A stretch of 64,000 nucleotides of DNA, from contig PBIN01000007.1 in the NCBI GenBank assembly GCA_002720855.1, positions 1-64,000 of the forward strand, given 5' to 3'. This DNA is from Rhodospirillaceae bacterium. GTDB taxonomy: Bacteria; Pseudomonadota; Alphaproteobacteria; MPNO01; UBA2964. The notes beneath the pieces are model-generated. The model did no database searches, was not told where the DNA came from, and saw only the letters and a list, made by a program, of their open reading frames with translations. Shown one piece after another: positions 1 through 64,000 of this stretch; within the stretch, counting starts at the first letter, position 1, and each line of letters starts with the position of its first letter. Made by a program: the position numbers and the translations under genes.

Positions 1-81
1 GGTGGCTTAATTTTTCGTTAGTCAGAGGGGAACTCCTCAAAGAAAGTCTTCATCGTTTTCGATGGAGGCTTTTTTTACGCA

Positions 82-107
82 ATAAAAAAGCCGCCTTATG
101 GCAGCTT
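82..107 (-). terminator. Intrinsic terminator after the DUF3102-type gene
   Basis: Read on the minus strand, an 8-bp stem with one internal mismatch (AAGCTGCC/GGCGGCTT, ATAA loop, 88-107) is followed by a run of T residues (complement of 84-89). It sits about 70 bp past the stop of the minus-strand gene ending at 178, so it probably ends that transcript. The rest of 1-177 shows no convincing gene. Confidence 0.7.
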
Positions 108-177
108 GGGATGTTTAGAGGCTTTCGCCTTTTGGCTCGTCGCTAACTGGAGTTAGGGAGCATATGTAGGTCAGCAA

Positions 178-807
178 TTAGGCGGCTAATTTTAGGCTAT
201 CGTTTGCTGTGGCTTCTCTGTTGCGTAACAAGAATTGAGCGAAACCTTGCGTCTTATCGAGGATAGACTGTTTCTCTATGAGGGATGCGACAAGCTCCTC
301 AAGCGCGTCTGTGGACATCTTTAACATTGCTGCCTCTGATGGTAGGCCAAGGCCTTTAGACGTGCTTCCAGCAGTCGTCGCCTCTACGCCAAATGCCCTC
401 GAGATGTCCTTGATAGACACTTTCGAGTGGATGGCACCATCTGCGACCAACTCTGCCAACAAGCTGTGGTTTTTGCCTGTAAGTTTCACAATTTTTTCCA
501 TCTTCTCGATAGACACAGGCAACGCTTCACGAATGTCCTTGGACTTAAATGGCTCGAAGCCAGAAATGAACATAAGTTTCTGCGCTATTCTGAAAGAGAA
601 TGGGAACTTATCTGCGTTCTCTTCAAAAGCGTCTTCCCATTTGCCATGCTCAAGCTCACTCTTAAGTTCTACGAGCATGTCGCCAACTCTAAAGAGGCTG
701 TCTTGCGTCTGTTTCCACAGAGACTTGAATTCTGGCGCGAATTCCTCTGCTTTTTTGGCGAAGTTGATAAACGAAGAACCTTCGTTTTTGGTAGTTGATT
801 TTCCCAT
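178..807 (-). CDS. DUF3102-type protein, accessory/phage-like
   Basis: A 209-residue protein that I can only place loosely. Residues about 35-85 (SLFRVGDMLVELKSEL, then HGKWEDAFEE and FSFRIAQKLMFISG) look like the DUF3102 pattern found in plasmid and phage proteins, where a short helix-rich domain is followed by a 'self-contained fragment that recognises and rides along' type of sequence of unknown role. The C-terminal third is helical and Ala/Leu rich. There is no signal peptide or membrane segment. It is a monocistron: an intrinsic terminator lies downstream and about 460 bp of AT-rich repeat-bearing DNA lies upstream. The AT-rich setting differs from the housekeeping genes to the right and suggests an acquired segment. 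The molecular function is unknown; the DUF3102 assignment is from pattern memory. Confidence 0.6.
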   Translation of the reverse strand: MGKSTTKNEGSSFINFAKKAEEFAPEFKSLWKQTQDSLFRVGDMLVELKSELEHGKWEDAFEENADKFPFSFRIAQKLMFISGFEPFKSKDIREALPVSIEKMEKIVKLTGKNHSLLAELVADGAIHSKVSIKDISRAFGVEATTAGSTSKGLGLPSEAAMLKMSTDALEELVASLIEKQSILDKTQGFAQFLLRNREATANDSLKLAA

Positions 808-1022
808 GTTTTTTTATCCTTTCATGGACTGTTTTAATGAAGCTCCATTGCCTCATTTTGTCCTAGGATTGTACATGAAAAAAACGATTTTGTCTAGTTT
901 GTAATGGTGTTAAGTCATTGATAATAAACAGAAATTAGGCGTTTTTGACCATGAATTTGCCCTTCAAAATCAAGGGTTTAAAATTCATTTTTTTTGATTT
1001 TTTTGCACTTTTTTTCACTTTT

Positions 1023-1060
1023 TTCAGGTCGATGAAGGTTGGCCAAGAAATCGACCTGAA
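1023..1060. repeat. 11-bp perfect inverted repeat with 16-nt spacer
   Basis: TTCAGGTCGAT (1023-1033) and ATCGACCTGAA (1050-1060) are perfect complements. A T-rich tract precedes the left arm (TTTTTTTCACTTTTTTC), so on the minus strand the hairpin is followed by a broken A-rich complement rather than a clean U-run on either side. It may be an operator for a dimeric regulator or part of a recombination region. Confidence 0.6.
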
Positions 1061-1096
1061 GTCGTTCCTTTTCACTATAAATTTGGTACCATTGAG

Positions 1097-1203
1097 TGGT
1101 ACGTAGGGTTAGAACTGGTTTTTGGAGAATTGAGCGAAATCAGATGGTTGAGAAGACACTGATTTCATTGATTTTTTAGGCTTGGTACGTAGTTGGTACG
1201 TAG
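1097..1203. repeat. Three copies of TGGTACGTAG
   Basis: Exact copies lie at 1097-1106, 1183-1192 and 1194-1203; the last two are a tandem with an 11-bp period, close to one helical turn. Related cores occur at 1084-1090 (TGGTACC) and 1241-1247 (TGGTACG). Helically phased short direct repeats are typical of arm-type integrase sites or of a repressor array. Confidence 0.6.
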
Positions 1204-1366
1204 AAAAAATAAGCCATTGATAATGAAGCGTTTTTGGCGGTGGTACGGCTGACTGGGAATAATTCGGCCCCACCTGAAACGAATTTGTATAGCTGTTGCT
1301 ACAATCCTATTTGTCGGCGGCTCACTGGTAATTACAAAGGGTAATGTCGGCGCATTTTTCGGGTAT

Positions 1367-2134
1367 ATGTTTTCGGGGGATGCGTACCTGGGAAACTCTC
1401 TTGTTTCCGATCGCGTTGTCATCGAAGATCAAAACGAAATCAAAAACTTACTTGAAAACCCTGATTACGAAGATTATCGCAGAAAACACCCGAATTTTGA
1501 GAAAGCACTGACTGATCAAATTACCGCTCCGCACACCCAAAAGGAGCTCAAAACGTACGGCGAATTTATTGAAAGTTTTCATAAGATCGCCAAACGCTAC
1601 AACGGAGAATTAACTGATCATAAAGCGCGCGACATCGTTTCACTGGTTTATAAATTTCACAAACGCAATTTTCATAGCAAAAGAAAAATCGATAGTGGAA
1701 TTGTTGGGCGGGATAAAAGTCTTCCGGAAGATTATGTGTTTTATGTGGCAAATGCATACACCGCGTGTGGGACTGCAAGTGAGGCCACGATTGCCTTGCT
1801 GCGCTCGGCGGGGTTTCGCGCTCGACTCGTCGTTTTGGCGCATCGACCCGACAGAATTCAAGCAGACCACGTACTTGCGGAGTACTTTTCTCATGAGCTG
1901 AAGAGATGGGTAATGGTTGACCCAATTGTAAATTATCTTGGTCAGCAATCTGTCTTGAACATTTTGTCCGACACGAAAGTGAGCGAGAGTCTGAATCAGC
2001 GTCATACAGATTTGCACTACAAGCCGAAGACCACCGCGATTATTGATCGGCGGGGATTACACAGAAAAATATTTTATTATTCGCCTAGTTCGGTTAGTCG
2101 ACAAACAACGCGGAATACGCTTGCCCAGAACTAA
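1367..2134 (+). CDS. Transglutaminase-like cysteine peptidase-fold protein
   Basis: 255 residues from the only ATG. A transglutaminase-like core lies in the second half: the likely nucleophile is Cys in YTACGTASEATIALL (about residue 133), followed by His in QADHVLAEYF (about 165) and Asp in WVMVDPIVN (about 180), the usual Cys-His-Asp order. The substrate is unknown; such proteins are often peptidases or amidases of the envelope. The reading frame stays open upstream to about 1253 and encodes a hydrophobic stretch (ICIAVATILFVGGSLVIT), which would make an N-terminal membrane anchor, but the only plausible upstream starts are rare (CTG at 1274). The real start may therefore be upstream of the ATG. 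The gene converges on and overlaps the FkbM gene by a few bases. Confidence 0.7.
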   Translation: MFSGDAYLGNSLVSDRVVIEDQNEIKNLLENPDYEDYRRKHPNFEKALTDQITAPHTQKELKTYGEFIESFHKIAKRYNGELTDHKARDIVSLVYKFHKRNFHSKRKIDSGIVGRDKSLPEDYVFYVANAYTACGTASEATIALLRSAGFRARLVVLAHRPDRIQADHVLAEYFSHELKRWVMVDPIVNYLGQQSVLNILSDTKVSESLNQRHTDLHYKPKTTAIIDRRGLHRKIFYYSPSSVSRQTTRNTLAQN

Positions 2135-3015
2135 AATTCGGGTTGGAAAAGAACATCGAAATACTCAGCTTCTGTTGTATTGAGTTTATTGATTAATTCA
2201 TCAAAACTCGCGGCGACCAATAGATCATTGGTTGAATCTATTATAGTTGCTCGATAATTGAACTCTTCAAAGAATTGAATCAATTCAGCATGGCTGGTTC
2301 CGGCATTTCGGAGTGCATCGGGTGTTACTTCGCATAGAACTGCAGGTTTATGGGTTTCAATCGTCTGTCGCGCCCCGTTCAGAACGTTCATTTCAAAGCC
2401 TTGAACATCTAACTTAAGGACGTCGACACTTCGGTTTTCCGCTTGGTCTTTAAGGTAATTATCAAGCGCCCAAACTGTCACTGAATGACCAGAATTTTCA
2501 CTCCGGCGAACATTCCATTCGAAAAAACTATGGCCACCAGGGTTTTCGGTGTCAGTATAAAGTGTTATCTCGCCGTTTGTATCTCCCAACCCTGCATTGA
2601 CGCATTCTAAATTTCCTACTGTTTGTAATTCTGCGTTTGCAGAAAGCAGTCTGTATGTCTCGGCATGTGGTTCGAAGGCGACAACAAAACCATTCGGACC
2701 AACTATATTTGCTGCTGTCAGGGCGTAATGCCCAAAGTTCGCACCGGCATCGATGACAAATGAGCCGGGTCTCAGAAGCTCTGTAAATACTTCGGTTGCC
2801 AGAGGTTCCCAATAGCCGCGCCGAATGACCGCCCGTGTTAGATTGCTTCGGTTGGGTACAGCCAATAAGCGGTACTGTCGCGTTCGCATTTCAAATGGTT
2901 GATTGGGTCGAAGCACATAAAATAAAACACGCCATAAGGCGGATAGGAAGCGACTACGATCCATCAATTGGGTCGGGTATTTCCTTGCCAGGAATTGAAA
3001 AAAGGTATTCCGCAT
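2131..3015 (-). CDS. FkbM-family SAM-dependent methyltransferase
   Basis: 294 residues. The Rossmann motif I is VIDAGANFGHYALTAA (about 87-102), followed by an acidic strand end VAFEPHAETY and a post-motif VDVLKLDVQGFEMNVL (about 200-215), the signature of FkbM methyltransferases that O-methylate sugars or natural products. The N-terminal 80 residues are basic and aromatic. The acceptor is unknown; with several surface-sugar genes in the window, glycan methylation is a reasonable guess. It is transcribed divergently from fni and convergently with the transglutaminase-like gene. Confidence 0.8.
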   Translation of the reverse strand: MRNTFFQFLARKYPTQLMDRSRFLSALWRVLFYVLRPNQPFEMRTRQYRLLAVPNRSNLTRAVIRRGYWEPLATEVFTELLRPGSFVIDAGANFGHYALTAANIVGPNGFVVAFEPHAETYRLLSANAELQTVGNLECVNAGLGDTNGEITLYTDTENPGGHSFFEWNVRRSENSGHSVTVWALDNYLKDQAENRSVDVLKLDVQGFEMNVLNGARQTIETHKPAVLCEVTPDALRNAGTSHAELIQFFEEFNYRATIIDSTNDLLVAASFDELINKLNTTEAEYFDVLFQPEF

Positions 3016-3152
3016 ATCTTCAGAAATTCAAATCGATAAAGACGCTTTGTCGTCACTATACGCGTCATAAAACTAGCCGCAATGTCGTGCGCGGATTGCC
3101 TAATAATTTTGAAGAGCTATTCTCATGCACAGATAGTTTGGCGAGCGAATAA

Positions 3153-4235
3153 ATGGCGCAATCAAAAGACAAAATTGGCATCCCGGCATTTGGCGAAACT
3201 GAGACGCGGAAACGAGAACATATCGAAACAGTTCTTAAAACGGACGTGTTAGCAAAAGGCGTTTCCACTGGATTTGAACAATTTTCATTTGAGCACTGCG
3301 CGATGCCGGAGCTCGATCTCGACAGAATTGACCTTTCAACGTCGGTATTTGGAAAGAATCTTCAAGCACCGATTCTGATATCGAGTATGACCGGGGGTGC
3401 TGAGGAGGCGGGCCAAATAAATTTACGGCTCGCCGAATGCGCACAGGAACTTGGACTGGCGTTGGGGATTGGTTCGCAAAGAGCAGCAATAGAAAGACCA
3501 GAACTTTCAGCGACCTATAGGGTGCGTCATGTTGCGCCAGATATATTGCTGTTCGCCAATATCGGTGCTGTCCAACTCAACTATGGGTACGGTATCGATC
3601 AAGCATGTCGGGCGGTCGAAATGATCGACGCAGATGCATTGTTTATTCATCTGAATCCATTGCAGGAGGCGGTTCAGCCTGAGGGAGATCGAAACTGGTC
3701 GGGCCTCCTCGAGAAATTGGAGATCCTGGTAGCTCAAATTGACGTTCCAGTCGTTGTAAAGGAAATCGGGAACGGGTTGTCCTCCAACCTTGTACGAAAT
3801 CTGGTTTCATTGGGTGTGTCGGGAGTAGATGTCGCAGGAGCGGGAGGGACCAGCTGGAGTGAAGTTGAAGCAAATCGTCAGCCGGACCCTTTGATAAGAT
3901 CTGTTGCCCACAGTTTTTCAGGGTGGGGAATACCCACCGCATATGCACTTATCGAAATTTGCCGGGCATCACCGAGTATCCCGGTTTTTGCAAGTGGGGG
4001 GATTAGGTCCGGTATCGATATTGCAAAGGCTATCCGGTTCGGGGCGTCGCTCTGTGGTGTTGCTGCGCCGGCTCTTCATGCAGCCGACGAAAATAGTGAT
4101 GCCGTTGTAACCCACTTGCATCGATTGATAGAAGAATTGCGGATTGCTGCATTTTGCACCGGTTCGCAGAACCTCACGTCGTTGGCCAAGGCCCCAATTC
4201 GGCGAGCAAATGGCTGGTCTGTTGTTGATTTTTGA
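3153..4235 (+). CDS. fni: Isopentenyl-diphosphate delta-isomerase, type II
   Basis: 360 residues, the usual length. This FMN- and NADPH-dependent enzyme interconverts IPP and DMAPP. Typical family segments are RKREHIETVL near the N-terminus, ISSMTGGAEEAGQIN (about 77-91), GIGSQRAAI, FANIGAVQLNYG and HLNPLQEAVQPEGD (substrate and Mg binding), VVKEIGNGLS (Lys about 205), DVAGAGGTSW (FMN phosphate) and FASGGIRSGIDIAKAI. The N-terminal ATG directly follows an upstream stop. It is followed by the Nudix gene on the same strand with a 64-bp gap that contains a small perfect hairpin (4245-4260) without a T-run. Confidence 0.95.
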   Translation: MAQSKDKIGIPAFGETETRKREHIETVLKTDVLAKGVSTGFEQFSFEHCAMPELDLDRIDLSTSVFGKNLQAPILISSMTGGAEEAGQINLRLAECAQELGLALGIGSQRAAIERPELSATYRVRHVAPDILLFANIGAVQLNYGYGIDQACRAVEMIDADALFIHLNPLQEAVQPEGDRNWSGLLEKLEILVAQIDVPVVVKEIGNGLSSNLVRNLVSLGVSGVDVAGAGGTSWSEVEANRQPDPLIRSVAHSFSGWGIPTAYALIEICRASPSIPVFASGGIRSGIDIAKAIRFGASLCGVAAPALHAADENSDAVVTHLHRLIEELRIAAFCTGSQNLTSLAKAPIRRANGWSVVDF

Positions 4236-4299
4236 GAAGCGTCAGTCAGACTAATCTGACACCTCATTGAGGGCCGCAAATTAAATGAAAGGAAGTTTT

Positions 4300-5004
4300 A
4301 TGGCTGTGCCGCCTCAACCGGTTCGAGAGCCGGGCACAAGAGCACCTCGACCGAAGGATGCTGCAACGCTGATAATTTATCGTGTTAAAAAAAATGATGT
4401 TGAGGTGCTCATGGGGCAGCGGCATCATAAGCATAAATTTTTGCCACAACGATACGTTTTCCCCGGTGGACGCGTCGACCCACAGGACAGCCGTGTCCGA
4501 ACGGCGACCCCTTTAAGATCCGATGTCCAGGAGTTGTTAACCCGCAAAGCCACACCGGCGCGAGCGCGGGCACTTGCAGCGGCCGCCATCCGTGAAACCT
4601 ATGAAGAAGCGGGCCTTATTATCGGAAAACCCGACAAGGAACCTCAGCGGTCGGTACCAAGAAATTGGCGAACATTTTTCGACCAGGGCGTTGCTCCTAG
4701 CTTCGAGAATCTAAATTACGTTGCACGGGCGGTTACTCCTTCGTGGCGACCAATTCGTTTCAATGCACGATTTTTTATGATTGATGATCGATTTGTGGAT
4801 GGTGAATTGGGGGGTGACGGCGAGCTTTTGGATTTAATTTATGTTCCGGTCTCTGATACCAAGAGTCTGGAACTGCCGCTCATTACAACGCGTGTATTGG
4901 AATTGGTTGAAAACTTAGCCAGAAATCCGCCACCACCAAACAAGAAGAGGACGATAACCAACTTCGTTCACAACGGAAAATTTCACGACATGTTCGACGA
5001 GTGA
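4300..5004 (+). CDS. Nudix hydrolase, NUDT7/19-like with long insert
   Basis: Start placed at ATG 4300, because AAAGGAAG lies 4 bases before it and overlaps the alternative upstream ATG at 4285. 234 residues. The Nudix box is split: FPGGRVDPQDSRV is separated from IRETYEEAGLIIG by about 40 residues, an arrangement seen in NUDT7/NUDT19-like CoA/acyl-CoA pyrophosphatases. Glu residues of REXXEEXG are intact, so catalysis is plausible. The substrate is inferred only from that layout. It converges on the DUF2794 gene. Confidence 0.8.
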   Translation: MAVPPQPVREPGTRAPRPKDAATLIIYRVKKNDVEVLMGQRHHKHKFLPQRYVFPGGRVDPQDSRVRTATPLRSDVQELLTRKATPARARALAAAAIRETYEEAGLIIGKPDKEPQRSVPRNWRTFFDQGVAPSFENLNYVARAVTPSWRPIRFNARFFMIDDRFVDGELGGDGELLDLIYVPVSDTKSLELPLITTRVLELVENLARNPPPPNKKRTITNFVHNGKFHDMFDE

Positions 5005-5031
5005 ACCGGTTATTGTTTGAGGTTCGGCGGC

Positions 5032-5376
5032 TTAGCGCGACACCAGTTTCAACTGGCGATCAAATACCGACAGAACATCGGTAAGCTTTTTGCCTCTTTT
5101 CAACATATTTCCACCAGCACCGACGACGTAATCTCCGTTGCGGTGGGTTCCCTTGGCATATTTGAAAATGGTGAAAACGGGATGAGTCCCCGTGTCGCGA
5201 TATATTGAGAACGCCGACATCCCTTTTCCATGGTCAATGGCGTAGTCTTTCCATTCCCCGCTAATTACGCGTCGACTGTAATGCGATAAAAGTTGGTTTA
5301 GTTCGTTTTTGGTAAAATAAACAGCCGAGGAATCTTTTCGTTTAAAGTCCTTGAGTCGAACAACCTTGGGCATCAT
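5032..5376 (-). CDS. DUF2794 family protein
   Basis: About 114 residues from ATG 5376 (a GTG at 5397 in the same frame gives 121). The sequence has VYFTKNELNQLLSHYSRRV, DYAIDHGKGMSAFSIYR, HPVFTIFKY and a GAGGNMLKRGKKLTDVL tail, matching what I recall of DUF2794, a small alphaproteobacterial family of unknown function. GGGGAG lies about 11 bases before ATG 5376. No signal peptide or membrane segment. It is a lone gene between the Nudix gene and the yfgM-like gene. Confidence 0.75.
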   Translation of the reverse strand: MMPKVVRLKDFKRKDSSAVYFTKNELNQLLSHYSRRVISGEWKDYAIDHGKGMSAFSIYRDTGTHPVFTIFKYAKGTHRNGDYVVGAGGNMLKRGKKLTDVLSVFDRQLKLVSR

Positions 5377-5562
5377 CCCACTTGGTACTCCCCACACAAA
5401 TATTTCGTTTTTGTGACAAATATTATATTCATTTTAGAGGATGGTCGTCTAGCAATCGTGTCACCATTTTTTGACCAAATAACGATGTTTGCCATGCTGG
5501 CACCGCATGGCTATTGTAACGCCGTTTTGCGGCACCTTTGTGCTTGTCCCAGGGAGTAATAA

Positions 5563-6213
5563 GTGGGCGATATTTTTCGGGAAATTGATGAAGAACTGCG
5601 CCAGGAGCGGTTTGAAAAACTGTGGCAGCGTTACGGTAAGCTGGTTATCGGGGCTGCTGTTGCAATAGTTCTTGCCGTGGCCGGTTATAAAGCATTTGAG
5701 CACTACCAAACAAAGCAACGCGAAACGCAAAGCGCTCAGTTTGCAGCGGCTTCAAAGCTCCTGGCAGAGGGCAAGAAAACCGACGCCGCTGCATTGTTTG
5801 CCGCTCTTAGTAGAGATGGAAACCAGGGATATGCTGTTTTGTCGCGGTTCCATCAAGCGTCGATCAAAGCAGAAACCGGTGATTTAGACGGTGCGTTGAC
5901 GCTATATGACGAAATTGCGGCTGACAATGATGTCGATAAATCGCTGCGCGACGCGGCCGTAATTTTTAGTGTTTCCCGACAGGTTGACGGCGGCGCCTCA
6001 GAACGTGCCAAGTTGGATGCGAGGCTGAAACCGTTAATGGAGGAAAAAGGACCCTGGCGACATTCGGCAAATGAATTGAGCGGGTTACTGGCGCTGCAGG
6101 CGGGAGATAATGTTGTAGCTCGTGAAATGTTTACCAAAATTGCCGACGACCCTGACGCCCCACAGAATTTGCGAACGAGAGCTTCACAAATTCTTGCTGT
6201 GATACCGAAGTAA
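5563..6213 (+). CDS. YfgM-like TPR_21 membrane-anchored protein
   Basis: 216 residues from GTG 5563, preceded by AGGGAG at a good distance. An N-terminal cytoplasmic stretch rich in charges (DEELRQERFEKLWQRYG) leads into one membrane helix (LVIGAAVAIVLAVAGYKAF, about 26-44); the rest is a helical TPR-like domain. This is the organisation of YfgM, an ancillary SecYEG/chaperone-network factor in E. coli. Position directly before bamB and der repeats the E. coli yfgM-bamB-der order, which supports the assignment. Confidence 0.85.
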   Translation: MGDIFREIDEELRQERFEKLWQRYGKLVIGAAVAIVLAVAGYKAFEHYQTKQRETQSAQFAAASKLLAEGKKTDAAALFAALSRDGNQGYAVLSRFHQASIKAETGDLDGALTLYDEIAADNDVDKSLRDAAVIFSVSRQVDGGASERAKLDARLKPLMEEKGPWRHSANELSGLLALQAGDNVVAREMFTKIADDPDAPQNLRTRASQILAVIPK

Positions 6214-6234
6214 CAAAAGACATTGCAGGTTACT

Positions 6235-7548
6235 ATGTTCCGCGTTTTTCTGGTTATTTTGACGTCAACTCTTTTAGTCAACTGTGGCGGCTGGTTTGGC
6301 TCTAAACCACAGAAACCGTTGCCGGGGAAAAGAATTTCTGTTTTGTCCCTGGAGCGGTCGCTTGAGCCCGATCCAAAACTTTCTGACTTGGCTGTACGTC
6401 TGCCACGCCCCTTCAAGAACCAGAATTGGGCGCAGGCGGGCGGCACCCCCAGCCACGCGATGCATCATCTATCGGCTGCTGGCGGACTAGGAAGGCTATG
6501 GGAAGTTGACATTGGTGATGGCAGCGACGGTGATGCGCAGCTAATCACCGCACCTGTTATCTCCAATGGTCGTGTCTACACAATGGATGTTGAAGCCACG
6601 GTCCAGGCGTTGGATGCGGCTTCGGGGAGGACAATTTGGCGCGTAAATGTTGCTCCCAAAGACGAAGATGACGGTACTTTGGGTGGCGGGCTTGCTGTTG
6701 CAAACGGCAAACTTTTTATAACGACGGGTTTTGCTCAGGTGATCGCGCTGAATGCAGCAAACGGCCGCCTAGTGTGGCGCCGTGTTCTGAACGGTCCGCT
6801 GCGGGCGCCGCCAACCGTATTTAAAGGTCGTGTCTTTGCCGTCACGATTGCAAACGAACTTCACGCTTTGGACGAGACCAACGGTAAGACGCTGTGGTCA
6901 CATATTGGTATTACCGAGTCTGCTGGATTATTGGGTGGTGCAGCACCGGCGGCGGCGGGATCTGTGGTCGTAAGTTCATTTTCATCAGGCGAGGTATTTG
7001 CGCTGCGAGTTGAGAATGGCAGGGTTATTTGGTCAGATACTTTGACAGCAATCCGCAGGTCGAGTCCTCTTTCCACTTTGGCGCACATTCGCGGAAGGCC
7101 GGTGATCGACCGCGGACAGGTCATTGTTACAGCGAATAGCGGCCGGACGGTTTCCATTAACCTGCGGACAGGTGCACGTGTATGGGAAAAACGGGTGGGT
7201 GCCGGTAATGGCCCCTGGGTCGCGGGCGAGTTTGTTTACGTATTGTCGGCATTTGGCGAGCTACTGTGTCTATCGCGGCGAACTGGGGGCGTCCGCTGGG
7301 TGACGCAACTTCAGAGATATGAAGATGAAAAAGATCAGGAAGACCCCATCTTTTGGACCGGTCCCGTGCTTGCGGGAGATCGCTTGTTGATTGGTGGCAG
7401 CCATGAGGAAGTTTGGTCGATTTCACCCTATACCGGTAAAATTTTGGGCAGAGTAAAGTTGTCGGGACCCGTTTTTATTCCGCCGGTAATCGCGAATGAT
7501 ACCGTTTTTATCCTGTCCGATGACGCGCGGCTGATAGCCCTCCGTTAG
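6235..7548 (+). CDS. bamB: Outer membrane assembly lipoprotein BamB
   Basis: Start chosen at ATG 6235, 437 residues; a TTG at 6223 is in frame but has no better ribosome site. The N-terminus is a lipoprotein signal (FRVFLVILTSTLLVNCGG) with Cys at the lipobox. The body is a beta-propeller of PQQ-like repeats: recurring patterns such as VQALDAASGRTIWR, VIALNAANGRLVWRR, LHALDETNGKTLWS and SINLRTGARVWEK. BamB is the periplasmic scaffold lipoprotein of the BAM complex that inserts beta-barrel proteins. It lies between yfgM and der with gaps of 21 and 4 bases. Confidence 0.9.
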   Translation: MFRVFLVILTSTLLVNCGGWFGSKPQKPLPGKRISVLSLERSLEPDPKLSDLAVRLPRPFKNQNWAQAGGTPSHAMHHLSAAGGLGRLWEVDIGDGSDGDAQLITAPVISNGRVYTMDVEATVQALDAASGRTIWRVNVAPKDEDDGTLGGGLAVANGKLFITTGFAQVIALNAANGRLVWRRVLNGPLRAPPTVFKGRVFAVTIANELHALDETNGKTLWSHIGITESAGLLGGAAPAAAGSVVVSSFSSGEVFALRVENGRVIWSDTLTAIRRSSPLSTLAHIRGRPVIDRGQVIVTANSGRTVSINLRTGARVWEKRVGAGNGPWVAGEFVYVLSAFGELLCLSRRTGGVRWVTQLQRYEDEKDQEDPIFWTGPVLAGDRLLIGGSHEEVWSISPYTGKILGRVKLSGPVFIPPVIANDTVFILSDDARLIALR

Positions 7549-7552
7549 CAAA

Positions 7553-8920
7553 ATGAACTTTAGGTTGGTTATTCTCGGCCGGCCGAACGTCGGAAAGTCG
7601 ACACTCTTTAACAGGTTGTGTGGCGTTCGAGCGGCGCTGGTTGATCCGACACCGGGTGTCACCAGGGATCGGCGGACCGGTGAAGCAACTTTGGGTGATT
7701 TGCAGTTCGAAGTGATCGATACGGCTGGCCTCGAAGAGGGCCCTGAAGGGGTTCTGGAGGGTGCCATGCAAGACCAGACCCAAGCCGCAATCATGGATGC
7801 CGATGCTGCTTTGCTTGTAATTGATGCGCGCAGTGGCATCACTCCGGTCGATAGACATTTCGCCGATGTGCTTAGGAAAATCGATATCCCCGTTCTGTTG
7901 GTCGCAAACAAATGCGAAGGACAGGCAGGAACACCCGGTCTCTATGAAGCTTTTGAGTTAGGGCTGGGAGAGCCGACGGGTATATCGGCTGAACATGGTG
8001 AAGGGTTGGTCGATCTCTATGAAGTCATCGCGCCGCTTGTCGATGAAACACGGTCTGCGTCTGACGAAGTTGACGATAAATCGGGGGATCAACTTGAAGA
8101 AATCGACGGACCATTGCAAATGGCGATCGTCGGCAGACCCAATGTCGGCAAATCAACGCTATTAAACTGTTTGCTTGGGGAAAGCCGGGTCATCACGGGT
8201 CCAGAACCAGGCGTAACACGTGACGCAATTTCGGTAGACTGGAGTTGGCAGGGTAATCAAATCAAACTCTTTGACACAGCCGGCCTACGACGTCGTTCGC
8301 GGGTTCACGAAAAACTTGAAAAATTGTCCGCGGCGGACACATTGCGTGCGATTAAATTTGCGCATGTCGCTGTTTTGGTACTTGACGGAACTGTAATGGC
8401 CGAACGTCAGGACCTTTCGATCGCCGAACACGTTGTCGAAGAGGGCAGGGCATTGGTGATCGCGGTTAACAAGTGGGACCTGGTTGATGACCGAGCTTCC
8501 GCTTTGAGAAAGCTAAATGATCGCCTTGAAAGGTCTCTTCCGCAGGTGAGAGGTATCCCAATCGTGACATTGTCGGCTTTGACTGATCGTGGAACCGAAC
8601 GATTGATGCCAGCGGTAAAAGAAGCCTACGATATTTGGACAATCAGATTGCCGACCGGTCCATTAAACCGCTGGTTGGAAGATATCCTTGATTATCATCC
8701 GCCTCCCTTGGCAAAGGGACGCCGATTGCGCCTTCGATACATCACACAGGTTAAAGGTCGTCCGCCGACATTTGTGGTTTTTTCGAGCCGACCCGCAGAA
8801 TTCCCCGAATCTTATCGCCGCTATCTAATAAATAGCCTAAGAGAAACATTTGGTATTGAAGGCGTCCCCATCCGGTTAAATCTACGCGGTGGAAAAAATC
8901 CCTATGTTAAAGATGGTTGA
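7553..8920 (+). CDS. der: GTPase Der (EngA), ribosome assembly
   Basis: 455 residues, full length. Two GTPase domains in tandem: first G1 GRPNVGKSTLFNRL (about 9-22) with DTAGLEEG and NKCEG; second G1 GRPNVGKSTLLNCL (about 194-207) with DTAGLRRRSR and NKWDL. A C-terminal KH-like domain includes NRWLEDILDYHPPP and RLRYITQVKGRPPTFVVF. Der acts in maturation of the 50S subunit. It is only 4 bases after bamB and converges on the SDR gene. Confidence 0.97.
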   Translation: MNFRLVILGRPNVGKSTLFNRLCGVRAALVDPTPGVTRDRRTGEATLGDLQFEVIDTAGLEEGPEGVLEGAMQDQTQAAIMDADAALLVIDARSGITPVDRHFADVLRKIDIPVLLVANKCEGQAGTPGLYEAFELGLGEPTGISAEHGEGLVDLYEVIAPLVDETRSASDEVDDKSGDQLEEIDGPLQMAIVGRPNVGKSTLLNCLLGESRVITGPEPGVTRDAISVDWSWQGNQIKLFDTAGLRRRSRVHEKLEKLSAADTLRAIKFAHVAVLVLDGTVMAERQDLSIAEHVVEEGRALVIAVNKWDLVDDRASALRKLNDRLERSLPQVRGIPIVTLSALTDRGTERLMPAVKEAYDIWTIRLPTGPLNRWLEDILDYHPPPLAKGRRLRLRYITQVKGRPPTFVVFSSRPAEFPESYRRYLINSLRETFGIEGVPIRLNLRGGKNPYVKDG

Positions 8921-8934
8921 TCATGAACCGCTAA

Positions 8935-9654
8935 TTACGGAGTTAATAGTTGCGCGCTGTGTTTGCAGTTCACGTCGGCTAGGTCCACGAAAATATCGGT
9001 AATTTCTTCGGGAGCGGGAAGGGACATCGGGTCTTCTCCGGGATATGCGGATGCCCTCATGGATGTTCTAACCGCTCCCGGATTGATCAAATTGACCTTC
9101 AGTGCCGTTTCCGCCATTTCCTGAGCCCAGGTTATGACCATCGCCTCGAGGGCGGTTTTCGATATGGCGTAACCGCCCCAATATGCGCGTCCTCCTGCGA
9201 CACCCGTTGTAAGAAACATCGCCCGTCCTGCTTTTGAGGCAAGTAGAAGAGGTTGCAACGCTCGTATGAGACGCCAATTGGCGGTTAAATTTATGTCGAT
9301 AATCTGCTGCCAGCTTTCCGGTTCGATCTGGACAAGAGGTGTCATTTCACCAAGTAGACCGGCATTTCCAACTAGAATGTCCAATTTACCGAACCGACCC
9401 GCTATGGCCGGGGTAAGTTTGTCTATCTCTTCAAAATTTTCGAGGTCCAGTGGCACCAGCGTTGCCTGGGCATCCTGTCCTAATTCAGCACGGATGTCAT
9501 CGTCGACCTCTTCCAGCCCCGCGACAGTACGTGCCGTCAAAATGACTTTGGCGCCTTCTGCGGCGTACCGTTTTGCAACAGCGGCGCCTATACCTCGGGA
9601 GGCACCAGTTATTAGAGCGACACGTCCGGAAAGTCGCTGCTCGGTACCAGTCAT
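8935..9654 (-). CDS. Short-chain dehydrogenase/reductase
   Basis: 239 residues. Classical SDR: cofactor motif TGASRGIG (about 16-23), NAG in LVGNAGLL, catalytic Tyr and Lys in YAISK (about 162-166), with Thr-Thr at the position normally holding the catalytic Ser (FLTTGVAGG). The post-catalytic LINPGAVRT is typical. The substrate cannot be told. It starts one base after the purF stop, at the end of the dnaB-to-purF run, so it is probably the last gene of that transcript. Confidence 0.85.
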   Translation of the reverse strand: MTGTEQRLSGRVALITGASRGIGAAVAKRYAAEGAKVILTARTVAGLEEVDDDIRAELGQDAQATLVPLDLENFEEIDKLTPAIAGRFGKLDILVGNAGLLGEMTPLVQIEPESWQQIIDINLTANWRLIRALQPLLLASKAGRAMFLTTGVAGGRAYWGGYAISKTALEAMVITWAQEMAETALKVNLINPGAVRTSMRASAYPGEDPMSLPAPEEITDIFVDLADVNCKHSAQLLTP

Positions 9655-11121
9655 TTACGCGAGATTGGAGAGGAGGGACAGTTGCGGTGCCGTTTCGCCA
9701 TCTTCACGGTCAGTCAAGCTAACGGGGTATTCCCCTGTAAAGCAGGCATCGCAATATTGAGGGTCCTGATTGTCCCGACTGTCCAAATTCATCGCCCGGT
9801 AAAGCCCGTCAATCGATACAAATGCAAGAGAATCCGCATTCATAAATTCGCACATCTCGTCAACTGAATGTCGCGCAGCAAGAAGTTGTTCGCGTTCCGG
9901 CGTGTCAACACCATAAAAACAGGAATGCGTTGTCGGGGGACTTGCGATACGCATGTGCACCTCTTTGGCACCCGCATTCCGCATCATTTCGACGATTTTT
10001 ACCGAGGTCGTACCGCGCACAATACTGTCGTCGACAAGAACGACACGTTTTCCTTCGATCACCGCACGACTGGCATTATGTTTGAGTTTGACTCCCAGAT
10101 GTCTGATGTTGTCAGTCGGTTCAATAAAGGTCCGGCCAACGTAATGGTTTCGGATGATGCCCAACTCATAAGGTAATCCAGTTTCATTGGCGTAACCCAT
10201 CGCGCTTGGCACACCAGAGTCCGGAACAGGTATGACGACGTCTGCGGGGGCATGGCTTTCACGCGCGAGTTCAGCCCCAATACGTTTTCGCGCTTCATAA
10301 ACGCCGGCCCCGTCAACGATGCTGTCTGGCCGGGCAAAGTAAATATATTCGAACACGCACAGGCGTGAAGGGGTCCAGCCGAATGGTTTCAAGCTTGTCA
10401 GACCTTCTCGATCAATTACGACAACCTCGCCTGGAGCGACATCGCGAACGAAGTCTGCGCCAATAATGTCCAATGCGCAGCTTTCAGATGCCAGGACATG
10501 AGCACCGTCTAAGGACCCAAGTACGAGAGGGCGGACGCCCATCGGGTCTCTGACTCCGATCATTTGATTATCCGTCATCGCGACAAGGGAATAAGCACCT
10601 ACAATGCGTTTCAATGCGTCGATAAGGCGCTGAACCACAGAATCCTGATCGCTAATAGCAATCAAGTGGATGATAACTTCGGTGTCTGTCGTCGATTGAA
10701 ACAGGCAACCGCGCTTGACCAGATCGCGGTGAAGCATAGATGCGTTTGTAAGATTTCCGTTGTGTGCCAAAGCAAATCCGCCAGACTCGTATTCCGCAAA
10801 TAGAGGCTGGATATTTCTCTGCGCTGTTTCCCCCGTCGTTGAATAGCGATTGTGCCCGACAGCCAGTTTGCCCGGTAGACGTTTCATTACCGCTTCGCTG
10901 CTAAAGATATCGCCTACATGTCCGGGGGCCCGATGGCTGTGAAATTGCTTTCCGTCGTAGGTAACAATACCCGCAGCTTCCTGACCTCGGTGTTGTAAGG
11001 CATGTAAGCCAAGAGCTGTCAGTGCAGCAGAGTCCTCATGCCCGAAGACGCCGAAGACGCCACACTCTTCGCGCAATTTGTCGTCATCAAATGGATGCGT
11101 CGTCGTATTATTGACCGACAT
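9655..11121 (-). CDS. purF: Amidophosphoribosyltransferase
   Basis: 488 residues. It makes phosphoribosylamine from PRPP and glutamine, the first committed step of purine synthesis. After a short propeptide, the N-terminal nucleophile Cys is in EECGVFGVFG (about 19-28); HRGQEAAGI and HNRYSTTG follow in the glutaminase domain. The PRPP-binding loop VVLVDDSIVRGTTS (about 359-372) is in the C-terminal phosphoribosyltransferase domain. It overlaps the cvpA stop by one base; cvpA-purF is a common pairing. Confidence 0.97.
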   Translation of the reverse strand: MSVNNTTTHPFDDDKLREECGVFGVFGHEDSAALTALGLHALQHRGQEAAGIVTYDGKQFHSHRAPGHVGDIFSSEAVMKRLPGKLAVGHNRYSTTGETAQRNIQPLFAEYESGGFALAHNGNLTNASMLHRDLVKRGCLFQSTTDTEVIIHLIAISDQDSVVQRLIDALKRIVGAYSLVAMTDNQMIGVRDPMGVRPLVLGSLDGAHVLASESCALDIIGADFVRDVAPGEVVVIDREGLTSLKPFGWTPSRLCVFEYIYFARPDSIVDGAGVYEARKRIGAELARESHAPADVVIPVPDSGVPSAMGYANETGLPYELGIIRNHYVGRTFIEPTDNIRHLGVKLKHNASRAVIEGKRVVLVDDSIVRGTTSVKIVEMMRNAGAKEVHMRIASPPTTHSCFYGVDTPEREQLLAARHSVDEMCEFMNADSLAFVSIDGLYRAMNLDSRDNQDPQYCDACFTGEYPVSLTDREDGETAPQLSLLSNLA

Positions 11122-11768
11122 TATTGCTGCCCTTTGAAAAGGCGGTCCATTTCCCGTCTTTCCTGTTTGTTATAGCCATCTCGCTCCGTATTTGTCGGTT
11201 TCTTGGTCTCTGGAGTCACAAGCTTTTCGAATTCTTGTTTTAGGTTCAGATCTGAATTGCCACTGGTTAACGGCGACGAGACCCACCCGTCGGGAGCAAG
11301 TCTTTGCAGTTGGCCAGCACTCCATTGCAAAAGGGGACGGGATTTTGATTCTTGCAGCCATTGCGGTTGTTTCTCTGTTTCACTGGGTACGTCCATGGCC
11401 CAGACCATTCCAATATACCCTAATGAAACGATTACCGCACCAAGACCGAGTCCAAAAACAAGACCAATTGAACGATCTAATGCGCTGAGACCACTTGCGC
11501 GAACCTGCTTTCCGATTGCATGGCTGATCATTGTGAAAATTATAAGTGAACCAAGAAAAACAGCGAGGCCGGCTGCACCATCGGCAAGGATTTCCATCGA
11601 AATCCAATTTCTCGCAAATGGTTGGACGTAATGGAAAAGATACATTGTGGAGAAAATTGCACCGACCCAGCCTAGTAAAGCCAATACGACGCGGACAAAA
11701 CCCATCGAAAAAGCAGCTAATCCAGCAAGGGTGATAATGCTGATTACAGTGATATCTAAAAGATTCAT
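11121..11768 (-). CDS. cvpA: CvpA family membrane protein
   Basis: 215 residues with four hydrophobic segments in the first 130 residues (for example VISIITLAGLAAFSMGFVR and FGLGLGAVIVSLGYIGMVW), the CvpA fold. The C-terminal 80 residues are hydrophilic and basic. CvpA was named for colicin V production and is needed for envelope integrity in some enterobacteria; its biochemical role is not settled. It overlaps radA by 4 bases (ATGA) and purF by 1. Confidence 0.9.
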   Translation of the reverse strand: MNLLDITVISIITLAGLAAFSMGFVRVVLALLGWVGAIFSTMYLFHYVQPFARNWISMEILADGAAGLAVFLGSLIIFTMISHAIGKQVRASGLSALDRSIGLVFGLGLGAVIVSLGYIGMVWAMDVPSETEKQPQWLQESKSRPLLQWSAGQLQRLAPDGWVSSPLTSGNSDLNLKQEFEKLVTPETKKPTNTERDGYNKQERREMDRLFKGQQ

Positions 11769-13165
11769 ACTGCACCCAAACGCTTGCTGGATTGATCAGT
11801 GTTGTCAGATAGCAGATCGATGAGTCCCCGCAAATGTTCAATCGCGTTGGATTGGAATCCAATATCAATTTGTTGCTTTTTCTTTCCCTCCTGTCCAGGC
11901 GTGTAGCACCGGCTAAAACCCAGCTTTTGAGCCTCTTTCAAGCGAAGATCGGCCTGTCCAACTGGGCGTACCTCGCCAGAGAGTCCAACTTCACCAAATA
12001 CAACAGAATCGGATGGTAAAGGTTCGTCGTTTAAGGCGGAAATTAGAGCGGCGGCAACAGCCAGATCGGCAGCCGGCTCCGACACTCTCAAACCACCGGC
12101 TACATTCAAATAGACATCCTTCCCGGCGAATGAAATACCGCAACGGGCTTCCAGTACCGCGAGGACCATGGAAAGCCGGCCAGTGTCCCAACCAACAACC
12201 GCACGCCGCGGTGTTCCCAATGAGCTTGGTGCGACCAAAGCCTGAATTTCCACAAGGACCGGACGGCTTCCCTCGATGCCGGCAAAAACCGTGGCACCGC
12301 TAATGTCACCGCGTCTCTGTGCGAGAAAGAGAGCTGATGGATTCTCAACTTCCATAAGTCCCGTTTCCGTCATCTCAAAGACCCCGATTTCGTCTGTTGG
12401 GCCGAATCGATTCTTGATTGCGCGGAGTATTCGGAACTGGTGACCGCGATCACCCTCAAAATACAAGACGGTATCGACCATATGTTCAAGAACTCTGGGG
12501 CCGGCAATAGTTCCCTCTTTCGTTACATGGCCGACAATCAGGAGGCTAAAACCACGACGCTTGGCAATACGAATGAGTTCTTGTGCGCTTGTCCGAACCT
12601 GGGCAACTGTTCCAGGTGCAGAATCAAGCGAATCAATAAACATTGTCTGGATGGAATCGATAACGACGACACCCACCTTACTACTCTTTTCCAATGTGGT
12701 GATAAGATCACGGACGCTGGTTGCTGCAGCCAGGGAAACATCTTTTTCCTCCAAACCTAAGCGACGAGCGCGCATTCGGATCTGATCAACGGATTCTTCG
12801 CCAGAAACATAGATGCAGCTGTTTTTCGCCGACAACATACCGACAACCTGAAGCAATAATGTTGACTTTCCGATCCCCGGGTCGCCGCCCACTAGAATGG
12901 CGGACCCTGGGACGAGACCACCACCGCACACCCTGTCAAACTCTTTGACGGTGCTGACAAGGCGTGGTGCCTCTTCAGATGCGCCTTGGAGTCCGACAAA
13001 CTCGATTGCATTTCCTTTACCTTTACCGAGGCCTTTCGGGACGGCTTCAACGCCTTTTTCTTCGATGATGGTATTCCATTCACCGCAGCTGTCACATTGC
13101 CCCGCCCATTTTCCATAGGACGTACCACAGTTTTGACAGGTGTAACTCGTGTTGCGTTTAGCCAA
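11765..13165 (-). CDS. radA: DNA repair protein RadA
   Basis: Start placed at TTG 13165, giving the family N-terminus M-AKRNTSYTC; AAGGG lies 8 bases before it. A TTG at 13192 would add nine unusual residues. 466 residues. A C4 zinc finger (YTCQNCG, QCDSCGEW), a RecA-like ATPase with Walker A GGDPGIGKST, the RadA-specific KNRFG motif (AIKNRFGPTDEIG) and a C-terminal Lon-like domain. RadA drives branch migration in recombination. It overlaps cvpA by 4 bases and lies 42 bases after mlaF. Confidence 0.96.
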   Translation of the reverse strand: MAKRNTSYTCQNCGTSYGKWAGQCDSCGEWNTIIEEKGVEAVPKGLGKGKGNAIEFVGLQGASEEAPRLVSTVKEFDRVCGGGLVPGSAILVGGDPGIGKSTLLLQVVGMLSAKNSCIYVSGEESVDQIRMRARRLGLEEKDVSLAAATSVRDLITTLEKSSKVGVVVIDSIQTMFIDSLDSAPGTVAQVRTSAQELIRIAKRRGFSLLIVGHVTKEGTIAGPRVLEHMVDTVLYFEGDRGHQFRILRAIKNRFGPTDEIGVFEMTETGLMEVENPSALFLAQRRGDISGATVFAGIEGSRPVLVEIQALVAPSSLGTPRRAVVGWDTGRLSMVLAVLEARCGISFAGKDVYLNVAGGLRVSEPAADLAVAAALISALNDEPLPSDSVVFGEVGLSGEVRPVGQADLRLKEAQKLGFSRCYTPGQEGKKKQQIDIGFQSNAIEHLRGLIDLLSDNTDQSSKRLGAV

Positions 13166-13207
13166 CCAATTGGCCCTTCGTAATTGGTTCAAGAAACGAT
13201 ATCCGCA

Positions 13208-13987
13208 TTAGCCTGCGCGGACATCCATCTGTATTGGACCCTCTGCTCTTCCGTGAATAAATTGATCCACGAACTCGTTGCCGCTGTCGTCAATCTCGTC
13301 TACCCGACCAGCCCAGATAATTTTCCCCTTATAAATCATCGCAATTCGATCGGCGATTTTTCGGGCACTTGCCATGTCATGCGTAATGGAAAGGGCAGTA
13401 GCCCCCAGTTGTTTCACGCGTTCGACAATTAAGTCATTGATAACATCGCCCATTATTGGGTCCAGACCAGTCGTTGGTTCATCGAAAAAAATGATTTCAG
13501 GCTCAGTAGCGATTGCCCGTGCTAGTCCAACGCGTTTGCGCATGCCGCCGGAGAGCTCAGCAGGAGACAATTTCCCAATGTCCGGTGCGAGCCCTACATC
13601 GGACAGCTTGGCGACTGCGATTTCCCTGGCCTCATTCCGTTTCATGCCACCGCCTTCAATCAAACCGAAAGCGACATTTTCCCATACTGAAAGGCTGTCA
13701 AATAGTGCTGCGTTTTGAAAAAGCATGCCGATTTTATTCAGAACGGTCTCTCGGTCAGGCCAACTCATGCCAACCGTTTCTTCACCATCGACCTTAATGC
13801 TGCCATTTTCAGGCGTCAGAAGCCCGAGGATGTTTTTAAGTAAAACTGATTTTCCTGTTCCCGACCCTCCAATGACGACAACGGACTCTCCCTCAGCAAT
13901 TTCAAGATTGAGGCCGTCGAGAACTGTTTTTTGACCGAAGCCCTTGTGGAGCTCGGAAATCTCAATTTTTGGGATTGGATTCGCCAT
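13208..13987 (-). CDS. mlaF: Lipid-asymmetry ABC transporter ATPase (MlaF-like)
   Basis: 259 residues. Walker A GGSGTGKS (about 39-46), signature LSGGMRKRVGLARA (about 142-155), Walker B IIFFDEPTTGLDP and the H-loop in SITHDM. The close partner mlaE lies 2 bases upstream on the same strand, so these form an MlaE2F2-type inner-membrane phospholipid transport core. No mlaD or mlaB lies beside them; an MlaC-like gene is 45 kb away (58388). Confidence 0.9.
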   Translation of the reverse strand: MANPIPKIEISELHKGFGQKTVLDGLNLEIAEGESVVVIGGSGTGKSVLLKNILGLLTPENGSIKVDGEETVGMSWPDRETVLNKIGMLFQNAALFDSLSVWENVAFGLIEGGGMKRNEAREIAVAKLSDVGLAPDIGKLSPAELSGGMRKRVGLARAIATEPEIIFFDEPTTGLDPIMGDVINDLIVERVKQLGATALSITHDMASARKIADRIAMIYKGKIIWAGRVDEIDDSGNEFVDQFIHGRAEGPIQMDVRAG

Positions 13988-13989
13988 AT

Positions 13990-14763
13990 TCAGATCGCAA
14001 AAAAGAGTTCAGTAATCATGTAATTAAAGGCCAGGATCAACACCGAGGCCGATACAACGGCATTGGTCGTTGCAGCACCAACGCCCTGGGCGCCACCTCG
14101 AGAATGATACCCGTGGTAACAGCCCATTAATGAAATCAAAAAGCCAAATACGGCTGCTTTTACCAGTCCCGAAATAACGTCCAATGGCTCGAGAATATCC
14201 CAGGTTCTTTCAAGATATACCGTCGGGTTAAAGCCGAGTTTGTAGATGCTAACCAGGTATCCGCCAAAAACGCCGATGATGTCAGCGACAAGAACGAGTA
14301 CGGGCAACATCAGAACGCCTGCAATAAGACGCGGTGCTACCAAATACTTGAAGGGGTTAGTTGAAAGTGTCGTAAGTGCATCGATTTGTTCAGTGACACT
14401 CATTGTGCCGATTTCTGCTGCCATCGCGGCGCCGATGCGGCCTGAAACCATCAACCCCGCCAACACTGGTGCAAGTTCGCGGGTAATCGATAGGACGACC
14501 ACACTCGCAATTGCGCCTTCTGCATTGAATCGGGCGAATCCGGTGTAGCTCTGAAGTGCTAGCACCATGCCGGTAAAAATTGCGGTTAGTCCGACGACCG
14601 GCAGAGAGTAATAACCAATCTCGATCAATTGCCGGCCAAGTAAGCGTCCATAAAACGGAGGTACGAAACAATGAAAGACAGCGCGTCCTGTAAACATGGA
14701 AAGGCGCCCTATCGTCGCAAAGAACGCTATTGTTGTCCGGCCGATCGATGCTAAAGGGTTCAT
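13990..14763 (-). CDS. mlaE: Lipid-asymmetry ABC transporter permease (MlaE-like)
   Basis: 257 residues, with about five to six membrane helices. The family core GLTAIFTGMVLALQSYTG (about 58-75), the region RELAPVLAGLMVSGRIGAAM (about 94-113) and EIGTMSVTEQIDALTTL match MlaE/DUF140 permeases. It starts 9 bases after alr and is followed immediately by mlaF. It would pass phospholipids between the inner membrane and a periplasmic partner. Confidence 0.9.
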   Translation of the reverse strand: MNPLASIGRTTIAFFATIGRLSMFTGRAVFHCFVPPFYGRLLGRQLIEIGYYSLPVVGLTAIFTGMVLALQSYTGFARFNAEGAIASVVVLSITRELAPVLAGLMVSGRIGAAMAAEIGTMSVTEQIDALTTLSTNPFKYLVAPRLIAGVLMLPVLVLVADIIGVFGGYLVSIYKLGFNPTVYLERTWDILEPLDVISGLVKAAVFGFLISLMGCYHGYHSRGGAQGVGAATTNAVVSASVLILAFNYMITELFFAI

Positions 14764-14772
14764 TATCTAGGT

Positions 14773-15885
14773 TTAACCAATGTAATTGCGGGAATATCGA
14801 GCGCCCAAAGCTGTCAGAATTTCGTACCCGATGGTGCCGGCGTCGGTAGCAACGTCATCGACTGAATTGTTAGGTCCGATTATATCGATATACGTGCCGG
14901 GTCCACATTGCGCATCCGGTACATCCGTAATGTCGAAGGTTACGAGGTCCATAGATATTCTTCCGACAATCGGAACACGCGTCGTCCCAATATAGCCGCA
15001 TCCACTATTGCCAAGCGTCCGGAAATATCCGTCTCCATAGCCTAATGCTACCGTTGCCAATCTGGATTTGCGCGCTGTTTTATACGTGGCACCATAGCCA
15101 ACGGTCGAATTAGTGTCAACGACACGAGTTTGTATGATTTTCCCTTTTAAATTAATGACTTGCCCAATGTTATTCGACTCGTTTTTAATCGGTTGGAGGC
15201 CGTATATCGCCGCTCCGGGCCGTACCAAATCATAATGAAAATCGGACCCCAGAAATATGCCTGCAGAATTCGCGAGGCTTGATCTCGCTCTGGGTAAACG
15301 CTGCCGAATTTTATCGAATAATTGGCGCTGTTCTTGGTTCATTTTATCGGAACGCTCATCAGCACAGGCGAGGTGGCTCATAAAATGGGATACTGCAATT
15401 CCTGTTGCCGTTTCCGGATTTTCCACGAGAAAATCCAGTTCGTTGCTATCCAATCCTAGCCGGGACATGCCGGTATCGATATTTATGATTGCTTCGCAAG
15501 GGTCGCTGCTGTTTTTTCCAAATATTGACCAGCGTTCGATCTCGGAAATGCTATTCAGCACCGGGGTAATTTTGTACCGGCCGAGATCATTCTCTGAACC
15601 TTCAGAGATTCCGTTGAATACATAAATTTTCGGATAAATGTCGCGTTCCTCAAGTGTAGAACGAAGGCCGATTGCTTCGTCCAAAAGAGCAACAAAAAAG
15701 ACCTCGCACCCTGCCTCCGCAAGTCGGCCAGCTACCGGCGCCATTCCCAATCCGTAGGCGTCAGACTTTACGACTGCGCTACAAACGCACCCGTCGGCCA
15801 GCTGACTTTTAAGATACGCGTAGTTTTCCGCCAACACGTTCAGATCTACCGTAAGGACAGCTCCGGCGCGCTCGGCTGAATCCAT
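14773..15885 (-). CDS. alr: Alanine racemase
   Basis: 370 residues. This PLP enzyme makes D-alanine for peptidoglycan. The PLP lysine is in AVVKSDAYGLG (about 38-48, Lys 41) and the second catalytic base is the Tyr in VGYGATYKT (about 265); RISMDLVTFDITD and DIIGPNNSVDDVA match the C-terminal beta domain. It lies 2 bases after dnaB and 9 before mlaE in the minus-strand run; dnaB-alr is a frequent neighbour pair. Confidence 0.96.
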   Translation of the reverse strand: MDSAERAGAVLTVDLNVLAENYAYLKSQLADGCVCSAVVKSDAYGLGMAPVAGRLAEAGCEVFFVALLDEAIGLRSTLEERDIYPKIYVFNGISEGSENDLGRYKITPVLNSISEIERWSIFGKNSSDPCEAIINIDTGMSRLGLDSNELDFLVENPETATGIAVSHFMSHLACADERSDKMNQEQRQLFDKIRQRLPRARSSLANSAGIFLGSDFHYDLVRPGAAIYGLQPIKNESNNIGQVINLKGKIIQTRVVDTNSTVGYGATYKTARKSRLATVALGYGDGYFRTLGNSGCGYIGTTRVPIVGRISMDLVTFDITDVPDAQCGPGTYIDIIGPNNSVDDVATDAGTIGYEILTALGARYSRNYIG

Positions 15886-15887
15886 GA

Positions 15888-17399
15888 CTAGGCGTAATCG
15901 TCTTCTGGCATATAATCGGATCTGGCCAAATCGCCAAATTTGGTGAGCAACCCGTTGAAGTGGAGCAAGGCGCGGCCCGTTGGGCCATGACGCTGTTTGG
16001 CAACGATAACTTCAGCAATATTATGAACTTTATCTATTTCTTCCATCCACAAAGCATGTTCCGGCGTCCCTTCGCGAGGTTCTCGCCGAGCTACATAATA
16101 TTCTTCGCGGAAGATAAACATCACGACATCCGCATCTTGCTCAATTGATCCCGATTCCCTCAGGTCGGATAATTGGGGACGTTTGTCGTCGCGTTGTTCT
16201 ACCTGGCGAGATAATTGTGAGAGCGCCAGTACAGGCACATCTAGCTCTTTAGCCAGTGTTTTTAAGCCACGTGTGATTTCAGAAATTTCCTGGACACGAT
16301 TGTCCTGACGGGAATTGCTGCCATTTAACAGCTGAAGATAGTCCACCACGATCATTCCCAGCCCATGTTGCCTTTTTAGCCGGCGGGCTCTTGTCCGGAG
16401 CGCGGAGACAGTGAGGGCAGGGGTGTCATCGATAAAAATGGGCGCCCGCTGCAATTCGTGCGATGCCTGAACCAGCTGTCCAAACTCAGTGTTGCCCAAC
16501 TTACCACGCCTAATGAGATCTGAACCGACGCCAGATTCCTCAGCCAGGATCCTGGTAGCGAGCTGCTCAGCGGACATTTCCAATGAAAAGAACCCAACGA
16601 CCGCACCGTCAACGATGCTCTCATTGCCGAAATCGTCCGTCTCCCGTTTGACGTTCTTTGCCGCATGAAAGGCAATATTGGTTGCAAGAGCAGTTTTGCC
16701 CATCGATGGGCGTCCCGCCACTATAATTAGATCCGACGAATGAAGGCCACCGAGCAGGTTGTCCAAATCGGTTAGCCCGGTACCGACGCCGGTTAATTTG
16801 CCGTCCCTTTTATACGCCGCTTCAGCCTGTTGAACGGCAACGGTCAAAACCGAGGCAAAATCCTTGAAGCCACCTTGATAATCCCCAGCAGTAGCCAGGT
16901 CATAGAGACGCTGTTCAGTACGTTCAATTTGGTTGAGTGCGGCGTCGTCAATCTCAGGATCATACGCTTCGTTGACGGTGTCCTCACCAAGTCCGATTAA
17001 TTGTCTGCGGAGGTATAGATCGTGAATGGTTTGTCCATAATCGCGGGCGTTTATAACGGTAACCGCACTGGCCGCCAGGCGCGCTAGATAGGCGTGCCCC
17101 CCCAAATCCGCGAGGCCTTCGTCACCTTCGAAGAAAAATTGCAGGGTTGTCGGGTTCGCCTCTTGGCCGCGTTCGATCTGCTTACCAATTGTTTCAAAAA
17201 TACGCCCATGCGCCAGATTTACGAAATGTTCGGGGCGAACGAAATCTGAAACCTGTTCGAAGGCCCGGTTGTTCACAAGGATCGCGCCCAGCAATGCCTG
17301 CTCAGCCTCAAGGTTTGATGGCGGACTGCGCCAGCCTAGCTGCCCATCTTCATTGCTATGCAGCGTTGCGACGGTGCCGGGTTGAGCGCTTGGTTCCAT
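15888..17399 (-). CDS. dnaB: Replicative DNA helicase DnaB
   Basis: 503 residues. The N-terminal domain contains PPSNLEAEQALLGAIL and the RecA-like C-domain has Walker A GRPSMGKTALA (about 218-228) and a Walker B region GLGMIVVDYLQLL; QLSRQVEQRDDKRPQLSDLR is the arginine-finger side. It is the ring helicase of the replication fork. It is the first gene of the run dnaB-alr-mlaE-mlaF-radA-cvpA-purF-SDR. A consensus DnaA box lies 141 bases upstream of its start. Confidence 0.97.
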   Translation of the reverse strand: MEPSAQPGTVATLHSNEDGQLGWRSPPSNLEAEQALLGAILVNNRAFEQVSDFVRPEHFVNLAHGRIFETIGKQIERGQEANPTTLQFFFEGDEGLADLGGHAYLARLAASAVTVINARDYGQTIHDLYLRRQLIGLGEDTVNEAYDPEIDDAALNQIERTEQRLYDLATAGDYQGGFKDFASVLTVAVQQAEAAYKRDGKLTGVGTGLTDLDNLLGGLHSSDLIIVAGRPSMGKTALATNIAFHAAKNVKRETDDFGNESIVDGAVVGFFSLEMSAEQLATRILAEESGVGSDLIRRGKLGNTEFGQLVQASHELQRAPIFIDDTPALTVSALRTRARRLKRQHGLGMIVVDYLQLLNGSNSRQDNRVQEISEITRGLKTLAKELDVPVLALSQLSRQVEQRDDKRPQLSDLRESGSIEQDADVVMFIFREEYYVARREPREGTPEHALWMEEIDKVHNIAEVIVAKQRHGPTGRALLHFNGLLTKFGDLARSDYMPEDDYA

Positions 17400-17539
17400 A
17401 ATCTAGCCTGTCTGTAAATGTGAAGGGCTGAGACTATCCGAAGCCTTTCTGACATTCTTCCAGAATTATAATGGCTCCGTGAAATAATTTTCCGAATCAG
17501 GTGAATGTTGGGGACAAGCCAACCTGATCGCGATTTAGC

Positions 17540-17548
17540 TGTGCATAA
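17540..17548 (-). promoter_or_regulatory. Consensus DnaA box upstream of dnaB
   Basis: TGTGCATAA on the plus strand is TTATGCACA on the minus strand, an exact match to TTATNCACA. It lies in the 189-bp gap between dnaB and cfa, upstream of dnaB. One 9-mer match can occur by chance; its place in front of a replication gene is what makes it worth noting. Confidence 0.45.
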
Positions 17549-17588
17549 CCCAAAACTTTAAAAAGAAACCGGTTGCAAACAGTGCTTG

Positions 17589-18821
17589 CTATGCGGCATG
17601 GCGCCGTTTCTTGTTCTCGCGTTCGGCCTGTTGCCTTTCCCAATCCACCATATAGTCGCGGGTCAGGGGTACCGCATCAATATTTTTGGTGAGCTGAATT
17701 TGGAAAACCATGAGATCCAGGTGGCGAAAGCCGACCTCGCATAAAACAAAATATGCCTCCCACATTCGACAGAATCGATCGTCATATATCTTCGCTGCTT
17801 TATCCCACTGTTCCATAAATCTCTCGCGCCACAGCTTGAGGGTTTCCGCGTAATGAAGCCGTAAAATTTCAATATCGGTAATTCGCAAACCGGTAGGTTC
17901 TATTGCGCGCGTGACCTCGGACAACGCGGGCAGGTCTGCGCCGGGAAAAATATACTTTCTTATAAACGGATTGATGGCGTGGGGGGTATCGAAACGTCCT
18001 ATCGAATGCAGGACCATTACGCCGTCATCTGAAAGTAGTTTTGCAACGTTTGTGAAGAATTCCGCGTAATTCATTTTGCCGACATGTTCGAACATGCCGA
18101 CAGACACAATTCTGTCATAAACTTTCTGTTCATGCCGGTAATCCTGTAGCTTGAAGCGGACCCTGTCAGTAATGCCTGCGTTACTAGCTCTTTCTGAAGC
18201 GACCTTTTGCTGTTTGGTCGACAACGTAATGCCCGTGATATCGACATTTTCCACCTGGGATAGATAGAGCGCCAAACCACCCCAGCCACAACCTATATCG
18301 AGTACTGACTGTCCTTCTTCTAACCCTAATTTCGCAGCGAGATGACGTTTCTTTGCGTGTTGCGCGGTTTCAAGGTCGGTATCAGTCTCAGGAAAATAGG
18401 CGCAGGAATATTGGCGGTCATGATCAAGAAATAGTTGATATAGCTCGTCAGAAAGATCGTAGTGGTGTGCGACGTTTCGCCGGGCTCTCTTAATAGGATT
18501 GTATTGCCCAAACATGGCAAAATCGAAGCATTTCATAAGGCGATGAAACTTCGTTCGTTCGAGCCGACGGAAATTTCTCGCGGCAACATCGATAAAGTCA
18601 TAGAGCGAGCCGTCTTCAATTGTTAGCGAGCCTTCCATATAGGCCTCCGGCACGGTCAATGCCGGGTCGAACGCCAACGTATAATCAAGTGCCCGGTTGT
18701 GAAGCCGGACAGTACACACAGGCTCGCTTTGATCTCCAAATATGTTTGTCTTGCCCGTGCAGTCAATCAGGCGAATTGATCCATCCTGAATGACTTTTCT
18801 AAGAAGGCTGGCGAAAAGCAT
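17589..18821 (-). CDS. cfa: Cyclopropane-fatty-acyl-phospholipid synthase
   Basis: Start placed at ATG 18821: GGAGGT ends 9 bases before it, while the in-frame GTG at 18830 touches that site. 410 residues. It transfers a methylene from SAM across the double bond of membrane phospholipid acyl chains. The SAM motif is VLDIGCGWGGLALYLSQ (about 174-190), preceded by HYDLSDELYQLFLD and followed by SVGMFEHVG; the C-terminal LRLHYAETLKLWRERF fits the family. The upstream 368 bp are AT-rich and gene-free. Confidence 0.94.
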   Translation of the reverse strand: MLFASLLRKVIQDGSIRLIDCTGKTNIFGDQSEPVCTVRLHNRALDYTLAFDPALTVPEAYMEGSLTIEDGSLYDFIDVAARNFRRLERTKFHRLMKCFDFAMFGQYNPIKRARRNVAHHYDLSDELYQLFLDHDRQYSCAYFPETDTDLETAQHAKKRHLAAKLGLEEGQSVLDIGCGWGGLALYLSQVENVDITGITLSTKQQKVASERASNAGITDRVRFKLQDYRHEQKVYDRIVSVGMFEHVGKMNYAEFFTNVAKLLSDDGVMVLHSIGRFDTPHAINPFIRKYIFPGADLPALSEVTRAIEPTGLRITDIEILRLHYAETLKLWRERFMEQWDKAAKIYDDRFCRMWEAYFVLCEVGFRHLDLMVFQIQLTKNIDAVPLTRDYMVDWERQQAERENKKRRHAA

Positions 18822-19189
18822 GGCGCTCACACCTCCATTCGTCGTCCCCGTTTCGCTGTTTTGTCACAGCTTTAATGTGGTTATTTTACAAAATCAGTTA
18901 AAAATTTGAAGACTCTGTTTTTTAAATTGGTAAAAAAGTTACGGGCTTTAATTGTTGGAAGAATTAAAAACTCCTAAACAACTAAAGGTATAAAATCATA
19001 TTATTTCCACAATTGTAACCGATCTCAAAATTATCCCCATATTTTTGCACAGGTTGATCCACAAGAAATACGGGAAAACCCGCAGTTTTCCTTGATTATT
19101 CCGATTTCACGTATCTTAATCGCCGAAAGGCAGTCGTAACGAATCGCTCGTTGCGGTAAACGAGAAAAACTGTCCAATTTGGGGTGGCC
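18822..19189. other. AT-rich gap with DnaA-box-like array
   Basis: No credible ORF. The stretch 18870-19020 is strongly A/T rich. Immediately right of it, three 9-mers each one mismatch from TTATNCACA lie in the same orientation with an exact 12-bp period: TTATCCCCA (19031-19039), TTTTGCACA (19043-19051) and TGATCCACA (19055-19063). An AT-rich segment flanked by phased DnaA-like sites is the look of an unwinding element or a DnaA-titration site. It could also simply be the cfa promoter region. Confidence 0.45.
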
Positions 19190-19330
19190 ATGTCGGATGA
19201 AGATATCGATTTAGATCGCGTGATTGTTGATCCCGCGTACCGGCGCGAGGTGATAGACTTTCTGAAGAAAGAAGCGATAACGCCTCGGGAACGTACCGAA
19301 GCAGTTCTAGTAGACGCACATCATTCCTAA
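19190..19330 (+). CDS. Small acidic protein, 46 residues
   Basis: ATG 19190 preceded by GGGGTGG at about 3 bases. The product begins MSDEDIDLDRVIVDPAYR and continues REVIDFLKKEAITPRER, ending in AHHS. It has the regular composition of a real protein: amphipathic, acidic N-terminus, no membrane segment. I recall similar short reading frames in alphaproteobacteria but cannot name a family or a function. Its stop overlaps the left arm of a 9-bp inverted repeat (19323-19331 with 19349-19357) that may form an RNA hairpin at its 3' end. Confidence 0.6.
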   Translation: MSDEDIDLDRVIVDPAYRREVIDFLKKEAITPRERTEAVLVDAHHS

Positions 19331-19358
19331 AGTTTAAGAATTCTATTTTTTAGGAATC

Positions 19359-19378
19359 GTTCAAATTCGAATTTGAAC
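19359..19378. promoter_or_regulatory. 20-bp perfect palindrome upstream of cysD
   Basis: GTTCAAATTC is followed directly by its reverse complement GAATTTGAAC. It lies 99 bases before the cysD start and just after the small gene at 19190. A perfect palindrome without a loop suggests the operator of a homodimeric regulator rather than a terminator. The regulator is unknown. Confidence 0.5.
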
Positions 19379-19477
19379 AAAAGGCAGCTTCATTCTTGAA
19401 TTAACGGATATCGACTATTAAAGGCATATCCAAGAGATCTCATTTAGACGATCTTAAAAAGAATATTCAGCACTGGA

Positions 19478-20293
19478 ATGGATCAGAAAATTTCAACGCG
19501 TGCGCGATTAACGGCGTTAGAGAGTCAGAGCGTATTCATTTTGCGCGAGGCTTTCAGCCAGCTTGAAAATATTGCAATGCTTTGGTCCTTGGGCAAGGAC
19601 AGCAATGTAATGGTGTGGCTAGCGCGCAAGGCTTTTTTTGGCCATATTCCGTTCCCTCTCGTGCACGTCGATACAGGAAAGAAATTTCCCGAAATGTACG
19701 AATTCCGTGACAGATACTCCGATGAATGGGGGGCAAAACTGATTACGGGCACTTGTCCGCCCGTGGAAGAAATGGACCAGGATTTACCACCTGCCGCCCG
19801 TTCCGCTGCACGTAAAACAGCTGGCCTGAATAATTTGATTGCGGAGCATGGCTTTCAAGGCGTTATCGCCGGTATTCGAAGAGATGAAGAAGGAACCCGC
19901 GCAAAAGAACGGGTTTTCAGCCCGCGCGGTGAGGGAAATGCCTGGGATGTTCGCAATCAACCCCCGGAATTCTGGGACCAGTTCCGAACGAAAGTTGCCG
20001 AGGGAACCCATTTACGTATTCATCCGCTACTTCACTGGTCTGAAATAGATATATGGCGCTATATCGGGCAGGAAAAAATACCGGTTGTGGATTTGTATTT
20101 TTCCAAGAACGGCAAACGATATCGGTCCCTTGGAGATCAAGATATCACGCACCCCGTTGAGAGCGACGCAAGAACCGTTGAAGAAATTATCGCTGAACTT
20201 AACGAAACTGATACTGCAGAGCGATCCGGCCGTCTGATGGATCATGAGCGCGAAGATGCTTTTGAGGCATTGAGGTCGCGGGGATACATGTAG
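19478..20293 (+). CDS. cysD: Sulfate adenylyltransferase small subunit
   Basis: 271 residues. With CysN it makes adenylylsulfate (APS) from sulfate and ATP. The P-loop of the PP-ATPase fold is WSLGKDSNVM (about 37-46); FPLVHVDTGKKFPEMYEFRD, GIRRDEEGTRAKERVFSPR and the C-terminal SGRLMDHEREDAFEALRSRG are family segments. It is 2 bases before the fused cysN-cysC gene. A 20-bp palindrome lies upstream and may be the control site. Confidence 0.96.
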   Translation: MDQKISTRARLTALESQSVFILREAFSQLENIAMLWSLGKDSNVMVWLARKAFFGHIPFPLVHVDTGKKFPEMYEFRDRYSDEWGAKLITGTCPPVEEMDQDLPPAARSAARKTAGLNNLIAEHGFQGVIAGIRRDEEGTRAKERVFSPRGEGNAWDVRNQPPEFWDQFRTKVAEGTHLRIHPLLHWSEIDIWRYIGQEKIPVVDLYFSKNGKRYRSLGDQDITHPVESDARTVEEIIAELNETDTAERSGRLMDHEREDAFEALRSRGYM

Positions 20294-20295
20294 AC

Positions 20296-22164
20296 GTGCC
20301 TGTGTCAGCCAACAAATCCGAAGCCAAGCCAATCCTCCGCATTGCGATGGTTGGTCATGTCGATCACGGCAAATCGACTCTGGTCGGGAGGTTGTTGAAT
20401 GACGTCGGCGCTTTGCCAGCGGGAAAAGTCGACGCTGTCGCCGAGATGTGTAAACGGCGCGGAATGAAATTTGAATGGGCTTTTGTAACCGATGCGCTTC
20501 AGGCTGAGAAAGATCAGGGAATAACAATTGATGCGAGCCACATCAATTTCTCAAGTGATCGAAGAGATTACATTTTGATTGATGCACCGGGGCACCGGGA
20601 ATTTATCAAAAACATGATTAGTGGCTCTTCCGACTGCGATGGTGCTGTTGTCGTGATCGATGCCGAGGAAGGTGTTTGTGAGCAATCCCGTCGCCATGCG
20701 CTTTTGCTCCATTTATTGGGAGTAACTCAAATCGTGGTGGCCGTCAGTAAAATGGATATCGTTTCATATGACGAAAACATTTTCCGTCAGATAGAAAAGG
20801 ATTTTACGGAGTGCCTTGAACGATTTGAGATGGAGGCGATACGGATTATCCCGGCGGCCGGCCTTGAAGGAGAAAATGTAAAAAGCACCACGGGGAAGTT
20901 GCCATGGTATGACGGTCCATCGTTGTTTGATGCCCTTGAAGAAATTGAGGGCGCTATACCTTTGAATGCGGGTCCTCTAAGGATTTCGATTCAGGATGTA
21001 TATCGATTTGACGAGCGCCGAGTGATCGCTGGTCGCGTTGATAGCGGTGAGATTTCAGTTGGTGACCAGGTCATGTTTTCGCCTTCAAATCATGTCGGAG
21101 TAGTCAACTCGATAGAGAGTTGGCCAATCAATTCCTCAAAGTCAGTTGCGAAAGCTGGAGAGCCCGTTGGATTTACTTTAAAGGAACAAGTTTTTGTCGA
21201 ACGGGGTGAGGTTGTTAGTCACAACGACAATATGCCCTCGGAGACTAATGTTTTTCATGCGAAAGTCTTTTGGCTTGGCAAAACCCCACTTAGATCTGGC
21301 GCCTTATATACGCTCAGACATAAAACCTCCGAATGTAGTGTCGAAGTGGAAGCGATCGAAAGCGTAATTGATGTCGCAGAAATGGACGAGGTCGAATTCA
21401 AGCATGTCCCAAGCGATTGCGTCGGCGAGATTATTTTGCGCACTGATAAATTGTTGGCGCTGGATTCTGGTTCTCGAATCGTAATTGCCGACGAATATAA
21501 CATAGTCGCGGGTGGACTTGTAAGTACGGAAGGGTACCCTGATCAACGTGACGCGCTAACCCGAAAAGCAACCAATATTACCGCTGTAGAACACGCTGTT
21601 TCACGTCGATCCAGGGCAGAGCGAAATGGTCATGCAGGTGGTGTATTGTGGATGACCGGATTGTCGGGTTCTGGCAAGTCAACACTTTCAGTTGAATTGG
21701 AACGCCAACTATTTGCATTGGGATATCAGGTGGTTGTGCTTGACGGCGACAATCTACGGCATGGGCTCAATGCAAATCTAGGATTTTCGCCGGAGGATAG
21801 ATCCGAAAATATTCGTCGCGCTGGCGAGGTGGCCGCACTATTCGCAGAGTCTGGCTTTATCGTCGTGACGGCATTTATTTCACCATATAGGGAAGACCGT
21901 TCCCGTGCCCGTGACGCGGCGAAAGAGAATTTTCACGAAGTATTTGTTAGCGCTGATCTCGAAGTTTGTGAGGGAAGGGATCCGAAGGGTCTTTACCAGA
22001 AAGCGCGAGCTGGCGAGATATCAGAATTTACAGGTGTCTCTGCACCTTATGAAATTCCCGAAAAGTACGAATTTGAGGTTGATACCGGTGCGCTCACGGT
22101 TTCGGAGTCTGTCGACGCCCTGGTTAGATATATAAAAGTTAACTTTCCGCTCAGATCGAACTAG
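20296..22164 (+). CDS. cysNC: Bifunctional CysN-CysC: ATP sulfurylase GTPase + APS kinase
   Basis: 622 residues from GTG 20296. The N-terminal two thirds is the GTPase subunit: G1 GHVDHGKST (about 20-28), DAPGHREF and SKMD. The C-terminal third is APS kinase: P-loop GLSGSGKST (about 456-464), DGDNLRHGLNANLGFS, and SPYREDRSRAR. The product is PAPS, used for reductive assimilation or for sulfotransfer. The NodQ-type fusion is common in alphaproteobacteria. No cysH or sulfite reductase is nearby. It converges on manC, sharing 4 bases. Confidence 0.96.
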   Translation: MPVSANKSEAKPILRIAMVGHVDHGKSTLVGRLLNDVGALPAGKVDAVAEMCKRRGMKFEWAFVTDALQAEKDQGITIDASHINFSSDRRDYILIDAPGHREFIKNMISGSSDCDGAVVVIDAEEGVCEQSRRHALLLHLLGVTQIVVAVSKMDIVSYDENIFRQIEKDFTECLERFEMEAIRIIPAAGLEGENVKSTTGKLPWYDGPSLFDALEEIEGAIPLNAGPLRISIQDVYRFDERRVIAGRVDSGEISVGDQVMFSPSNHVGVVNSIESWPINSSKSVAKAGEPVGFTLKEQVFVERGEVVSHNDNMPSETNVFHAKVFWLGKTPLRSGALYTLRHKTSECSVEVEAIESVIDVAEMDEVEFKHVPSDCVGEIILRTDKLLALDSGSRIVIADEYNIVAGGLVSTEGYPDQRDALTRKATNITAVEHAVSRRSRAERNGHAGGVLWMTGLSGSGKSTLSVELERQLFALGYQVVVLDGDNLRHGLNANLGFSPEDRSENIRRAGEVAALFAESGFIVVTAFISPYREDRSRARDAAKENFHEVFVSADLEVCEGRDPKGLYQKARAGEISEFTGVSAPYEIPEKYEFEVDTGALTVSESVDALVRYIKVNFPLRSN

Positions 22165-23600
22165 GAATCCTTATCCCGTCCATAATCGTCTTCAAACCTT
22201 TCGATATCATCCTCTCCGAGGTAGCTGCCTGACTGGACTTCAATGAGATTGAGCGGAACTTTTCCGGGGTTTGAAAGTCGATGCACCGTGTTAATCGGGA
22301 TATAGGTCGATTCATTTTCATTTAACACGAACTCATCGTCGCCCTTTCGAACTGTTGCCGTGCCGTTGACCACAACCCAATGTTCCGCCCGATGATGATG
22401 CAGTTGAAGCGATAAGCTCGCTCCAGTATTTACCGTAATTCGTTTGACCTGAAACCGGTCGCCGTCATGAACTGTTTGGTAATATCCCCAGGGACGATAA
22501 ACCCTTGGGTGCGTTGTAGCTTCTTCGCGACCTTTTGACTTTATGGATTCAACAACGGTTCGAACGTCCTGCGCTCGATCTCTGGTCGTCACCAGGACAG
22601 CATCATCCGTAGCGACTATGACGAGGTCTTCGACACCGAGTGCAGTTACGAGCGGGCCTTCGCTTCGAATGTAAGAACCTTGTGCGTCGTACACAGAGAC
22701 ATCGCCTGATAATACATTTTCCGCACCGTCTTTGGTTCCGATATCCCAAAGCGCACTCCAGGACCCGACATCATTCCAACCGAAGTCGACAGGAACGACG
22801 GCGGCACGTTCTGTATGTTCCATTACGGCGTAATCGATGGATTTTGAAGGACACTGTGCGAATGCTTCTTCACTTAGTCGCACAAAATCCAAATCAATCT
22901 CTGCCTCAGCGATAGATGTTTTGCATGCCTCCAGTAAATCAGGCTCGAGTTTTTCAATCTCGTTAAGAAATGTCTGGGCGGAAAATAGAAACATCCCACT
23001 GTTCCAGTCGTAACTACCCGTTGCGACGTAGCGAGCTGCGATTGCGCTTTCCGGTTTCTCAACGAATTCACCAACGGCAAAGCATCCTCTAAGATCTTTT
23101 AACGGTGCGCCGCGATGGATGTATCCGTACCCTGTTTCGGCTCGATCCGGTTTAACGCCAAAAGTAACAAGAAAATCTTTTGCTGCAGCTCCTGATGCTG
23201 TGGCGGCTGCACTTAGGAATGATTTGGTGTCGGCGATGGTGTGATCGGATGGCAACAACAAAATTTGCGCAGTTTGTTCTGTTTCTTGCAGCATAAGGGC
23301 GGCAATAGCGGCGGCCGGCGCAGTATTTCTACCTACTGGTTCGAGAACAATCGAACGTGGCGTAATACCCAGCTGGCTTAGTTGTTCGGCAACAACGAAA
23401 CGGTGTTCAGCGTTACAAACAACCATTGGATCGGTGAATCTGGAGGGGTCATTTACCCGACTGGCAGTTTCCTGGAGCAATGACTTTTCAGAGGAAAGTG
23501 GCAGTAGCTGCTTTGGATAGGCCTCTCTCGACATCGGCCAAAGCCGTGTTCCCGAACCCCCCGACAGAATTACTGGGGTAATTTTCGGTGCATCAACCAT
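22161..23600 (-). CDS. manC: Mannose-1-phosphate guanylyltransferase/mannose-6-phosphate isomerase
   Basis: 479 residues, the bifunctional type. The nucleotidyltransferase motif ILSGGSGTRLWPMSRE is at about 11-26, and EYPLS-type KQLLPL follows. The C-terminal cupin phosphomannose isomerase domain shows LQLHHHRAEHWVVVNGTA (about 404-421). It makes GDP-mannose, the precursor for the gmd-fcl GDP-L-fucose pathway found 22 kb away in this window. GGAGT precedes the ATG. Confidence 0.94.
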   Translation of the reverse strand: MVDAPKITPVILSGGSGTRLWPMSREAYPKQLLPLSSEKSLLQETASRVNDPSRFTDPMVVCNAEHRFVVAEQLSQLGITPRSIVLEPVGRNTAPAAAIAALMLQETEQTAQILLLPSDHTIADTKSFLSAAATASGAAAKDFLVTFGVKPDRAETGYGYIHRGAPLKDLRGCFAVGEFVEKPESAIAARYVATGSYDWNSGMFLFSAQTFLNEIEKLEPDLLEACKTSIAEAEIDLDFVRLSEEAFAQCPSKSIDYAVMEHTERAAVVPVDFGWNDVGSWSALWDIGTKDGAENVLSGDVSVYDAQGSYIRSEGPLVTALGVEDLVIVATDDAVLVTTRDRAQDVRTVVESIKSKGREEATTHPRVYRPWGYYQTVHDGDRFQVKRITVNTGASLSLQLHHHRAEHWVVVNGTATVRKGDDEFVLNENESTYIPINTVHRLSNPGKVPLNLIEVQSGSYLGEDDIERFEDDYGRDKDS

Positions 23601-23674
23601 TCAAAACTCCGTACTCACAGGACTATTTGTTAACGGAAACTTGTTCATGAGCCAAACATTGTTTGGTCGTTGCG

Positions 23675-24562
23675 TTACCTTAGAACGATCCACATCATTG
23701 CGATCCCGATAACGCCGAATAGCGTGGCAATAGCTTTTTCCATTGTTCTTTGGGCTATTCGACCTTGTAGCCATGGGCCAATTTGGCCACCCAGAATTAC
23801 CGCAGGGATCGTATAACATACTAGATTCCACGGAATTGCGTTGATACCGCCTGCGGCAATAAGTGCGGTTACTTGCGTAAACGATGCAGCGGCGATCGTA
23901 ATGATTACAGTGAACACAGATGTTGCGGCTGCAACGGCAACTGGAAAGTGATTGCGTTTCACGAGCTGCGGCATAATCACTTCGCCTATGCCGACGCCTA
24001 GCAGCCCAGTCAAAAACGCACCACCGCTTGTGGTAGCCCCACCAAGTGCACCGACTTTGGGTGCCCTGAATTTATAGGTTTGCCCGGTGTTGGACGTTAC
24101 CGTCCGCATCTCTCCTTGATCGTCTGTAGAAATACTCTCCTGGTTGTCAGAGTTAGTGGTATTGCTTGGAGTCGTGTGACGTAAAATTATTGGGCAAAGT
24201 ACGATCATAAGGATGGCGTAGGCACCTTTAAGAAACGTGTCTTGTTCGTGCAGGTAGCCTAGTAGAACAGCACCAATTATGGCGACAGGCACCGACCAAA
24301 AAAGAAAAGGAATAGCGCTTCTAAAATCGATAAGACGCTTTCTGTAATAGCCAATAAATCCTGATGAAAATCCGAAAACTTCCGTCATAAGGGCTGTGCC
24401 TATGGCGGCGGCGGTTTGTAGCGGGTATTCCGGCCCCAAGATAGGAAAAATTATTACAAATATTGGTATGAACAGGGCTGCTCCCCCAATCCCACTCAAC
24501 ATCGCAGTCGTAGCGACACATATGGATACCGGGAACATAAACCAGTAAATCGTCCAATCCAT
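23675..24562 (-). CDS. TSUP (TauE/SafE) family permease
   Basis: 295 residues and about eight membrane helices. The repeat-type motif GIGGAALFIPIFVIIFP (about 25-41) and the second-half TGLLGVGIGEVIMPQLV (about 184-200) are typical. Between halves lies a hydrophilic insert of about 40 residues (SNTTNSDNQESISTDDQGEM...) containing acidic residues, longer than in most members. TSUP proteins export sulfite, taurine-derived or other organic sulfonates and acids; the substrate here is unknown, although the sulfate-activation genes lie just left. Confidence 0.8.
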   Translation of the reverse strand: MDWTIYWFMFPVSICVATTAMLSGIGGAALFIPIFVIIFPILGPEYPLQTAAAIGTALMTEVFGFSSGFIGYYRKRLIDFRSAIPFLFWSVPVAIIGAVLLGYLHEQDTFLKGAYAILMIVLCPIILRHTTPSNTTNSDNQESISTDDQGEMRTVTSNTGQTYKFRAPKVGALGGATTSGGAFLTGLLGVGIGEVIMPQLVKRNHFPVAVAAATSVFTVIITIAAASFTQVTALIAAGGINAIPWNLVCYTIPAVILGGQIGPWLQGRIAQRTMEKAIATLFGVIGIAMMWIVLR

Positions 24563-24614
24563 AATACTACTCTATTAAATTTTCAGTCTTATTCGGCCTA
24601 AGGTCTTGAGGGCA

Positions 24615-24935
24615 CTAATTTCGGACGACATCAAGAACATATTGTCCGTCGTGAAAGCCAGTGAAAAATTGATCCAGCAGGGGATGCGCAATTGGCCTGG
24701 CATCTTCGCTGGCGGTGAGATGGCGTTCTGCAACATAGGTTGTGTGAGCAGCGCCATCCACCAGGACGTGGTACCACGGTCTGTCTTTTGGCGGTCGGCT
24801 TTTCGCCATTTGCTCATACCATTCGTCGCCATTGCTAAATTCAGCATCGACGTCAAAAATTACACCGCGGTAGCCAAATCTTTGATGTTCTACAACTTGG
24901 CCTATATGAAAGTGTGCATTTCTTTCAGCAGCCAT
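24615..24935 (-). CDS. hspQ: Heat shock protein HspQ
   Basis: 106 residues. HIGQVVEHQRFGYRGVIFDVD, WYEQMAKSRPPKDRPWYHVL and ERHLTASEDARPIAHPLL follow the HspQ/YccV (hemimethylated-DNA-binding) family throughout. HspQ is a specificity enhancer of the Lon protease in enterobacteria. GGGAG lies 5 bases before the ATG. It stands alone between the TSUP gene and the lipoprotein; the region upstream contains a perfect 7-bp inverted repeat (25008-25025). Confidence 0.92.
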   Translation of the reverse strand: MAAERNAHFHIGQVVEHQRFGYRGVIFDVDAEFSNGDEWYEQMAKSRPPKDRPWYHVLVDGAAHTTYVAERHLTASEDARPIAHPLLDQFFTGFHDGQYVLDVVRN

Positions 24936-25147
24936 TTTTAACTCCCCATCAAAAGTTATGTTCTCATGGAAGCAGGTAATTCCACTTGCGGACAGACTTG
25001 GATCAAACGTAACCGTATGGTTACGGATTTCTTATCAGAATCAAAGACCTACTAGCATATGATCAAATTTTGATGTATGGGTAACATCGTTTAATCGGTA
25101 TGACTTGCCCGGGTGGGCCGAAGCAAGGACCGTCAGGAGGATAAAAG

Positions 25148-25411
25148 ATGAAATTGGGAAAAACGCTTATTGTCGCCGCGCTGCCTCTCGCTCTCGCAGT
25201 TGGTTGCGAAACGGCCAATCAAGGAAAGTCTGGCTCGAGTGATAAGGCTGCGATGCAGGCTCAGAGCGACGCCAAGCGCGCTGCCGCCGCTGCCAATGCC
25301 GCTGCTGCGAGTGCTGCCGCTGCTGCGCGGGCTGCTGAAGCTGCTGCTGCTGAAGCTAAAGCCGCTGGCGACAAGGCTGATCGCGTCTTCCGCAAAGGCA
25401 TGCGTAAATAA
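25148..25411 (+). CDS. Braun-type (Lpp/OprI-like) alanine-rich lipoprotein
   Basis: 87 residues, with AGGAGGA directly upstream of the ATG. The signal peptide ends in LAVGC, so Cys 20 should be lipidated. The mature part is a continuous Ala-rich, charged helix (AAAEAKAAGDKADRV) suited to a trimeric coiled coil, and it ends FRKGMRK, with a C-terminal Lys as in Lpp and OprI, whose terminal Lys is linked to peptidoglycan. It converges on an L,D-transpeptidase 31 bases away. The covalent linkage itself is inference from that end sequence and neighbour. Confidence 0.75.
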   Translation: MKLGKTLIVAALPLALAVGCETANQGKSGSSDKAAMQAQSDAKRAAAAANAAAASAAAAARAAEAAAAEAKAAGDKADRVFRKGMRK

Positions 25412-25438
25412 TCAGCCCATCCGCATAGACAGGGGATT

Positions 25439-25458
25439 GGCGTCAAGATTTTGACGCC
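25439..25458. terminator. Bidirectional hairpin between lipoprotein and transpeptidase
   Basis: GGCGTCAA and TTGACGCC form a perfect 8-bp stem with a 4-base loop. It overlaps the last codons of the transpeptidase gene. On the plus strand it is followed by a weak T-rich tract (ATTCCTTATTTCT). It probably helps to end both converging transcripts. Confidence 0.55.
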
Positions 25459-26423
25459 GATTCCTTATTTCTATTAGAGGTTGTCTTTAGCACGGGAACC
25501 GGCAAACCGCTGCGTTCCCGAGCTATTTTTTTGACTATTTTCCAGTCAATCAGGTGTTTCTTTTCGCCCGCGGCTTGAACGACCCGATAGACCATTTCGG
25601 GAATGGGCGCCGGGGTAGGTAACTTACCTTTTTCAATTTCGATGTTTTGCTCAAGATTTGGGTGAGCTTCCATCATAAGCTGATCGCCTACCCAACCTGT
25701 TTTCATCTCCTGGCTTACAACGGTCACTGGCGTACCAAGGGGAAGCTGGGGAAATAGGTTTTTGATGTCCTCGGGATACATTCGAATACATCCGTGGCTT
25801 ACGCGCCGGCCGACGCCCCAGGGATTGTTGGTACCGTGAATTAAATATGCCGCCCAACCCAGGTAGAGGGCGTGACGACCTAATGGATTGTCTGGGCCTG
25901 GCCTAACAATGGCCGGAAGTTCCGGGTCTTCCTTTCGGATCGATTCAGGAACATACCATGTCGGATTGCGCTTCTTGCGAACAATTTTAGTTGCGCCTTG
26001 CGGGGTATCCCAGGCTTCCTGTCCGGTACCAATTGGATAAGTCTGGATAGGACCACCATCCGCAGGAAAGTAGTACAGTCTTTGATCAACAAGGTTGAGT
26101 AAAACACCTTTTCGCGGACCCGCCGGCAATAAATGACCCGTAGGTAATGTTATTTTGGTTCCTTCACCGGGTATCCACGGATCAATTCCCGGGTTGGCCG
26201 CCATAAGTTCAACAAAACCCAGTTTGTTGTTTCGCGCGATGTCCAACAGCGTGTCTTTATGTCGCGATTTGGTATAGCGCGTCGTTCCAATCAAAGATGC
26301 GTAATTTACAGGAGCCTGGGATTCTGTGGCGGCTTGTGCTGCAATAGGAAATCTGATCGCCGCAGCAAAACCTGCGCCAATGCCAAGGCAAATTGATCGT
26401 CGGCTGTAAAATCTTCGATCCAT
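25443..26423 (-). CDS. L,D-transpeptidase, YkuD domain with LysM, Tat-like signal
   Basis: Start placed at ATG 26423 (AAGGA 11 bases before); a TTG at 26465 is in frame. 326 residues. The N-terminus SRRSICLGIGAGFAAAIRF with twin Arg suggests Tat export. A LysM-like part (HKDTLLDIARNNKLGF, about 57-72) precedes the catalytic YkuD motif HGTNNPWGVGRRVSHGCIRM (His and Cys of HxxNN...SHGCIR, about 202-221). The enzyme forms 3-3 crosslinks or attaches lipoproteins to peptidoglycan. It converges on the Lpp-like gene and could be the partner enzyme. Confidence 0.93.
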   Translation of the reverse strand: MDRRFYSRRSICLGIGAGFAAAIRFPIAAQAATESQAPVNYASLIGTTRYTKSRHKDTLLDIARNNKLGFVELMAANPGIDPWIPGEGTKITLPTGHLLPAGPRKGVLLNLVDQRLYYFPADGGPIQTYPIGTGQEAWDTPQGATKIVRKKRNPTWYVPESIRKEDPELPAIVRPGPDNPLGRHALYLGWAAYLIHGTNNPWGVGRRVSHGCIRMYPEDIKNLFPQLPLGTPVTVVSQEMKTGWVGDQLMMEAHPNLEQNIEIEKGKLPTPAPIPEMVYRVVQAAGEKKHLIDWKIVKKIARERSGLPVPVLKTTSNRNKESASKS

Positions 26424-26636
26424 GGAGTCTATTGTCCTTCTTCTTGTAAGACCCAATATATTCAATATCTAAGTTACGGTTGATGAAAAACCTATAACAA
26501 TTTCGTTAGGAATTGTTTTGATTTTAGCGAATTCTATATTCGCATTGGCCATTAACTTGGGGTTACGTGTTGAGATTGTCGACAAAGTAGAAAACATTCC
26601 TTATAATCAACAACTTGTATCCAAGGACTTAACTTT

Positions 26637-27245
26637 ATGAAACGTGTTATCATCGGAATCACGGGCGCTACAGGTACCATTTACGGATGGCGCCTAATGG
26701 AAATGTTGCGGGAGGAGGGTGAAACCGAAATTCATCTCGTTATGAGCGCGTCCGCGAAGTTGACGTTGCGGATGGAGCATGATGTAGATTCGGACTACAT
26801 TAACTCACTGGCCCATGAGGTGCATTCCCCCGGCAATATTGGTGCGTCGATTTCATCTGGCTCTTTTCACAGTGCTGGCATGATAATTGCCCCGTGTTCT
26901 ATCAAGACCATGTCGAATATTGCGATGGGCAATACAGGCGATCTGATTAGTCGTGCTGCCGACGTCATTTTAAAGGAGCGTCGCAAGCTTGTTGTCGCTA
27001 TTCGTGAAACGCCACTGCATGCGGGTCACTTGGAGAATTTGATCAAGCTTGCAAATTTAGGATCTGTAATTTTTCCGCCGGTTCCCGCATTTTATAACCG
27101 GCCATCGACTTTGCAGGATATTGTAGATCAAAGCTGTATGCGAATGCTTGACCAGCTAGAGATTCACCTCGAAACCGCACCTCGATGGGGTGAAGAAGGG
27201 GGCGTACCCGCAGTTGGTCAACAGATCGAGGGCGGCATAGCCTGA
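26637..27245 (+). CDS. ubiX: Flavin prenyltransferase UbiX
   Basis: 202 residues. GITGATGTIYGWRLMEMLR (about 8-26) binds FMN, followed by MSASAK, IIAPCSIKTMSNIAMG and the C-terminal segment RRKLVVAIRETPLHAGHLEN. UbiX makes prenylated FMN for UbiD-type decarboxylases such as those of ubiquinone synthesis. No ubiD is in this window. AAGGA lies about 9 bases before the ATG. It is directly convergent with the transglutaminase-like gene (stops adjoin). Confidence 0.95.
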   Translation: MKRVIIGITGATGTIYGWRLMEMLREEGETEIHLVMSASAKLTLRMEHDVDSDYINSLAHEVHSPGNIGASISSGSFHSAGMIIAPCSIKTMSNIAMGNTGDLISRAADVILKERRKLVVAIRETPLHAGHLENLIKLANLGSVIFPPVPAFYNRPSTLQDIVDQSCMRMLDQLEIHLETAPRWGEEGGVPAVGQQIEGGIA

Positions 27246-27968
27246 TCAGACAACCGGCTTTTCATCTTCGAAAGCTTTTAGTTCTGATTGAATTTCAGCA
27301 TCAACCGCAGCTCGCGCTTCTGCGTCGTAAACGCTCGCGGGGTAAAAATCCATAAAATCAGTTGCGACGCGTTCCAGAGGGAAATCAGACCAGACTCCAT
27401 GATCCGCATCATATTCCATATGGAGGCGACCTTTTGCATCATAGGGTTGGAAAAGGGCATCGGTTTCGCCGTCGAATTCTGTCGGCAACACGTCAAACTT
27501 CTCACAGAGTTCAATATTGAAGGCAGGCGCGGCCTTTACCCAATTTGTTTCAATGAACAAGACTGCGTAACCGTGGTGCCGGAATAGTTCATTGCCGCCC
27601 ATGATCCGACGTAACCGATCGGTGCAAAGATGATTGTATACGTCAGACAAACCGATTCCGGCTGGAATACCGACGCTACGTGCGCAGGCGATCAATAGGT
27701 TTGCTTTGGGCAAGCAATAGCCTCGCTTCTCGGCGAGCACATTGCTGGCTTTGTAGGGTTCGGGCTGGAGGCTGATGCTGTACGGGTCGTACCGGATTGA
27801 GTCACGGACGGCGTAAAACAGTTTTACCGCTTTTTCTTTTGCTGTTTCAGTGCCCTCGACGGCCTTGAAGGCAAAGGAGCGAACCGAATCCTGATCGAAA
27901 TCGAAAAAGGGTGTCGGTTGCAAATATTCCGGGCCGACTTCAGGAAATCCTTCGGAAATATGTTCCAT
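27246..27968 (-). CDS. Transglutaminase-like protein
   Basis: 240 residues. Cys in RGYCLPKANLLIACARSVG (about 85), His in HHGYAVLFIETNWVKAAP (about 133) and Asp or Asn of the third strand give a transglutaminase-like catalytic pattern. No signal peptide, so it is probably cytoplasmic. Its ATG shares a base with the amidase stop (TAATG), so the two are coupled and may act on the same small amide compound. The substrate is unknown. Confidence 0.8.
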   Translation of the reverse strand: MEHISEGFPEVGPEYLQPTPFFDFDQDSVRSFAFKAVEGTETAKEKAVKLFYAVRDSIRYDPYSISLQPEPYKASNVLAEKRGYCLPKANLLIACARSVGIPAGIGLSDVYNHLCTDRLRRIMGGNELFRHHGYAVLFIETNWVKAAPAFNIELCEKFDVLPTEFDGETDALFQPYDAKGRLHMEYDADHGVWSDFPLERVATDFMDFYPASVYDAEARAAVDAEIQSELKAFEDEKPVV

Positions 27969-29305
27969 TAGGAAAGTGCTTTCTCAATTGCGAGTCCAAT
28001 AGACAATAGCTCTCGATCAGCCATCGTTTCACCAACAACCATAAGGCCTGCAGGAGGTTCTCCTTCGGTTTGCATCGGTATCGAAAGGGCACAGCGATCA
28101 AGGAAGTTGAAGCAAAATGTATTTCGGAGAGTAAGCATATTTGTTGCAAGATATAGGTCGTCGTCGTCTTCAAGCTCTTTGATAGAGGGCGCGACCGTTG
28201 GGGTTGTTGGCAAAAGTACGGCGTCAAAAGGAAGTGTCGCCAAATTGGCGTCCTTGATCAACGCGTCTCGCCTTTGCATTGCAACGAGATAATCGGACGC
28301 GCGAATGTCTTTCGTCTTCAATAAACGGCTCCTGACCCGTGGATCATAATCATCTGCGTATTCGTCTATTTGATTTCGGTGCGCAACATACGCTTCTGCA
28401 TAGATGCCACCGCCTGCATTAATTTTCGGTATTTCACCAAGCTCTTTAAATGGCATGTCGATTATACTGGCACCGGCTTTTGACAATTTGCTGAGTGCCG
28501 CTGAAAAACAGGTTGCGACATGGTCATCAAGCTTGTCGAGAACGAGCGTCTGGGGAACAGCCAGGCGCATTCCATCAAGCGGAATTTCCGATGGTAATAT
28601 TGGTTCCTCACCAGCAAGGATCGCATCAATAATGGCGCAGCAAGAAACAGTCGGTGCTAAAGGTCCTGCGGTATCCAAGGTGGGTACCAGCGGATAAGCC
28701 TCTGTCGCAGGCACGCGGCGGGTCGTCGGTTTAAACCCAGTGAGACCACAGAAAGAAGAAGGGATACGGATCGAGCCCCCGGTATCAGATCCGAGAGCAA
28801 AGCTTGCCATACCATCTGTAACAGAGACTGCAGCCCCCGCTGAGGAGCCGCCAGGTATTCGCCCGGTCTCCCTATCCCAGGGATTCTTCGCCGTGCCATA
28901 ATGCGGGTTGATGCCGAGTCCGGAATAAGCGAACTCTGTCATATTGGTTCGACCTACAACGACGGCTCCCGCAGCGCGCAGCCGGGCAACAGATGTTGCA
29001 TCCTTTTCAGCCGGGGGCGCGCTTTTTAAGATTGTTGAACCAGCTGTCGTGACCTCACCAGCGATATCGAACAGGTCTTTTACTGAAAAGGGCAGGCCGG
29101 CGATTGGTGATACGGTAATTCCTGCTTTGCGGAGAGTGTCTTGTGCATCTGCAGCTGCAAGGGCGGCTTCTTCATTGACTTTGATAAAGGCACGCTGACC
29201 CTCGCCACTCTCATCTTTGATGTTAGAGAGCGCGATTTCAGTCTGCTCTCGGCTGGAGGTTCGAGACTCTTGAATATCGACAGCAATTTTCGAAATTGGT
29301 TTCAT
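27968..29305 (-). CDS. Amidase-signature hydrolase
   Basis: Start placed at ATG 29305 (445 residues); a GTG at 29374 would add 23 residues of low plausibility. Amidase-signature Lys is in FSVKDLFDIAGEVTTAG (about 76), and the Ser-Ser pair with the family glycine string in GRIPGGSSAGAAVSVTDG and SFALGSDTGGSIRIPS. It hydrolyses an amide; no more exact substrate can be read. GatA is an alternative only if glutamyl-tRNA amidotransferase partners were present, which they are not. It is transcribed divergently from the MFS gene. Confidence 0.88.
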   Translation of the reverse strand: MKPISKIAVDIQESRTSSREQTEIALSNIKDESGEGQRAFIKVNEEAALAAADAQDTLRKAGITVSPIAGLPFSVKDLFDIAGEVTTAGSTILKSAPPAEKDATSVARLRAAGAVVVGRTNMTEFAYSGLGINPHYGTAKNPWDRETGRIPGGSSAGAAVSVTDGMASFALGSDTGGSIRIPSSFCGLTGFKPTTRRVPATEAYPLVPTLDTAGPLAPTVSCCAIIDAILAGEEPILPSEIPLDGMRLAVPQTLVLDKLDDHVATCFSAALSKLSKAGASIIDMPFKELGEIPKINAGGGIYAEAYVAHRNQIDEYADDYDPRVRSRLLKTKDIRASDYLVAMQRRDALIKDANLATLPFDAVLLPTTPTVAPSIKELEDDDDLYLATNMLTLRNTFCFNFLDRCALSIPMQTEGEPPAGLMVVGETMADRELLSIGLAIEKALS

Positions 29306-29399
29306 ATTGCGCGCACATTGCCGCTGGTGAGGAACATCGTCAACCGGGACTGACACGCTGCCGGGTTGCAGCACCTCGTTCGGCGCAGTAGATCATTCC

Positions 29400-30722
29400 A
29401 TGGGATTGCCATCCATGCATCCCGAGCATAGGGATACTAGCGTGGTCGAGACCGAACCCCGTCCGGAACATTCAGACATGGCCAGTAAACGAATCTTCGT
29501 GACTGTGCTCATACCGTTCGGACTGGGGTACTTTCTTTCCTATCTTTTCAGAACCGTAAACGTCGTAATTGCCCCCGATCTTGCCCGGGATCTCCAACTC
29601 ACGGCATCAGATTTGGGATTTCTGACAAGCATCTATTTTATTCTGTTTGCGGCGTTCCAGACGCCCCTCGGCGTTATTCTTGATCGTTATGGTCCGCGCC
29701 GGGTTCAGATTGTTCTGCTCATAATTGCGGCAGCGGGTAGCGCGCTCTTTGCCATTAGCGATTCAATGGTCTTCCTGACTATCGCGCGGAGCCTCATTGG
29801 TTTGGGTGTTTCGGGATGTTTGATGGCAGCACTTAAAGCGAACGCCCAATGGTATCCGAAAGCGCGGCTTCCTTTTTTCAATGCGTGCACTATGACATTC
29901 GGCACTTTTGGCGCTTTGACCGCAACAATTCCGGTAGAGGTGCTGGCCGAACTGTATGGCTGGCGGATGGTTTTTTTCGTACTCACCGCGTTTACCATTG
30001 TCATTGCGGTCATTACCGCATTCGTGATTCCGGACTTTGAGAACACTTCTGGTCAGGAAAAACCCGACGAGCACATCATCCGCAAACAATTTCGTGATCT
30101 TGGATATATTTACCGCGACCGCTTCTTTTGGCAGATCGCTGTCGTGACCACGCTTCACGGCGGTGTCTTCTTATCTTATCAGGCACTGTGGATGGGGCCC
30201 TGGCTTGCTGATGTTGCCGGCTATAGCCCAGCACAGGTTGCCAACGCGATGTTGATTTTCAATATCGGAATGTTTGTCGGCGTAATCGGTTTGGGCTTCA
30301 TTTCGGACCGGCTTCAGAGTTTTGGTATCGGTTTAATCACCATTGTACGGGCGGGAGTCGTTGCTTCACTAATTGTCCAAATCTCGATTGCTGCGGAATT
30401 TACTTCAATCGCCGTTCTTTTATGCGCTGGTTTTGGTTTCTTCGGCTCTTCTACGCTCTTGGTATATGCTCTGCTGGCGCAGAACTTTCCGGGACATATG
30501 GTCGGAAAGGTAAATACCGCCCAAAATATGTTGATCTTTATTGGGGCGTTTATCATTCAATGGGGAATAGGAGTGATAATCGATTTCTGGCCATCACTTG
30601 GCGAGGGCCGATACGATCCGGCCGGTCAGCAGTTTGCGTTGACAACCGTGATAGTTTTAGAGGTCATCGCTTTCATTTGGTTAATGATGCCAACGCGGCG
30701 GGACACCTTTGTTGAGGACTGA
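29400..30722 (+). CDS. MFS transporter
   Basis: 440 residues and about twelve membrane helices. A hydrophilic N-terminal 26 residues precede MASKRIFVTVLIPFGLG; the usual loop motif appears as GVILDRYGPRRVQ (about 95-107). The central loop after helix six is long (DFENTSGQEKPDEHI). The substrate is unknown. It is divergent to the amidase/transglutaminase pair, which suggests it may import the compound they process. Confidence 0.88.
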   Translation: MGLPSMHPEHRDTSVVETEPRPEHSDMASKRIFVTVLIPFGLGYFLSYLFRTVNVVIAPDLARDLQLTASDLGFLTSIYFILFAAFQTPLGVILDRYGPRRVQIVLLIIAAAGSALFAISDSMVFLTIARSLIGLGVSGCLMAALKANAQWYPKARLPFFNACTMTFGTFGALTATIPVEVLAELYGWRMVFFVLTAFTIVIAVITAFVIPDFENTSGQEKPDEHIIRKQFRDLGYIYRDRFFWQIAVVTTLHGGVFLSYQALWMGPWLADVAGYSPAQVANAMLIFNIGMFVGVIGLGFISDRLQSFGIGLITIVRAGVVASLIVQISIAAEFTSIAVLLCAGFGFFGSSTLLVYALLAQNFPGHMVGKVNTAQNMLIFIGAFIIQWGIGVIIDFWPSLGEGRYDPAGQQFALTTVIVLEVIAFIWLMMPTRRDTFVED

Positions 30723-30730
30723 ACCGAAGT

Positions 30731-31201
30731 ATGATCGACGAAAACCCAAGAGCTTATCCGGACCGACCCTATGTGGGTGTCGGTGTCGTTGTCTTCAGGG
30801 GTGATGAAGTATTGCTCGCGCAGCGTGGAAAGAAACCCAGCCAACACCACTGGAGCATTCCCGGCGGTGCTCAGGAACTTGGGGAAACAGTCGAAGAGGC
30901 GGCGCACCGAGAAATCAAAGAAGAGACGGGATTGGAGATTAGCCTTATCGGCCTGGTAGAGGTCGTTAACAGCATCAATCGGGACGACGAGGACCGCGTT
31001 CAGTTCCATTACACATTGGTTGATTTTGTCGCAGAATGGAAAAGTGGAGACATTGTTGCAGGTGACGATGCCACCGACGCCCGTTGGGTACCGATCAATC
31101 AAATTGGAGATTACGGTCTGAGGCCCTTAACGCATGATGTAATCCTGCAGGCGGATACGCTTCGTAAATCAGAGAACAAAAGGGCCCAAAAAACGCTCTA
31201 A
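30731..31201 (+). CDS. Nudix hydrolase
   Basis: 156 residues. The intact Nudix box reads GGAQELGETVEEAAHREI followed by KEETGLEI (about 50-76). The fold core GVGVVVFRGDEVLLAQRGK at the start fits ADP-ribose pyrophosphatase or related MutT-like enzymes. It begins 8 bases after the MFS stop and may share that transcript. The substrate is unassigned. Confidence 0.88.
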   Translation: MIDENPRAYPDRPYVGVGVVVFRGDEVLLAQRGKKPSQHHWSIPGGAQELGETVEEAAHREIKEETGLEISLIGLVEVVNSINRDDEDRVQFHYTLVDFVAEWKSGDIVAGDDATDARWVPINQIGDYGLRPLTHDVILQADTLRKSENKRAQKTL

Positions 31202-31314
31202 TTCGGGTTAAACTGCTTTTTTCGTGATAATCTCGTTTGAGAGTTGGGTTGTTAACAAAATTTCAACCATAGCCACGCTTCACTTGTCTCAACGGAGGAC
31301 AAAAGGAGCGCGCT

Positions 31315-32294
31315 ATGCAAAACGTTGATGAATTGAAGAGCCGGGTTGAGGAAACAGCCGAAAAGCTGCGTACTCTGCAGGAAGGAAGAAGCGGACAAAG
31401 TCAGTCTCTCGTTGAAATGCTTGGACAGCTTCAGGAAAAGTACGCTGCGCAATCAGTGGAACTCGAATATTGCAGGGAGCGTATTGAACCTCTTGAAACA
31501 GCAAATCTGGAACTCGCGGCGTTGATGGAAAATTTGCTCGATACGATCGATGCAGGTTTTTCAAAATTAGAAAGTGATCCTCTGCAGAAAGCCGCTGATA
31601 TTGCCGGTTCGATGTTGGCCGCGGAGAAAACTGAAGTACCTGTTGCAGACGAAATTCCCGAAACTACCGACCAAGTCGAAGAAGTCATTGAAGAGAATGG
31701 CCCTGAAGAAGCGCAGCCAGAGGTCGAAATTGACTCTGACACCGCAAAGACCGAAATAGAAATGGTTGTGGAGGAACTTGCAGATGAGATGAGGGAAGAG
31801 GTTTCGCCTGCTGCAGAAGACATTGAACCGAATGAAGTTGAAGTCGTTTTCGAAGACGTTTCTGCCGCGACCCTTGAACTTGAATCAGAGGAAGATGTCG
31901 TGTCAGACGATCTCCCCGACGCGTGCTTGCCGCCATACCACTTCGTGAAGATGAAGAGTTATCGATTGAGCCGACAGAAGAACAGGTATTGGCAGATGAA
32001 ATGATCGAATCGAATGAGATCGAAGAAGCTGATGTGGGCGAAGTAGAAGGAGTCGTCGCGACCACTGCCGCCGATATGTCAGATACCAACGAGACTCTTT
32101 CAGAAGAATTTGAGCGGGAGGCTTCAGCAGTCGATGACAAACCGGCAGCTTCGGATATTAAGGCGCTTCTGGAGCGCGTCGAAGCTCTTGCCGCGAAAGC
32201 TGGCGCAATAAATATTGATGATCTTCCTGAGCCCACTTCCAATTCAGTGGAAGACGAGATTGAAAAACCACGCGAAGCCGGTGCTGCAGCCTAA
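31315..32294 (+). pseudogene. Acidic coiled-coil protein gene with 1-base frameshift
   Basis: ATG 31315 has AGGAG 6 bases upstream. The first frame encodes an N-terminal coiled coil (EETAEKLRTLQEG, LGQLQEKYAAQSVELEY) and a long acidic, Glu/Val-rich tail. At about 31923 the acidic sequence carries on in the next frame, reading VLAAIPLREDEELSIEPTEE to a stop at 32294. Adding a single G after 31923 (gcg-gtg-ctt) restores one reading frame of about 326 residues. Without it, the first frame ends at 32004 in a short basic tail. Function unknown. Natural mutation, sequencing error and recoding are all possible. Confidence 0.8.
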
Positions 32295-32318
32295 ATTTAC
32301 CTGAAAATTTCAATTGGA

Positions 32319-32347
32319 CGGCCAGGCTTTAAGTCTGGCCGCTTATT
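32319..32347 (+). terminator. Hairpin after the acidic coiled-coil gene
   Basis: CGGCCAG (32319-32325) and CTGGCCG (32335-32341) form a perfect 7-bp stem with a 9-base loop, followed by CTTATTCT. The T-run is short, so this is a moderate intrinsic terminator. Confidence 0.55.
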
Positions 32348-32407
32348 CTATAGCGTTCCGATTATAAATTGTGGCCGGCGTATAGCGGCGCATACGGAAG
32401 ATAGAAA

Positions 32408-33868
32408 ATGCTGAAGTCTGGAAATGATTATCTCGAAAGTTTACGGGATGGCCGTCGCGTGTTTATCGGCAATGAACAGGTTGATGACGTCACCGAACAC
32501 CCGGCGTTTCGAAATGCGGCACAGTCATTCGCCATGATCTATGACTTGAAGTCTGCACCCGAAAACCGCGATGTCATGTCGTTTGAGGAAGATGGTGACC
32601 GGTTCAGTACCTATTTCCTTATGCCCAGAACACAAGACGATTTGGAAAAAAGGATGGAAACCCATCGCCGGATCGCCGAATGGTCACATGGCTTGCTTGG
32701 GCGGTCGCCTGACCATGTTTCAAGCTTTGTTACAGGGCTTGCCATGAAGCCGGCTATGTTTGAAGAGATCGGCACTGGCTTCGGTACGAATATTGTCAAT
32801 TATTACAAATACATGCGGGCCAACGATATATTTGCCTGTTATACCGTCCTGCCTCCTCAGGGGGCCAGAAAACCTGAGCTTTATGAACGGGAAGGGATGA
32901 CCGTTCCTACCTTGCGGGTAACGGACGAAGACGATAACGGTGTGACCCTCAACGGCATGAAGATGCTGGGTACTTCCGCAATCTTTAGTAACGAGACATG
33001 GGTTGGCAATTTGCTGCCATTGGCTCCAAACCAGGAGAAAGAATCCATAACCTGCGCTGTCCCGCTCAACGATCCCGGCGTATCAATTTGGTCGCGGAAG
33101 CCATTGGAAAAATATGCCGTTTCGGAGTTCGATAATCCGTTGTCGTGGCGGTTCGATGAATCCGACGCCATGGTCATCTTTGAAGATGTCAAAGTTTCCT
33201 GGGAGAAGGTGTTTGTACATGATAATGCCGAAATGTCGCGAGGCATCTATGTTCAATCGCCATCCCATTCGATGGGAAACCATCAATCCAATATTAGATT
33301 TCTCGAAAAACTAAAGTTAATCGTCGGTATAGCGCACAAGATTGTTGAGGCGAACGGCGTAGGACATATTCCAGCCGTTCAGGGGGTACTCGGTGAACTC
33401 GCGGCTCAGCAGGCAGCACTGGAAGCAATTATCCAGGGCCAGCTTCAACAACCGGAAGTGCTGGTTGATGGGTATATCAACATTAATCGTCGATATATGT
33501 ATGCGGCCCTGCACTGGTGTACGACCAACTATTCCAAAATTTGCGATGTGATCCGCGACTTGATGGGTGGAGGGCCGTTTCAGATGCCTGCGGATATTTC
33601 TGTCGTCGACAACCCAGCGATGAAAGAGACATTCGAAAAATACTGGTCGGTGCCGGGCCAGACAGCGACTGATCGCATGAAGCTTTACAAGCTGGCCTGG
33701 GACTTGATCGGCTCAGAATTTGCCGGACGTCACCTGCAATATGAGCGGTTCTACGCAGGACCAAGTTTTGTCGTGACGAATTATAGTTTTTTGAATGCGC
33801 CTTGGGACGCATTCGATGGTCTCGTCGACGATATTCTCGACGGTTACGAAGCTGGCGAAACATCCTAA
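32408..33868 (+). CDS. HpaB-family FAD-dependent aromatic monooxygenase
   Basis: 486 residues; GGAAG lies 7 bases before the ATG. The fold follows 4-hydroxyphenylacetate 3-monooxygenase large components: a helical N-terminal part, a central beta domain (DDNGVTLNGMKMLGTSAIFSN, about 178-198) and a helical acyl-CoA-dehydrogenase-like C-terminal part. It would use reduced FAD from a separate reductase. No flavin reductase gene is in the window, so the partner is encoded elsewhere. The aromatic substrate cannot be named. Confidence 0.85.
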   Translation: MLKSGNDYLESLRDGRRVFIGNEQVDDVTEHPAFRNAAQSFAMIYDLKSAPENRDVMSFEEDGDRFSTYFLMPRTQDDLEKRMETHRRIAEWSHGLLGRSPDHVSSFVTGLAMKPAMFEEIGTGFGTNIVNYYKYMRANDIFACYTVLPPQGARKPELYEREGMTVPTLRVTDEDDNGVTLNGMKMLGTSAIFSNETWVGNLLPLAPNQEKESITCAVPLNDPGVSIWSRKPLEKYAVSEFDNPLSWRFDESDAMVIFEDVKVSWEKVFVHDNAEMSRGIYVQSPSHSMGNHQSNIRFLEKLKLIVGIAHKIVEANGVGHIPAVQGVLGELAAQQAALEAIIQGQLQQPEVLVDGYININRRYMYAALHWCTTNYSKICDVIRDLMGGGPFQMPADISVVDNPAMKETFEKYWSVPGQTATDRMKLYKLAWDLIGSEFAGRHLQYERFYAGPSFVVTNYSFLNAPWDAFDGLVDDILDGYEAGETS

Positions 33869-33878
33869 TTTTTGAGAA

Positions 33879-33953
33879 TGGTGCCGCCGGTGAGATTTGA
33901 ACTCACGACTTCTCCCTTACCAAGGGAGTACTCTACCCCTGAGTTACGGCGGC
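33879..33953 (-). tRNA. tRNA-Thr (GGT)
   Basis: The minus strand folds as a 75-nt cloverleaf with encoded CCA. Acceptor GCCGCCG pairs with CGGCGGC, the D arm is ACTC/GAGT, the anticodon arm is CTCCC-TTGGTAA-GGGAG with anticodon GGT, and the T arm is GTGAG-TTCAAAT-CTCAC. Confidence 0.97.
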
Positions 33954-34074
33954 CCCGTAAAATGCGGCGGCACAATGCCACGCACCGCATATCCATGCAA
34001 TAAAACAAGCGCGCCAAGAAACAGGTATAATATTCTCTATTTTAGAACCTGAACGGTCGATATAAATTCCCACT

Positions 34075-34224
34075 ATGACGGACGCGAAAAAACAAGAAAC
34101 CGCGAAATCGGGATCAAAAGATAGGGCTGAAGACAAAAAACAGCGTCAGGCTGCCGCGTTGCGTGCCAATCTGCGCCGCCGCAAGGAACAATCGCGGCAA
34201 AGGTCGAAATCCGACAATTGCTAG
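34075..34224 (+). CDS. Small basic protein before murA, 49 residues
   Basis: ATG 34075, reading MTDAKKQETAKSGSKDRAED, then KKQRQAAALRANLRRRKEQS and a basic tail. The lysine/arginine-rich composition and the position upstream of murA match a small reading frame that recurs before murA in alphaproteobacteria. Function unknown, possibly nucleic-acid-binding by charge. A 160-bp gap with no clear structure separates it from murA. Confidence 0.7.
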   Translation: MTDAKKQETAKSGSKDRAEDKKQRQAAALRANLRRRKEQSRQRSKSDNC

Positions 34225-34383
34225 CAAAACCAGTCCGTATACTCCTTTTTTCATCTGAATCGGTTGATCGGTGTACAAATCTGGTGTGATGAGGTTGAGC
34301 CGGGTATAAAGCCGCCCATAATTGGCCCGAATTTCTGTCACGAATAATGATTAATATGGCCAGTATCAGGATTTAAGCGGTTA

Positions 34384-35667
34384 ATGGATAAGATCAGAAT
34401 AAGAGGCGGCAAGCCGCTTTCCGGAACAGTGCATATTAGTGGTGCCAAGAACGCGGCCTTACCGCTTATGGCGGCCTGCCTTTTGACAGAAGACGATCTT
34501 GTTCTGACCAATTTGCCGCATTTGGCTGACATCAGCACGATGGCGAACCTGCTTACGCAACATGGCGCCGAAATCAGTATGGCGGGAGAAGCCGGTGCGA
34601 ACGGTCATACGGGACGATCACTCAACCTGAAAGCATCGCGGATATCCGATACAACCGCGCCATACGAATTGGTGCGTCGTATGCGGGCGTCAATTTTGGT
34701 ATTGGGCCCGCTACTGGCGCGCACAGGTGAAGCGCGTGTTTCATTGCCGGGTGGTTGTGCCATCGGCGCCCGTCCAGTTGATTTGCATATTAAGGGTCTT
34801 ACACAGCTCGGCGCCGAGTTTGAAATGGCGGAGGGCTACATTAGCGCTTCCGCTCCCAACGGTCTGAAGGGTGCCAACGTTGTATTTCCGACGGTGTCGG
34901 TGGGAGCGACTGAGAACCTTCTCATGGCCGCCAGCCTTGCTGAAGGTGAAACAACCCTGAGCAATGTTGCACGGGAACCGGAAATCGGCGATCTGGCAGA
35001 GTGTCTGATGTCCATGGGTGCTCAGATCGATGGCGTTGGGACTGATACGTTGGTGGTTCAGGGCAAGGAAAGTTTGCATGGTGCGGAACATGCTGTGGTG
35101 GCCGATCGGATCGAAACCGGGACCTATGCCATGGCGGCCGCGTTGACCGGCGGCGATATTGAGCTGTCAGGTGCGCGTATTGAGCTCGTCGAAGCCGTTG
35201 TCGACAAGTTACGCGAAGCCGGCGTTACGGTTTCAGAAACTGACAATGGAATCCGGGTAAAGAGGGGGGGGACGCTTCATGGTGTCGACGTCATGACCGA
35301 ACCGTTTCCCGGGTTTCCGACCGATTTACAGGCTCAGATGACGGCGTTGATGAGTATGGCCGACGGCGCGGCAATGATTACGGAATCCATTTTCGAAAAT
35401 CGTTTTATGCATATTCCCGAACTTGCGCGGATGGGTGCCAACGTAACCGTTCATGGCTCTTCGTCTCTGGTAAGAGGGGTGGATAGTTTAATTGGTGCGC
35501 CTGTCATGGCGACAGATTTGAGGGCATCGGCTTCTCTTGTTTTGGCTGGCCTCGCGGCAAAAGGCGAGACCATGGTAAGCCGCGTCTACCATATCGACCG
35601 GGGATACGAACGTATTGAGGAAAAGCTGGCTGCTTGTGGCGCGGATATTGAGAGGCTGGACGAATGA
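34384..35667 (+). CDS. murA: UDP-N-acetylglucosamine 1-carboxyvinyltransferase
   Basis: 427 residues. It adds enolpyruvate to UDP-GlcNAc, the first committed step of peptidoglycan synthesis and the target of fosfomycin. The catalytic Cys is in [17 protein letters not shown] (about 119-135), and [14 protein letters not shown] near the N-terminus is the substrate motif. First gene of murA-DUF2948-hisG-hisD, with a 4-base overlap with DUF2948. Confidence 0.97.
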
Positions 35668-36110
35668 CGGAAAAAAACCTTCTCAAACTCCGTGCGACAG
35701 ATACGGATGACCTCGCAATAATATCCACATTTCTGCAGGATGCGGTCATTGCGGTCAACGAAATGACCTTCCTCAAAAAGGAATCCCGCTTTGCTTTTGT
35801 CGCTAATCGGTTCCGCTGGGAAGACGCCGATCGTGAACGTCCAGTGGAAGGAGACCCAATTTACGAACGCGTTCATTGTGGAATTTGTTTTGACACGGTG
35901 ACTGCAGTCCGGCAGAACGGCCTCGATCAGCAGCGAAAAGCTCAGGTCGTATCACTATTATCCATTGTTGCGGAGGACGGATTTATTGATCTGGCCTTTT
36001 CGGCAGGCATAACGGTTCGATTGGAAGTGGAGAAAATATTATGTCATCTCCAGGATCTGAATGAACCCTGGCCAACGCAATGGCGACCGAGCCACCCGCT
36101 GGAAGATTAA
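35664..36110 (+). CDS. DUF2948 family protein
   Basis: 148 residues. Segments [33 protein letters not shown] and [17 protein letters not shown] match DUF2948, usually found between murA and hisD in alphaproteobacteria. It overlaps the murA stop by 4 bases and ends 30 bases before hisG. The function is unknown; a link to cell-wall or histidine metabolism is only positional. Confidence 0.85.
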
Positions 36111-36140
36111 TAGCAGTACAAAAGGGCGTCGGAGACACCT

Positions 36141-36803
36141 GTGAGTGAAGAATTTGAATTAATGCTGGCTTTGCCGAAGGGCCGCATCCTGAAGGAAGCT
36201 GTGCCGTTGTTGGCTCGTGCCGGCATAGAACCTGAGTCCGCCTTCAACGATGATCGTGACCGTCGGCTAACGTTCGCGACCAATGTCGACGGGCTAGGGA
36301 TTATCCGTGTTCGGAGTTTTGACGTCGCCACTTTCGTCGCTTTTGGTGCCGCACATCTCGGTATTGCGGGTAGCGATGTCCTTATGGAATTCGATTACCC
36401 GGAAAACTATTCGCCGCTGGATCTTGGAATTGGCCAATGCCGAATGATGGTGGCTGAACCAGCGGACGTTAGTGCAGAGGATGATCCGAGCCGATGGAGT
36501 CATGTTGCCGTCGCGACCAAATATCCTGAAATAACTAAAAGGCATTTCGCGGCGCGCGGCGTACAAGCCGAATGCATCAAGCTAAATGGCGCAATGGAAC
36601 TCGCGCCGAAGCTCAAACTTGCCGGAAGAATTGTTGACCTGGTCGATACAGGAAGAACTCTTAAAGAAAACGGTCTTGTAGAAGTCGAACACATCGCCGA
36701 TGTGAGTTCCCGGCTGGTAGTCAATAGAGCTGCCCTGAAAACGCAGCCAGAGATACTCGGCGGTTGGGTCGACCGAATTCGGGAAGCGGTCAATGGCAAC
36801 TAA
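36141..36803 (+). CDS. hisG: ATP phosphoribosyltransferase, short form
   Basis: 220 residues from GTG 36141. First step of histidine synthesis. [20 protein letters not shown] (about 8-27) and the phosphate loop [14 protein letters not shown] (about 170-183) are diagnostic. The protein lacks the C-terminal regulatory domain of the long form, so it should need HisZ as partner; no hisZ is in this window. It overlaps hisD by 11 bases. Confidence 0.94.
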
Positions 36804-38091
36804 AATCAAATTTTCCGATTCCGACTTTGCTGATCGTATTGACCAGCTCGTTAATGCGCGCCGGGACACGCCTGCAGATGTAGACGGCGTTGTCGCTGAA
36901 ATCCTGGACGATGTTCGTAAGCGCGGTGACGAGGCCTTGCTGGAATATACTAAAAAATTTGATCGACTCTCGCTGGCGACACCTGCGGACATGCTTGTCA
37001 CCGGTGCTGAGATTGAGCAGGCGCGGTCCAGCTGCAATAACGCAACGATCGCGGCGCTCGAACACGCAGCAGCCCGAATCGAAATTTATCACAAAAAACA
37101 GGTGCCCGAGGGCTTTGACTTTACTGACGAAGATGGTGTTCGGTTGGGCTCGCGTTGGACACCGATCTCGGCTGCCGGTTTATACGTTCCTGGCGGAACC
37201 GCGGCATATCCCAGCTCTGTCCTCATGAATGCTATTCCGGCAAATGTTGCGGGCGTTGACCGGCTGGTTATGGTCGTTCCGACGCCCGATGGTATTTTGA
37301 ATCCCCTGGTCCTGGCTGCGGCAGATATCGCTGGCGTTAAAGAGATATATCGGATTGGCGGCGCCCAAGCTGTAGCGGCACTCGCATACGGAACCGATAC
37401 GATTGCGCCGGTAGACAAAATTGTTGGGCCCGGTAACGCCTATGTGGCCGCGGCAAAAAGGCGGGTGTTTGGCACAGTGGGCATCGATATGATTGCCGGT
37501 CCATCCGAAATATTGGTGATTGCAGATTCGAGCAACGATCCAAATTGGATTGCCGCTGATCTTCTGTCGCAAGCAGAGCACGATACTGATGCGCAATCGA
37601 TTCTAATTTGTGACGACGAGGTCTTCGCGGAATCCGTAATTTCGGCTGTTGACGATCAGCTAGATAAGTTACCTCGTGCCGACATTGCACGCGAAAGCTG
37701 GCAAACGCACGGTGCAGTTATTGTCGTTGAGAAATTGGAAAACGCGATACCCATAATTGACCGGTTGGCGGCAGAACATCTTGAATTGGCGATTGCTGAC
37801 GCGGATGAATTTGCGAAGAAAATTCGTAATGCGGGCGCAATCTTTTTGGGCCGTTATACGCCGGAAGCAATTGGCGACTACATTGCGGGGCCAAGCCACG
37901 TATTGCCAACATCACGAAGTGCCAAATTCTCCTCTGGATTAGGCGTACCGGATTTTCTAAAGCGGACTTCAATAATTGAGTGCAATGTCGATTCTGCGTC
38001 AAAAATTACTCAAAGTGCTGAAATTTTGGCTGAAGAAGAAGGACTGAATGCCCATGCGCTTTCACTGGCTATACGGCACCTCAAGCCATAG
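36793..38091 (+). CDS. hisD: Histidinol dehydrogenase
   Basis: 432 residues. NAD-dependent, zinc-containing; last two steps of histidine synthesis. Key segments are [20 protein letters not shown] (about 130-149), [18 protein letters not shown] (about 214-231), [11 protein letters not shown] and [14 protein letters not shown], and near the C-terminus [18 protein letters not shown]. It is co-transcribed with hisG, whose end it overlaps. Confidence 0.97.
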
Positions 38092-38103
38092 ATAGGGCAC
38101 AGC

Positions 38104-38184
38104 GTGAGCGCCGACCGTCAACCCGTCGTCGAGGTATCCATCGAAGGTCAGCCATGGTCTTTTTCTTTGACCCGGTTGGAGTGA
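38104..38184 (+). CDS. Possible 26-residue leader-like reading frame
   Basis: A GTG-started frame reads MSADRQPVVEVSIEGQPWSF and ends RLE with TGA at 38182-38184. It fills most of the gap between hisD and maf. There is no strong ribosome site, and the length makes chance likely. I list it only because the gap would otherwise be unexplained. Confidence 0.25.
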   Translation: MSADRQPVVEVSIEGQPWSFSLTRLE

Positions 38185-38191
38185 ATGGCCG

Positions 38192-38821
38192 TTGATTGAC
38201 AAAGAATCTTCAGCATCACTGGTACTCGCTTCCGCATCTCCTCGCAGATTGGATTTACTGCGACAGATTGGAATTGAGCCCGCATCGATTGATCCCGCCG
38301 ATATTGACGAAACACCACAAAGAAATGAATTGCCTGATAAGTTGGCCATCCGCCTGGCGCGAGAAAAACTGGATGCTGTTTTGCATCGGCATACTGGGCG
38401 GTGGGTTTTGTCGGCGGATACCGTTGTCGCCTGTGGACGACGGATATTGCCAAAGCCGGAAAATGAGAAAGACGCACGGCGGAGTCTTTTGCTTCTTTCA
38501 GGTCGCCGCCACCGTGTTGTCGGTGGGATTTGTATCGCGACGCCGATGCTTGAGATTTATAATCGGCTCGTTACAACGTCGGTAACGTTCAAGCGGCTAC
38601 ATGCAAATGAAGTCGAAGATTATATCGCCTGTGGTGAATGGCAGGGTAAGGCTGGAGGATACGCTGTTCAGGGAAAAGCTGCGCAATTTGTTAAGTCCAT
38701 CAACGGTTCATATTCCAATATTGTGGGATTGCCGTTATTTGAAACATGCGGGATGCTTCAAGGGCTTGGATTTGTTGATTTCGACAATACAAAACAAATG
38801 ACAGAAGGTGGCAGAGAATAA
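38192..38821 (+). CDS. maf: Maf-like nucleotide pyrophosphatase
   Basis: 209 residues from TTG 38192, with GGAG about 10 bases before it; an ATG at 38185 is out of frame and stops after four codons. LASASPRRLDLLRQIGI (about 13-29), ADTVVACGRRILPKP and GEWQGKAGGYAVQGKA are Maf motifs. The protein hydrolyses non-canonical nucleoside triphosphates such as dTTP, UTP or modified bases. It touches the rng start by one base (ATAATG). Confidence 0.93.
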   Translation: MIDKESSASLVLASASPRRLDLLRQIGIEPASIDPADIDETPQRNELPDKLAIRLAREKLDAVLHRHTGRWVLSADTVVACGRRILPKPENEKDARRSLLLLSGRRHRVVGGICIATPMLEIYNRLVTTSVTFKRLHANEVEDYIACGEWQGKAGGYAVQGKAAQFVKSINGSYSNIVGLPLFETCGMLQGLGFVDFDNTKQMTEGGRE

Positions 38822-40263
38822 TGGCGCGCGAGCTTTTGATGGAGATGGAAGGCGGCGAAGTGCGTGCCGCAATTATGGAAAATGATTCCTTGGTGGATTT
38901 AATAGTCGAGAGGGAAAGTGGCGGTAGTATCGTCGGCAATATCTATCTTGGTCGTGTTGAACGCGTCATCACCGGCATTGGTGCTGCTTTTATAAATATC
39001 GGGCTGGATAAATCAGGTTTTCTTCCACTCTCCGAACGTCGGGGAGGAGAACAAATCGGCGAGCCGGTTGTCGAAGGCGGTACAGTATTTGTCCAGGCCA
39101 AGCGAGATGCATTTGCCGAGAAAGGTCCACAGCTCGCCAGAGAACTTTCGATACCGGGTCGTTATTTGGTTTATGCACCGACAGGTGGACGGCTGACCGT
39201 ATCCCGTCAAATTGAGGAAGAGGGTGAAAGGGATAGGCTCCTCGGAATAATTGGCGATATCGCCCAAGGAGAAGAGGGGTTTGTATTACGAACAGTCTCA
39301 GACGGCGTAGACCAGGACACGCTTGCGGCGGAAGCCGAATATTTACGGCAGGCATGGCAAAGCGTTTTGCAAAATCGTGACGGTGCTGAAGCGCCAGCTC
39401 TTCTGTATAGCGAACTAAGTTCTCTTCAAAAGACCATCCGTGATCACGCGCAGGAAGATGTTGTCTCAATTCGTTTCGATGACAGTGCTGCGTTTAGCGA
39501 AGCAAAATCCTATTGCGAGCAGTTTTATCCGTCTTTGACGGAAAAGCTTTCGATGGAACAGGACAAAAGTCCTTTGTTTGACCAATATAAGGTTGAAGAA
39601 GCGATTGAAATTGCTTTGAGTCGCAACGCCCCTTTGCCCTCGGGCGGCGGACTTGTGATTGAATCGATGGAAGCGTTGACCGCCATCGACGTAAATTCAG
39701 GACGTTACACAGAAGGAAGCAACCCGGACGAAAATGCCCGAAAAACGAATTTGGAAGCCGCAGTTGAAATTTCACGGCAGGTACGGTTGCGCAATCTTGG
39801 CGGGTTGATCGTCGTCGACTTTATTCATATGGATGATGCAACCGGTTGGGCGCAGGTTCTAGAGTCTTTGCGTCAGGGGTTTTCGAGAGATCGAGTAAGT
39901 TGCCGTGTGGTAGGACGCACGGAAGGCGGTCTTGTAGAACTTATACGTCGTCGCCGAAGTTCACCCCTTGCGGAAACACTTTTGGACCGTTGCCCCGAAT
40001 GCGGCGGGGACGGACATGTTTGGCGAACAGAAAGCCTGGTTTTCGAAGTTTTACGTTCGCTTCGCCGAGAGGCAGGTAGAGGTTCAGCTGGAAAACTTGT
40101 TCTGAACGCCAGCCCCGAAATCCTTGAAGCTGTTGAAGCCGCTGGCAGTAACGGAAGTGCATTTTCGCGGGTGGGAAGGCAGGTGGTAACACACGCGATG
40201 CCCGACTTTGGCCCAGAGGAATATGAAATATTTATCGACGGTGAAGGCAATGGTGGTCATTGA
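38821..40263 (+). CDS. rng: Ribonuclease E/G family protein (RNase G-like)
   Basis: 480 residues. The S1-like region is GNIYLGRVERVITGIGAAF (about 40-58). The catalytic DNase I-like domain has VIESMEALTAIDVNSGRY (about 279-296; Asp in AIDVNSG) and VVDFIHMDD; the zinc link is RCPECGGDGHV (about 394-404). It has no long C-terminal degradosome scaffold, so it is RNase G-like in size. It follows maf and overlaps yacG. Confidence 0.93.
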   Translation: MARELLMEMEGGEVRAAIMENDSLVDLIVERESGGSIVGNIYLGRVERVITGIGAAFINIGLDKSGFLPLSERRGGEQIGEPVVEGGTVFVQAKRDAFAEKGPQLARELSIPGRYLVYAPTGGRLTVSRQIEEEGERDRLLGIIGDIAQGEEGFVLRTVSDGVDQDTLAAEAEYLRQAWQSVLQNRDGAEAPALLYSELSSLQKTIRDHAQEDVVSIRFDDSAAFSEAKSYCEQFYPSLTEKLSMEQDKSPLFDQYKVEEAIEIALSRNAPLPSGGGLVIESMEALTAIDVNSGRYTEGSNPDENARKTNLEAAVEISRQVRLRNLGGLIVVDFIHMDDATGWAQVLESLRQGFSRDRVSCRVVGRTEGGLVELIRRRRSSPLAETLLDRCPECGGDGHVWRTESLVFEVLRSLRREAGRGSAGKLVLNASPEILEAVEAAGSNGSAFSRVGRQVVTHAMPDFGPEEYEIFIDGEGNGGH

Positions 40264-40483
40264 TTTAGAGTCCAAACGGAAAGCTGGAAAATGTCCGATT
40301 TGCGGTGAACCTGGCGAACCGAAATTTCGGCCGTTTTGTTCGCGTCGTTGTGCCGATTTGGATCTCGCAAAGTGGCTCAACGGTACCTATGCCGTTCCGG
40401 TTGTTGAAATGGATGAAACTGATTTGGAGGAGCTGGATTCTACGATTGAGGACGACGGTGACCTCCGGGAAAAAGATTATTAA
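40250..40483 (+). CDS. yacG: DNA gyrase inhibitor YacG
   Basis: 77 residues from ATG 40250, GAAGG just before it. Zinc-binding cysteines are in CPICGEPGE and FCSRRCADLDLAKWL. The tail is acidic (DETDLEELDSTIEDD). YacG binds GyrB and inhibits gyrase in E. coli. It overlaps rng by 14 bases, the maf-rng-yacG order being usual in alphaproteobacteria. Confidence 0.9.
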   Translation: MVVIDLESKRKAGKCPICGEPGEPKFRPFCSRRCADLDLAKWLNGTYAVPVVEMDETDLEELDSTIEDDGDLREKDY

Positions 40484-40561
40484 CGCAAGGTTTTAGTGCG
40501 TTCCTAGTGCTATGGACAGGGGCGACTAATTCTCTTATAAGCACCCCTCACATTTAAGCAT

Positions 40562-40637
<76 letters not shown>

Positions 40638-40696
40638 CTTTTTACTCAAATTCGGAACGATTCGATGATAAGATGCCGCCCATCGGCTGTGGATAG

Positions 40697-40721
40697 GCGA
40701 CCCGTTTTGGTCGCTTTTTTT
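40697..40721 (+). terminator. Strong intrinsic terminator after tRNA-Phe
   Basis: GCGACC and GGTCGC pair around a 6-base loop, followed by seven T. The region 40638-40933 otherwise contains no credible gene; a 61-residue minus-strand frame there (40646-40831) covers the terminator and was set aside. Confidence 0.88.
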
Positions 40722-40933
40722 GATTTTGGCCTTTGAACGGCCAAAAGCTGGAGATTTCCATAACGAAATTGTATATCAAAATCTTTCCAAGCTTTTAAGA
40801 AAACATCGATATCTGAATCATTTCCTGCCATTGCTTGTCCGAGCAGAATAGAAAAATGAGATGCGTTCTAGTTACCGAAAAATTTTTAAAAGTTCGAATT
40901 TCGAATCCAAATTGAATAAATCGAGTTTTACGA

Positions 40934-41695
40934 ATGGTTGATCTGGTTAACGAACTAGAAGGTAAAGTCGCAATCGTTTCCGGGAGCGCCAGGAATATTG
41001 GGCGTGCAACAGCTGTAGAGTTGGCAAAAGCGGGTGCTTCGCTCGTCGTCAATGCGCGGGAATCCAAAGACCTCTGTGACGAGGTTGTTGCTGAAATTGA
41101 AGGAGCTGGCGGCAAGGCAATCGCGTATCTCGCCGATATTACTGACGCAGACGCAGTTAGAAGCATGGTAGATGCGGCAGTAGAAGCCTTTGGCGGCATT
41201 GATATCCTGGTCAATAATGCGGCGGTACGTTCAAATATTCCGTTTCTTGAGATCGACCAGGCTGAATGGGCCAGAATTGCGGCGACATGCCTTCAGGGAA
41301 CACTGAACCTCTCACGAACCTGCATTCCCTATATGATCGAACGCGGTGGCGGGGCAATTGTCTCGCTTGCGGGTTTATCATCCTATAAGGGATCGGCGGG
41401 CCGATCTCATGTTATGGCCACTAAAGATGGTCTAATGGGGCTCACCCGTGGGCTGGCAATCGAATTTGGTGAAAAAAATATTCGGGCAAACGCGGCGGTT
41501 GTCGGACGGTTCGATACAGTTCGGAGCGCAAATGCGCCTCAATCCGGTTATACCACTGAACCGGATATTCCGCTGGGTCGCATGGGTGTTTCGCAGGATA
41601 TGGCTGATGTAATTCGATTTCTCGTCGGCCCTGGTTCATCCTATATCAGCGGACAGACCATTCATGTGAATGGCGCGGCCTATTGCCCGCATTAA
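40934..41695 (+). CDS. SDR-family protein lacking the catalytic tyrosine
   Basis: 253 residues. The Rossmann start is SGSARNIGRATAVELAKAG (about 16-34) and NNAA in LVNNAAVRSN. At the usual YxxxK the sequence reads VMATK, so the Lys is kept but the Tyr is replaced by Val; the Ser side reads SLAGLSSYKGSAG with a Tyr in an unusual position. It may be catalytically altered or rely on another residue. C-terminal YISGQTIHVNGA is normal. It precedes the galE pair but is not clearly part of their transcript. Confidence 0.8.
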   Translation: MVDLVNELEGKVAIVSGSARNIGRATAVELAKAGASLVVNARESKDLCDEVVAEIEGAGGKAIAYLADITDADAVRSMVDAAVEAFGGIDILVNNAAVRSNIPFLEIDQAEWARIAATCLQGTLNLSRTCIPYMIERGGGAIVSLAGLSSYKGSAGRSHVMATKDGLMGLTRGLAIEFGEKNIRANAAVVGRFDTVRSANAPQSGYTTEPDIPLGRMGVSQDMADVIRFLVGPGSSYISGQTIHVNGAAYCPH

Positions 41696-41800
41696 GGACA
41701 ATTCGGAAAAACAGCAGAGTACAAAAATCAAGAATTTTGAAGATTTTCGGATTTTGGTAAGTAATATTGGTTGGCAAAACCAGATGGTGGATCGCGTAAA

Positions 41801-42778
41801 GTGAGTGAAACGGTATTAGTTACTGGTGGTGCCGGGTATATCGGAAGCCAATGTTGCAAACTATTGGCTGCCAATGGTTTTCGTCCCGTTACATATGACA
41901 ATATGTCTTCCGGTCGTCCCGATTTTGTACGATACGGTCCAATGGTTGAAGGCGACATTCTCGACGGTGTCAGGCTGGATTCTGCATTGCAGGAATATCG
42001 ACCAAAAACCGTTGTTCATTTCGCCGCGCTTATTGAAGTTGAGGAATCTACAAGAGAGCCAACCCTTTATTATGATGTCAATGCGTGCGGGACCCTTGCG
42101 CTTATAGAAAAGTGCAAAGAACACGGTGTCGAACAATTAATATTTTCATCGACGGCGGCGGTATATGGGGAACCTCCCGCCAGTCCGGTAACTCTGGAAA
42201 CCCCTACACAACCAATTAACCCCTACGGCTGGTCAAAATTGATGAGTGAACGGTTTCTGAGTGACTGCGCAGCAGATGCAGAAATCGGCGTCACGATATT
42301 TCGATACTTCAACGCCTGTGGGTCAGATCCCGACACTGAGCTCGGAATGCGTTTTGAAGGAGCGTCACATTTGTTGCCACGTTTGATTACAGCGGCAGCG
42401 GAGGGAACGCAGTTTTCGATCTTTGGTACAGACTACGATACGGCGGACGGAAGTTGCGTTCGTGACTACATCCATGTTTGGGATGTTGCAAATGCTCATA
42501 TCGCAGCAATGCAATCACCGGTGGAGCAGGGCAAGGTCCGGACTTTTAATATCGGCGTTGGACGGGGGTTCTCGGTAAAGGAAGTAATCGATAGTGTTGA
42601 ACGGGTCACTGGCAGCAAGATTGATGTTCAGGTTGAGGGTAGACGTGCGGGGGATGCATCAGAATTAGTTGCCGGTGATATTGAGAATGCTAAGGATGAG
42701 TTGGGCTGGAGGGCAAAATTTGTTGAGATCGATGAAATTGTCGGTCACGGGTGGGATTGGTATTGCGCGTACAACTAA
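41801..42778 (+). CDS. galE: UDP-glucose 4-epimerase
   Basis: Start placed at GTG 41801 (GGTGGA 9 bases before), giving 325 residues; a TTG at 41771 is in frame. NAD-binding TGGAGYIGSQCCKLL (about 7-21), FSSTAAVYGEP with the catalytic Ser region and YGWSK (Tyr-Lys of YxxxK) follow. The C-terminal part includes RDYIHVWDVANAHIAAM. It interconverts UDP-glucose and UDP-galactose or the acetylated forms. A paralogue, now broken, lies directly downstream. Confidence 0.93.
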   Translation: MSETVLVTGGAGYIGSQCCKLLAANGFRPVTYDNMSSGRPDFVRYGPMVEGDILDGVRLDSALQEYRPKTVVHFAALIEVEESTREPTLYYDVNACGTLALIEKCKEHGVEQLIFSSTAAVYGEPPASPVTLETPTQPINPYGWSKLMSERFLSDCAADAEIGVTIFRYFNACGSDPDTELGMRFEGASHLLPRLITAAAEGTQFSIFGTDYDTADGSCVRDYIHVWDVANAHIAAMQSPVEQGKVRTFNIGVGRGFSVKEVIDSVERVTGSKIDVQVEGRRAGDASELVAGDIENAKDELGWRAKFVEIDEIVGHGWDWYCAYN

Positions 42779-42966
42779 TTTGATTGGAAACAGACGTTAC
42801 GAAATTTCTATCGTGGATAAATAAAAGGTTAACTTCTTCGATTTATGGACAAAATAGTCTTGATGGGTTTTTGAAAGATTAAAGAATTTTTGAGAATGAA
42901 AAGCAAAAAATTCGACCGCCAACATAAATCAAAATCTAATAACTTTGATATTGCGGACCTCACAAC

Positions 42967-43953
42967 GTGAAAGAAGAGGTTCTTGTTACAGGGGGCGCCG
43001 GTTTTATTGGTAGTCAGTGCTGTAAATTACTAGCCGGGAATGGCTATACACCAATTTGTTTCGATAACCTGTCAACCGGCTCTCGGCGTGCGGTTAGTTA
43101 TGGTCCTCTTATAGTCGGTGATATTCGTGACCGTGCAGCATTGAACAAAGCGCTCGAATAATTTCGGCCGAAGATCGTTATGCATTTGGCTGCGGTATTG
43201 TCAGTAGAAGAATCAACGCAGGATCCATTTCACTATTATGACGTTAATACGGCGGGCACCTTAAACCTCGCCGAAAGTTGTATAAAAAATGGTGTCCAGA
43301 AACTAATTTTCTCGTCCAGTTCTACCGTTTATGGCGATCCTAAAGAAGGTCCATTTTTGCTGAATTCGCGGACGGAGCCAATAAATCCCTACGGGCGATC
43401 GAAGTTGATGGGAGAATGTATTTTGGCCGATTGTGCCAAAGCCAGCGGTCTCGACGTGACCGCACTGCGCTATTTTAACGCTGCTGGTGCCGATCCTGAC
43501 GGCGAGATTGAATTGCGCTCATCCAATGCAAGCCAATTGATACCAAAATTAATGTCGGCTATCGCCAATGATACTCCATTTTCAATTTATGGCACTGACT
43601 ACGATACAGAGGATGGGACTTGTATACGAGATTACATTCACGTTTGGGATGTTGCGAATGCCCATATTGCCGCGCTTAAAAGTCCTTTCCAGCCAGGAAC
43701 CAATCGATTTTTCAATATTGGTATAGGTAAAGGACGTTCTGTTAGAGAAGTCGTAAATAGTGTGCAAAGAATTACAGGTATTACGTTAAGAATAGTAGAA
43801 AGAGAGCGTAGACGGGGAGATGCCTCGGTTGTGATCGCCGGTGATATCGAAGAAATCCAATCCCAATTAGGCTGGGTGGCGAAGTACCGCGAAATTGATG
43901 ACATCGTCTCGCATAGTTGGCGTTGGCACTGTCAAAAAACTAAATCGGAGTAA
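42967..43953 (+). pseudogene. galE: Second galE copy, interrupted by a nonsense codon
   Basis: The frame opens at GTG 42967 (MKEEVLVTGGAGFIGSQCC) and meets TAA at 43159-43161, then continues in the same frame to 43953. At the stop the intact copy reads ALQEYRPK and this one ALE-stop-FRPK, so one base change (GAA to TAA) explains it. All later motifs are kept (YGRSK, RDYIHVWDVANAHIAAL). An internal ATG at 43180 would lack the NAD-binding N-terminus. Recent loss is likely, since the rest is undamaged. Readthrough is possible but no context favours it. Confidence 0.9.
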
Positions 43954-43993
43954 GCCGCGAACTACATTGTATTAAACGAGTCCGATGATTTTC

Positions 43994-44938
43994 TTAAATA
44001 GATTCGAGATAGGATGCATAAGTTCGACGCAGACCTTCAGTTAGGTCAAATTCGTTTTTCCAACCTAAGTCACTAATTTTCCGATCATTGAGTAGTTTTC
44101 TCGGTGTCCCATCTGGTCTGTCAGTGTTGTAATGAAATTCGCCAGCGTATCCGATGATGTAGGCAATTCGGGTAGCTAGTTTGGCAATCGAAATTTCTTC
44201 TCCTGATCCAATATTAACGTGTTCGTCGTCAGAATAATTTTTCATCAGAAACACCAGGGCATCCGCACAATCGTCGACGTACATAAATTCTCTCATTGGA
44301 GTTCCTGTACCCCAAATTTCAACAGAATTCGAACCAGAAATTTTGGCTTCGTATATTTTACGAATTAGCGCAGGAACGACGTGGCTGCTCTCGAGATCAA
44401 AATTGTCGCCCTGACCATAAAGATTATTCGGCATCGCCGAAATAAAGTCACATCCATACTGTCTTCGAAATGCTTCGCAAAGTTTTATGCCCGCAATTTT
44501 TGCAATCGCATACCATTCGTTAGTTGGTTCCAATGGACCTGAAAGCAAAGCGGTCTCTGCCATCGGTTGTTCCGCATCGCGGGGGTAAATACAAGCGGAC
44601 CCGAGGAACATTAACTTTTCTACATTAGCGAATTTTGATGCGTTGATGACGTTACATTCAACAATTAAGTTGTCGTATAAAAATTCCGCTGGAAAACTAT
44701 CGTTTGCGGATATTCCTCCCACTTTGGCAGCGGCCAAAAAGACAGCATCTGGCTTGTTTTCGACAACCCAATTATAAACCGCTGTTTGATCGCGTAGTTC
44801 GAGTTCGCCCCGATCAATACTTAGGATTTCGCAATTTTCTGTGGCTAGTCTACGGCAAATTGCTGAGCCGACCATGCCACGATGGCCGGCGACCCAGACG
44901 CGTTTACCGGCAAACGAAAAAGGATTTGGGCCACGCAC
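43994..44938 (-). CDS. fcl: GDP-L-fucose synthase
   Basis: 314 residues. VWVAGHRGMVGSAICRRL (about 14-31) binds NADP, and the catalytic Ser and Tyr are in FLGSACIYPRDAEQPM and WYAIAKIAGIKLC (about 111-155). NLYGQGDNFDLESSHVVPAL is the substrate motif. It completes GDP-fucose from the keto sugar made by Gmd. Its start and the gmd stop overlap by one base. It converges on the broken galE. Confidence 0.95.
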   Translation of the reverse strand: MRGPNPFSFAGKRVWVAGHRGMVGSAICRRLATENCEILSIDRGELELRDQTAVYNWVVENKPDAVFLAAAKVGGISANDSFPAEFLYDNLIVECNVINASKFANVEKLMFLGSACIYPRDAEQPMAETALLSGPLEPTNEWYAIAKIAGIKLCEAFRRQYGCDFISAMPNNLYGQGDNFDLESSHVVPALIRKIYEAKISGSNSVEIWGTGTPMREFMYVDDCADALVFLMKNYSDDEHVNIGSGEEISIAKLATRIAYIIGYAGEFHYNTDRPDGTPRKLLNDRKISDLGWKNEFDLTEGLRRTYASYLESI

Positions 44939-45993
44939 TATTTTTTTTGCTCTTTTTGATCAATTAAATTCATGTCCGATAGAACCATATCAGTGACCAG
45001 TTCATCAAATTTTATTCGATGTTCCCAACCGAGTATTTCACGAGCTTTGGATGCATCTCCTTGCAGAGTATCGACCTCTGTGGGTCGAAAATACCTATGG
45101 TCAACCTCAACCAACACCTCACCCGTTTTTTTATCCATTCCTTGTTCTTCAATACCAGAACCCGTCCATTCAATTTCCCGCCCGATAACAGCAAACGCCT
45201 TTTCCGTAAAATCGCGTACTGTATGGTTTTCTTCCGTGGCCAATACATAGTCATCGGGAAATTCTTGCTGAAGCATAAGCCACATTCCGACAACATAATC
45301 ACGGGCGTGTCCCCAATCACGTTTGGCATCCAGATTTCCTAAATAAAGTTTGTTCTGGATACCATGCTCAATGGAAGCAACACCGCGGGTAATTTTGCGG
45401 GTTACAAATGTTTCACCCCGCGTTGGGCCTTCGTGATTGAACAAAATACCATTTGAAGCATGGATCCCATACGCTTCACGGTAGTTAACGGTAATCCAGT
45501 AAGCATAGAGTTTGGCAGCGGCATAGGGGCTGCGTGGTTGGAACGGGGTAGTTTCCGATTGGGGAACTTCTACTGCTTTTCCATAAAGCTCGGAAGTAGA
45601 CGCCTGATAGAACTTTGCTTGCTTTTCTATTCCGAGGATACGAATGGCTTCTAGTATCCGTAACGTTCCTATGGCGTCGGCATTGGCTGTATATTCTGCG
45701 GTCTCAAAGCTGACCTGAACATGGCTTTGGGCTGCGAGGTTATATATTTCAGAGGGCTGGGTCTCCTGGACAATTCGAATCAAATTTGTCGCATCGGTCA
45801 TGTCGCCGTAATGCATAAAAAACCGTGCACCCGTTTCGTGAGGGTCGAAATATAGATGATCCACTCGCTCAGTATTTAACGAGGATGAACGACGCTTGAC
45901 GCCGTGTACGATATAACCTTTGTTCAATAAAAGTTCGGCAAGATATGCGCCGTCTTGACCCGTAACGCCTGTTATTAATGCGACTTTTTCCAA
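44938..45993 (-). CDS. gmd: GDP-mannose 4,6-dehydratase
   Basis: 351 residues. [19 protein letters not shown] (about 5-23), the Thr-Ser region [38 protein letters not shown] (Tyr-Lys) and the Arg-rich [18 protein letters not shown] are standard. It makes GDP-4-keto-6-deoxymannose. First gene of the gmd-fcl pair; with manC (22161) the window holds the whole GDP-mannose to GDP-L-fucose path. Confidence 0.96.
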
Positions 45994-46114
45994 GGTTATC
46001 TCGGATGGCTGAATTTCAGTAAATTATCCAACTGAAATTATCGTCAAATGCGCTTGCATGTCACTATTTCAGAAATATAGAAGCGCCCAATATGCATATC
46101 AAATGCACCTTACC

Positions 46115-46141
46115 AGTATCTAGAATCGCGTTCTAGATACT
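46115..46141. repeat. 27-bp palindrome with 5-base centre
   Basis: AGTATCTAGAA and TTCTAGATACT are perfect complements around TCGCG. Farther out, CCCAAT (46086-46091) and ATTGGG (46142-46147) also pair. No T-run follows on either strand, so an intrinsic terminator is unlikely. It lies 122 bases upstream of gmd and 26 beyond the end of the small minus-strand ORF, so an operator for the sugar genes is plausible. Confidence 0.6.
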
Positions 46142-46166
46142 ATTGGGAATGAAGAAATTTTTGGAT

Positions 46167-46340
46167 TTAAACTATCACAAAAGGAGAAAGAATAATGAGC
46201 CAGGAAGCCAATGCGCATACCAGCACACAATATAGCCGCTTGTGATACGGCCAATTCAAATCGGTAGCGGATTTATCATTCAAATCGTTTTGGCGACTTT
46301 CGATGACTAATTGAGTCTTGAGAGCTACGTGGCTAGACAT
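46167..46340 (-). CDS. Candidate small single-pass membrane protein, 57 residues
   Basis: ATG at 46340 with GGAG 6 bases upstream. It reads MSSHVALKTQLVIESRQNDL, then a polar stretch to about residue 36, then a hydrophobic end YCVLVCALASWLIILSPFVI, which would be a tail anchor. Nothing else occupies this part of the 630-bp gap between gmd and the broken sugar transferase (45994-46625). On the plus strand a 16-codon frame with a fine AGGAG overlaps it. I do not recognise a family; the function is unknown. Confidence 0.45.
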   Translation of the reverse strand: MSSHVALKTQLVIESRQNDLNDKSATDLNWPYHKRLYCVLVCALASWLIILSPFVIV

Positions 46341-46625
46341 CTAAAACTCCATAAAACAAAATCTGACACTTATTGTGCATTCTGGAATATAATATTTTAT
46401 TAAAACCCCCTTGGATTAAGGACATGTAAGAGCAGGCCGTGAGCGCTCAAACAATAAAGTTCCTTCGATTTGTAGAGGGTAAATTCGGCGATGAAATTTA
46501 TGGGTGCCGAATCATTCATTGGTCTATAGCAGTTTAGCCTCGAACTATCTGCAAATTCACTTAACGAAATCTTCGTTTAGATCAAGATATGTTAATGTCA
46601 GCGATGGGTATAAAAAGTCTCAGTT

Positions 46626-47257
46626 TTGAAAAATATCGTTTTAAATCAGTCGGAAGGGAAGTCGATTGCGGAAATTAAAGCGCAGTATGATGAAGAACTA
46701 GAAATGAATACTAGTTCTTCAATGGTATCCCTCAAAGCAGTTGGCATGTTATTGCGGATAACTGACGCACTAGTTGCAATTGTTGCCGCGCTGTTTTGTT
46801 ACGGGTTTTATCTCTGGGATTACGCCAATATTGAACCTGAGATTTATGTCATGGTGACGATAGTCGCCGTATTTCTTCAAAAAAATTACATTTCATTTCT
46901 CGAAAATTTATCGGCCGGATAATTTAACATCTGCTAGTCAACAAATTTTCAGAGTGTTTATGAGCTGGAATATTATTTTCGTCGTATTACTGGCTACTGC
47001 ATTTTTACTAAAAATCTCTTCTGACTTCTCGCGCTTCTGGGTCCTTAGTTGGTACTTAACTGGTTTTACATTTTTCCTATTGTCGCGAACTGCGCTGTCA
47101 TTGTGGGTTAAATCTTGCATCAATTCAGGAAGGCTTACACGAAATACGATTATTATTGGCGGAGGGGCACCTGGCGAAAGGATTATTGAACGTCTAATTA
47201 GCCGACAAGGTTATCTAAATGTGATCGGATTTTTTGATGATATAGATAAAACGAATT
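46626..47257 (+). pseudogene. WcaJ/ExoY-type initiating sugar transferase, N-terminal remnant
   Basis: A first frame from TTG 46626 encodes the hydrophobic N-terminal segments (LRITDALVAIVAALFCYG) and stops at 46920-46922. After an A7 tract (46879-46885) the next frame reads FHFSKIYRPDNLTSASQQIF and on through WNIIFVVLLATAFLLKISSD and the nucleotide-fold start TIIIGGGAPGERIIERL to VIGFFDD (47221-47241). That is the typical upstream half of polyprenyl-phosphate glycosyl-1-phosphate transferases. The catalytic C-terminal sugar-transferase domain is missing: from about 47242 the DNA is the opposite strand of the ligase gene. The gene is dead twice over. Confidence 0.85.
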
Positions 47258-48280
47258 TTCGAATGTCCCTGAGCCATAGCCGAGTATGGGACGATCCACT
47301 ATGGCGTCAAATGTGGATGCAAAAATTTCGCCTCTTACATCTGTGTCTATGCGCTCCGACACAAGCCGGTCGAAAACGCCTGATCCGGAATTGATGAAGA
47401 TTCCCATGATGATTGCGATTGCGAAGAACGAAAGTTTGCCGAAATAGGGAATATTTTTTAGATGTGAGACCTTTATCGCAGCAATCAAAGTCACGACCCC
47501 CAAGATTGTACAGAAAAGGCCTGCACGCGAGTCGGAAAGGATCAGGGCCGTTAAAACAATGACTATGGGTAAAAGGTGCTTCCAACCGTCTGTCAACAAC
47601 CATGTAATTACCTGGCGGCGCAGTTCGAATTTGCCCAGACTTTCCTCGCCCAATTTTGAAAATTGTCGGAAAAAGAATCCGAGCGAACAGATGACAACTA
47701 TTCCAGCGTATGTTGCGAAGGAATTCTTGTAGCGAAAGGTGCTTGTTAGATTGTCTTTGTAGCGCTCTTTCTCAAACCATAGGATCGTATTGGATCCCGT
47801 AAATTCGATATAGAGTCCATAAATCGAATAAACTGTTCCGGCACAAATCAGGGCCAATATCATTTTGTTTGCGTCTTGGTGGTTGCGGCCATATTGCATC
47901 GCAAGCCAAAAAATGCCGCCAAAGGTCAAAAGACGTAGTAGGCCCGACCCAGTTTCAAAGGGAACAAGGCTGATGCTGCCTTTGATTTCCTTTCCTAATA
48001 TTTCTGCAGCGTCTTTCCACAAGGGATGATGCCAGCTTTCCGGTGTCCATGGCGCCATCTGTATACCGACCCATCCGCAGACCAGAGCAAATGGAAGAAT
48101 AAGAAACCACGTTCGGTTTAAGCCGATAGTGGGTCCATTGGAGGAAATGAGTGTCTTGATGCACCAACAGAATAGCAGGATCGCTACGATGACAGCCATT
48201 GACGACCAAGCCCAAGGATAGATTGAGCCGAACGGTAACGGTGCTAAAACAACGAGAGCAATCAGAGACCAGAAGATCAT
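47198..48280 (-). pseudogene. O-antigen ligase/polymerase family protein, 3'-truncated
   Basis: The open frame gives 360 residues with about nine membrane helices. The Wzy_C core is recognisable: SDSRAGLFCTILGVVTLIAA (about 250-269) after the long loop, and LGYGSGTFE at 47258-47284. Full-length relatives carry on for about 80-120 residues after that glycine motif, while here only about 20 more codons follow, in sequence shared with the broken sugar transferase. So the 3' end has been replaced at a deletion point. The remaining protein may be inactive. Start ATG 48280. Confidence 0.8.
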
Positions 48281-48421
48281 TCAAGAAATGATGGCTATAG
48301 AAAAAACATCAATATACCAATAATTTAGCACTAAACCCGACGGGAGTGTAGTGTCCTTTATTCCATGCCGGTTCAATAGAATGTTATTTATGGAATGGGT
48401 GTCGCGGGGTCAGAAAAGTAA

Positions 48422-49219
48422 TCAATTCGTCGAAGGCTGCCAGTCAATGAGTGTCTGGATTAACGCCCGTAGGACAGTTTTTAATTTTTCTGCGTGCTGC
48501 TCGCGGTATCGGAACGGCGGGATCTCTGCCATGTAGTTCCGCCACGTCAACTCCAGCTGCAGTGCATGGATATTTTTATCAGGCGCACCGTGCGCACGGG
48601 TGATATGGCCACCCGTAAAACGGCCATTCAGTACCGCGCTGAATGACGAATTCTCCAGAACGTCGAAGGCACGTTTGGTCAGATCTGCGTCAGCGGATTT
48701 GCCACCGGCCGTGCCTAAATTAAGATCAAGAATCTCAACATCATGGAATCTAGGAACAACTGATTTGATTGTATGGCCGTCGAATAAAATGGCATATCCG
48801 TGTCGTTTCTTGAGATCGGCGAGCTCTTGTTCCAACTTCCTGTGGTACGGTTGCCAATATTCTCTGGTTCTGTTTGCTATTTCGTCCTCATCGGGTTGGT
48901 TTCCCGGTTGGTAAATCGGCTCGAACTCGAAGGTCGTCGTCGGAATAAGTTCAGTATTGTCGGCGCCGACATAAAGGGGAACGCCGTCAGGGTCGCGGTT
49001 TAGGTCTATTACGTAACGGGAATGTGTCGCACGTATCACGCTGGCGCCCATAGACGCAGCGAAGTCGTAGAGCTTTTCGACATGCCAATCTGTATCTGGA
49101 GTACCCAAGGCCGCCGGGGTCATTCGATTGGCAATATCCTCAGGGATATGAGTTCCACCGTGTGGCAGGCTCACTAAAAGCGGTGTAGAACCGGATGTAT
49201 GTTCGAACGTTTTGCCCAT
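48422..49219 (-). CDS. N-formylglutamate amidohydrolase family protein
   Basis: 265 residues. The family pattern is seen in LVSLPHGGTHIPEDI (about 15-29), DTDWHVEKLYDFAASMGA, THSRYVIDLNRDPDG (about 65-79) and the metal-binding LFDGHTIKSVVPRF. These zinc enzymes release formate from N-formylglutamate in histidine breakdown (HutG) or act on related amides. No other hut genes are nearby, so the exact role is open. It is divergent to the TSUP gene by 84 bases. Confidence 0.88.
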   Translation of the reverse strand: MGKTFEHTSGSTPLLVSLPHGGTHIPEDIANRMTPAALGTPDTDWHVEKLYDFAASMGASVIRATHSRYVIDLNRDPDGVPLYVGADNTELIPTTTFEFEPIYQPGNQPDEDEIANRTREYWQPYHRKLEQELADLKKRHGYAILFDGHTIKSVVPRFHDVEILDLNLGTAGGKSADADLTKRAFDVLENSSFSAVLNGRFTGGHITRAHGAPDKNIHALQLELTWRNYMAEIPPFRYREQHAEKLKTVLRALIQTLIDWQPSTN

Positions 49220-49303
49220 CGAATGAGAACTTTACAGCCCGCCGACGCATATGTCTTTATGGCGCGCTTCCTATCGCGATAAATCCAACCGCATAAACTT
49301 TCA

Positions 49304-50044
49304 ATGACGCTGGAATCAATCATTATCATTTTTCTCGCTCTGGCTGCGGGGTCCCTCATAAAAGGCATATCCGGCTTGGGTTTGCCGCTGGTGGCGATTC
49401 CAATCATGGCAGGGTTTATGGCGGTCGATCGGGCGGTGGCAATCATGATCCTCCCGGGTCTCGGCATGAATTTTTACCTGATTTGGACGTTTCGAAAACA
49501 TGCCGTTAATTTTGCATCTCTGCCACTTATGATCGCTGTTGGCGTGGCGGGCATTATTACCGGTGCGTGGATTTTGTCGCGAACGCCTGAGGTTTATCTT
49601 TTGAGTTTTCTGGCGATTTGGCTGGGCGGGTACCTGCTAAGCATGTTGGTTAAGTCGGAAGCAAAGTTCCCTGAAGGGTTTACCAAACACGCGCCAGCTC
49701 TTGTCGTTGGGTTTGCCGGTATCGTCCAGGGCGCTATAGGCACTGCAGGCCCTGTTCTGGCACCCTATGTCCACTCTCTGAAACTAAAACGACAAGAATT
49801 TCATTTCGTCGTATCAGTGCTGTTTCAAATTTTTGCGGTTGCGCAGTTTTTTGCCTTTTTGTGGTTTGGCATGTTTACGCTGGAGCGGGCCTATTTAAGC
49901 GCCATGGCCTGCATCCCGGTCGCGATATTTTTGCCGCTTGCGTTGTGGATCGCGAATTTTCAGAGCCAGGCTATGTTTAACAGATGTGTTATTGTGATGT
50001 TGGTGGTAATCGAGGCTCGACTCCTGTGGCGTCTTCTTTCATGA
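49304..50044 (+). CDS. TSUP (TauE/SafE) family permease
   Basis: 246 residues and about eight membrane helices. GSLIKGISGLGLPLVAIPIM (about 17-36) and the second repeat VGFAGIVQGAIGTAGPVLAP (about 131-150) are the family motifs. It is shorter than the other TSUP member here (23675) and lacks the hydrophilic insert. Substrate unknown; it may move a sulfonate or organic acid. It faces the amidohydrolase gene across a short divergent promoter gap. Confidence 0.85.
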   Translation: MTLESIIIIFLALAAGSLIKGISGLGLPLVAIPIMAGFMAVDRAVAIMILPGLGMNFYLIWTFRKHAVNFASLPLMIAVGVAGIITGAWILSRTPEVYLLSFLAIWLGGYLLSMLVKSEAKFPEGFTKHAPALVVGFAGIVQGAIGTAGPVLAPYVHSLKLKRQEFHFVVSVLFQIFAVAQFFAFLWFGMFTLERAYLSAMACIPVAIFLPLALWIANFQSQAMFNRCVIVMLVVIEARLLWRLLS

Positions 50045-50259
50045 AGTATCTGATATTAAAAGAGAAAATTATGTAACAGGGAGACCTTGAGTCACCCACA
50101 GTCGCTCAGTATACTCCGCTCGCGAAACGCTACATTATCGTTGTTTCTTCCTCGTCAGGATATCCAACAGACTCTTCAAAGAATGATTGTCTGGGATGGC
50201 TGACCGGGCCGGGCTCGGTTATCGGGAAGTGCATATGTATTTGAAAAGGGAGATCACCG

Positions 50260-51255
50260 TTGGCTGATAACGGTACTGAAGGAATTGGAGTGGACCTGCC
50301 TGATACCGAGGTTTCGGTAAAAGAAGTCTTTGGTTTAGACACAGATATGAAGGTGCCGGCATATAGCAAACGTACCGATTATGCTCCTCAAATCGATGAC
50401 GCTTATTGTTTTGATCACGACACCACGATTGCAATCTTGGCGTCCTTTGCTCACAGCCGAAAGCTCATGGTTCAGGGATATCACGGAACCGGTAAATCGA
50501 CGCATATCGAACAGGTGGCAGCACGTCTCAATTGGCCGTTAATTCGGGTTAACCTCGATAGCCATATCAGCCGAATTGACCTCATTGGGAAAGACGCGAT
50601 TGTTCTTCAGGATGGCAAACAAATCACCGAATTCCGGGAAGGCATTTTACCTTGGGCTGTCCAGCACCCGGTAGCGCTGGTCTTTGACGAATATGATGCC
50701 GGGCGGCCTGACGTCATGTTTGTTATTCAGCGTGTATTGGAAGCTGATGGCAAAATGACTTTGCTTGATCAAAACAAAGTTATTCATACGCACGGCGGAT
50801 TTCGCCTCTTCTCGACCGCCAATACGGTGGGACTCGGTGATACGACAGGCCTGTATCATGGAACCCAGCAGATTAACCAAGCGCAAATGGACCGGTGGAA
50901 TCTTGTGGCAACGCTTAACTATTTGCCGCACGAGAAAGAAGTCGAGATCGTTCTTGCCAAAGCCCCGAGCTACAATAACAAGGCGGGCAAAGAAACCGTG
51001 GCATCAATGGTAAGGGTGGCTGATCTTTCAAGAGCGGGTTTTATGGCTGGTGACATCTCGACCGTTATGTCGCCGCGGACGGTAATTACCTGGGCTGAGA
51101 ATGCTGTGATCTTCGGAGATATTGCTGTCGGATATCGCATGACGTTTTTGAATAAATGCGATGAACTCGAACGGGCAACTGTTGCGGAATACTATCAACG
51201 CTGTTTCGGTGAAGAACTTCCTGAGTACAAGGCAGTAGCGAGTACAGCGGCGTAG
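50260..51255 (+). CDS. cobS: Aerobic cobaltochelatase subunit CobS
   Basis: 331 residues from TTG 50260; GGGAG lies 8 bases before, and the earlier ATG at 50235 runs into a stop. AAA+ ATPase: Walker [10 protein letters not shown] (about 74-82), Walker [10 protein letters not shown] (about 142-150) and sensor [10 protein letters not shown]. With CobT and CobN it inserts cobalt into hydrogenobyrinate diamide. cobT follows after 39 bases. The 215-bp gap upstream shows no cobalamin riboswitch that I could recognise. Confidence 0.95.
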
Positions 51256-51294
51256 AGCGATATCAAATTTCTTTGAAATCTAACTGGGGCTGAT

Positions 51295-53133
51295 ATGGCG
51301 TCAGACGAAAATCGGGTTGAAATTTTCCGCCAAGTGACGGCAGCGACGATGCGAGCCATTGCGGAGAACGAAGAAATCCAGCTCACCTTTGGTTCTGAAG
51401 CACGACTCGTTGGCAACAATGCGCGCTTACCAGCGCCCCCCCGCGATATGAAAGAAGAGGATGTTGCGCATCTTCGGGGCGAAGCCGACGCGCTTGCTTT
51501 CCGAATGAAGTATCACGATGCGGATGTTCATAAGAAATGGGCGCCTGCGGCCACCGATGCCCGAGCCGTTTTCGAAGCAATGGAACAAGTCCGTGTCGAA
51601 ACGTTGGGAGCCCAGGAATACAAGGGTTGCAGACAAAATTTAAGCGCCGCGTTCCAGGAGAGATGCGAGGCCGCAAGTTACCATCGGGTGAGTGATCGCG
51701 AAGACATATCTCTGGCTGAAGTGGTCGGTATGTTAAGCCGTGAACAATTGATGGGTGAAGAGCTTTCAGGCTCTGCGCAAAACGCACTGGGTTATTGGCG
51801 GGAATTTCTGGAATCGCGGATTGGATCGGATTTCAGCGAACTTGAAGAAAATATTCATGATCAGGAAGCTTTCGCCAAAGCCTTGGACAAGGTGCTCGTA
51901 CATCTTGATCTGCTCGACTTAGAAGATGAGGCAGAAGGCGACGAGCAGATGAGCGAGGAAACGCCGGAAGAACAAGAATCCGACGATTCCGAAGATGACA
52001 GCGATGCTTCTGAAGACACCGAAAGCGCCGACGGCGACGATGATATGGACGATCAGGAGCAGGAAGATGGTCCTGAGCAGTCTGAAGATGACTCGATGTC
52101 AGGTGAAGAAGATGAGGATTTGCCCGAAACCGATCGCCGTCGCCAGCAACAGGGCGGGGAAGGTGAGCAGGTCAGATATCGCGCCTATTGCAATGAATAT
52201 GATGAAGAAATTGATGCGCTTGAATTGTGCGAAATGGAAGAACTTGCCAGATTACGTGCGCATCTTGATCAGCAGCTGTCCCATTTACAGGGCATCATTG
52301 GTCGATTAGCCAACCGTTTGCAGCGAAAACTGATGGCGAAGCAATCGAGGTCCTGGGAGTTTGACCTTGATGAAGGGCTACTGGATGCAGCACGCCTTAC
52401 ACGCGTGGTCATTAATCCGATGCACGCTTTGTCCTATAAGATCGAACACGAAACCGAATTTCGGGATACCGTTGTTTCCCTTTTGATTGATAATTCGGGC
52501 TCTATGCGTGGACGTCCCATAGCCGTTGCTGCTATGAGCGCCGATATCTTGGCAAGGACCCTTGAACGTTGCGGCGTGAAGGTTGAAATCCTTGGGTTTA
52601 CGACGCGGGCCTGGAAGGGTGGGCAGGCTAGGGAAAAGTGGCTCGCTGACGGCAAGCCCACAAGTCCTGGGCGTCTTAATGATCTCCGGCATATTATTTA
52701 CAAGTCTGCTGATGCGCCTTACCGCAGAGCACGTAAGAGCCTGGGCCTGATGCTGCGCGAAGGTCTTTTGAAAGAGAATATAGACGGCGAAGCACTTTTG
52801 TGGGCGCATAGCAGAATAGTCGCGCGTCCTGAACAGCGAAAAATTTTGATGGTCATTTCGGATGGTGCGCCTGTGGATGACTCCACGCTTTCAGTTAATC
52901 CAGGGAACTATCTGGAAAATCATCTTCGCTCTGTCATCGAATGGATTGAGACGAGGTCTGCCGTTGACATTGTCGCCATTGGTATTGGGCATGATGTCAC
53001 GCGCTATTATCGGCGTGCGGTAACCCTTATGGATGCAGAACAGCTTGGCGGAACAATGATGGATAGCCTGGCTGAACTTTTTGACGACGATGATAAGAAG
53101 AAGACGAGCCGCGGCCGAAAAGAAGCCGCATAA
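51295..53133 (+). CDS. cobT: Aerobic cobaltochelatase subunit CobT
   Basis: 612 residues. An N-terminal domain is followed by a long, very acidic linker (about 205-275, runs of Glu and Asp) and a C-terminal von Willebrand A domain with the metal site [13 protein letters not shown] (about 398-410). CobT forms a ring with CobS that drives cobalt insertion by CobN; cobN is not in this window. It converges on the MFS gene with 16 bases between the stops. Confidence 0.95.
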
Positions 53134-53149
53134 ATTTTTCCAATTACGA

Positions 53150-54346
53150 TTAAGATTTACGCCCTGGATTTATGAGGGTCAGCATTGCTGTCAGCATTAA
53201 GATAGCGGTAATCCAGAATATCCAGTCGGCTTTACCCTGATCGATTATCCAACCATAGGTAACGGGAATAAAAACGCCACCGACCTGATGGCCTGTCGAC
53301 ATGAAACCAAAAACTTTACCGGCATTCCCATCGGGTGTTTCCGCACGAACCATCATGTCTCGAGCGGGACGTACTAGACCAAGTAGCCAACCGATCGCAG
53401 CGAAACAGACAAGAATGACATAATGGTGAAGATCATAACTTGCCATAAAAATGGTAACTAGTGCCGCCGAGCTGAAGGCACCAACTGCGACGAGATCGTG
53501 CCTTTCGGTTTTGTCCGCAATGACACCTCCGCACAAAACTCCTATTACGCCAGCGGTTGCGAATGTCGTTAGGGCAGCTCCTGCAGCAACCAATGGCGTT
53601 CCATATGATTCAATTAAAATAACTACCGTGAAACCGTTTAAACCGATTGAGATCATTGCTGTTGTAAGGAAGAACAAATACAAAAAGAGCATGCTGGGTT
53701 TAAGAAGAAGGGTCATGCCGTCGGTGATGCCAAGGCGTGTTTTTGTCTTCTTTTTGTGGCCAATATGATCCTTAATTATGCCGCCTTGCAGGATCATGGC
53801 GAGACCGGTGACGATTCCAAGGGCCGCTACAGATAAAACCGCTATTTTCCAATCCCAGAATTCGGCGATAAGAACGGTGACCAATGGTCCAGCAGCAGTT
53901 CCCGCGGTACCCGATGCGGTATGAAAACTAAACGCCTTGCCAATTCTTCGTTCGTCAATAGATGACATCAGAATTGAATAGTCGGCGGGATGAAATACAG
54001 CGTGTCCCAGACCAGCGATGATCGCTAACACCAAGATGATCTCGTAGGAATTTGTTAGCGCCATCGCGCCAATTGCCAGGGTTTTAATTATCAACCCGGA
54101 TATGAGGATTGTTCGGGCACCGAAACGATCTACCAGAAACCCGATAGGTGTTTGTGCAATTGCAGCCGATGCGTTGATGAATGTGATAATCAGACCCAAC
54201 AACGCATAATCGATGCCGAGGTCATTGTTCATTAGAGCAAAAAGCGGTGGCAGAACCAGTTGCGAGTAGTGGCTCATAAAATGGCCGGTGCAGATAAGGC
54301 TGAGAATCCTGGTATCTCTGCCTAGTGTCGAAGAGAGACTTGCCAC
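53150..54346 (-). CDS. MFS transporter
   Basis: 398 residues from GTG 54346, with an AGGA-AGGA-like site upstream. About twelve membrane helices; motif A appears as GFLVDRFGARTILI (about 69-82), and the family loop GLGHAVFHPADYSILMSSID (about 112-131) recalls fosmidomycin-resistance-type MFS exporters. Substrate unknown. It lies 18 bases after a small membrane ORF that follows the OCD gene, so it probably belongs to that transcript. Confidence 0.87.
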   Translation of the reverse strand: MASLSSTLGRDTRILSLICTGHFMSHYSQLVLPPLFALMNNDLGIDYALLGLIITFINASAAIAQTPIGFLVDRFGARTILISGLIIKTLAIGAMALTNSYEIILVLAIIAGLGHAVFHPADYSILMSSIDERRIGKAFSFHTASGTAGTAAGPLVTVLIAEFWDWKIAVLSVAALGIVTGLAMILQGGIIKDHIGHKKKTKTRLGITDGMTLLLKPSMLFLYLFFLTTAMISIGLNGFTVVILIESYGTPLVAAGAALTTFATAGVIGVLCGGVIADKTERHDLVAVGAFSSAALVTIFMASYDLHHYVILVCFAAIGWLLGLVRPARDMMVRAETPDGNAGKVFGFMSTGHQVGGVFIPVTYGWIIDQGKADWIFWITAILMLTAMLTLINPGRKS

Positions 54347-54361
54347 GTTCCTAATTCCTGA

Positions 54362-54511
54362 TCACAGGTCAGCCACTGCTACTAAACCAACCGCCAAAAC
54401 GCCGGCTAGGACGTAGAGCATAAAGGAAGATGAAACCTGAATCTCGACAAAACGTATTCCCAAAAATGGAATTTTCCACGATAGAAATCGGTGGACAGCA
54501 ATACCATCCAC
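54362..54511 (-). CDS. Candidate small membrane protein between OCD and MFS genes
   Basis: In one minus-strand frame the DNA reads VDGIAVHRFLSWKIPFLGIR then SSSFMLYVLAGVLAVGLVAV with an Asp-Leu end, 49 residues from GTG 54511 to TGA 54362-54364. The second half is a clean membrane helix. A different frame starts at ATG 54602, overlapping the OCD stop (TAAATG), and stays open for 77 codons, so the two may be parts of one gene with a shift near 54530. The start has no convincing ribosome site. A remnant or a real small gene are both possible. Confidence 0.4.
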   Translation of the reverse strand: MDGIAVHRFLSWKIPFLGIRFVEIQVSSSFMLYVLAGVLAVGLVAVADL

Positions 54512-54602
54512 CAGCCGGAAAAGACGGTACGATTATAAGATGAGCCAAAAGGCCGATGAGCAAGGAAGGCGTCTCATTCTCTTTCGGTTTCACGTCCGCC
54601 AT

Positions 54603-55676
54603 TTACGGATGTACGTCTTCGGTAAACCAGTCCGTTGGCAGTTCGTTACCAAGGCCGGCTTCTTTTGCCTTTCGATATGCAAGACCAGCGGCCGCAGCAA
54701 ATTGCAGGCCGAGCCCCATATCGTTAATGAAAACTGTAGACTCTTTGTCAGTTTCACGCCCCTTTACTTCACCGACAATCATCTGCGGTAGGCGCGGACA
54801 ATCATCGTAATTGAATGTGGGATTTACGGCCCATCCCTTTCCTGACCGACGGTCAGGCGGGGTGAGGTTTGCGGCTGTGACTGTTTCTGGCTGACGCTGT
54901 CCAAAGTGCAGCCCAACGCGGTCAGCTCTCTTTAGAGCTGCTTCTTCTACTTCGGGCATTTTTATGGAACTGACATGCAGTCCGGGGCGCATCCATTTTT
55001 CGAAAAAGATTGCATCAATACTGTTTGATGAACACATGACGATATCGACATCGGACACTACCGCCTCAACATTCGAAACCGGTGCGACTTCACATTTAAG
55101 AATATCATTCATCTCTTGCGCAAAATTCACACGATTCTTTTCGTTGGGGCTGAAGACTTTGATCGATTTAATATCGCGGACCGCACAGGCCGCCATCAGC
55201 TGTGTACCGGCCTGCCAGCCAGATCCAAGGATGCCTATGGTATCTGCATTTTTGCGTGCCATATATTTGATACCAAGTCCGTTTGTAGCCCCAACACGTG
55301 TTCTTTGAACGACACCGTCAGGCATTATCGCTAACGGTTCGCCGGTATTGGTGCTGAACAAAAGAACGAGGCCAACCCACCGGTCATTGGGCGCCGCCGG
55401 TACCTTCACCCGGCGCATGGAACCCTCGATCGTAGGCCATGTCACGATATCTGAATTAAGCCTGACAGCGCTTACCCCCTGACTCGGGATGACACCATCC
55501 ATCGTTTTAAATCCGTAGATCGCGTCTTCTCTTTCGGTTGGCGTAAGGCAGTCCGAGCGCCGACGGGTGACGGCGGTGCCGGCGTGAAGGCCGCGATAGG
55601 CGTCCTCCAAAATGTCGAGGCAATCCGGCATCGTTAAAACCTGGTTTACGTCGTCATTTGATAGGATGAGGGTCAT
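54603..55676 (-). CDS. Ornithine cyclodeaminase/mu-crystallin family protein
   Basis: 357 residues; GGGAG 7 bases before the ATG. The Rossmann part has TIGILGSGWQAGTQLMAACA (about 145-164), and the family signature RTRVGATNGLGIKYMARKNA precedes it. Members are ornithine cyclodeaminases, lysine cyclodeaminases, ketimine reductases, or alanine dehydrogenases; the sequence does not decide which. With MFS and cupin neighbours it may handle an imine or amino acid in an unassigned breakdown path. Confidence 0.85.
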   Translation of the reverse strand: MTLILSNDDVNQVLTMPDCLDILEDAYRGLHAGTAVTRRRSDCLTPTEREDAIYGFKTMDGVIPSQGVSAVRLNSDIVTWPTIEGSMRRVKVPAAPNDRWVGLVLLFSTNTGEPLAIMPDGVVQRTRVGATNGLGIKYMARKNADTIGILGSGWQAGTQLMAACAVRDIKSIKVFSPNEKNRVNFAQEMNDILKCEVAPVSNVEAVVSDVDIVMCSSNSIDAIFFEKWMRPGLHVSSIKMPEVEEAALKRADRVGLHFGQRQPETVTAANLTPPDRRSGKGWAVNPTFNYDDCPRLPQMIVGEVKGRETDKESTVFINDMGLGLQFAAAAGLAYRKAKEAGLGNELPTDWFTEDVHP

Positions 55677-55733
55677 TTTAGTCTCCCTGGTTGAACCGGT
55701 GACCGGTCCTAATCGTAATTTCCCGTTTCCAAT

Positions 55734-55766
55734 AAAAACGCCGGGGCGCAGAATTACACCCCGGCG
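55734..55766 (-). terminator. Intrinsic terminator after the cupin pair
   Basis: On the minus strand CGCCGGGG and CCCCGGCG form a perfect 8-bp GC-rich stem (55739-55766, 12-base loop), followed by TTTTTATT. It lies 50 bases past the stop of the first cupin gene and separates the cupins from the OCD gene, which therefore has its own promoter. Confidence 0.88.
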
Positions 55767-55817
55767 TAATGGATAAGAGTGTCTCCACTGAAAGTATCGG
55801 CGGAGAAATCTGGCTAT

Positions 55818-56411
55818 TTAGCCGCGCATTCCGTGACGTTCCAATATTTCAATCGGATCTTCGCCTTCGACGTAGCCTTCGTAAGGCTCCAACTGTTCAT
55901 ACCAGGCGGCACCCATGGCTTTTAAAACACGATTATGAATGCAAATGATGCGGGCCGGGTTTTCCGGGTCGGCGTTGTGGTGTTTGTGGGCCACGTAGGG
56001 CGGGATATACACGAAATCTCCGCGTTTCCATTCGAATTTTTTGGGTTCCTCTTCCCATTCCCACGTAAATTTAATATCCACGGAGAAGTTTACATCCCAG
56101 TGCAGGTCATAGCCTTCGCCTTCGGCCACAAAGAAAACTTCTTCCGCCAGGTGACGGTGTTTGCCCGATGCCCAACCGCCTGGAAGAAACTGCATGTAAA
56201 TGTCTACGCAGTTCTCAACGGTATTCATTTTTTCGTGGATCATGTGCTTGAGAATGCCGTGAGGCGAGTTCTCAAACGGCATATCCTTGGCCTTAACAAC
56301 CTTGAGCTTATTTGAATAGTAGTCTTCTACATAAGCGGCTGTTTCGGCGAGATTCTCGCTGTAAAAATTACAGGTCTCGTTGCCTTGAATAATTGCTTCG
56401 CGTTCGTCCAC
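55818..56411 (-). CDS. Cupin-domain protein
   Basis: 197 residues from GTG 56411 with GGGAGG 6 bases before. Cupin motif 1 is GGWASGKHRHLAEEVFFVAE (His-x-His...Glu metal ligands, about 78-97), motif 2 is GDFVYIPPYVAHKHHNAD (about 132-149). No signal peptide. A metal-binding dioxygenase, isomerase or sugar-type cupin is possible. The second cupin gene lies 44 bases upstream on the same strand. Confidence 0.85.
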   Translation of the reverse strand: MDEREAIIQGNETCNFYSENLAETAAYVEDYYSNKLKVVKAKDMPFENSPHGILKHMIHEKMNTVENCVDIYMQFLPGGWASGKHRHLAEEVFFVAEGEGYDLHWDVNFSVDIKFTWEWEEEPKKFEWKRGDFVYIPPYVAHKHHNADPENPARIICIHNRVLKAMGAAWYEQLEPYEGYVEGEDPIEILERHGMRG

Positions 56412-56455
56412 CGTAATCCTCCCTAAACTTACTTTTTTCTATATTCCGTCACGTC

Positions 56456-57043
56456 TTAATAGTCAGACGGTGGAGAATAATCTTCCTGCCCTGGCTGGAT
56501 GTCAGATGGCGGCATTTTTACGTTCTTCTGAAACACCATGTGCATGAAGAGGAAAAGCGGCTTGGCTTTCATCACAAGCACAATGTATTCCTCATCGGGG
56601 CTTGAGTTGAAATGTTGATGAACGCAGCCGTTTTCGACGATCATAACATCGCCTGCCTCTGAATCGAGACGTTCACCATCGTGAACGTCATACCCTTCGC
56701 CACGTAAAATATAGAATACCGCACTGTTCATATGTCCGTGGCGCTGTCCGTATCCGCCAGGAGCGAACGAACCAAGATGGGTCTCGATAGATTGGGCGAT
56801 TTCCATCCGCTGCGGATTAACCATTGGCTTGTCGAAAAATTGCGGTCCACCTGTCCACTTGTAGTCATGAACGCTGTAAACACGTTGTTTCTCATACAGA
56901 CCTTGCTGCATTTCACCATAGGTGCCTTCTAATGCACGTACAAAGGTGCGTTTCTTAACCCATCTGTCCCAAACGACTTCTGGTCGGTTATGCCCGACTC
57001 CTACGTCGTCGGCAGTCGTTTCTTCCCTGCTACCTTCGGCCAT
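56456..57043 (-). CDS. Cupin-domain protein, partner of the first
   Basis: Start placed at ATG 57043 (AAGGG 7 bases before), 195 residues; a longer frame from 57142 adds an implausible stretch. Cupin motif 1 is GYGQRHGHMNSAVFYILRG (about 98-116) and motif 2 is GDVMIVENGCVHQHFN (about 131-146). It resembles the first cupin in layout but not closely in sequence. The tail EDYSPPSDY is unusual. Both cupin genes end in one terminator; they may form a hetero-oligomer. Confidence 0.85.
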   Translation of the reverse strand: MAEGSREETTADDVGVGHNRPEVVWDRWVKKRTFVRALEGTYGEMQQGLYEKQRVYSVHDYKWTGGPQFFDKPMVNPQRMEIAQSIETHLGSFAPGGYGQRHGHMNSAVFYILRGEGYDVHDGERLDSEAGDVMIVENGCVHQHFNSSPDEEYIVLVMKAKPLFLFMHMVFQKNVKMPPSDIQPGQEDYSPPSDY

Positions 57044-57227
57044 ATTCATACCCTTTTCTAAAAGGTTGGATGTCCAGACTATTCGCCTGAAATATCCAGT
57101 TGAAAATGAGGCGTAAACTGACGTAACACCCCGAAAAACCAATGGTTTGAAGGTATATGATGGTCTTATTGGGGTGTCAAGGCGAGGCGTGACGGATGTT
57201 AGGGATTGCCGATGTTTCGGGAACTTT

Positions 57228-58259
57228 TTACTTAGCCGATTTGGGTGGACCCGCGGAGTCCCTGATAATGAGAGATGGTGGAAATTTTACCCACCGAGGA
57301 GGGATTTCTCGATTATTTAACCGCTCAATCATCATTTTCGCGGCTTCGGCACCGGTTTCGTAACGTGGCGTTCGAATTGTCGTTAGTGCAGGATAAAGAT
57401 GGGTGGCAAGAGGAACGTCATTATATCCAGTTATCGAAATATCATCGGGACAACGAAGGCCATGTTCTCTTAACGCCGCATAACAACCGGCGGCGATCAA
57501 ATCGCTCCCAGTAATAATGGCGGTAAATTCTTTGCCTTTAGAAAGCAATTCGTTGCAGCATATGCGGCTTTCTTCCTCGTCAAAACTATCTACGACGGCA
57601 AAAAGGTCCTGATCGACTCTAACACCAAATTCCCGCATCGCATTAATCGTACCAAAGTGCCGATCGCGGCCAGTGGTCAGGTCTAGCGGTCCTGCAATAT
57701 AGGCAAATTTCTCATGCCCCATACTGGACAGATGCTGCACAATTAGATTTGTTCCGAGAGCATCATCAAAGCCGACGCAGGATATTTCCGGATCGTCCCA
57801 TGTCCGGTGAATGACGACGAGGGGCAACCTGTCTTCTTTGCAGGCAAGAATTACAGGCGTGTTTGGCGATGATGTCGTCAAAATCAGCCCATCCACGCGC
57901 CGATTTCGCATTAAATCGACAATGAGCTGTTCACGATCTTGATCACCCTCGGAATTCGCCAGAAGCGGAACGTAACCGGAGGCAACAAGCGTATCTTCGA
58001 TACCCCGAATCGTAGGCGGAAAAACCGGGTTTGTTAAATCCGGAACGACTACGCCTACGGTCATAGATTGATTGGTTCGTAAACCATAAGCAATTGGGTT
58101 GGGTCGGTAACCGAGTTCCGCGGCTATATCCTGAACCTGCGCAATAACTTCAGGAGACACCATGTTTCGCGTCTCAGGGTTTAGGACACGCGAAACAGTC
58201 GATGGATGAACACCGATACGTTCCGCAATATCGCGAATTGTTACTCTTCCAGATGCCAT
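57228..58259 (-). CDS. LacI-family transcriptional regulator
   Basis: 343 residues. N-terminal helix-turn-helix VTIRDIAERIGVHPSTVSRV and hinge helix (about 5-60), then a periplasmic-binding-protein-like ligand domain (VGVVVPDLTNPVFPPTIRGI). It lies upstream of the cupin pair on the same strand, a place from which a regulator often controls such genes. The effector is unknown, probably a small sugar-like or acid ligand. It is divergent to the MlaC-like gene. Confidence 0.92.
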   Translation of the reverse strand: MASGRVTIRDIAERIGVHPSTVSRVLNPETRNMVSPEVIAQVQDIAAELGYRPNPIAYGLRTNQSMTVGVVVPDLTNPVFPPTIRGIEDTLVASGYVPLLANSEGDQDREQLIVDLMRNRRVDGLILTTSSPNTPVILACKEDRLPLVVIHRTWDDPEISCVGFDDALGTNLIVQHLSSMGHEKFAYIAGPLDLTTGRDRHFGTINAMREFGVRVDQDLFAVVDSFDEEESRICCNELLSKGKEFTAIITGSDLIAAGCYAALREHGLRCPDDISITGYNDVPLATHLYPALTTIRTPRYETGAEAAKMMIERLNNREIPPRWVKFPPSLIIRDSAGPPKSAK

Positions 58260-58387
58260 GAACTACAACCTATTCTGGTAAGTATGATAGGGCAATATGT
58301 TCGAATTGTGTTCAAAATTGGGTTTTTAATTTTACCGTGATAAGTATGCTCGAACCCACGATTGAGACGGTTATGGCGAGGTACAAG

Positions 58388-59029
58388 ATGTTTTGTGTGG
58401 TTAGGCGTTTTATATTTGTTTGTGTTCTATCCTTCATGCCGTTCAGTGTTGCCCTTGGGGCACCGGATAGCGCGGTAAATGTGGTGAAAGATTTCCAAAC
58501 CGGAATTATTGATGTTTTGAAGAAACTCAAAACGTTGGATGTAAACGGCCGTTATAACCTCGTAAGAAAGGTCACTAAGGAAAACATGCATTTACCGTTG
58601 ATGATAGCGACAGCGTCATCACCATATTGGCGCGCCGGTACGAAAGCGCAGCGGGAAAAACTGGTAAATGCATTTCATCGGATGGGAGCGAGTTCAATCG
58701 TTACTTTATTCGATAGCTACGACGGTGAGGTGTTTAGAATTTGGCGCTCCCGCAAGACATCGGGTCGTACTGTTCTCGTCGATACAAAAATCGGGAATCC
58801 AAAAGATCCTGATCCAACTGAGGTTACGTATGTGACAGCAAAAATTAAGGGACGTTGGTGGATAATTGACGTGATTGTCGCGGGAGGAATCAGCGAAGTT
58901 CGTGTTCGAAGAAACGAATTTGCGGCGGTTCTCAAGAAAGGTGGGCTCGATCAATTAATTGCGGTTCTCAATACCAAAGCTGATAGACTGCTTTCAGGGA
59001 AAGAAAAGGCGGCGGTTGGCGGCAAATAG
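58388..59029 (+). CDS. MlaC/Ttg2D-family periplasmic lipid-binding protein
   Basis: Start placed at ATG 58388 (GAGG 6 bases before), 213 residues; the open frame reaches 58337. A signal peptide FCVVRRFIFVCVLSFMPFSV is followed by an MlaC-like domain with ANDYFIGxLK-like FHRMGASSIVTLFDSYDGEV (about 97-116) and the C-terminal IKGRWWIIDVIVAGGISEVR. It would shuttle phospholipid (or hopanoid, as HpnM) between membranes. The mlaEF pair of this window is 45 kb away. Confidence 0.78.
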   Translation: MFCVVRRFIFVCVLSFMPFSVALGAPDSAVNVVKDFQTGIIDVLKKLKTLDVNGRYNLVRKVTKENMHLPLMIATASSPYWRAGTKAQREKLVNAFHRMGASSIVTLFDSYDGEVFRIWRSRKTSGRTVLVDTKIGNPKDPDPTEVTYVTAKIKGRWWIIDVIVAGGISEVRVRRNEFAAVLKKGGLDQLIAVLNTKADRLLSGKEKAAVGGK

Positions 59030-59190
59030 AATAAATTTTTCAGTCAGCATATGGGCAGTCCTTGCACCATGGAAGACAGTGCGCTAAGTACGCCATGCCC
59101 TATAACAAAATGTGAGAAAGCGGTATAAATGGGCGAAGAAAATAGTACTGGCGGGAAAAACCCAACAGTGATGCTTAGTGAGAGGTAGGG

Positions 59191-60060
59191 ATGAAGCCAC
59201 CACCCTTTTCGTACCATGACCCCAGCAGTGTTGGAGAGGTGATTTCACTGTTGGGTGAATTGGAAAACCCAAAATTATTGGCTGGCGGACAGTCGTTGAT
59301 GCCAATGCTCAATATGCGATACGTGATGCCAGATCACGTAATAGATCTCAATAAAGTAGAGGGGCTTTCGTATATTGAAGAAAATGGTGGAACCATTTCC
59401 ATTGGCGGCATGACGCGTCAACGTGAATTGGAGTATTCGGACGTCATCCGGGCAAAATGTCCATTAATGTATGATGCACTTCTGCAGGTCGGTCATCGTC
59501 AAACGCGAAATCGGGGAACAATTGGCGGTTCGCTGTCGCATCTCGACCCAGCGGCAGAGTTGCCCACCGTTTGTGCAGCACATGATGCAACAATTCTCGT
59601 CCAGGGCCCTAATGGGGAACGAGAAATACCATTTCCCGATTTTCCCGTTGCCTACATGACCCCGGCAACAGAAATGGATGAATTACTTACGGGCGTTAAA
59701 ATTCAGGCCTGGTCTGATGGGCATGGATATGCCTTTGTCGAGTTTGCCAGACGCCATGGCGATTTTGCGATCACTTCTGCTGCGGCAATGCTGGAAGTCG
59801 GTGGTGATGGCGGAATTACCCGCGCATCGCTAACTGTCGGTGGCGTCAGTGCGGCGCCCATTCGAATGAACGAAATTGAACAAGCGTTGATCGGTCAAGC
59901 CGGTGACGAAGAGAAATTCCGTGAACTTTGCGAATCCTGCCGTGAAATTGATGCTCTGGGTGATGTATATGCGTCATCTGAATATCGCCAGCATCTGGCG
60001 ACCGTCATGAGCCGTCGCGCTTTGGTTAAAGCGTATGACCGCGCGACAGGAAAGGCATAG
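59191..60060 (+). CDS. Molybdenum hydroxylase FAD subunit (CoxM-like)
   Basis: 289 residues. FAD-binding motifs are LLAGGQSLMPMLNMRY (about 29-44) and HRQTRNRGTIGGSLSHLDPA (about 104-123). GAGAGGTAGGG ends directly before the ATG. It is the medium subunit of a three-part xanthine-oxidase-family hydroxylase; genes for the other subunits follow in the order M-S-L with gaps of 11 and 3 bases, as in cox operons. Confidence 0.92.
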   Translation: MKPPPFSYHDPSSVGEVISLLGELENPKLLAGGQSLMPMLNMRYVMPDHVIDLNKVEGLSYIEENGGTISIGGMTRQRELEYSDVIRAKCPLMYDALLQVGHRQTRNRGTIGGSLSHLDPAAELPTVCAAHDATILVQGPNGEREIPFPDFPVAYMTPATEMDELLTGVKIQAWSDGHGYAFVEFARRHGDFAITSAAAMLEVGGDGGITRASLTVGGVSAAPIRMNEIEQALIGQAGDEEKFRELCESCREIDALGDVYASSEYRQHLATVMSRRALVKAYDRATGKA

Positions 60061-60071
60061 GGGAAGCAATA

Positions 60072-60563
60072 ATGGGTGAATCCAGAAAAATTTCATTGTC
60101 GGTTAACGGCAAGACCTATGAAGAAGAGGTGGAAGTTCGTTTTACTCTTGCAGATTTCTTGCGTCAGCAACTCGGTCTGACAGGGACACATCTTGGTTGT
60201 GAACATGGTGTTTGTGGAGCATGCACAATCCTCTTGAACGGACGGAGTGCGCGATCGTGTCTAATGTTGGCTGTCCAGGCGGATGGTCAGGAAATTACGA
60301 CCATCGAGGGCATAGCGCCATCAGAGGACGAAATGCATCCTCTGCAGGAAGCGTTTCGCGATAATCATGGTTTGCAATGCGGGTTCTGTACACCTGGGAT
60401 GCTGACCACGCTAATTGAATTTCTCGGGGATAACCCGGATCCAACAGAACAAGAAGTACGCGAGGCGATAAGTGGGAACTTATGCCGGTGTACAGGGTAT
60501 CAAGGAATTGTCGCGGCGGCTCTTGATGCGGCTCAAAGGTTGCGCGAAGCCAATGGCGCCTAG
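60072..60563 (+). CDS. Molybdenum hydroxylase iron-sulfur subunit (CoxS-like)
   Basis: 163 residues. Two [2Fe-2S] clusters: plant-ferredoxin type in CEHGVCGACTILLNGRSARS (about 47-66) and the second in CGFCTPGM and GNLCRCTGYQGIV (about 107-151). It carries electrons between the molybdenum and FAD sites. It lies between the CoxM-like and CoxL-like genes in one tight transcript. Confidence 0.95.
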   Translation: MGESRKISLSVNGKTYEEEVEVRFTLADFLRQQLGLTGTHLGCEHGVCGACTILLNGRSARSCLMLAVQADGQEITTIEGIAPSEDEMHPLQEAFRDNHGLQCGFCTPGMLTTLIEFLGDNPDPTEQEVREAISGNLCRCTGYQGIVAAALDAAQRLREANGA

Positions 60564-60566
60564 TTC

Positions 60567-62918
60567 GTGAGCGGCTGGAAGGTTTTTGGCAGCCGGGCAA
60601 AACGTCTAGAAGATCCCGCACTCCTTACCGGGCAAGGTCGTTTTGTTGACGACATTATTTTGCCGGAGATGGTTCACGCGGCATTTGTTCGTAGTCCTCA
60701 TGGACACGCAAAAATTCTGGGAATAGATAAAGAAGCCGCTCTCTCAATCGCCGGCGTGTACGGTGTCTTTACCCTCGAGGATTTGCGGCCTTTCCTCAAC
60801 AATGAACGTTTGGTGGTCGGGTTACCAAGCCCATCGTACAAGCAGGAGCTTGATCGTCCGGCGCTCGCGGATGATGAGGTGGTCTATGTCGGTGAACCTG
60901 TCGCAATTGTCGTGGCGGATACCAGGTATATTGCCGAAGACGCTGCGGCGATGGTTGACGTTGACTACGACATTTTACCTGCCGTGTCAGATTGTAGAGC
61001 AGCGTTAGAGGAAGGCGCGCCGCTGGCACATTCTTCTTCACCCCACAACATTTTGGCCCAATTCGATATGGGGTACGGCGCAGTCGATTCAGTTTTTGAA
61101 TCGGCATCACACAAATTCTCCGAATCGATGTGGCAGCACCGAGGCGGAAGCCAGTCTATAGAATGCCGAGGTGCGGTATCGATCTATGATCCTGTTGAAG
61201 AATTGGTGACGCTCTATAGCGCAACCCAGGCAGCTCATACGGCGAAAAATATTTTAATAGATATGCTGGGTCTCAACGAGACTCAGATCAGGGTGATCAT
61301 TCCGGACGTTGGAGGAGGCTTTGGGCCGAAGCTTGTCTTTTATCAGGAAGATGTTTCCGTTGTTCTGGCCGCGAAAATACTCGGTCGACCGGTGAAATGG
61401 GCGGAAGACCGACGAGAACATTTTATTTCGACAACGCAGGAAAGAGATCAATTCTGGGAAGTTGAGATCGCCGTTGATGACGATGGCAAAATTCTCGGGT
61501 TACGGGGGTCGATGATTCATGATCATGGCGCGTATACCGCCCGCGGAATTAATTTGGCTTTCAATTCGGCTCTGATTGTCTCCTTACCCTACGATGTACC
61601 TTGCTACTACATGGATGTTGTTCTTGCATTGACGAACAAGGTCCCGGTAACGCCCGTCCGTGGTGCAGGGCATCCGCAAGGCATCTTTGTAATGGAAAGG
61701 TTGCTGGATCGTGCTGCGCGCGAACTAGGTATTGATCGGGCAGAGATCCGGCGGCGCAACCTTATTCCAAGCGAAGAACTTCCCTATACAAAGGGGCTCA
61801 AGACCCGAGGTGATGCTCCGGTGGTACTGGATAGCGGAGACTACCTCGCCTGTATGGAAGATGCGATGGAGCGGATCGATTTTGTCGGATTTCCGGAACG
61901 TCAGGAACAAGCGCTAAAAGAAGGCCGGTATATCGGCGTCGGTCTGGCCAATTATGTAAAGGGAACGGGCAGGGGGCCATTCGAGACGGTGACTGTGCGG
62001 ATTGGTCCTTCAGGGAAGATTATGGTCTATAGCGGCGCGGCGGCTATGGGACAAAGCACCCGTACAATGCTGACGCAGATCGTGGCGGAGCATCTGGGCG
62101 GCGACATGAATAACATCGAGGTTGTTACAGGCGATAGCTCGGTCGTTGCGATGGGAATCGGCGGTTCCGCCAGCCGGCAAACGGTTACTGCGGGATCTTC
62201 TGCGTTACTCGCAGCGCAGGAGGTTCGTGACAAAGCCCTAAAAGTCGCGGCGCACATATTGGAAGCATCAGAGGAAGACCTCGAGATTGAAGGTGGCGAA
62301 ATTCGCGTGAAAGGCGTTCCTGACCTGAAAGTCGAGCTTGGAACAGTCGCTCATGCGGTCGCGGGTACACCCGGTTTCGCATTGCCCGGGGGTATAGAAC
62401 CAGGGATGGAATCAACCCAGAATTTTATGATTGATGACCTGACATTCGTGAATGGCACTGCGGCGGTGGAGGTGGAGGTCGATCCAGAAACCGGAAAGGT
62501 ATCATTTCTGAAATATGTCATCGTTCATGATTGTGGCACGGTCGTGAATCCGATGATTGTCGATGGCCAGGTTGTTGGTGGAACTGCGCACGGTATAGGA
62601 AACACTCTGTTCGAGTGGATGGGGTATGATGAAACCGCTCAACCAATAACAACAAATTTTGCAGAATACTTGTTGGTCAGTGCACCGGAAATGCCTCATG
62701 TCGAGTTAGGTCACATGGAAAGCCCAACCCCTCTAAACCCGCTCGGTGTAAAGGGCGTAGGGGAGTGCGGTGTGGTCCCTGCGCCGGCAGCGATCATCTC
62801 CGCAGTTGAAAATGCACTATCACCGTTCGAAATTTCTATTGGCCAGGTACCACTACGCCCCCCCGAAATTGTTGAAAAGATTCAGGATTTCAAGGCGGCG
62901 AATTCTCAAGCTGGGTGA
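60567..62918 (+). CDS. Molybdenum hydroxylase large subunit, CoxL-like
   Basis: 783 residues from GTG 60567. The molybdopterin-binding large subunit has VIIPDVGGGFGPK (about 246-258), the catalytic Glu in GVGECG (about 727-732) and the Gln loop in AAMGQSTRTMLTQI. At the place of the active-site loop (AYXCSFR in form I CO dehydrogenase, AYXGAGR in form II) it reads TPVRGAGHPQG, closer to form II but with His in place of the last Arg. CO oxidation by the form I mechanism is therefore unlikely; an aldehyde, purine or heterocycle hydroxylase is more likely. No maturation genes (coxDEF, xdhC) lie nearby. Confidence 0.9.
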   Translation: MSGWKVFGSRAKRLEDPALLTGQGRFVDDIILPEMVHAAFVRSPHGHAKILGIDKEAALSIAGVYGVFTLEDLRPFLNNERLVVGLPSPSYKQELDRPALADDEVVYVGEPVAIVVADTRYIAEDAAAMVDVDYDILPAVSDCRAALEEGAPLAHSSSPHNILAQFDMGYGAVDSVFESASHKFSESMWQHRGGSQSIECRGAVSIYDPVEELVTLYSATQAAHTAKNILIDMLGLNETQIRVIIPDVGGGFGPKLVFYQEDVSVVLAAKILGRPVKWAEDRREHFISTTQERDQFWEVEIAVDDDGKILGLRGSMIHDHGAYTARGINLAFNSALIVSLPYDVPCYYMDVVLALTNKVPVTPVRGAGHPQGIFVMERLLDRAARELGIDRAEIRRRNLIPSEELPYTKGLKTRGDAPVVLDSGDYLACMEDAMERIDFVGFPERQEQALKEGRYIGVGLANYVKGTGRGPFETVTVRIGPSGKIMVYSGAAAMGQSTRTMLTQIVAEHLGGDMNNIEVVTGDSSVVAMGIGGSASRQTVTAGSSALLAAQEVRDKALKVAAHILEASEEDLEIEGGEIRVKGVPDLKVELGTVAHAVAGTPGFALPGGIEPGMESTQNFMIDDLTFVNGTAAVEVEVDPETGKVSFLKYVIVHDCGTVVNPMIVDGQVVGGTAHGIGNTLFEWMGYDETAQPITTNFAEYLLVSAPEMPHVELGHMESPTPLNPLGVKGVGECGVVPAPAAIISAVENALSPFEISIGQVPLRPPEIVEKIQDFKAANSQAG

Positions 62919-63011
62919 TAACGCGTTTCGGCGGATCATTTTAACCAAATTTTTAACTTGTTCGGCGATCCTAATCGGTAGGAAGCATATCAAACTTTGT
63001 AGGCCGTTCCG

Positions 63012-63497
63012 GTGAAACAGGTATATCTCGACACAATTCTTCTCATCGAACGCCTTCATCGCCAGTTTCTTGAGGTGGTAAAGGCGGAACTCGATCGCCT
63101 GGGCATTGAAGATATCAATAATGTCCAAGCACTCATTCTCTCTCATATTGGAGAAGAAGAGCTAACTGTCGGTGAGTTGACCTATCGTGGCTATTATCAG
63201 GGGTCGAACGTTTCCTACAACGTCAAAAAGATGGTTGAAAACGGTTACCTTACGCAGGAACGGTCCGCTCACGACAGGCGTACCGTCCGCGTCAGTGTTT
63301 CCGAAAAAGGACTTGAAATCTGTCAGCTAGTTTCGGTTCTTTATGATCGACATATCGAACAATTAGCAGACGGTCCAATCGAAGAAGACGCAATGCAGGC
63401 AACAAACGAAGCGCTGCGCCGACTTGAACGTTTCTGGGCACATGAACTCGCATATGGTCCAAAAAGTCCAATGGACGTATCAACCTCCGCGGCCTAA
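63012..63497 (+). CDS. ldtR: MarR-family regulator, LdtR-like
   Basis: 161 residues from GTG 63012. A winged-helix domain with ELTYRGYYQGSNVSYNVKKM (about 57-76) and the wing RSAHDRRTVRVSVSEKG (about 84-100) closely follows LdtR, the alphaproteobacterial regulator of L,D-transpeptidase genes. A direct target could be the transpeptidase at 25443, but no binding site is marked. It follows the coxL-like gene by 93 bases and converges on rpoH. Confidence 0.82.
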   Translation: MKQVYLDTILLIERLHRQFLEVVKAELDRLGIEDINNVQALILSHIGEEELTVGELTYRGYYQGSNVSYNVKKMVENGYLTQERSAHDRRTVRVSVSEKGLEICQLVSVLYDRHIEQLADGPIEEDAMQATNEALRRLERFWAHELAYGPKSPMDVSTSAA

Positions 63498-63518
63498 AGC
63501 GACCGCGAAAAACCCTCG

Positions 63519-64000
63519 CTAATTCTCCAACAGTTCCTGAGAAAGTAGGTCGGCGTCGCCGTGCTGCTGTACAAGGGCAGTTTTAAGCTTATTCAACGCC
63601 CGGCTTTCAATTTGCCGAATTCGCTCTTTCGTCACACCATAATCGGCACCGATTTCGGCCAGGGTCGATTTGTCATCGTCCAAAAACCGATGCTGGATGA
63701 TATCCTGTTCGCGTGGTGACAGAATAGCGAGTGCATCCTCTAACCACTTAGATCTGATTTCACTATCATGTCGGTCGAGCACGATCTCTTCAGGCGTTGG
63801 ACGGTCATCCGCAAGGAAATCTTGTAAATCATCGCCGTCTTCTGGGCCGGCTGACGCATTTAAAGATTTTGTCGGACCGGAAAAATGCCCCTCCATTCGT
63901 TCCACTGCAGAGACCGAAACGTTGAGGCGCTCAGCGATATCGGCCCTATTCTGGTCCGTCATCAGGCCACCATTGTAGTCCGCAATTTTTGCCCGCAGAC
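63519..64000 (-). CDS. rpoH: RNA polymerase sigma-32 factor, 3' part
   Basis: The reading frame runs through the right edge; the start lies beyond 64000. What is visible is the C-terminal part: region 3 remnants LNVSVSAVERMEGHFSG, then region 4 with LSPREQDIIQHRFLDDD and the -35 helix-turn-helix TLAEIGADYGVTKERIRQIE and a SRALNKLKTAL end. The spacing and RIRQIESRALNKL fit RpoH. It directs the heat-shock regulon; hspQ at 24615 would be a plausible target. Confidence 0.92.
   Translation of the reverse strand, partial: LRAKIADYNGGLMTDQNRADIAERLNVSVSAVERMEGHFSGPTKSLNASAGPEDGDDLQDFLADDRPTPEEIVLDRHDSEIRSKWLEDALAILSPREQDIIQHRFLDDDKSTLAEIGADYGVTKERIRQIESRALNKLKTALVQQHGDADLLSQELLEN

Follow-up and report, generated by a model that had tools for sequence, protein, structure and literature searches.

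A conserved lipoprotein–L,D-transpeptidase gene pair in Alphaproteobacteria as a predicted Braun/OprI-type outer-membrane tether

The convergent gene pair and its genomic context

The window (i.e., the whole stretch of 64,000 nucleotides that was analyzed, from an assembly named Rhodospirillaceae bacterium) contains a lipoprotein gene (25,148–25,411, + strand, 87 residues plus stop codon) and a gene for an L,D-transpeptidase of the YkuD type (25,443–26,423, − strand, 326 residues), and the re-derived reading frames place the two tail to tail with a gap of 31 bp. A first-pass annotation had proposed a lipoprotein of 87 residues with the OprI/Lpp plan (lipobox Cys, Ala-rich charged helix, C-terminal Lys) and, 31 bases away, a convergent YkuD neighbour with an intact SHGCIR motif; the reading frame and a match to Pfam PF11839 confirm the former, and the coordinates, the motif and the YkuD score confirm the latter. 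The junction of both 3′ ends is spanned by a hairpin of 16 pairs (25,431–25,466, no strand assigned; −24.5 kcal/mol for 25,430–25,470), a possible shared terminator. The same convergent order is found in E. coli K-12, where lpp (1757421–1757657, + strand) and ldtE (1757721–1758725, − strand) lie 63 bp apart, and this match strengthens the case for a tether.

The lipoprotein gene is preceded by AGGAGG (25,135–25,140, + strand), a ribosome-binding-like site 7 bases ahead of the start, and opens with a signal peptide (25,148–25,204, + strand) ending in LAVG, directly followed by the codon of Cys20 (25,205–25,207, + strand), the expected lipidation site. In the predicted single-chain model, a short helix in the signal peptide is followed by one long helix at residues 31–86 (25,238–25,405, + strand), with block-mean pLDDT values of 83–97 across residues 31–87, and the heptad register places Ala at the a and d positions. 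The Ala-rich, charged protein ends in VFRKGMRK, and its last codon, Lys87 (25,406–25,408, + strand), encodes the predicted acceptor for peptidoglycan attachment, judging from the sequence and from the class-sample loci described below. Taken alone, the lipoprotein has a hydrophobic period of 3.5 residues with a shuffle p of 0.0135. It passes the cut-off of the Pfam family Alanine_zipper (PF11839; 28.8 vs. 23.1 bits, residues 31–87) and stays below that of NCBIfam NF040598, the Lpp/OprI family alanine-zipper lipoprotein (39.4 bits, cut-off 43, E 6.5e-10, residues 7–87), and it has no match at E ≤ 1 to the LPP leucine-zipper family PF04728, for which E. coli Lpp scores 89.5.

The codon usage of this gene was also inspected. 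GCT makes up 58% of its Ala codons, vs. 19–21% in the window genes and a ribosomal operon, and is the commonest Ala codon in six of seven relatives checked as well; the bias was rejected as a sign of high expression because the ribosomal genes do not share it. The ribosomal-likeness score of the lipoprotein gene (0.009) exceeds that of all 53 window genes (maximum 0.008) and lies below the ribosomal median (0.031).

The neighbouring enzyme matches YkuD (PF03734) with 100.7 bits (cut-off 23.4). It scores 184.2 bits against the NCBIfam LdtE equivalog (NF047955), below the cut-off of 480, and was therefore not filed as LdtE. The LysM domain named in the first-pass annotation stands only in part: Pfam gives no LysM call at E ≤ 1, and the predicted model (mean pLDDT 79.8) contains a strand-helix-helix-strand unit at residues 49–93 (pLDDT about 90), which together with a weak match of residues 57–94 to the SafA model (E 0.094), presumably a LysM model, makes 'LysM-like' a fair description. 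The closest structure to the enzyme model in the library searched is the Klebsiella L,D-transpeptidase 4lzh (E 1.2e-25), and the nearest solved sequence is 9tyw, an L,D-transpeptidase of 322 residues (303 bits). The catalytic motif SHGCIR (residues 209–214; 25,782–25,799, − strand) is of the transpeptidase type SXGChR, following the motif rule in PMC10434034 (this and the other papers are cited from the available parts of their texts).

A search of the genome for YkuD recovered three proteins, and SXGChR occurs in the window enzyme only. The other two (L002, 1330–1917, + strand; L003, 1462–1992, + strand) carry the motifs TQGCIA and TEGCVA; the TQGCIA protein has a weak and partial match to the model of the amidase DpaA (43.2 bits, cut-off 365), and the TEGCVA protein matches no NCBIfam model at E ≤ 0.001. 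In E. coli, DpaA detaches Lpp (PMC8263019, in the part available). By sequence, the kit of this genome would thus comprise one enzyme for attachment and perhaps another for detachment. Two beta-barrel families were searched, OMP_b-brl (PF13505) and Porin_2 (PF02530), which we take to be those of the linked Brucella proteins, and the genome has no match to either at E ≤ 0.01.

The first-pass annotation had also pointed to an LdtR-type regulator in the window. The gene at 63,012–63,497 does encode a MarR-type, LdtR-like protein, which scores 195.4 bits against an NCBIfam cut-off of 250; it is located 36.6 kb from the pair, and a link between them finds no support. It adjoins a gene at 63,519–63,962 whose product has matches to sigma-70 regions 3 and 4.

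Pairing across Alphaproteobacteria and named relatives

An initial search covered 41 genomes and found the enzyme in 27 of them, at 28 loci including the window's own. A Lys-ending lipoprotein lies nearby in 21 of these loci; the other seven comprise five that reach, or nearly reach, the edge of a contig (L017, L020, L026, L027, and L028), a second copy (L031), and a weak match (L030). For the class as a whole, 387 alphaproteobacterial genomes (evenly drawn, ≥ 90% complete) were scanned, 59 of which match the enzyme profile at E ≤ 1e-30. Near full-length enzymes (E ≤ 1e-80), counted by hand, occupy 51 places in 46 of the 387 genomes (about 12%) and span 23 family groups of the sample (also a hand count), the remaining matches being weaker and mostly partial YkuD.

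The pairing scan considered 51 loci, i.e., 50 plus the window's own, and left out two in which the sequence downstream ran for < 450 bp. Within 600 bp downstream of the enzyme, a Lys-ending lipoprotein is present in 34 of 49 full-length loci (33 convergent, one co-directional) and no lipoprotein partner is present in 15, and not one full-length locus of the class sample has solely a non-Lys lipoprotein there. Twelve genomes lack a partner downstream, and in seven of them the Lys-ending lipoprotein is found on the upstream side of the enzyme match instead, co-directional and about 0.7 kb or less away (G222, G147, G354, G139, G292, G200, and G384; the upstream co-directional loci are L163, L168, L170, L179, L180, L181, and L182). 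The pair survives rearrangement, and the enzyme and a Lys-ending lipoprotein are adjacent in 41 of the 46 genomes with a full-length enzyme (34 downstream, seven upstream). Among the five exceptions, the lipoprotein is elsewhere in one (G108), has an in-frame stop in one (G164), and was not found in one (G041), and two end at the contig edge (G033, G015). The synteny search suggested in the first-pass annotation, which had named relatives devoid of both the terminal Lys and the transpeptidase neighbour as evidence against its reading, hence came out the opposite way, with the pair kept in varying orientations and with no locus holding a non-Lys lipoprotein only in the 600 bp downstream.

Five genomes have a second copy of the enzyme, and for one copy in each (L148, L150, L158, L169, and L191) no Lys-ending lipoprotein was called along the sequence retrieved; these enzymes are possibly cross-linking specialists. 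As a control, the same scan was applied to 20 loci of weaker YkuD matches in the class and returned no Lys-ending lipoprotein (0/20), in contrast to which the 34 of 49 full-length loci exceed chance. Two of the controls, L197 and L198, resemble the enzyme profile more closely than the others do; the window-genome loci L002 and L003 were left unscored because the profile does not match them. In the upstream flanks of enzyme loci, Lys-ending lipoproteins were found in 4/50 and 4/75 cases, and by their position the four of 50 (L168, L179, L181, and L182) appear to represent the same family, as co-directional partners.

A lipoprotein profile (A2) matches 36 of the 46 enzyme-bearing genomes and 3 of the 341 others (Fisher p 5e-38); A2 was built from enzyme-adjacent lipoproteins, which favours the first figure, so that the informative part is the near absence elsewhere. 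The three matches outside are the weakest and partial ones, in frames of 135–206 residues, and one of the 36 (G088) is a match in a long frame away from the enzyme locus. The C-terminal residues of other lipoprotein-like frames in the loci (15/38 Lys) were not used as a background, because these frames include further copies of the same family as well as non-genes; at least two loci (L149 and L173) also contain, antisense to the Lys-ending frame, a further lipoprotein-like frame whose last residue differs.

From named genomes, the best 80 of at least 579 confirmed relatives were kept. A convergent Lys-ending lipoprotein lies in the 600 bp downstream at 51 of the 80 loci and is missing from that interval at another 24, the remaining five loci being at contig ends; no fewer than four of the 24 (L050, L051, L055, and L100) carry one on the upstream side. 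Hosts of the pair among the matches listed include records named Defluviicoccus, Kiloniellaceae, Inquilinus, and Tistrella mobilis KA081020-065 (L073), together with the gammaproteobacterial Sedimenticola, and the closest named relative among them is 'Alphaproteobacteria bacterium UBA2964', with 75% identity to the window.

A variant was seen in or near a Micavibrio-like enzyme group, where a scan restricted to Lys-ending candidates found short zipperless lipoproteins (38–50 mature residues, convergent) in 12 of 17 loci (L049, L056, L058, L065, L074, L075, L083, L098, L156, L167, L176, and L177), 11 of them at 334–766 bp from the enzyme and the one of L075 at 3.7 kb; none was called in L057, L063, L076, L085, and L111. 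Most share a block like APYAxERTVG, and the C-terminus of the L075 protein, KKADRMFSKSQRK, resembles that of the zipper type. Going by these sequences, the short lipoproteins are possibly a zipperless tether, and their Lys endings suggest that the kept feature is the terminal Lys and not the helix.

The lipoprotein family and the enzyme lineage

The nearest Lys-ending candidate of each locus was taken to assemble a family of 80 distinct mature lipoproteins, so the terminal Lys in 80/80 follows from that choice and is no test; all other positions within the last 16 residues vary. The 69 Ala-rich members show a peak of the hydrophobic pattern at a period of 3.5 (z about 46). Arg at position −9, present in 64 of 71 zipper-class sequences, was used to anchor the register, in which core residues occupy each of eleven a/d positions in 81–98% of the zipper-class sequences; the intervening positions mostly show lower values, two of them reaching 75–80%. 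Nine disjoint gapped pairs with ≥ 80% identity were compared: in six, the helix contains an indel of 7 residues (accompanied in one pair by a 3-residue gap there), and three differ only near the mature N-terminus, by 1, 1, and 5 residues. When all disjoint pairs with ≥ 60% identity are considered, gaps are not restricted to multiples of 7. A longer C-terminal motif, [RK]h[FYML]x5K, appears as a tendency only (59/71 zipper-class sequences, 4/9 short lipoproteins), and a terminal Lys is likewise found in the nine short paired lipoproteins that lack a zipper.

At E ≤ 0.01, the 18 members of A2 match PF11839 in 15 and NF040598 in 17 cases, and PF04728 in none. The solved sequence nearest to the lipoprotein profile is 9tz4, 'Major outer membrane lipoprotein', which we take to be OprI, with an E-value of 3.1e-5 and an alignment reaching its last residue; the composition bias of this match amounts to 20.8 bits, and unrelated helical proteins match weakly too. 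A profile comparison with E. coli Lpp was rejected as support for the helix, having aligned the signal-peptide region alone (probability 88.7, 29 columns), and support for the lipoprotein is consequently drawn from the family models and the 9tz4 match. E. coli Lpp and the window lipoprotein have in common the lipobox, the coiled coil and the C-terminal Arg-Lys, and the latter differs by its mainly Ala core, the missing PF04728 match and a mature length of 68 residues, against 58 in E. coli Lpp.

A tree of 133 enzymes was built with a quick method that provides SH-aLRT support only; the four outgroup rows do not fall in one group and two of them sit on long branches, so its root and the direction of descent are unsure. 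LdtA, LdtB, LdtC, and LdtE of E. coli form one clade (support 100), nested in a group of gammaproteobacterial enzymes (support 95) that includes one alphaproteobacterial family. The window enzyme falls outside both, among alphaproteobacterial enzymes, and the topology, with its uncertain root, would fit a co-orthologue of LdtA, LdtB, LdtC, and LdtE together. The window genome has one enzyme, as compared with the four of E. coli, three of which attach Lpp and one of which, LdtE, makes 3-3 cross-links (PMC8263019 and PMC12729407, in the parts available). The alphaproteobacterial family placed with the gammaproteobacterial enzymes (f66; L183–L185, L189, and L190) is a possible case of transfer, as read from the tree.

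A predicted tether and its alternatives

We consider it probable that the pair is an alphaproteobacterial tether of the Braun/OprI type together with its anchoring enzyme. The lipoprotein would be exported, would presumably receive its lipid on Cys20 and be delivered to the outer membrane, and its alanine-core coiled coil, probably a trimer, would extend across the periplasm and present the C-terminal Lys. The catalytic Cys of the YkuD enzyme would then attack a tetrapeptide stem, with release of D-Ala4 and formation of a thioester (chemistry as described in the available part of PMC10434034), and the meso-DAP carbonyl would be passed to the side-chain amine of the Lys, by which the outer membrane would become covalently bound to the peptidoglycan. 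This reading builds on features established at the sequence level, namely the lipobox, the helix with its heptad register, the kept terminal Lys, the intact motif, and the conserved pairing, and on a lineage probably shared with the Lpp-anchoring enzymes of E. coli. A close parallel is found in Pseudomonas, where OprI is a helical lipoprotein ending in Arg-Lys, like that of the window, and LdtPae2, of the ErfK/YbiS/YcfS/YnhG lineage to which the window enzyme probably belongs, anchors OprI in P. aeruginosa and Lpp in E. coli (PMC10434034, in part); the window pair differs by belonging to another class, by its divergent sequence, and by an attachment that is predicted.

Several observations count against a tether. 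The lipoprotein misses the NF040598 cut-off, does not match PF04728, and aligns with the E. coli Lpp profile in the signal peptide only; moreover, an adjacent pair was not seen in 5 of 46 enzyme genomes (two of which end at contig edges), one of two enzyme copies has no partner called in five, and 24 of the best 80 named loci have no partner in the 600 bp downstream. LdtE, the very enzyme encoded beside lpp in E. coli, makes 3-3 cross-links instead of anchoring Lpp (PMC8263019, PMC12729407), and enzymes that anchor and those that cross-link do not fall into distinct lineages (PMC10434034, both as far as the available texts go), so the window enzyme might mainly cross-link in the manner of LdtE, with the adjacent lipoprotein anchored weakly or not at all. 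We regard this as unlikely: the window enzyme is the single YkuD protein with a transpeptidase motif found in the genome, so that a bound lipoprotein would need it, enzyme and Lys-ending lipoprotein co-occur with few exceptions, and Lpp is anchored by three of the four enzymes that represent its probable lineage in E. coli.

That the lipoprotein is instead a free structural alanine-zipper protein, with its terminal Lys serving another purpose, seems very unlikely. Part of E. coli Lpp is indeed free. Licanantase of Acidithiobacillus thiooxidans, a lipoprotein that shares with that of the window an alanine zipper in which Ala occupies the heptad positions a and d, was studied and described as a secreted protein, and the available text of PMC4137666 contains neither a linking enzyme, unlike the window pair, nor the word peptidoglycan. 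Against a free protein stand the absence of any full-length enzyme locus in the class sample with only a non-Lys lipoprotein downstream, the nine short zipperless partners that end in Lys too, and a gene that keeps beside one kind of transpeptidase through rearrangement. A recent acquisition from a gammaproteobacterium, which would make the pair an oddity of the window genome, is the least credible of the alternatives and close to negligible; pairs do occur in gammaproteobacterial records and f66 does group with gammaproteobacterial enzymes (support 95), but the window enzyme sits among alphaproteobacterial relatives outside that group and the full-length enzyme is spread over 23 family groups, and the tree appears to largely refute it.

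A Braun/OprI-type tether is not what the literature would lead one to expect in this class. In the parts of the texts available, Lpp-like proteins are confined to a subset of Gammaproteobacteria in a survey that counted PF04728 (PMC8263019), Lpp homologues are described as absent in most Alphaproteobacteria, with none known in R. sphaeroides and others (PMC10470522), and none is reported for Rhodothalassium (PMC11762602). For R. sphaeroides, a tripeptide-Lys-Arg fragment is described whose source protein is unknown (PMC10470522). Brucella and related Rhizobiales have no lpp and link beta-barrels instead; in Brucella and Agrobacterium the outer membrane is likewise bound to peptidoglycan by an L,D-transpeptidase, through barrels linked at their N-terminus, unlike the window lipoprotein (PMC10787603, in part). 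Among the matches listed from the open-licence literature, no prior report of Lpp/OprI-type proteins in Alphaproteobacteria was recognised. The genetic evidence for a protein of the Lpp/OprI kind in a class from which it was said to be missing is strong, and its covalent bond is predicted; the core of the first-pass annotation, an Lpp-type tether with its linking enzyme in an alphaproteobacterium, gains support from the conserved pairing, the tree and the family models.

Tentatively, and with rather less confidence than in the tether itself, a scenario may be put forward in which a Lys-ending lipoprotein and its dedicated L,D-transpeptidase would constitute an ancient tether predating the split between Alpha- and Gammaproteobacteria. 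Many Alphaproteobacteria would have retained it, others would have exchanged it for linked beta-barrels, and the Micavibrio-like group would have lost the helix and been left with a short lipoprotein whose terminal Lys persists beside the enzyme. Such tethers would have been missed by the survey in PMC8263019 (as represented by the available text), since it counted PF04728, a family matched neither by the window lipoprotein nor by its 18 aligned relatives. With the full-length enzyme present in about 12% of the sampled alphaproteobacterial genomes and paired in 41 of those 46, the picture of how the attachment of the outer membrane evolved would change.
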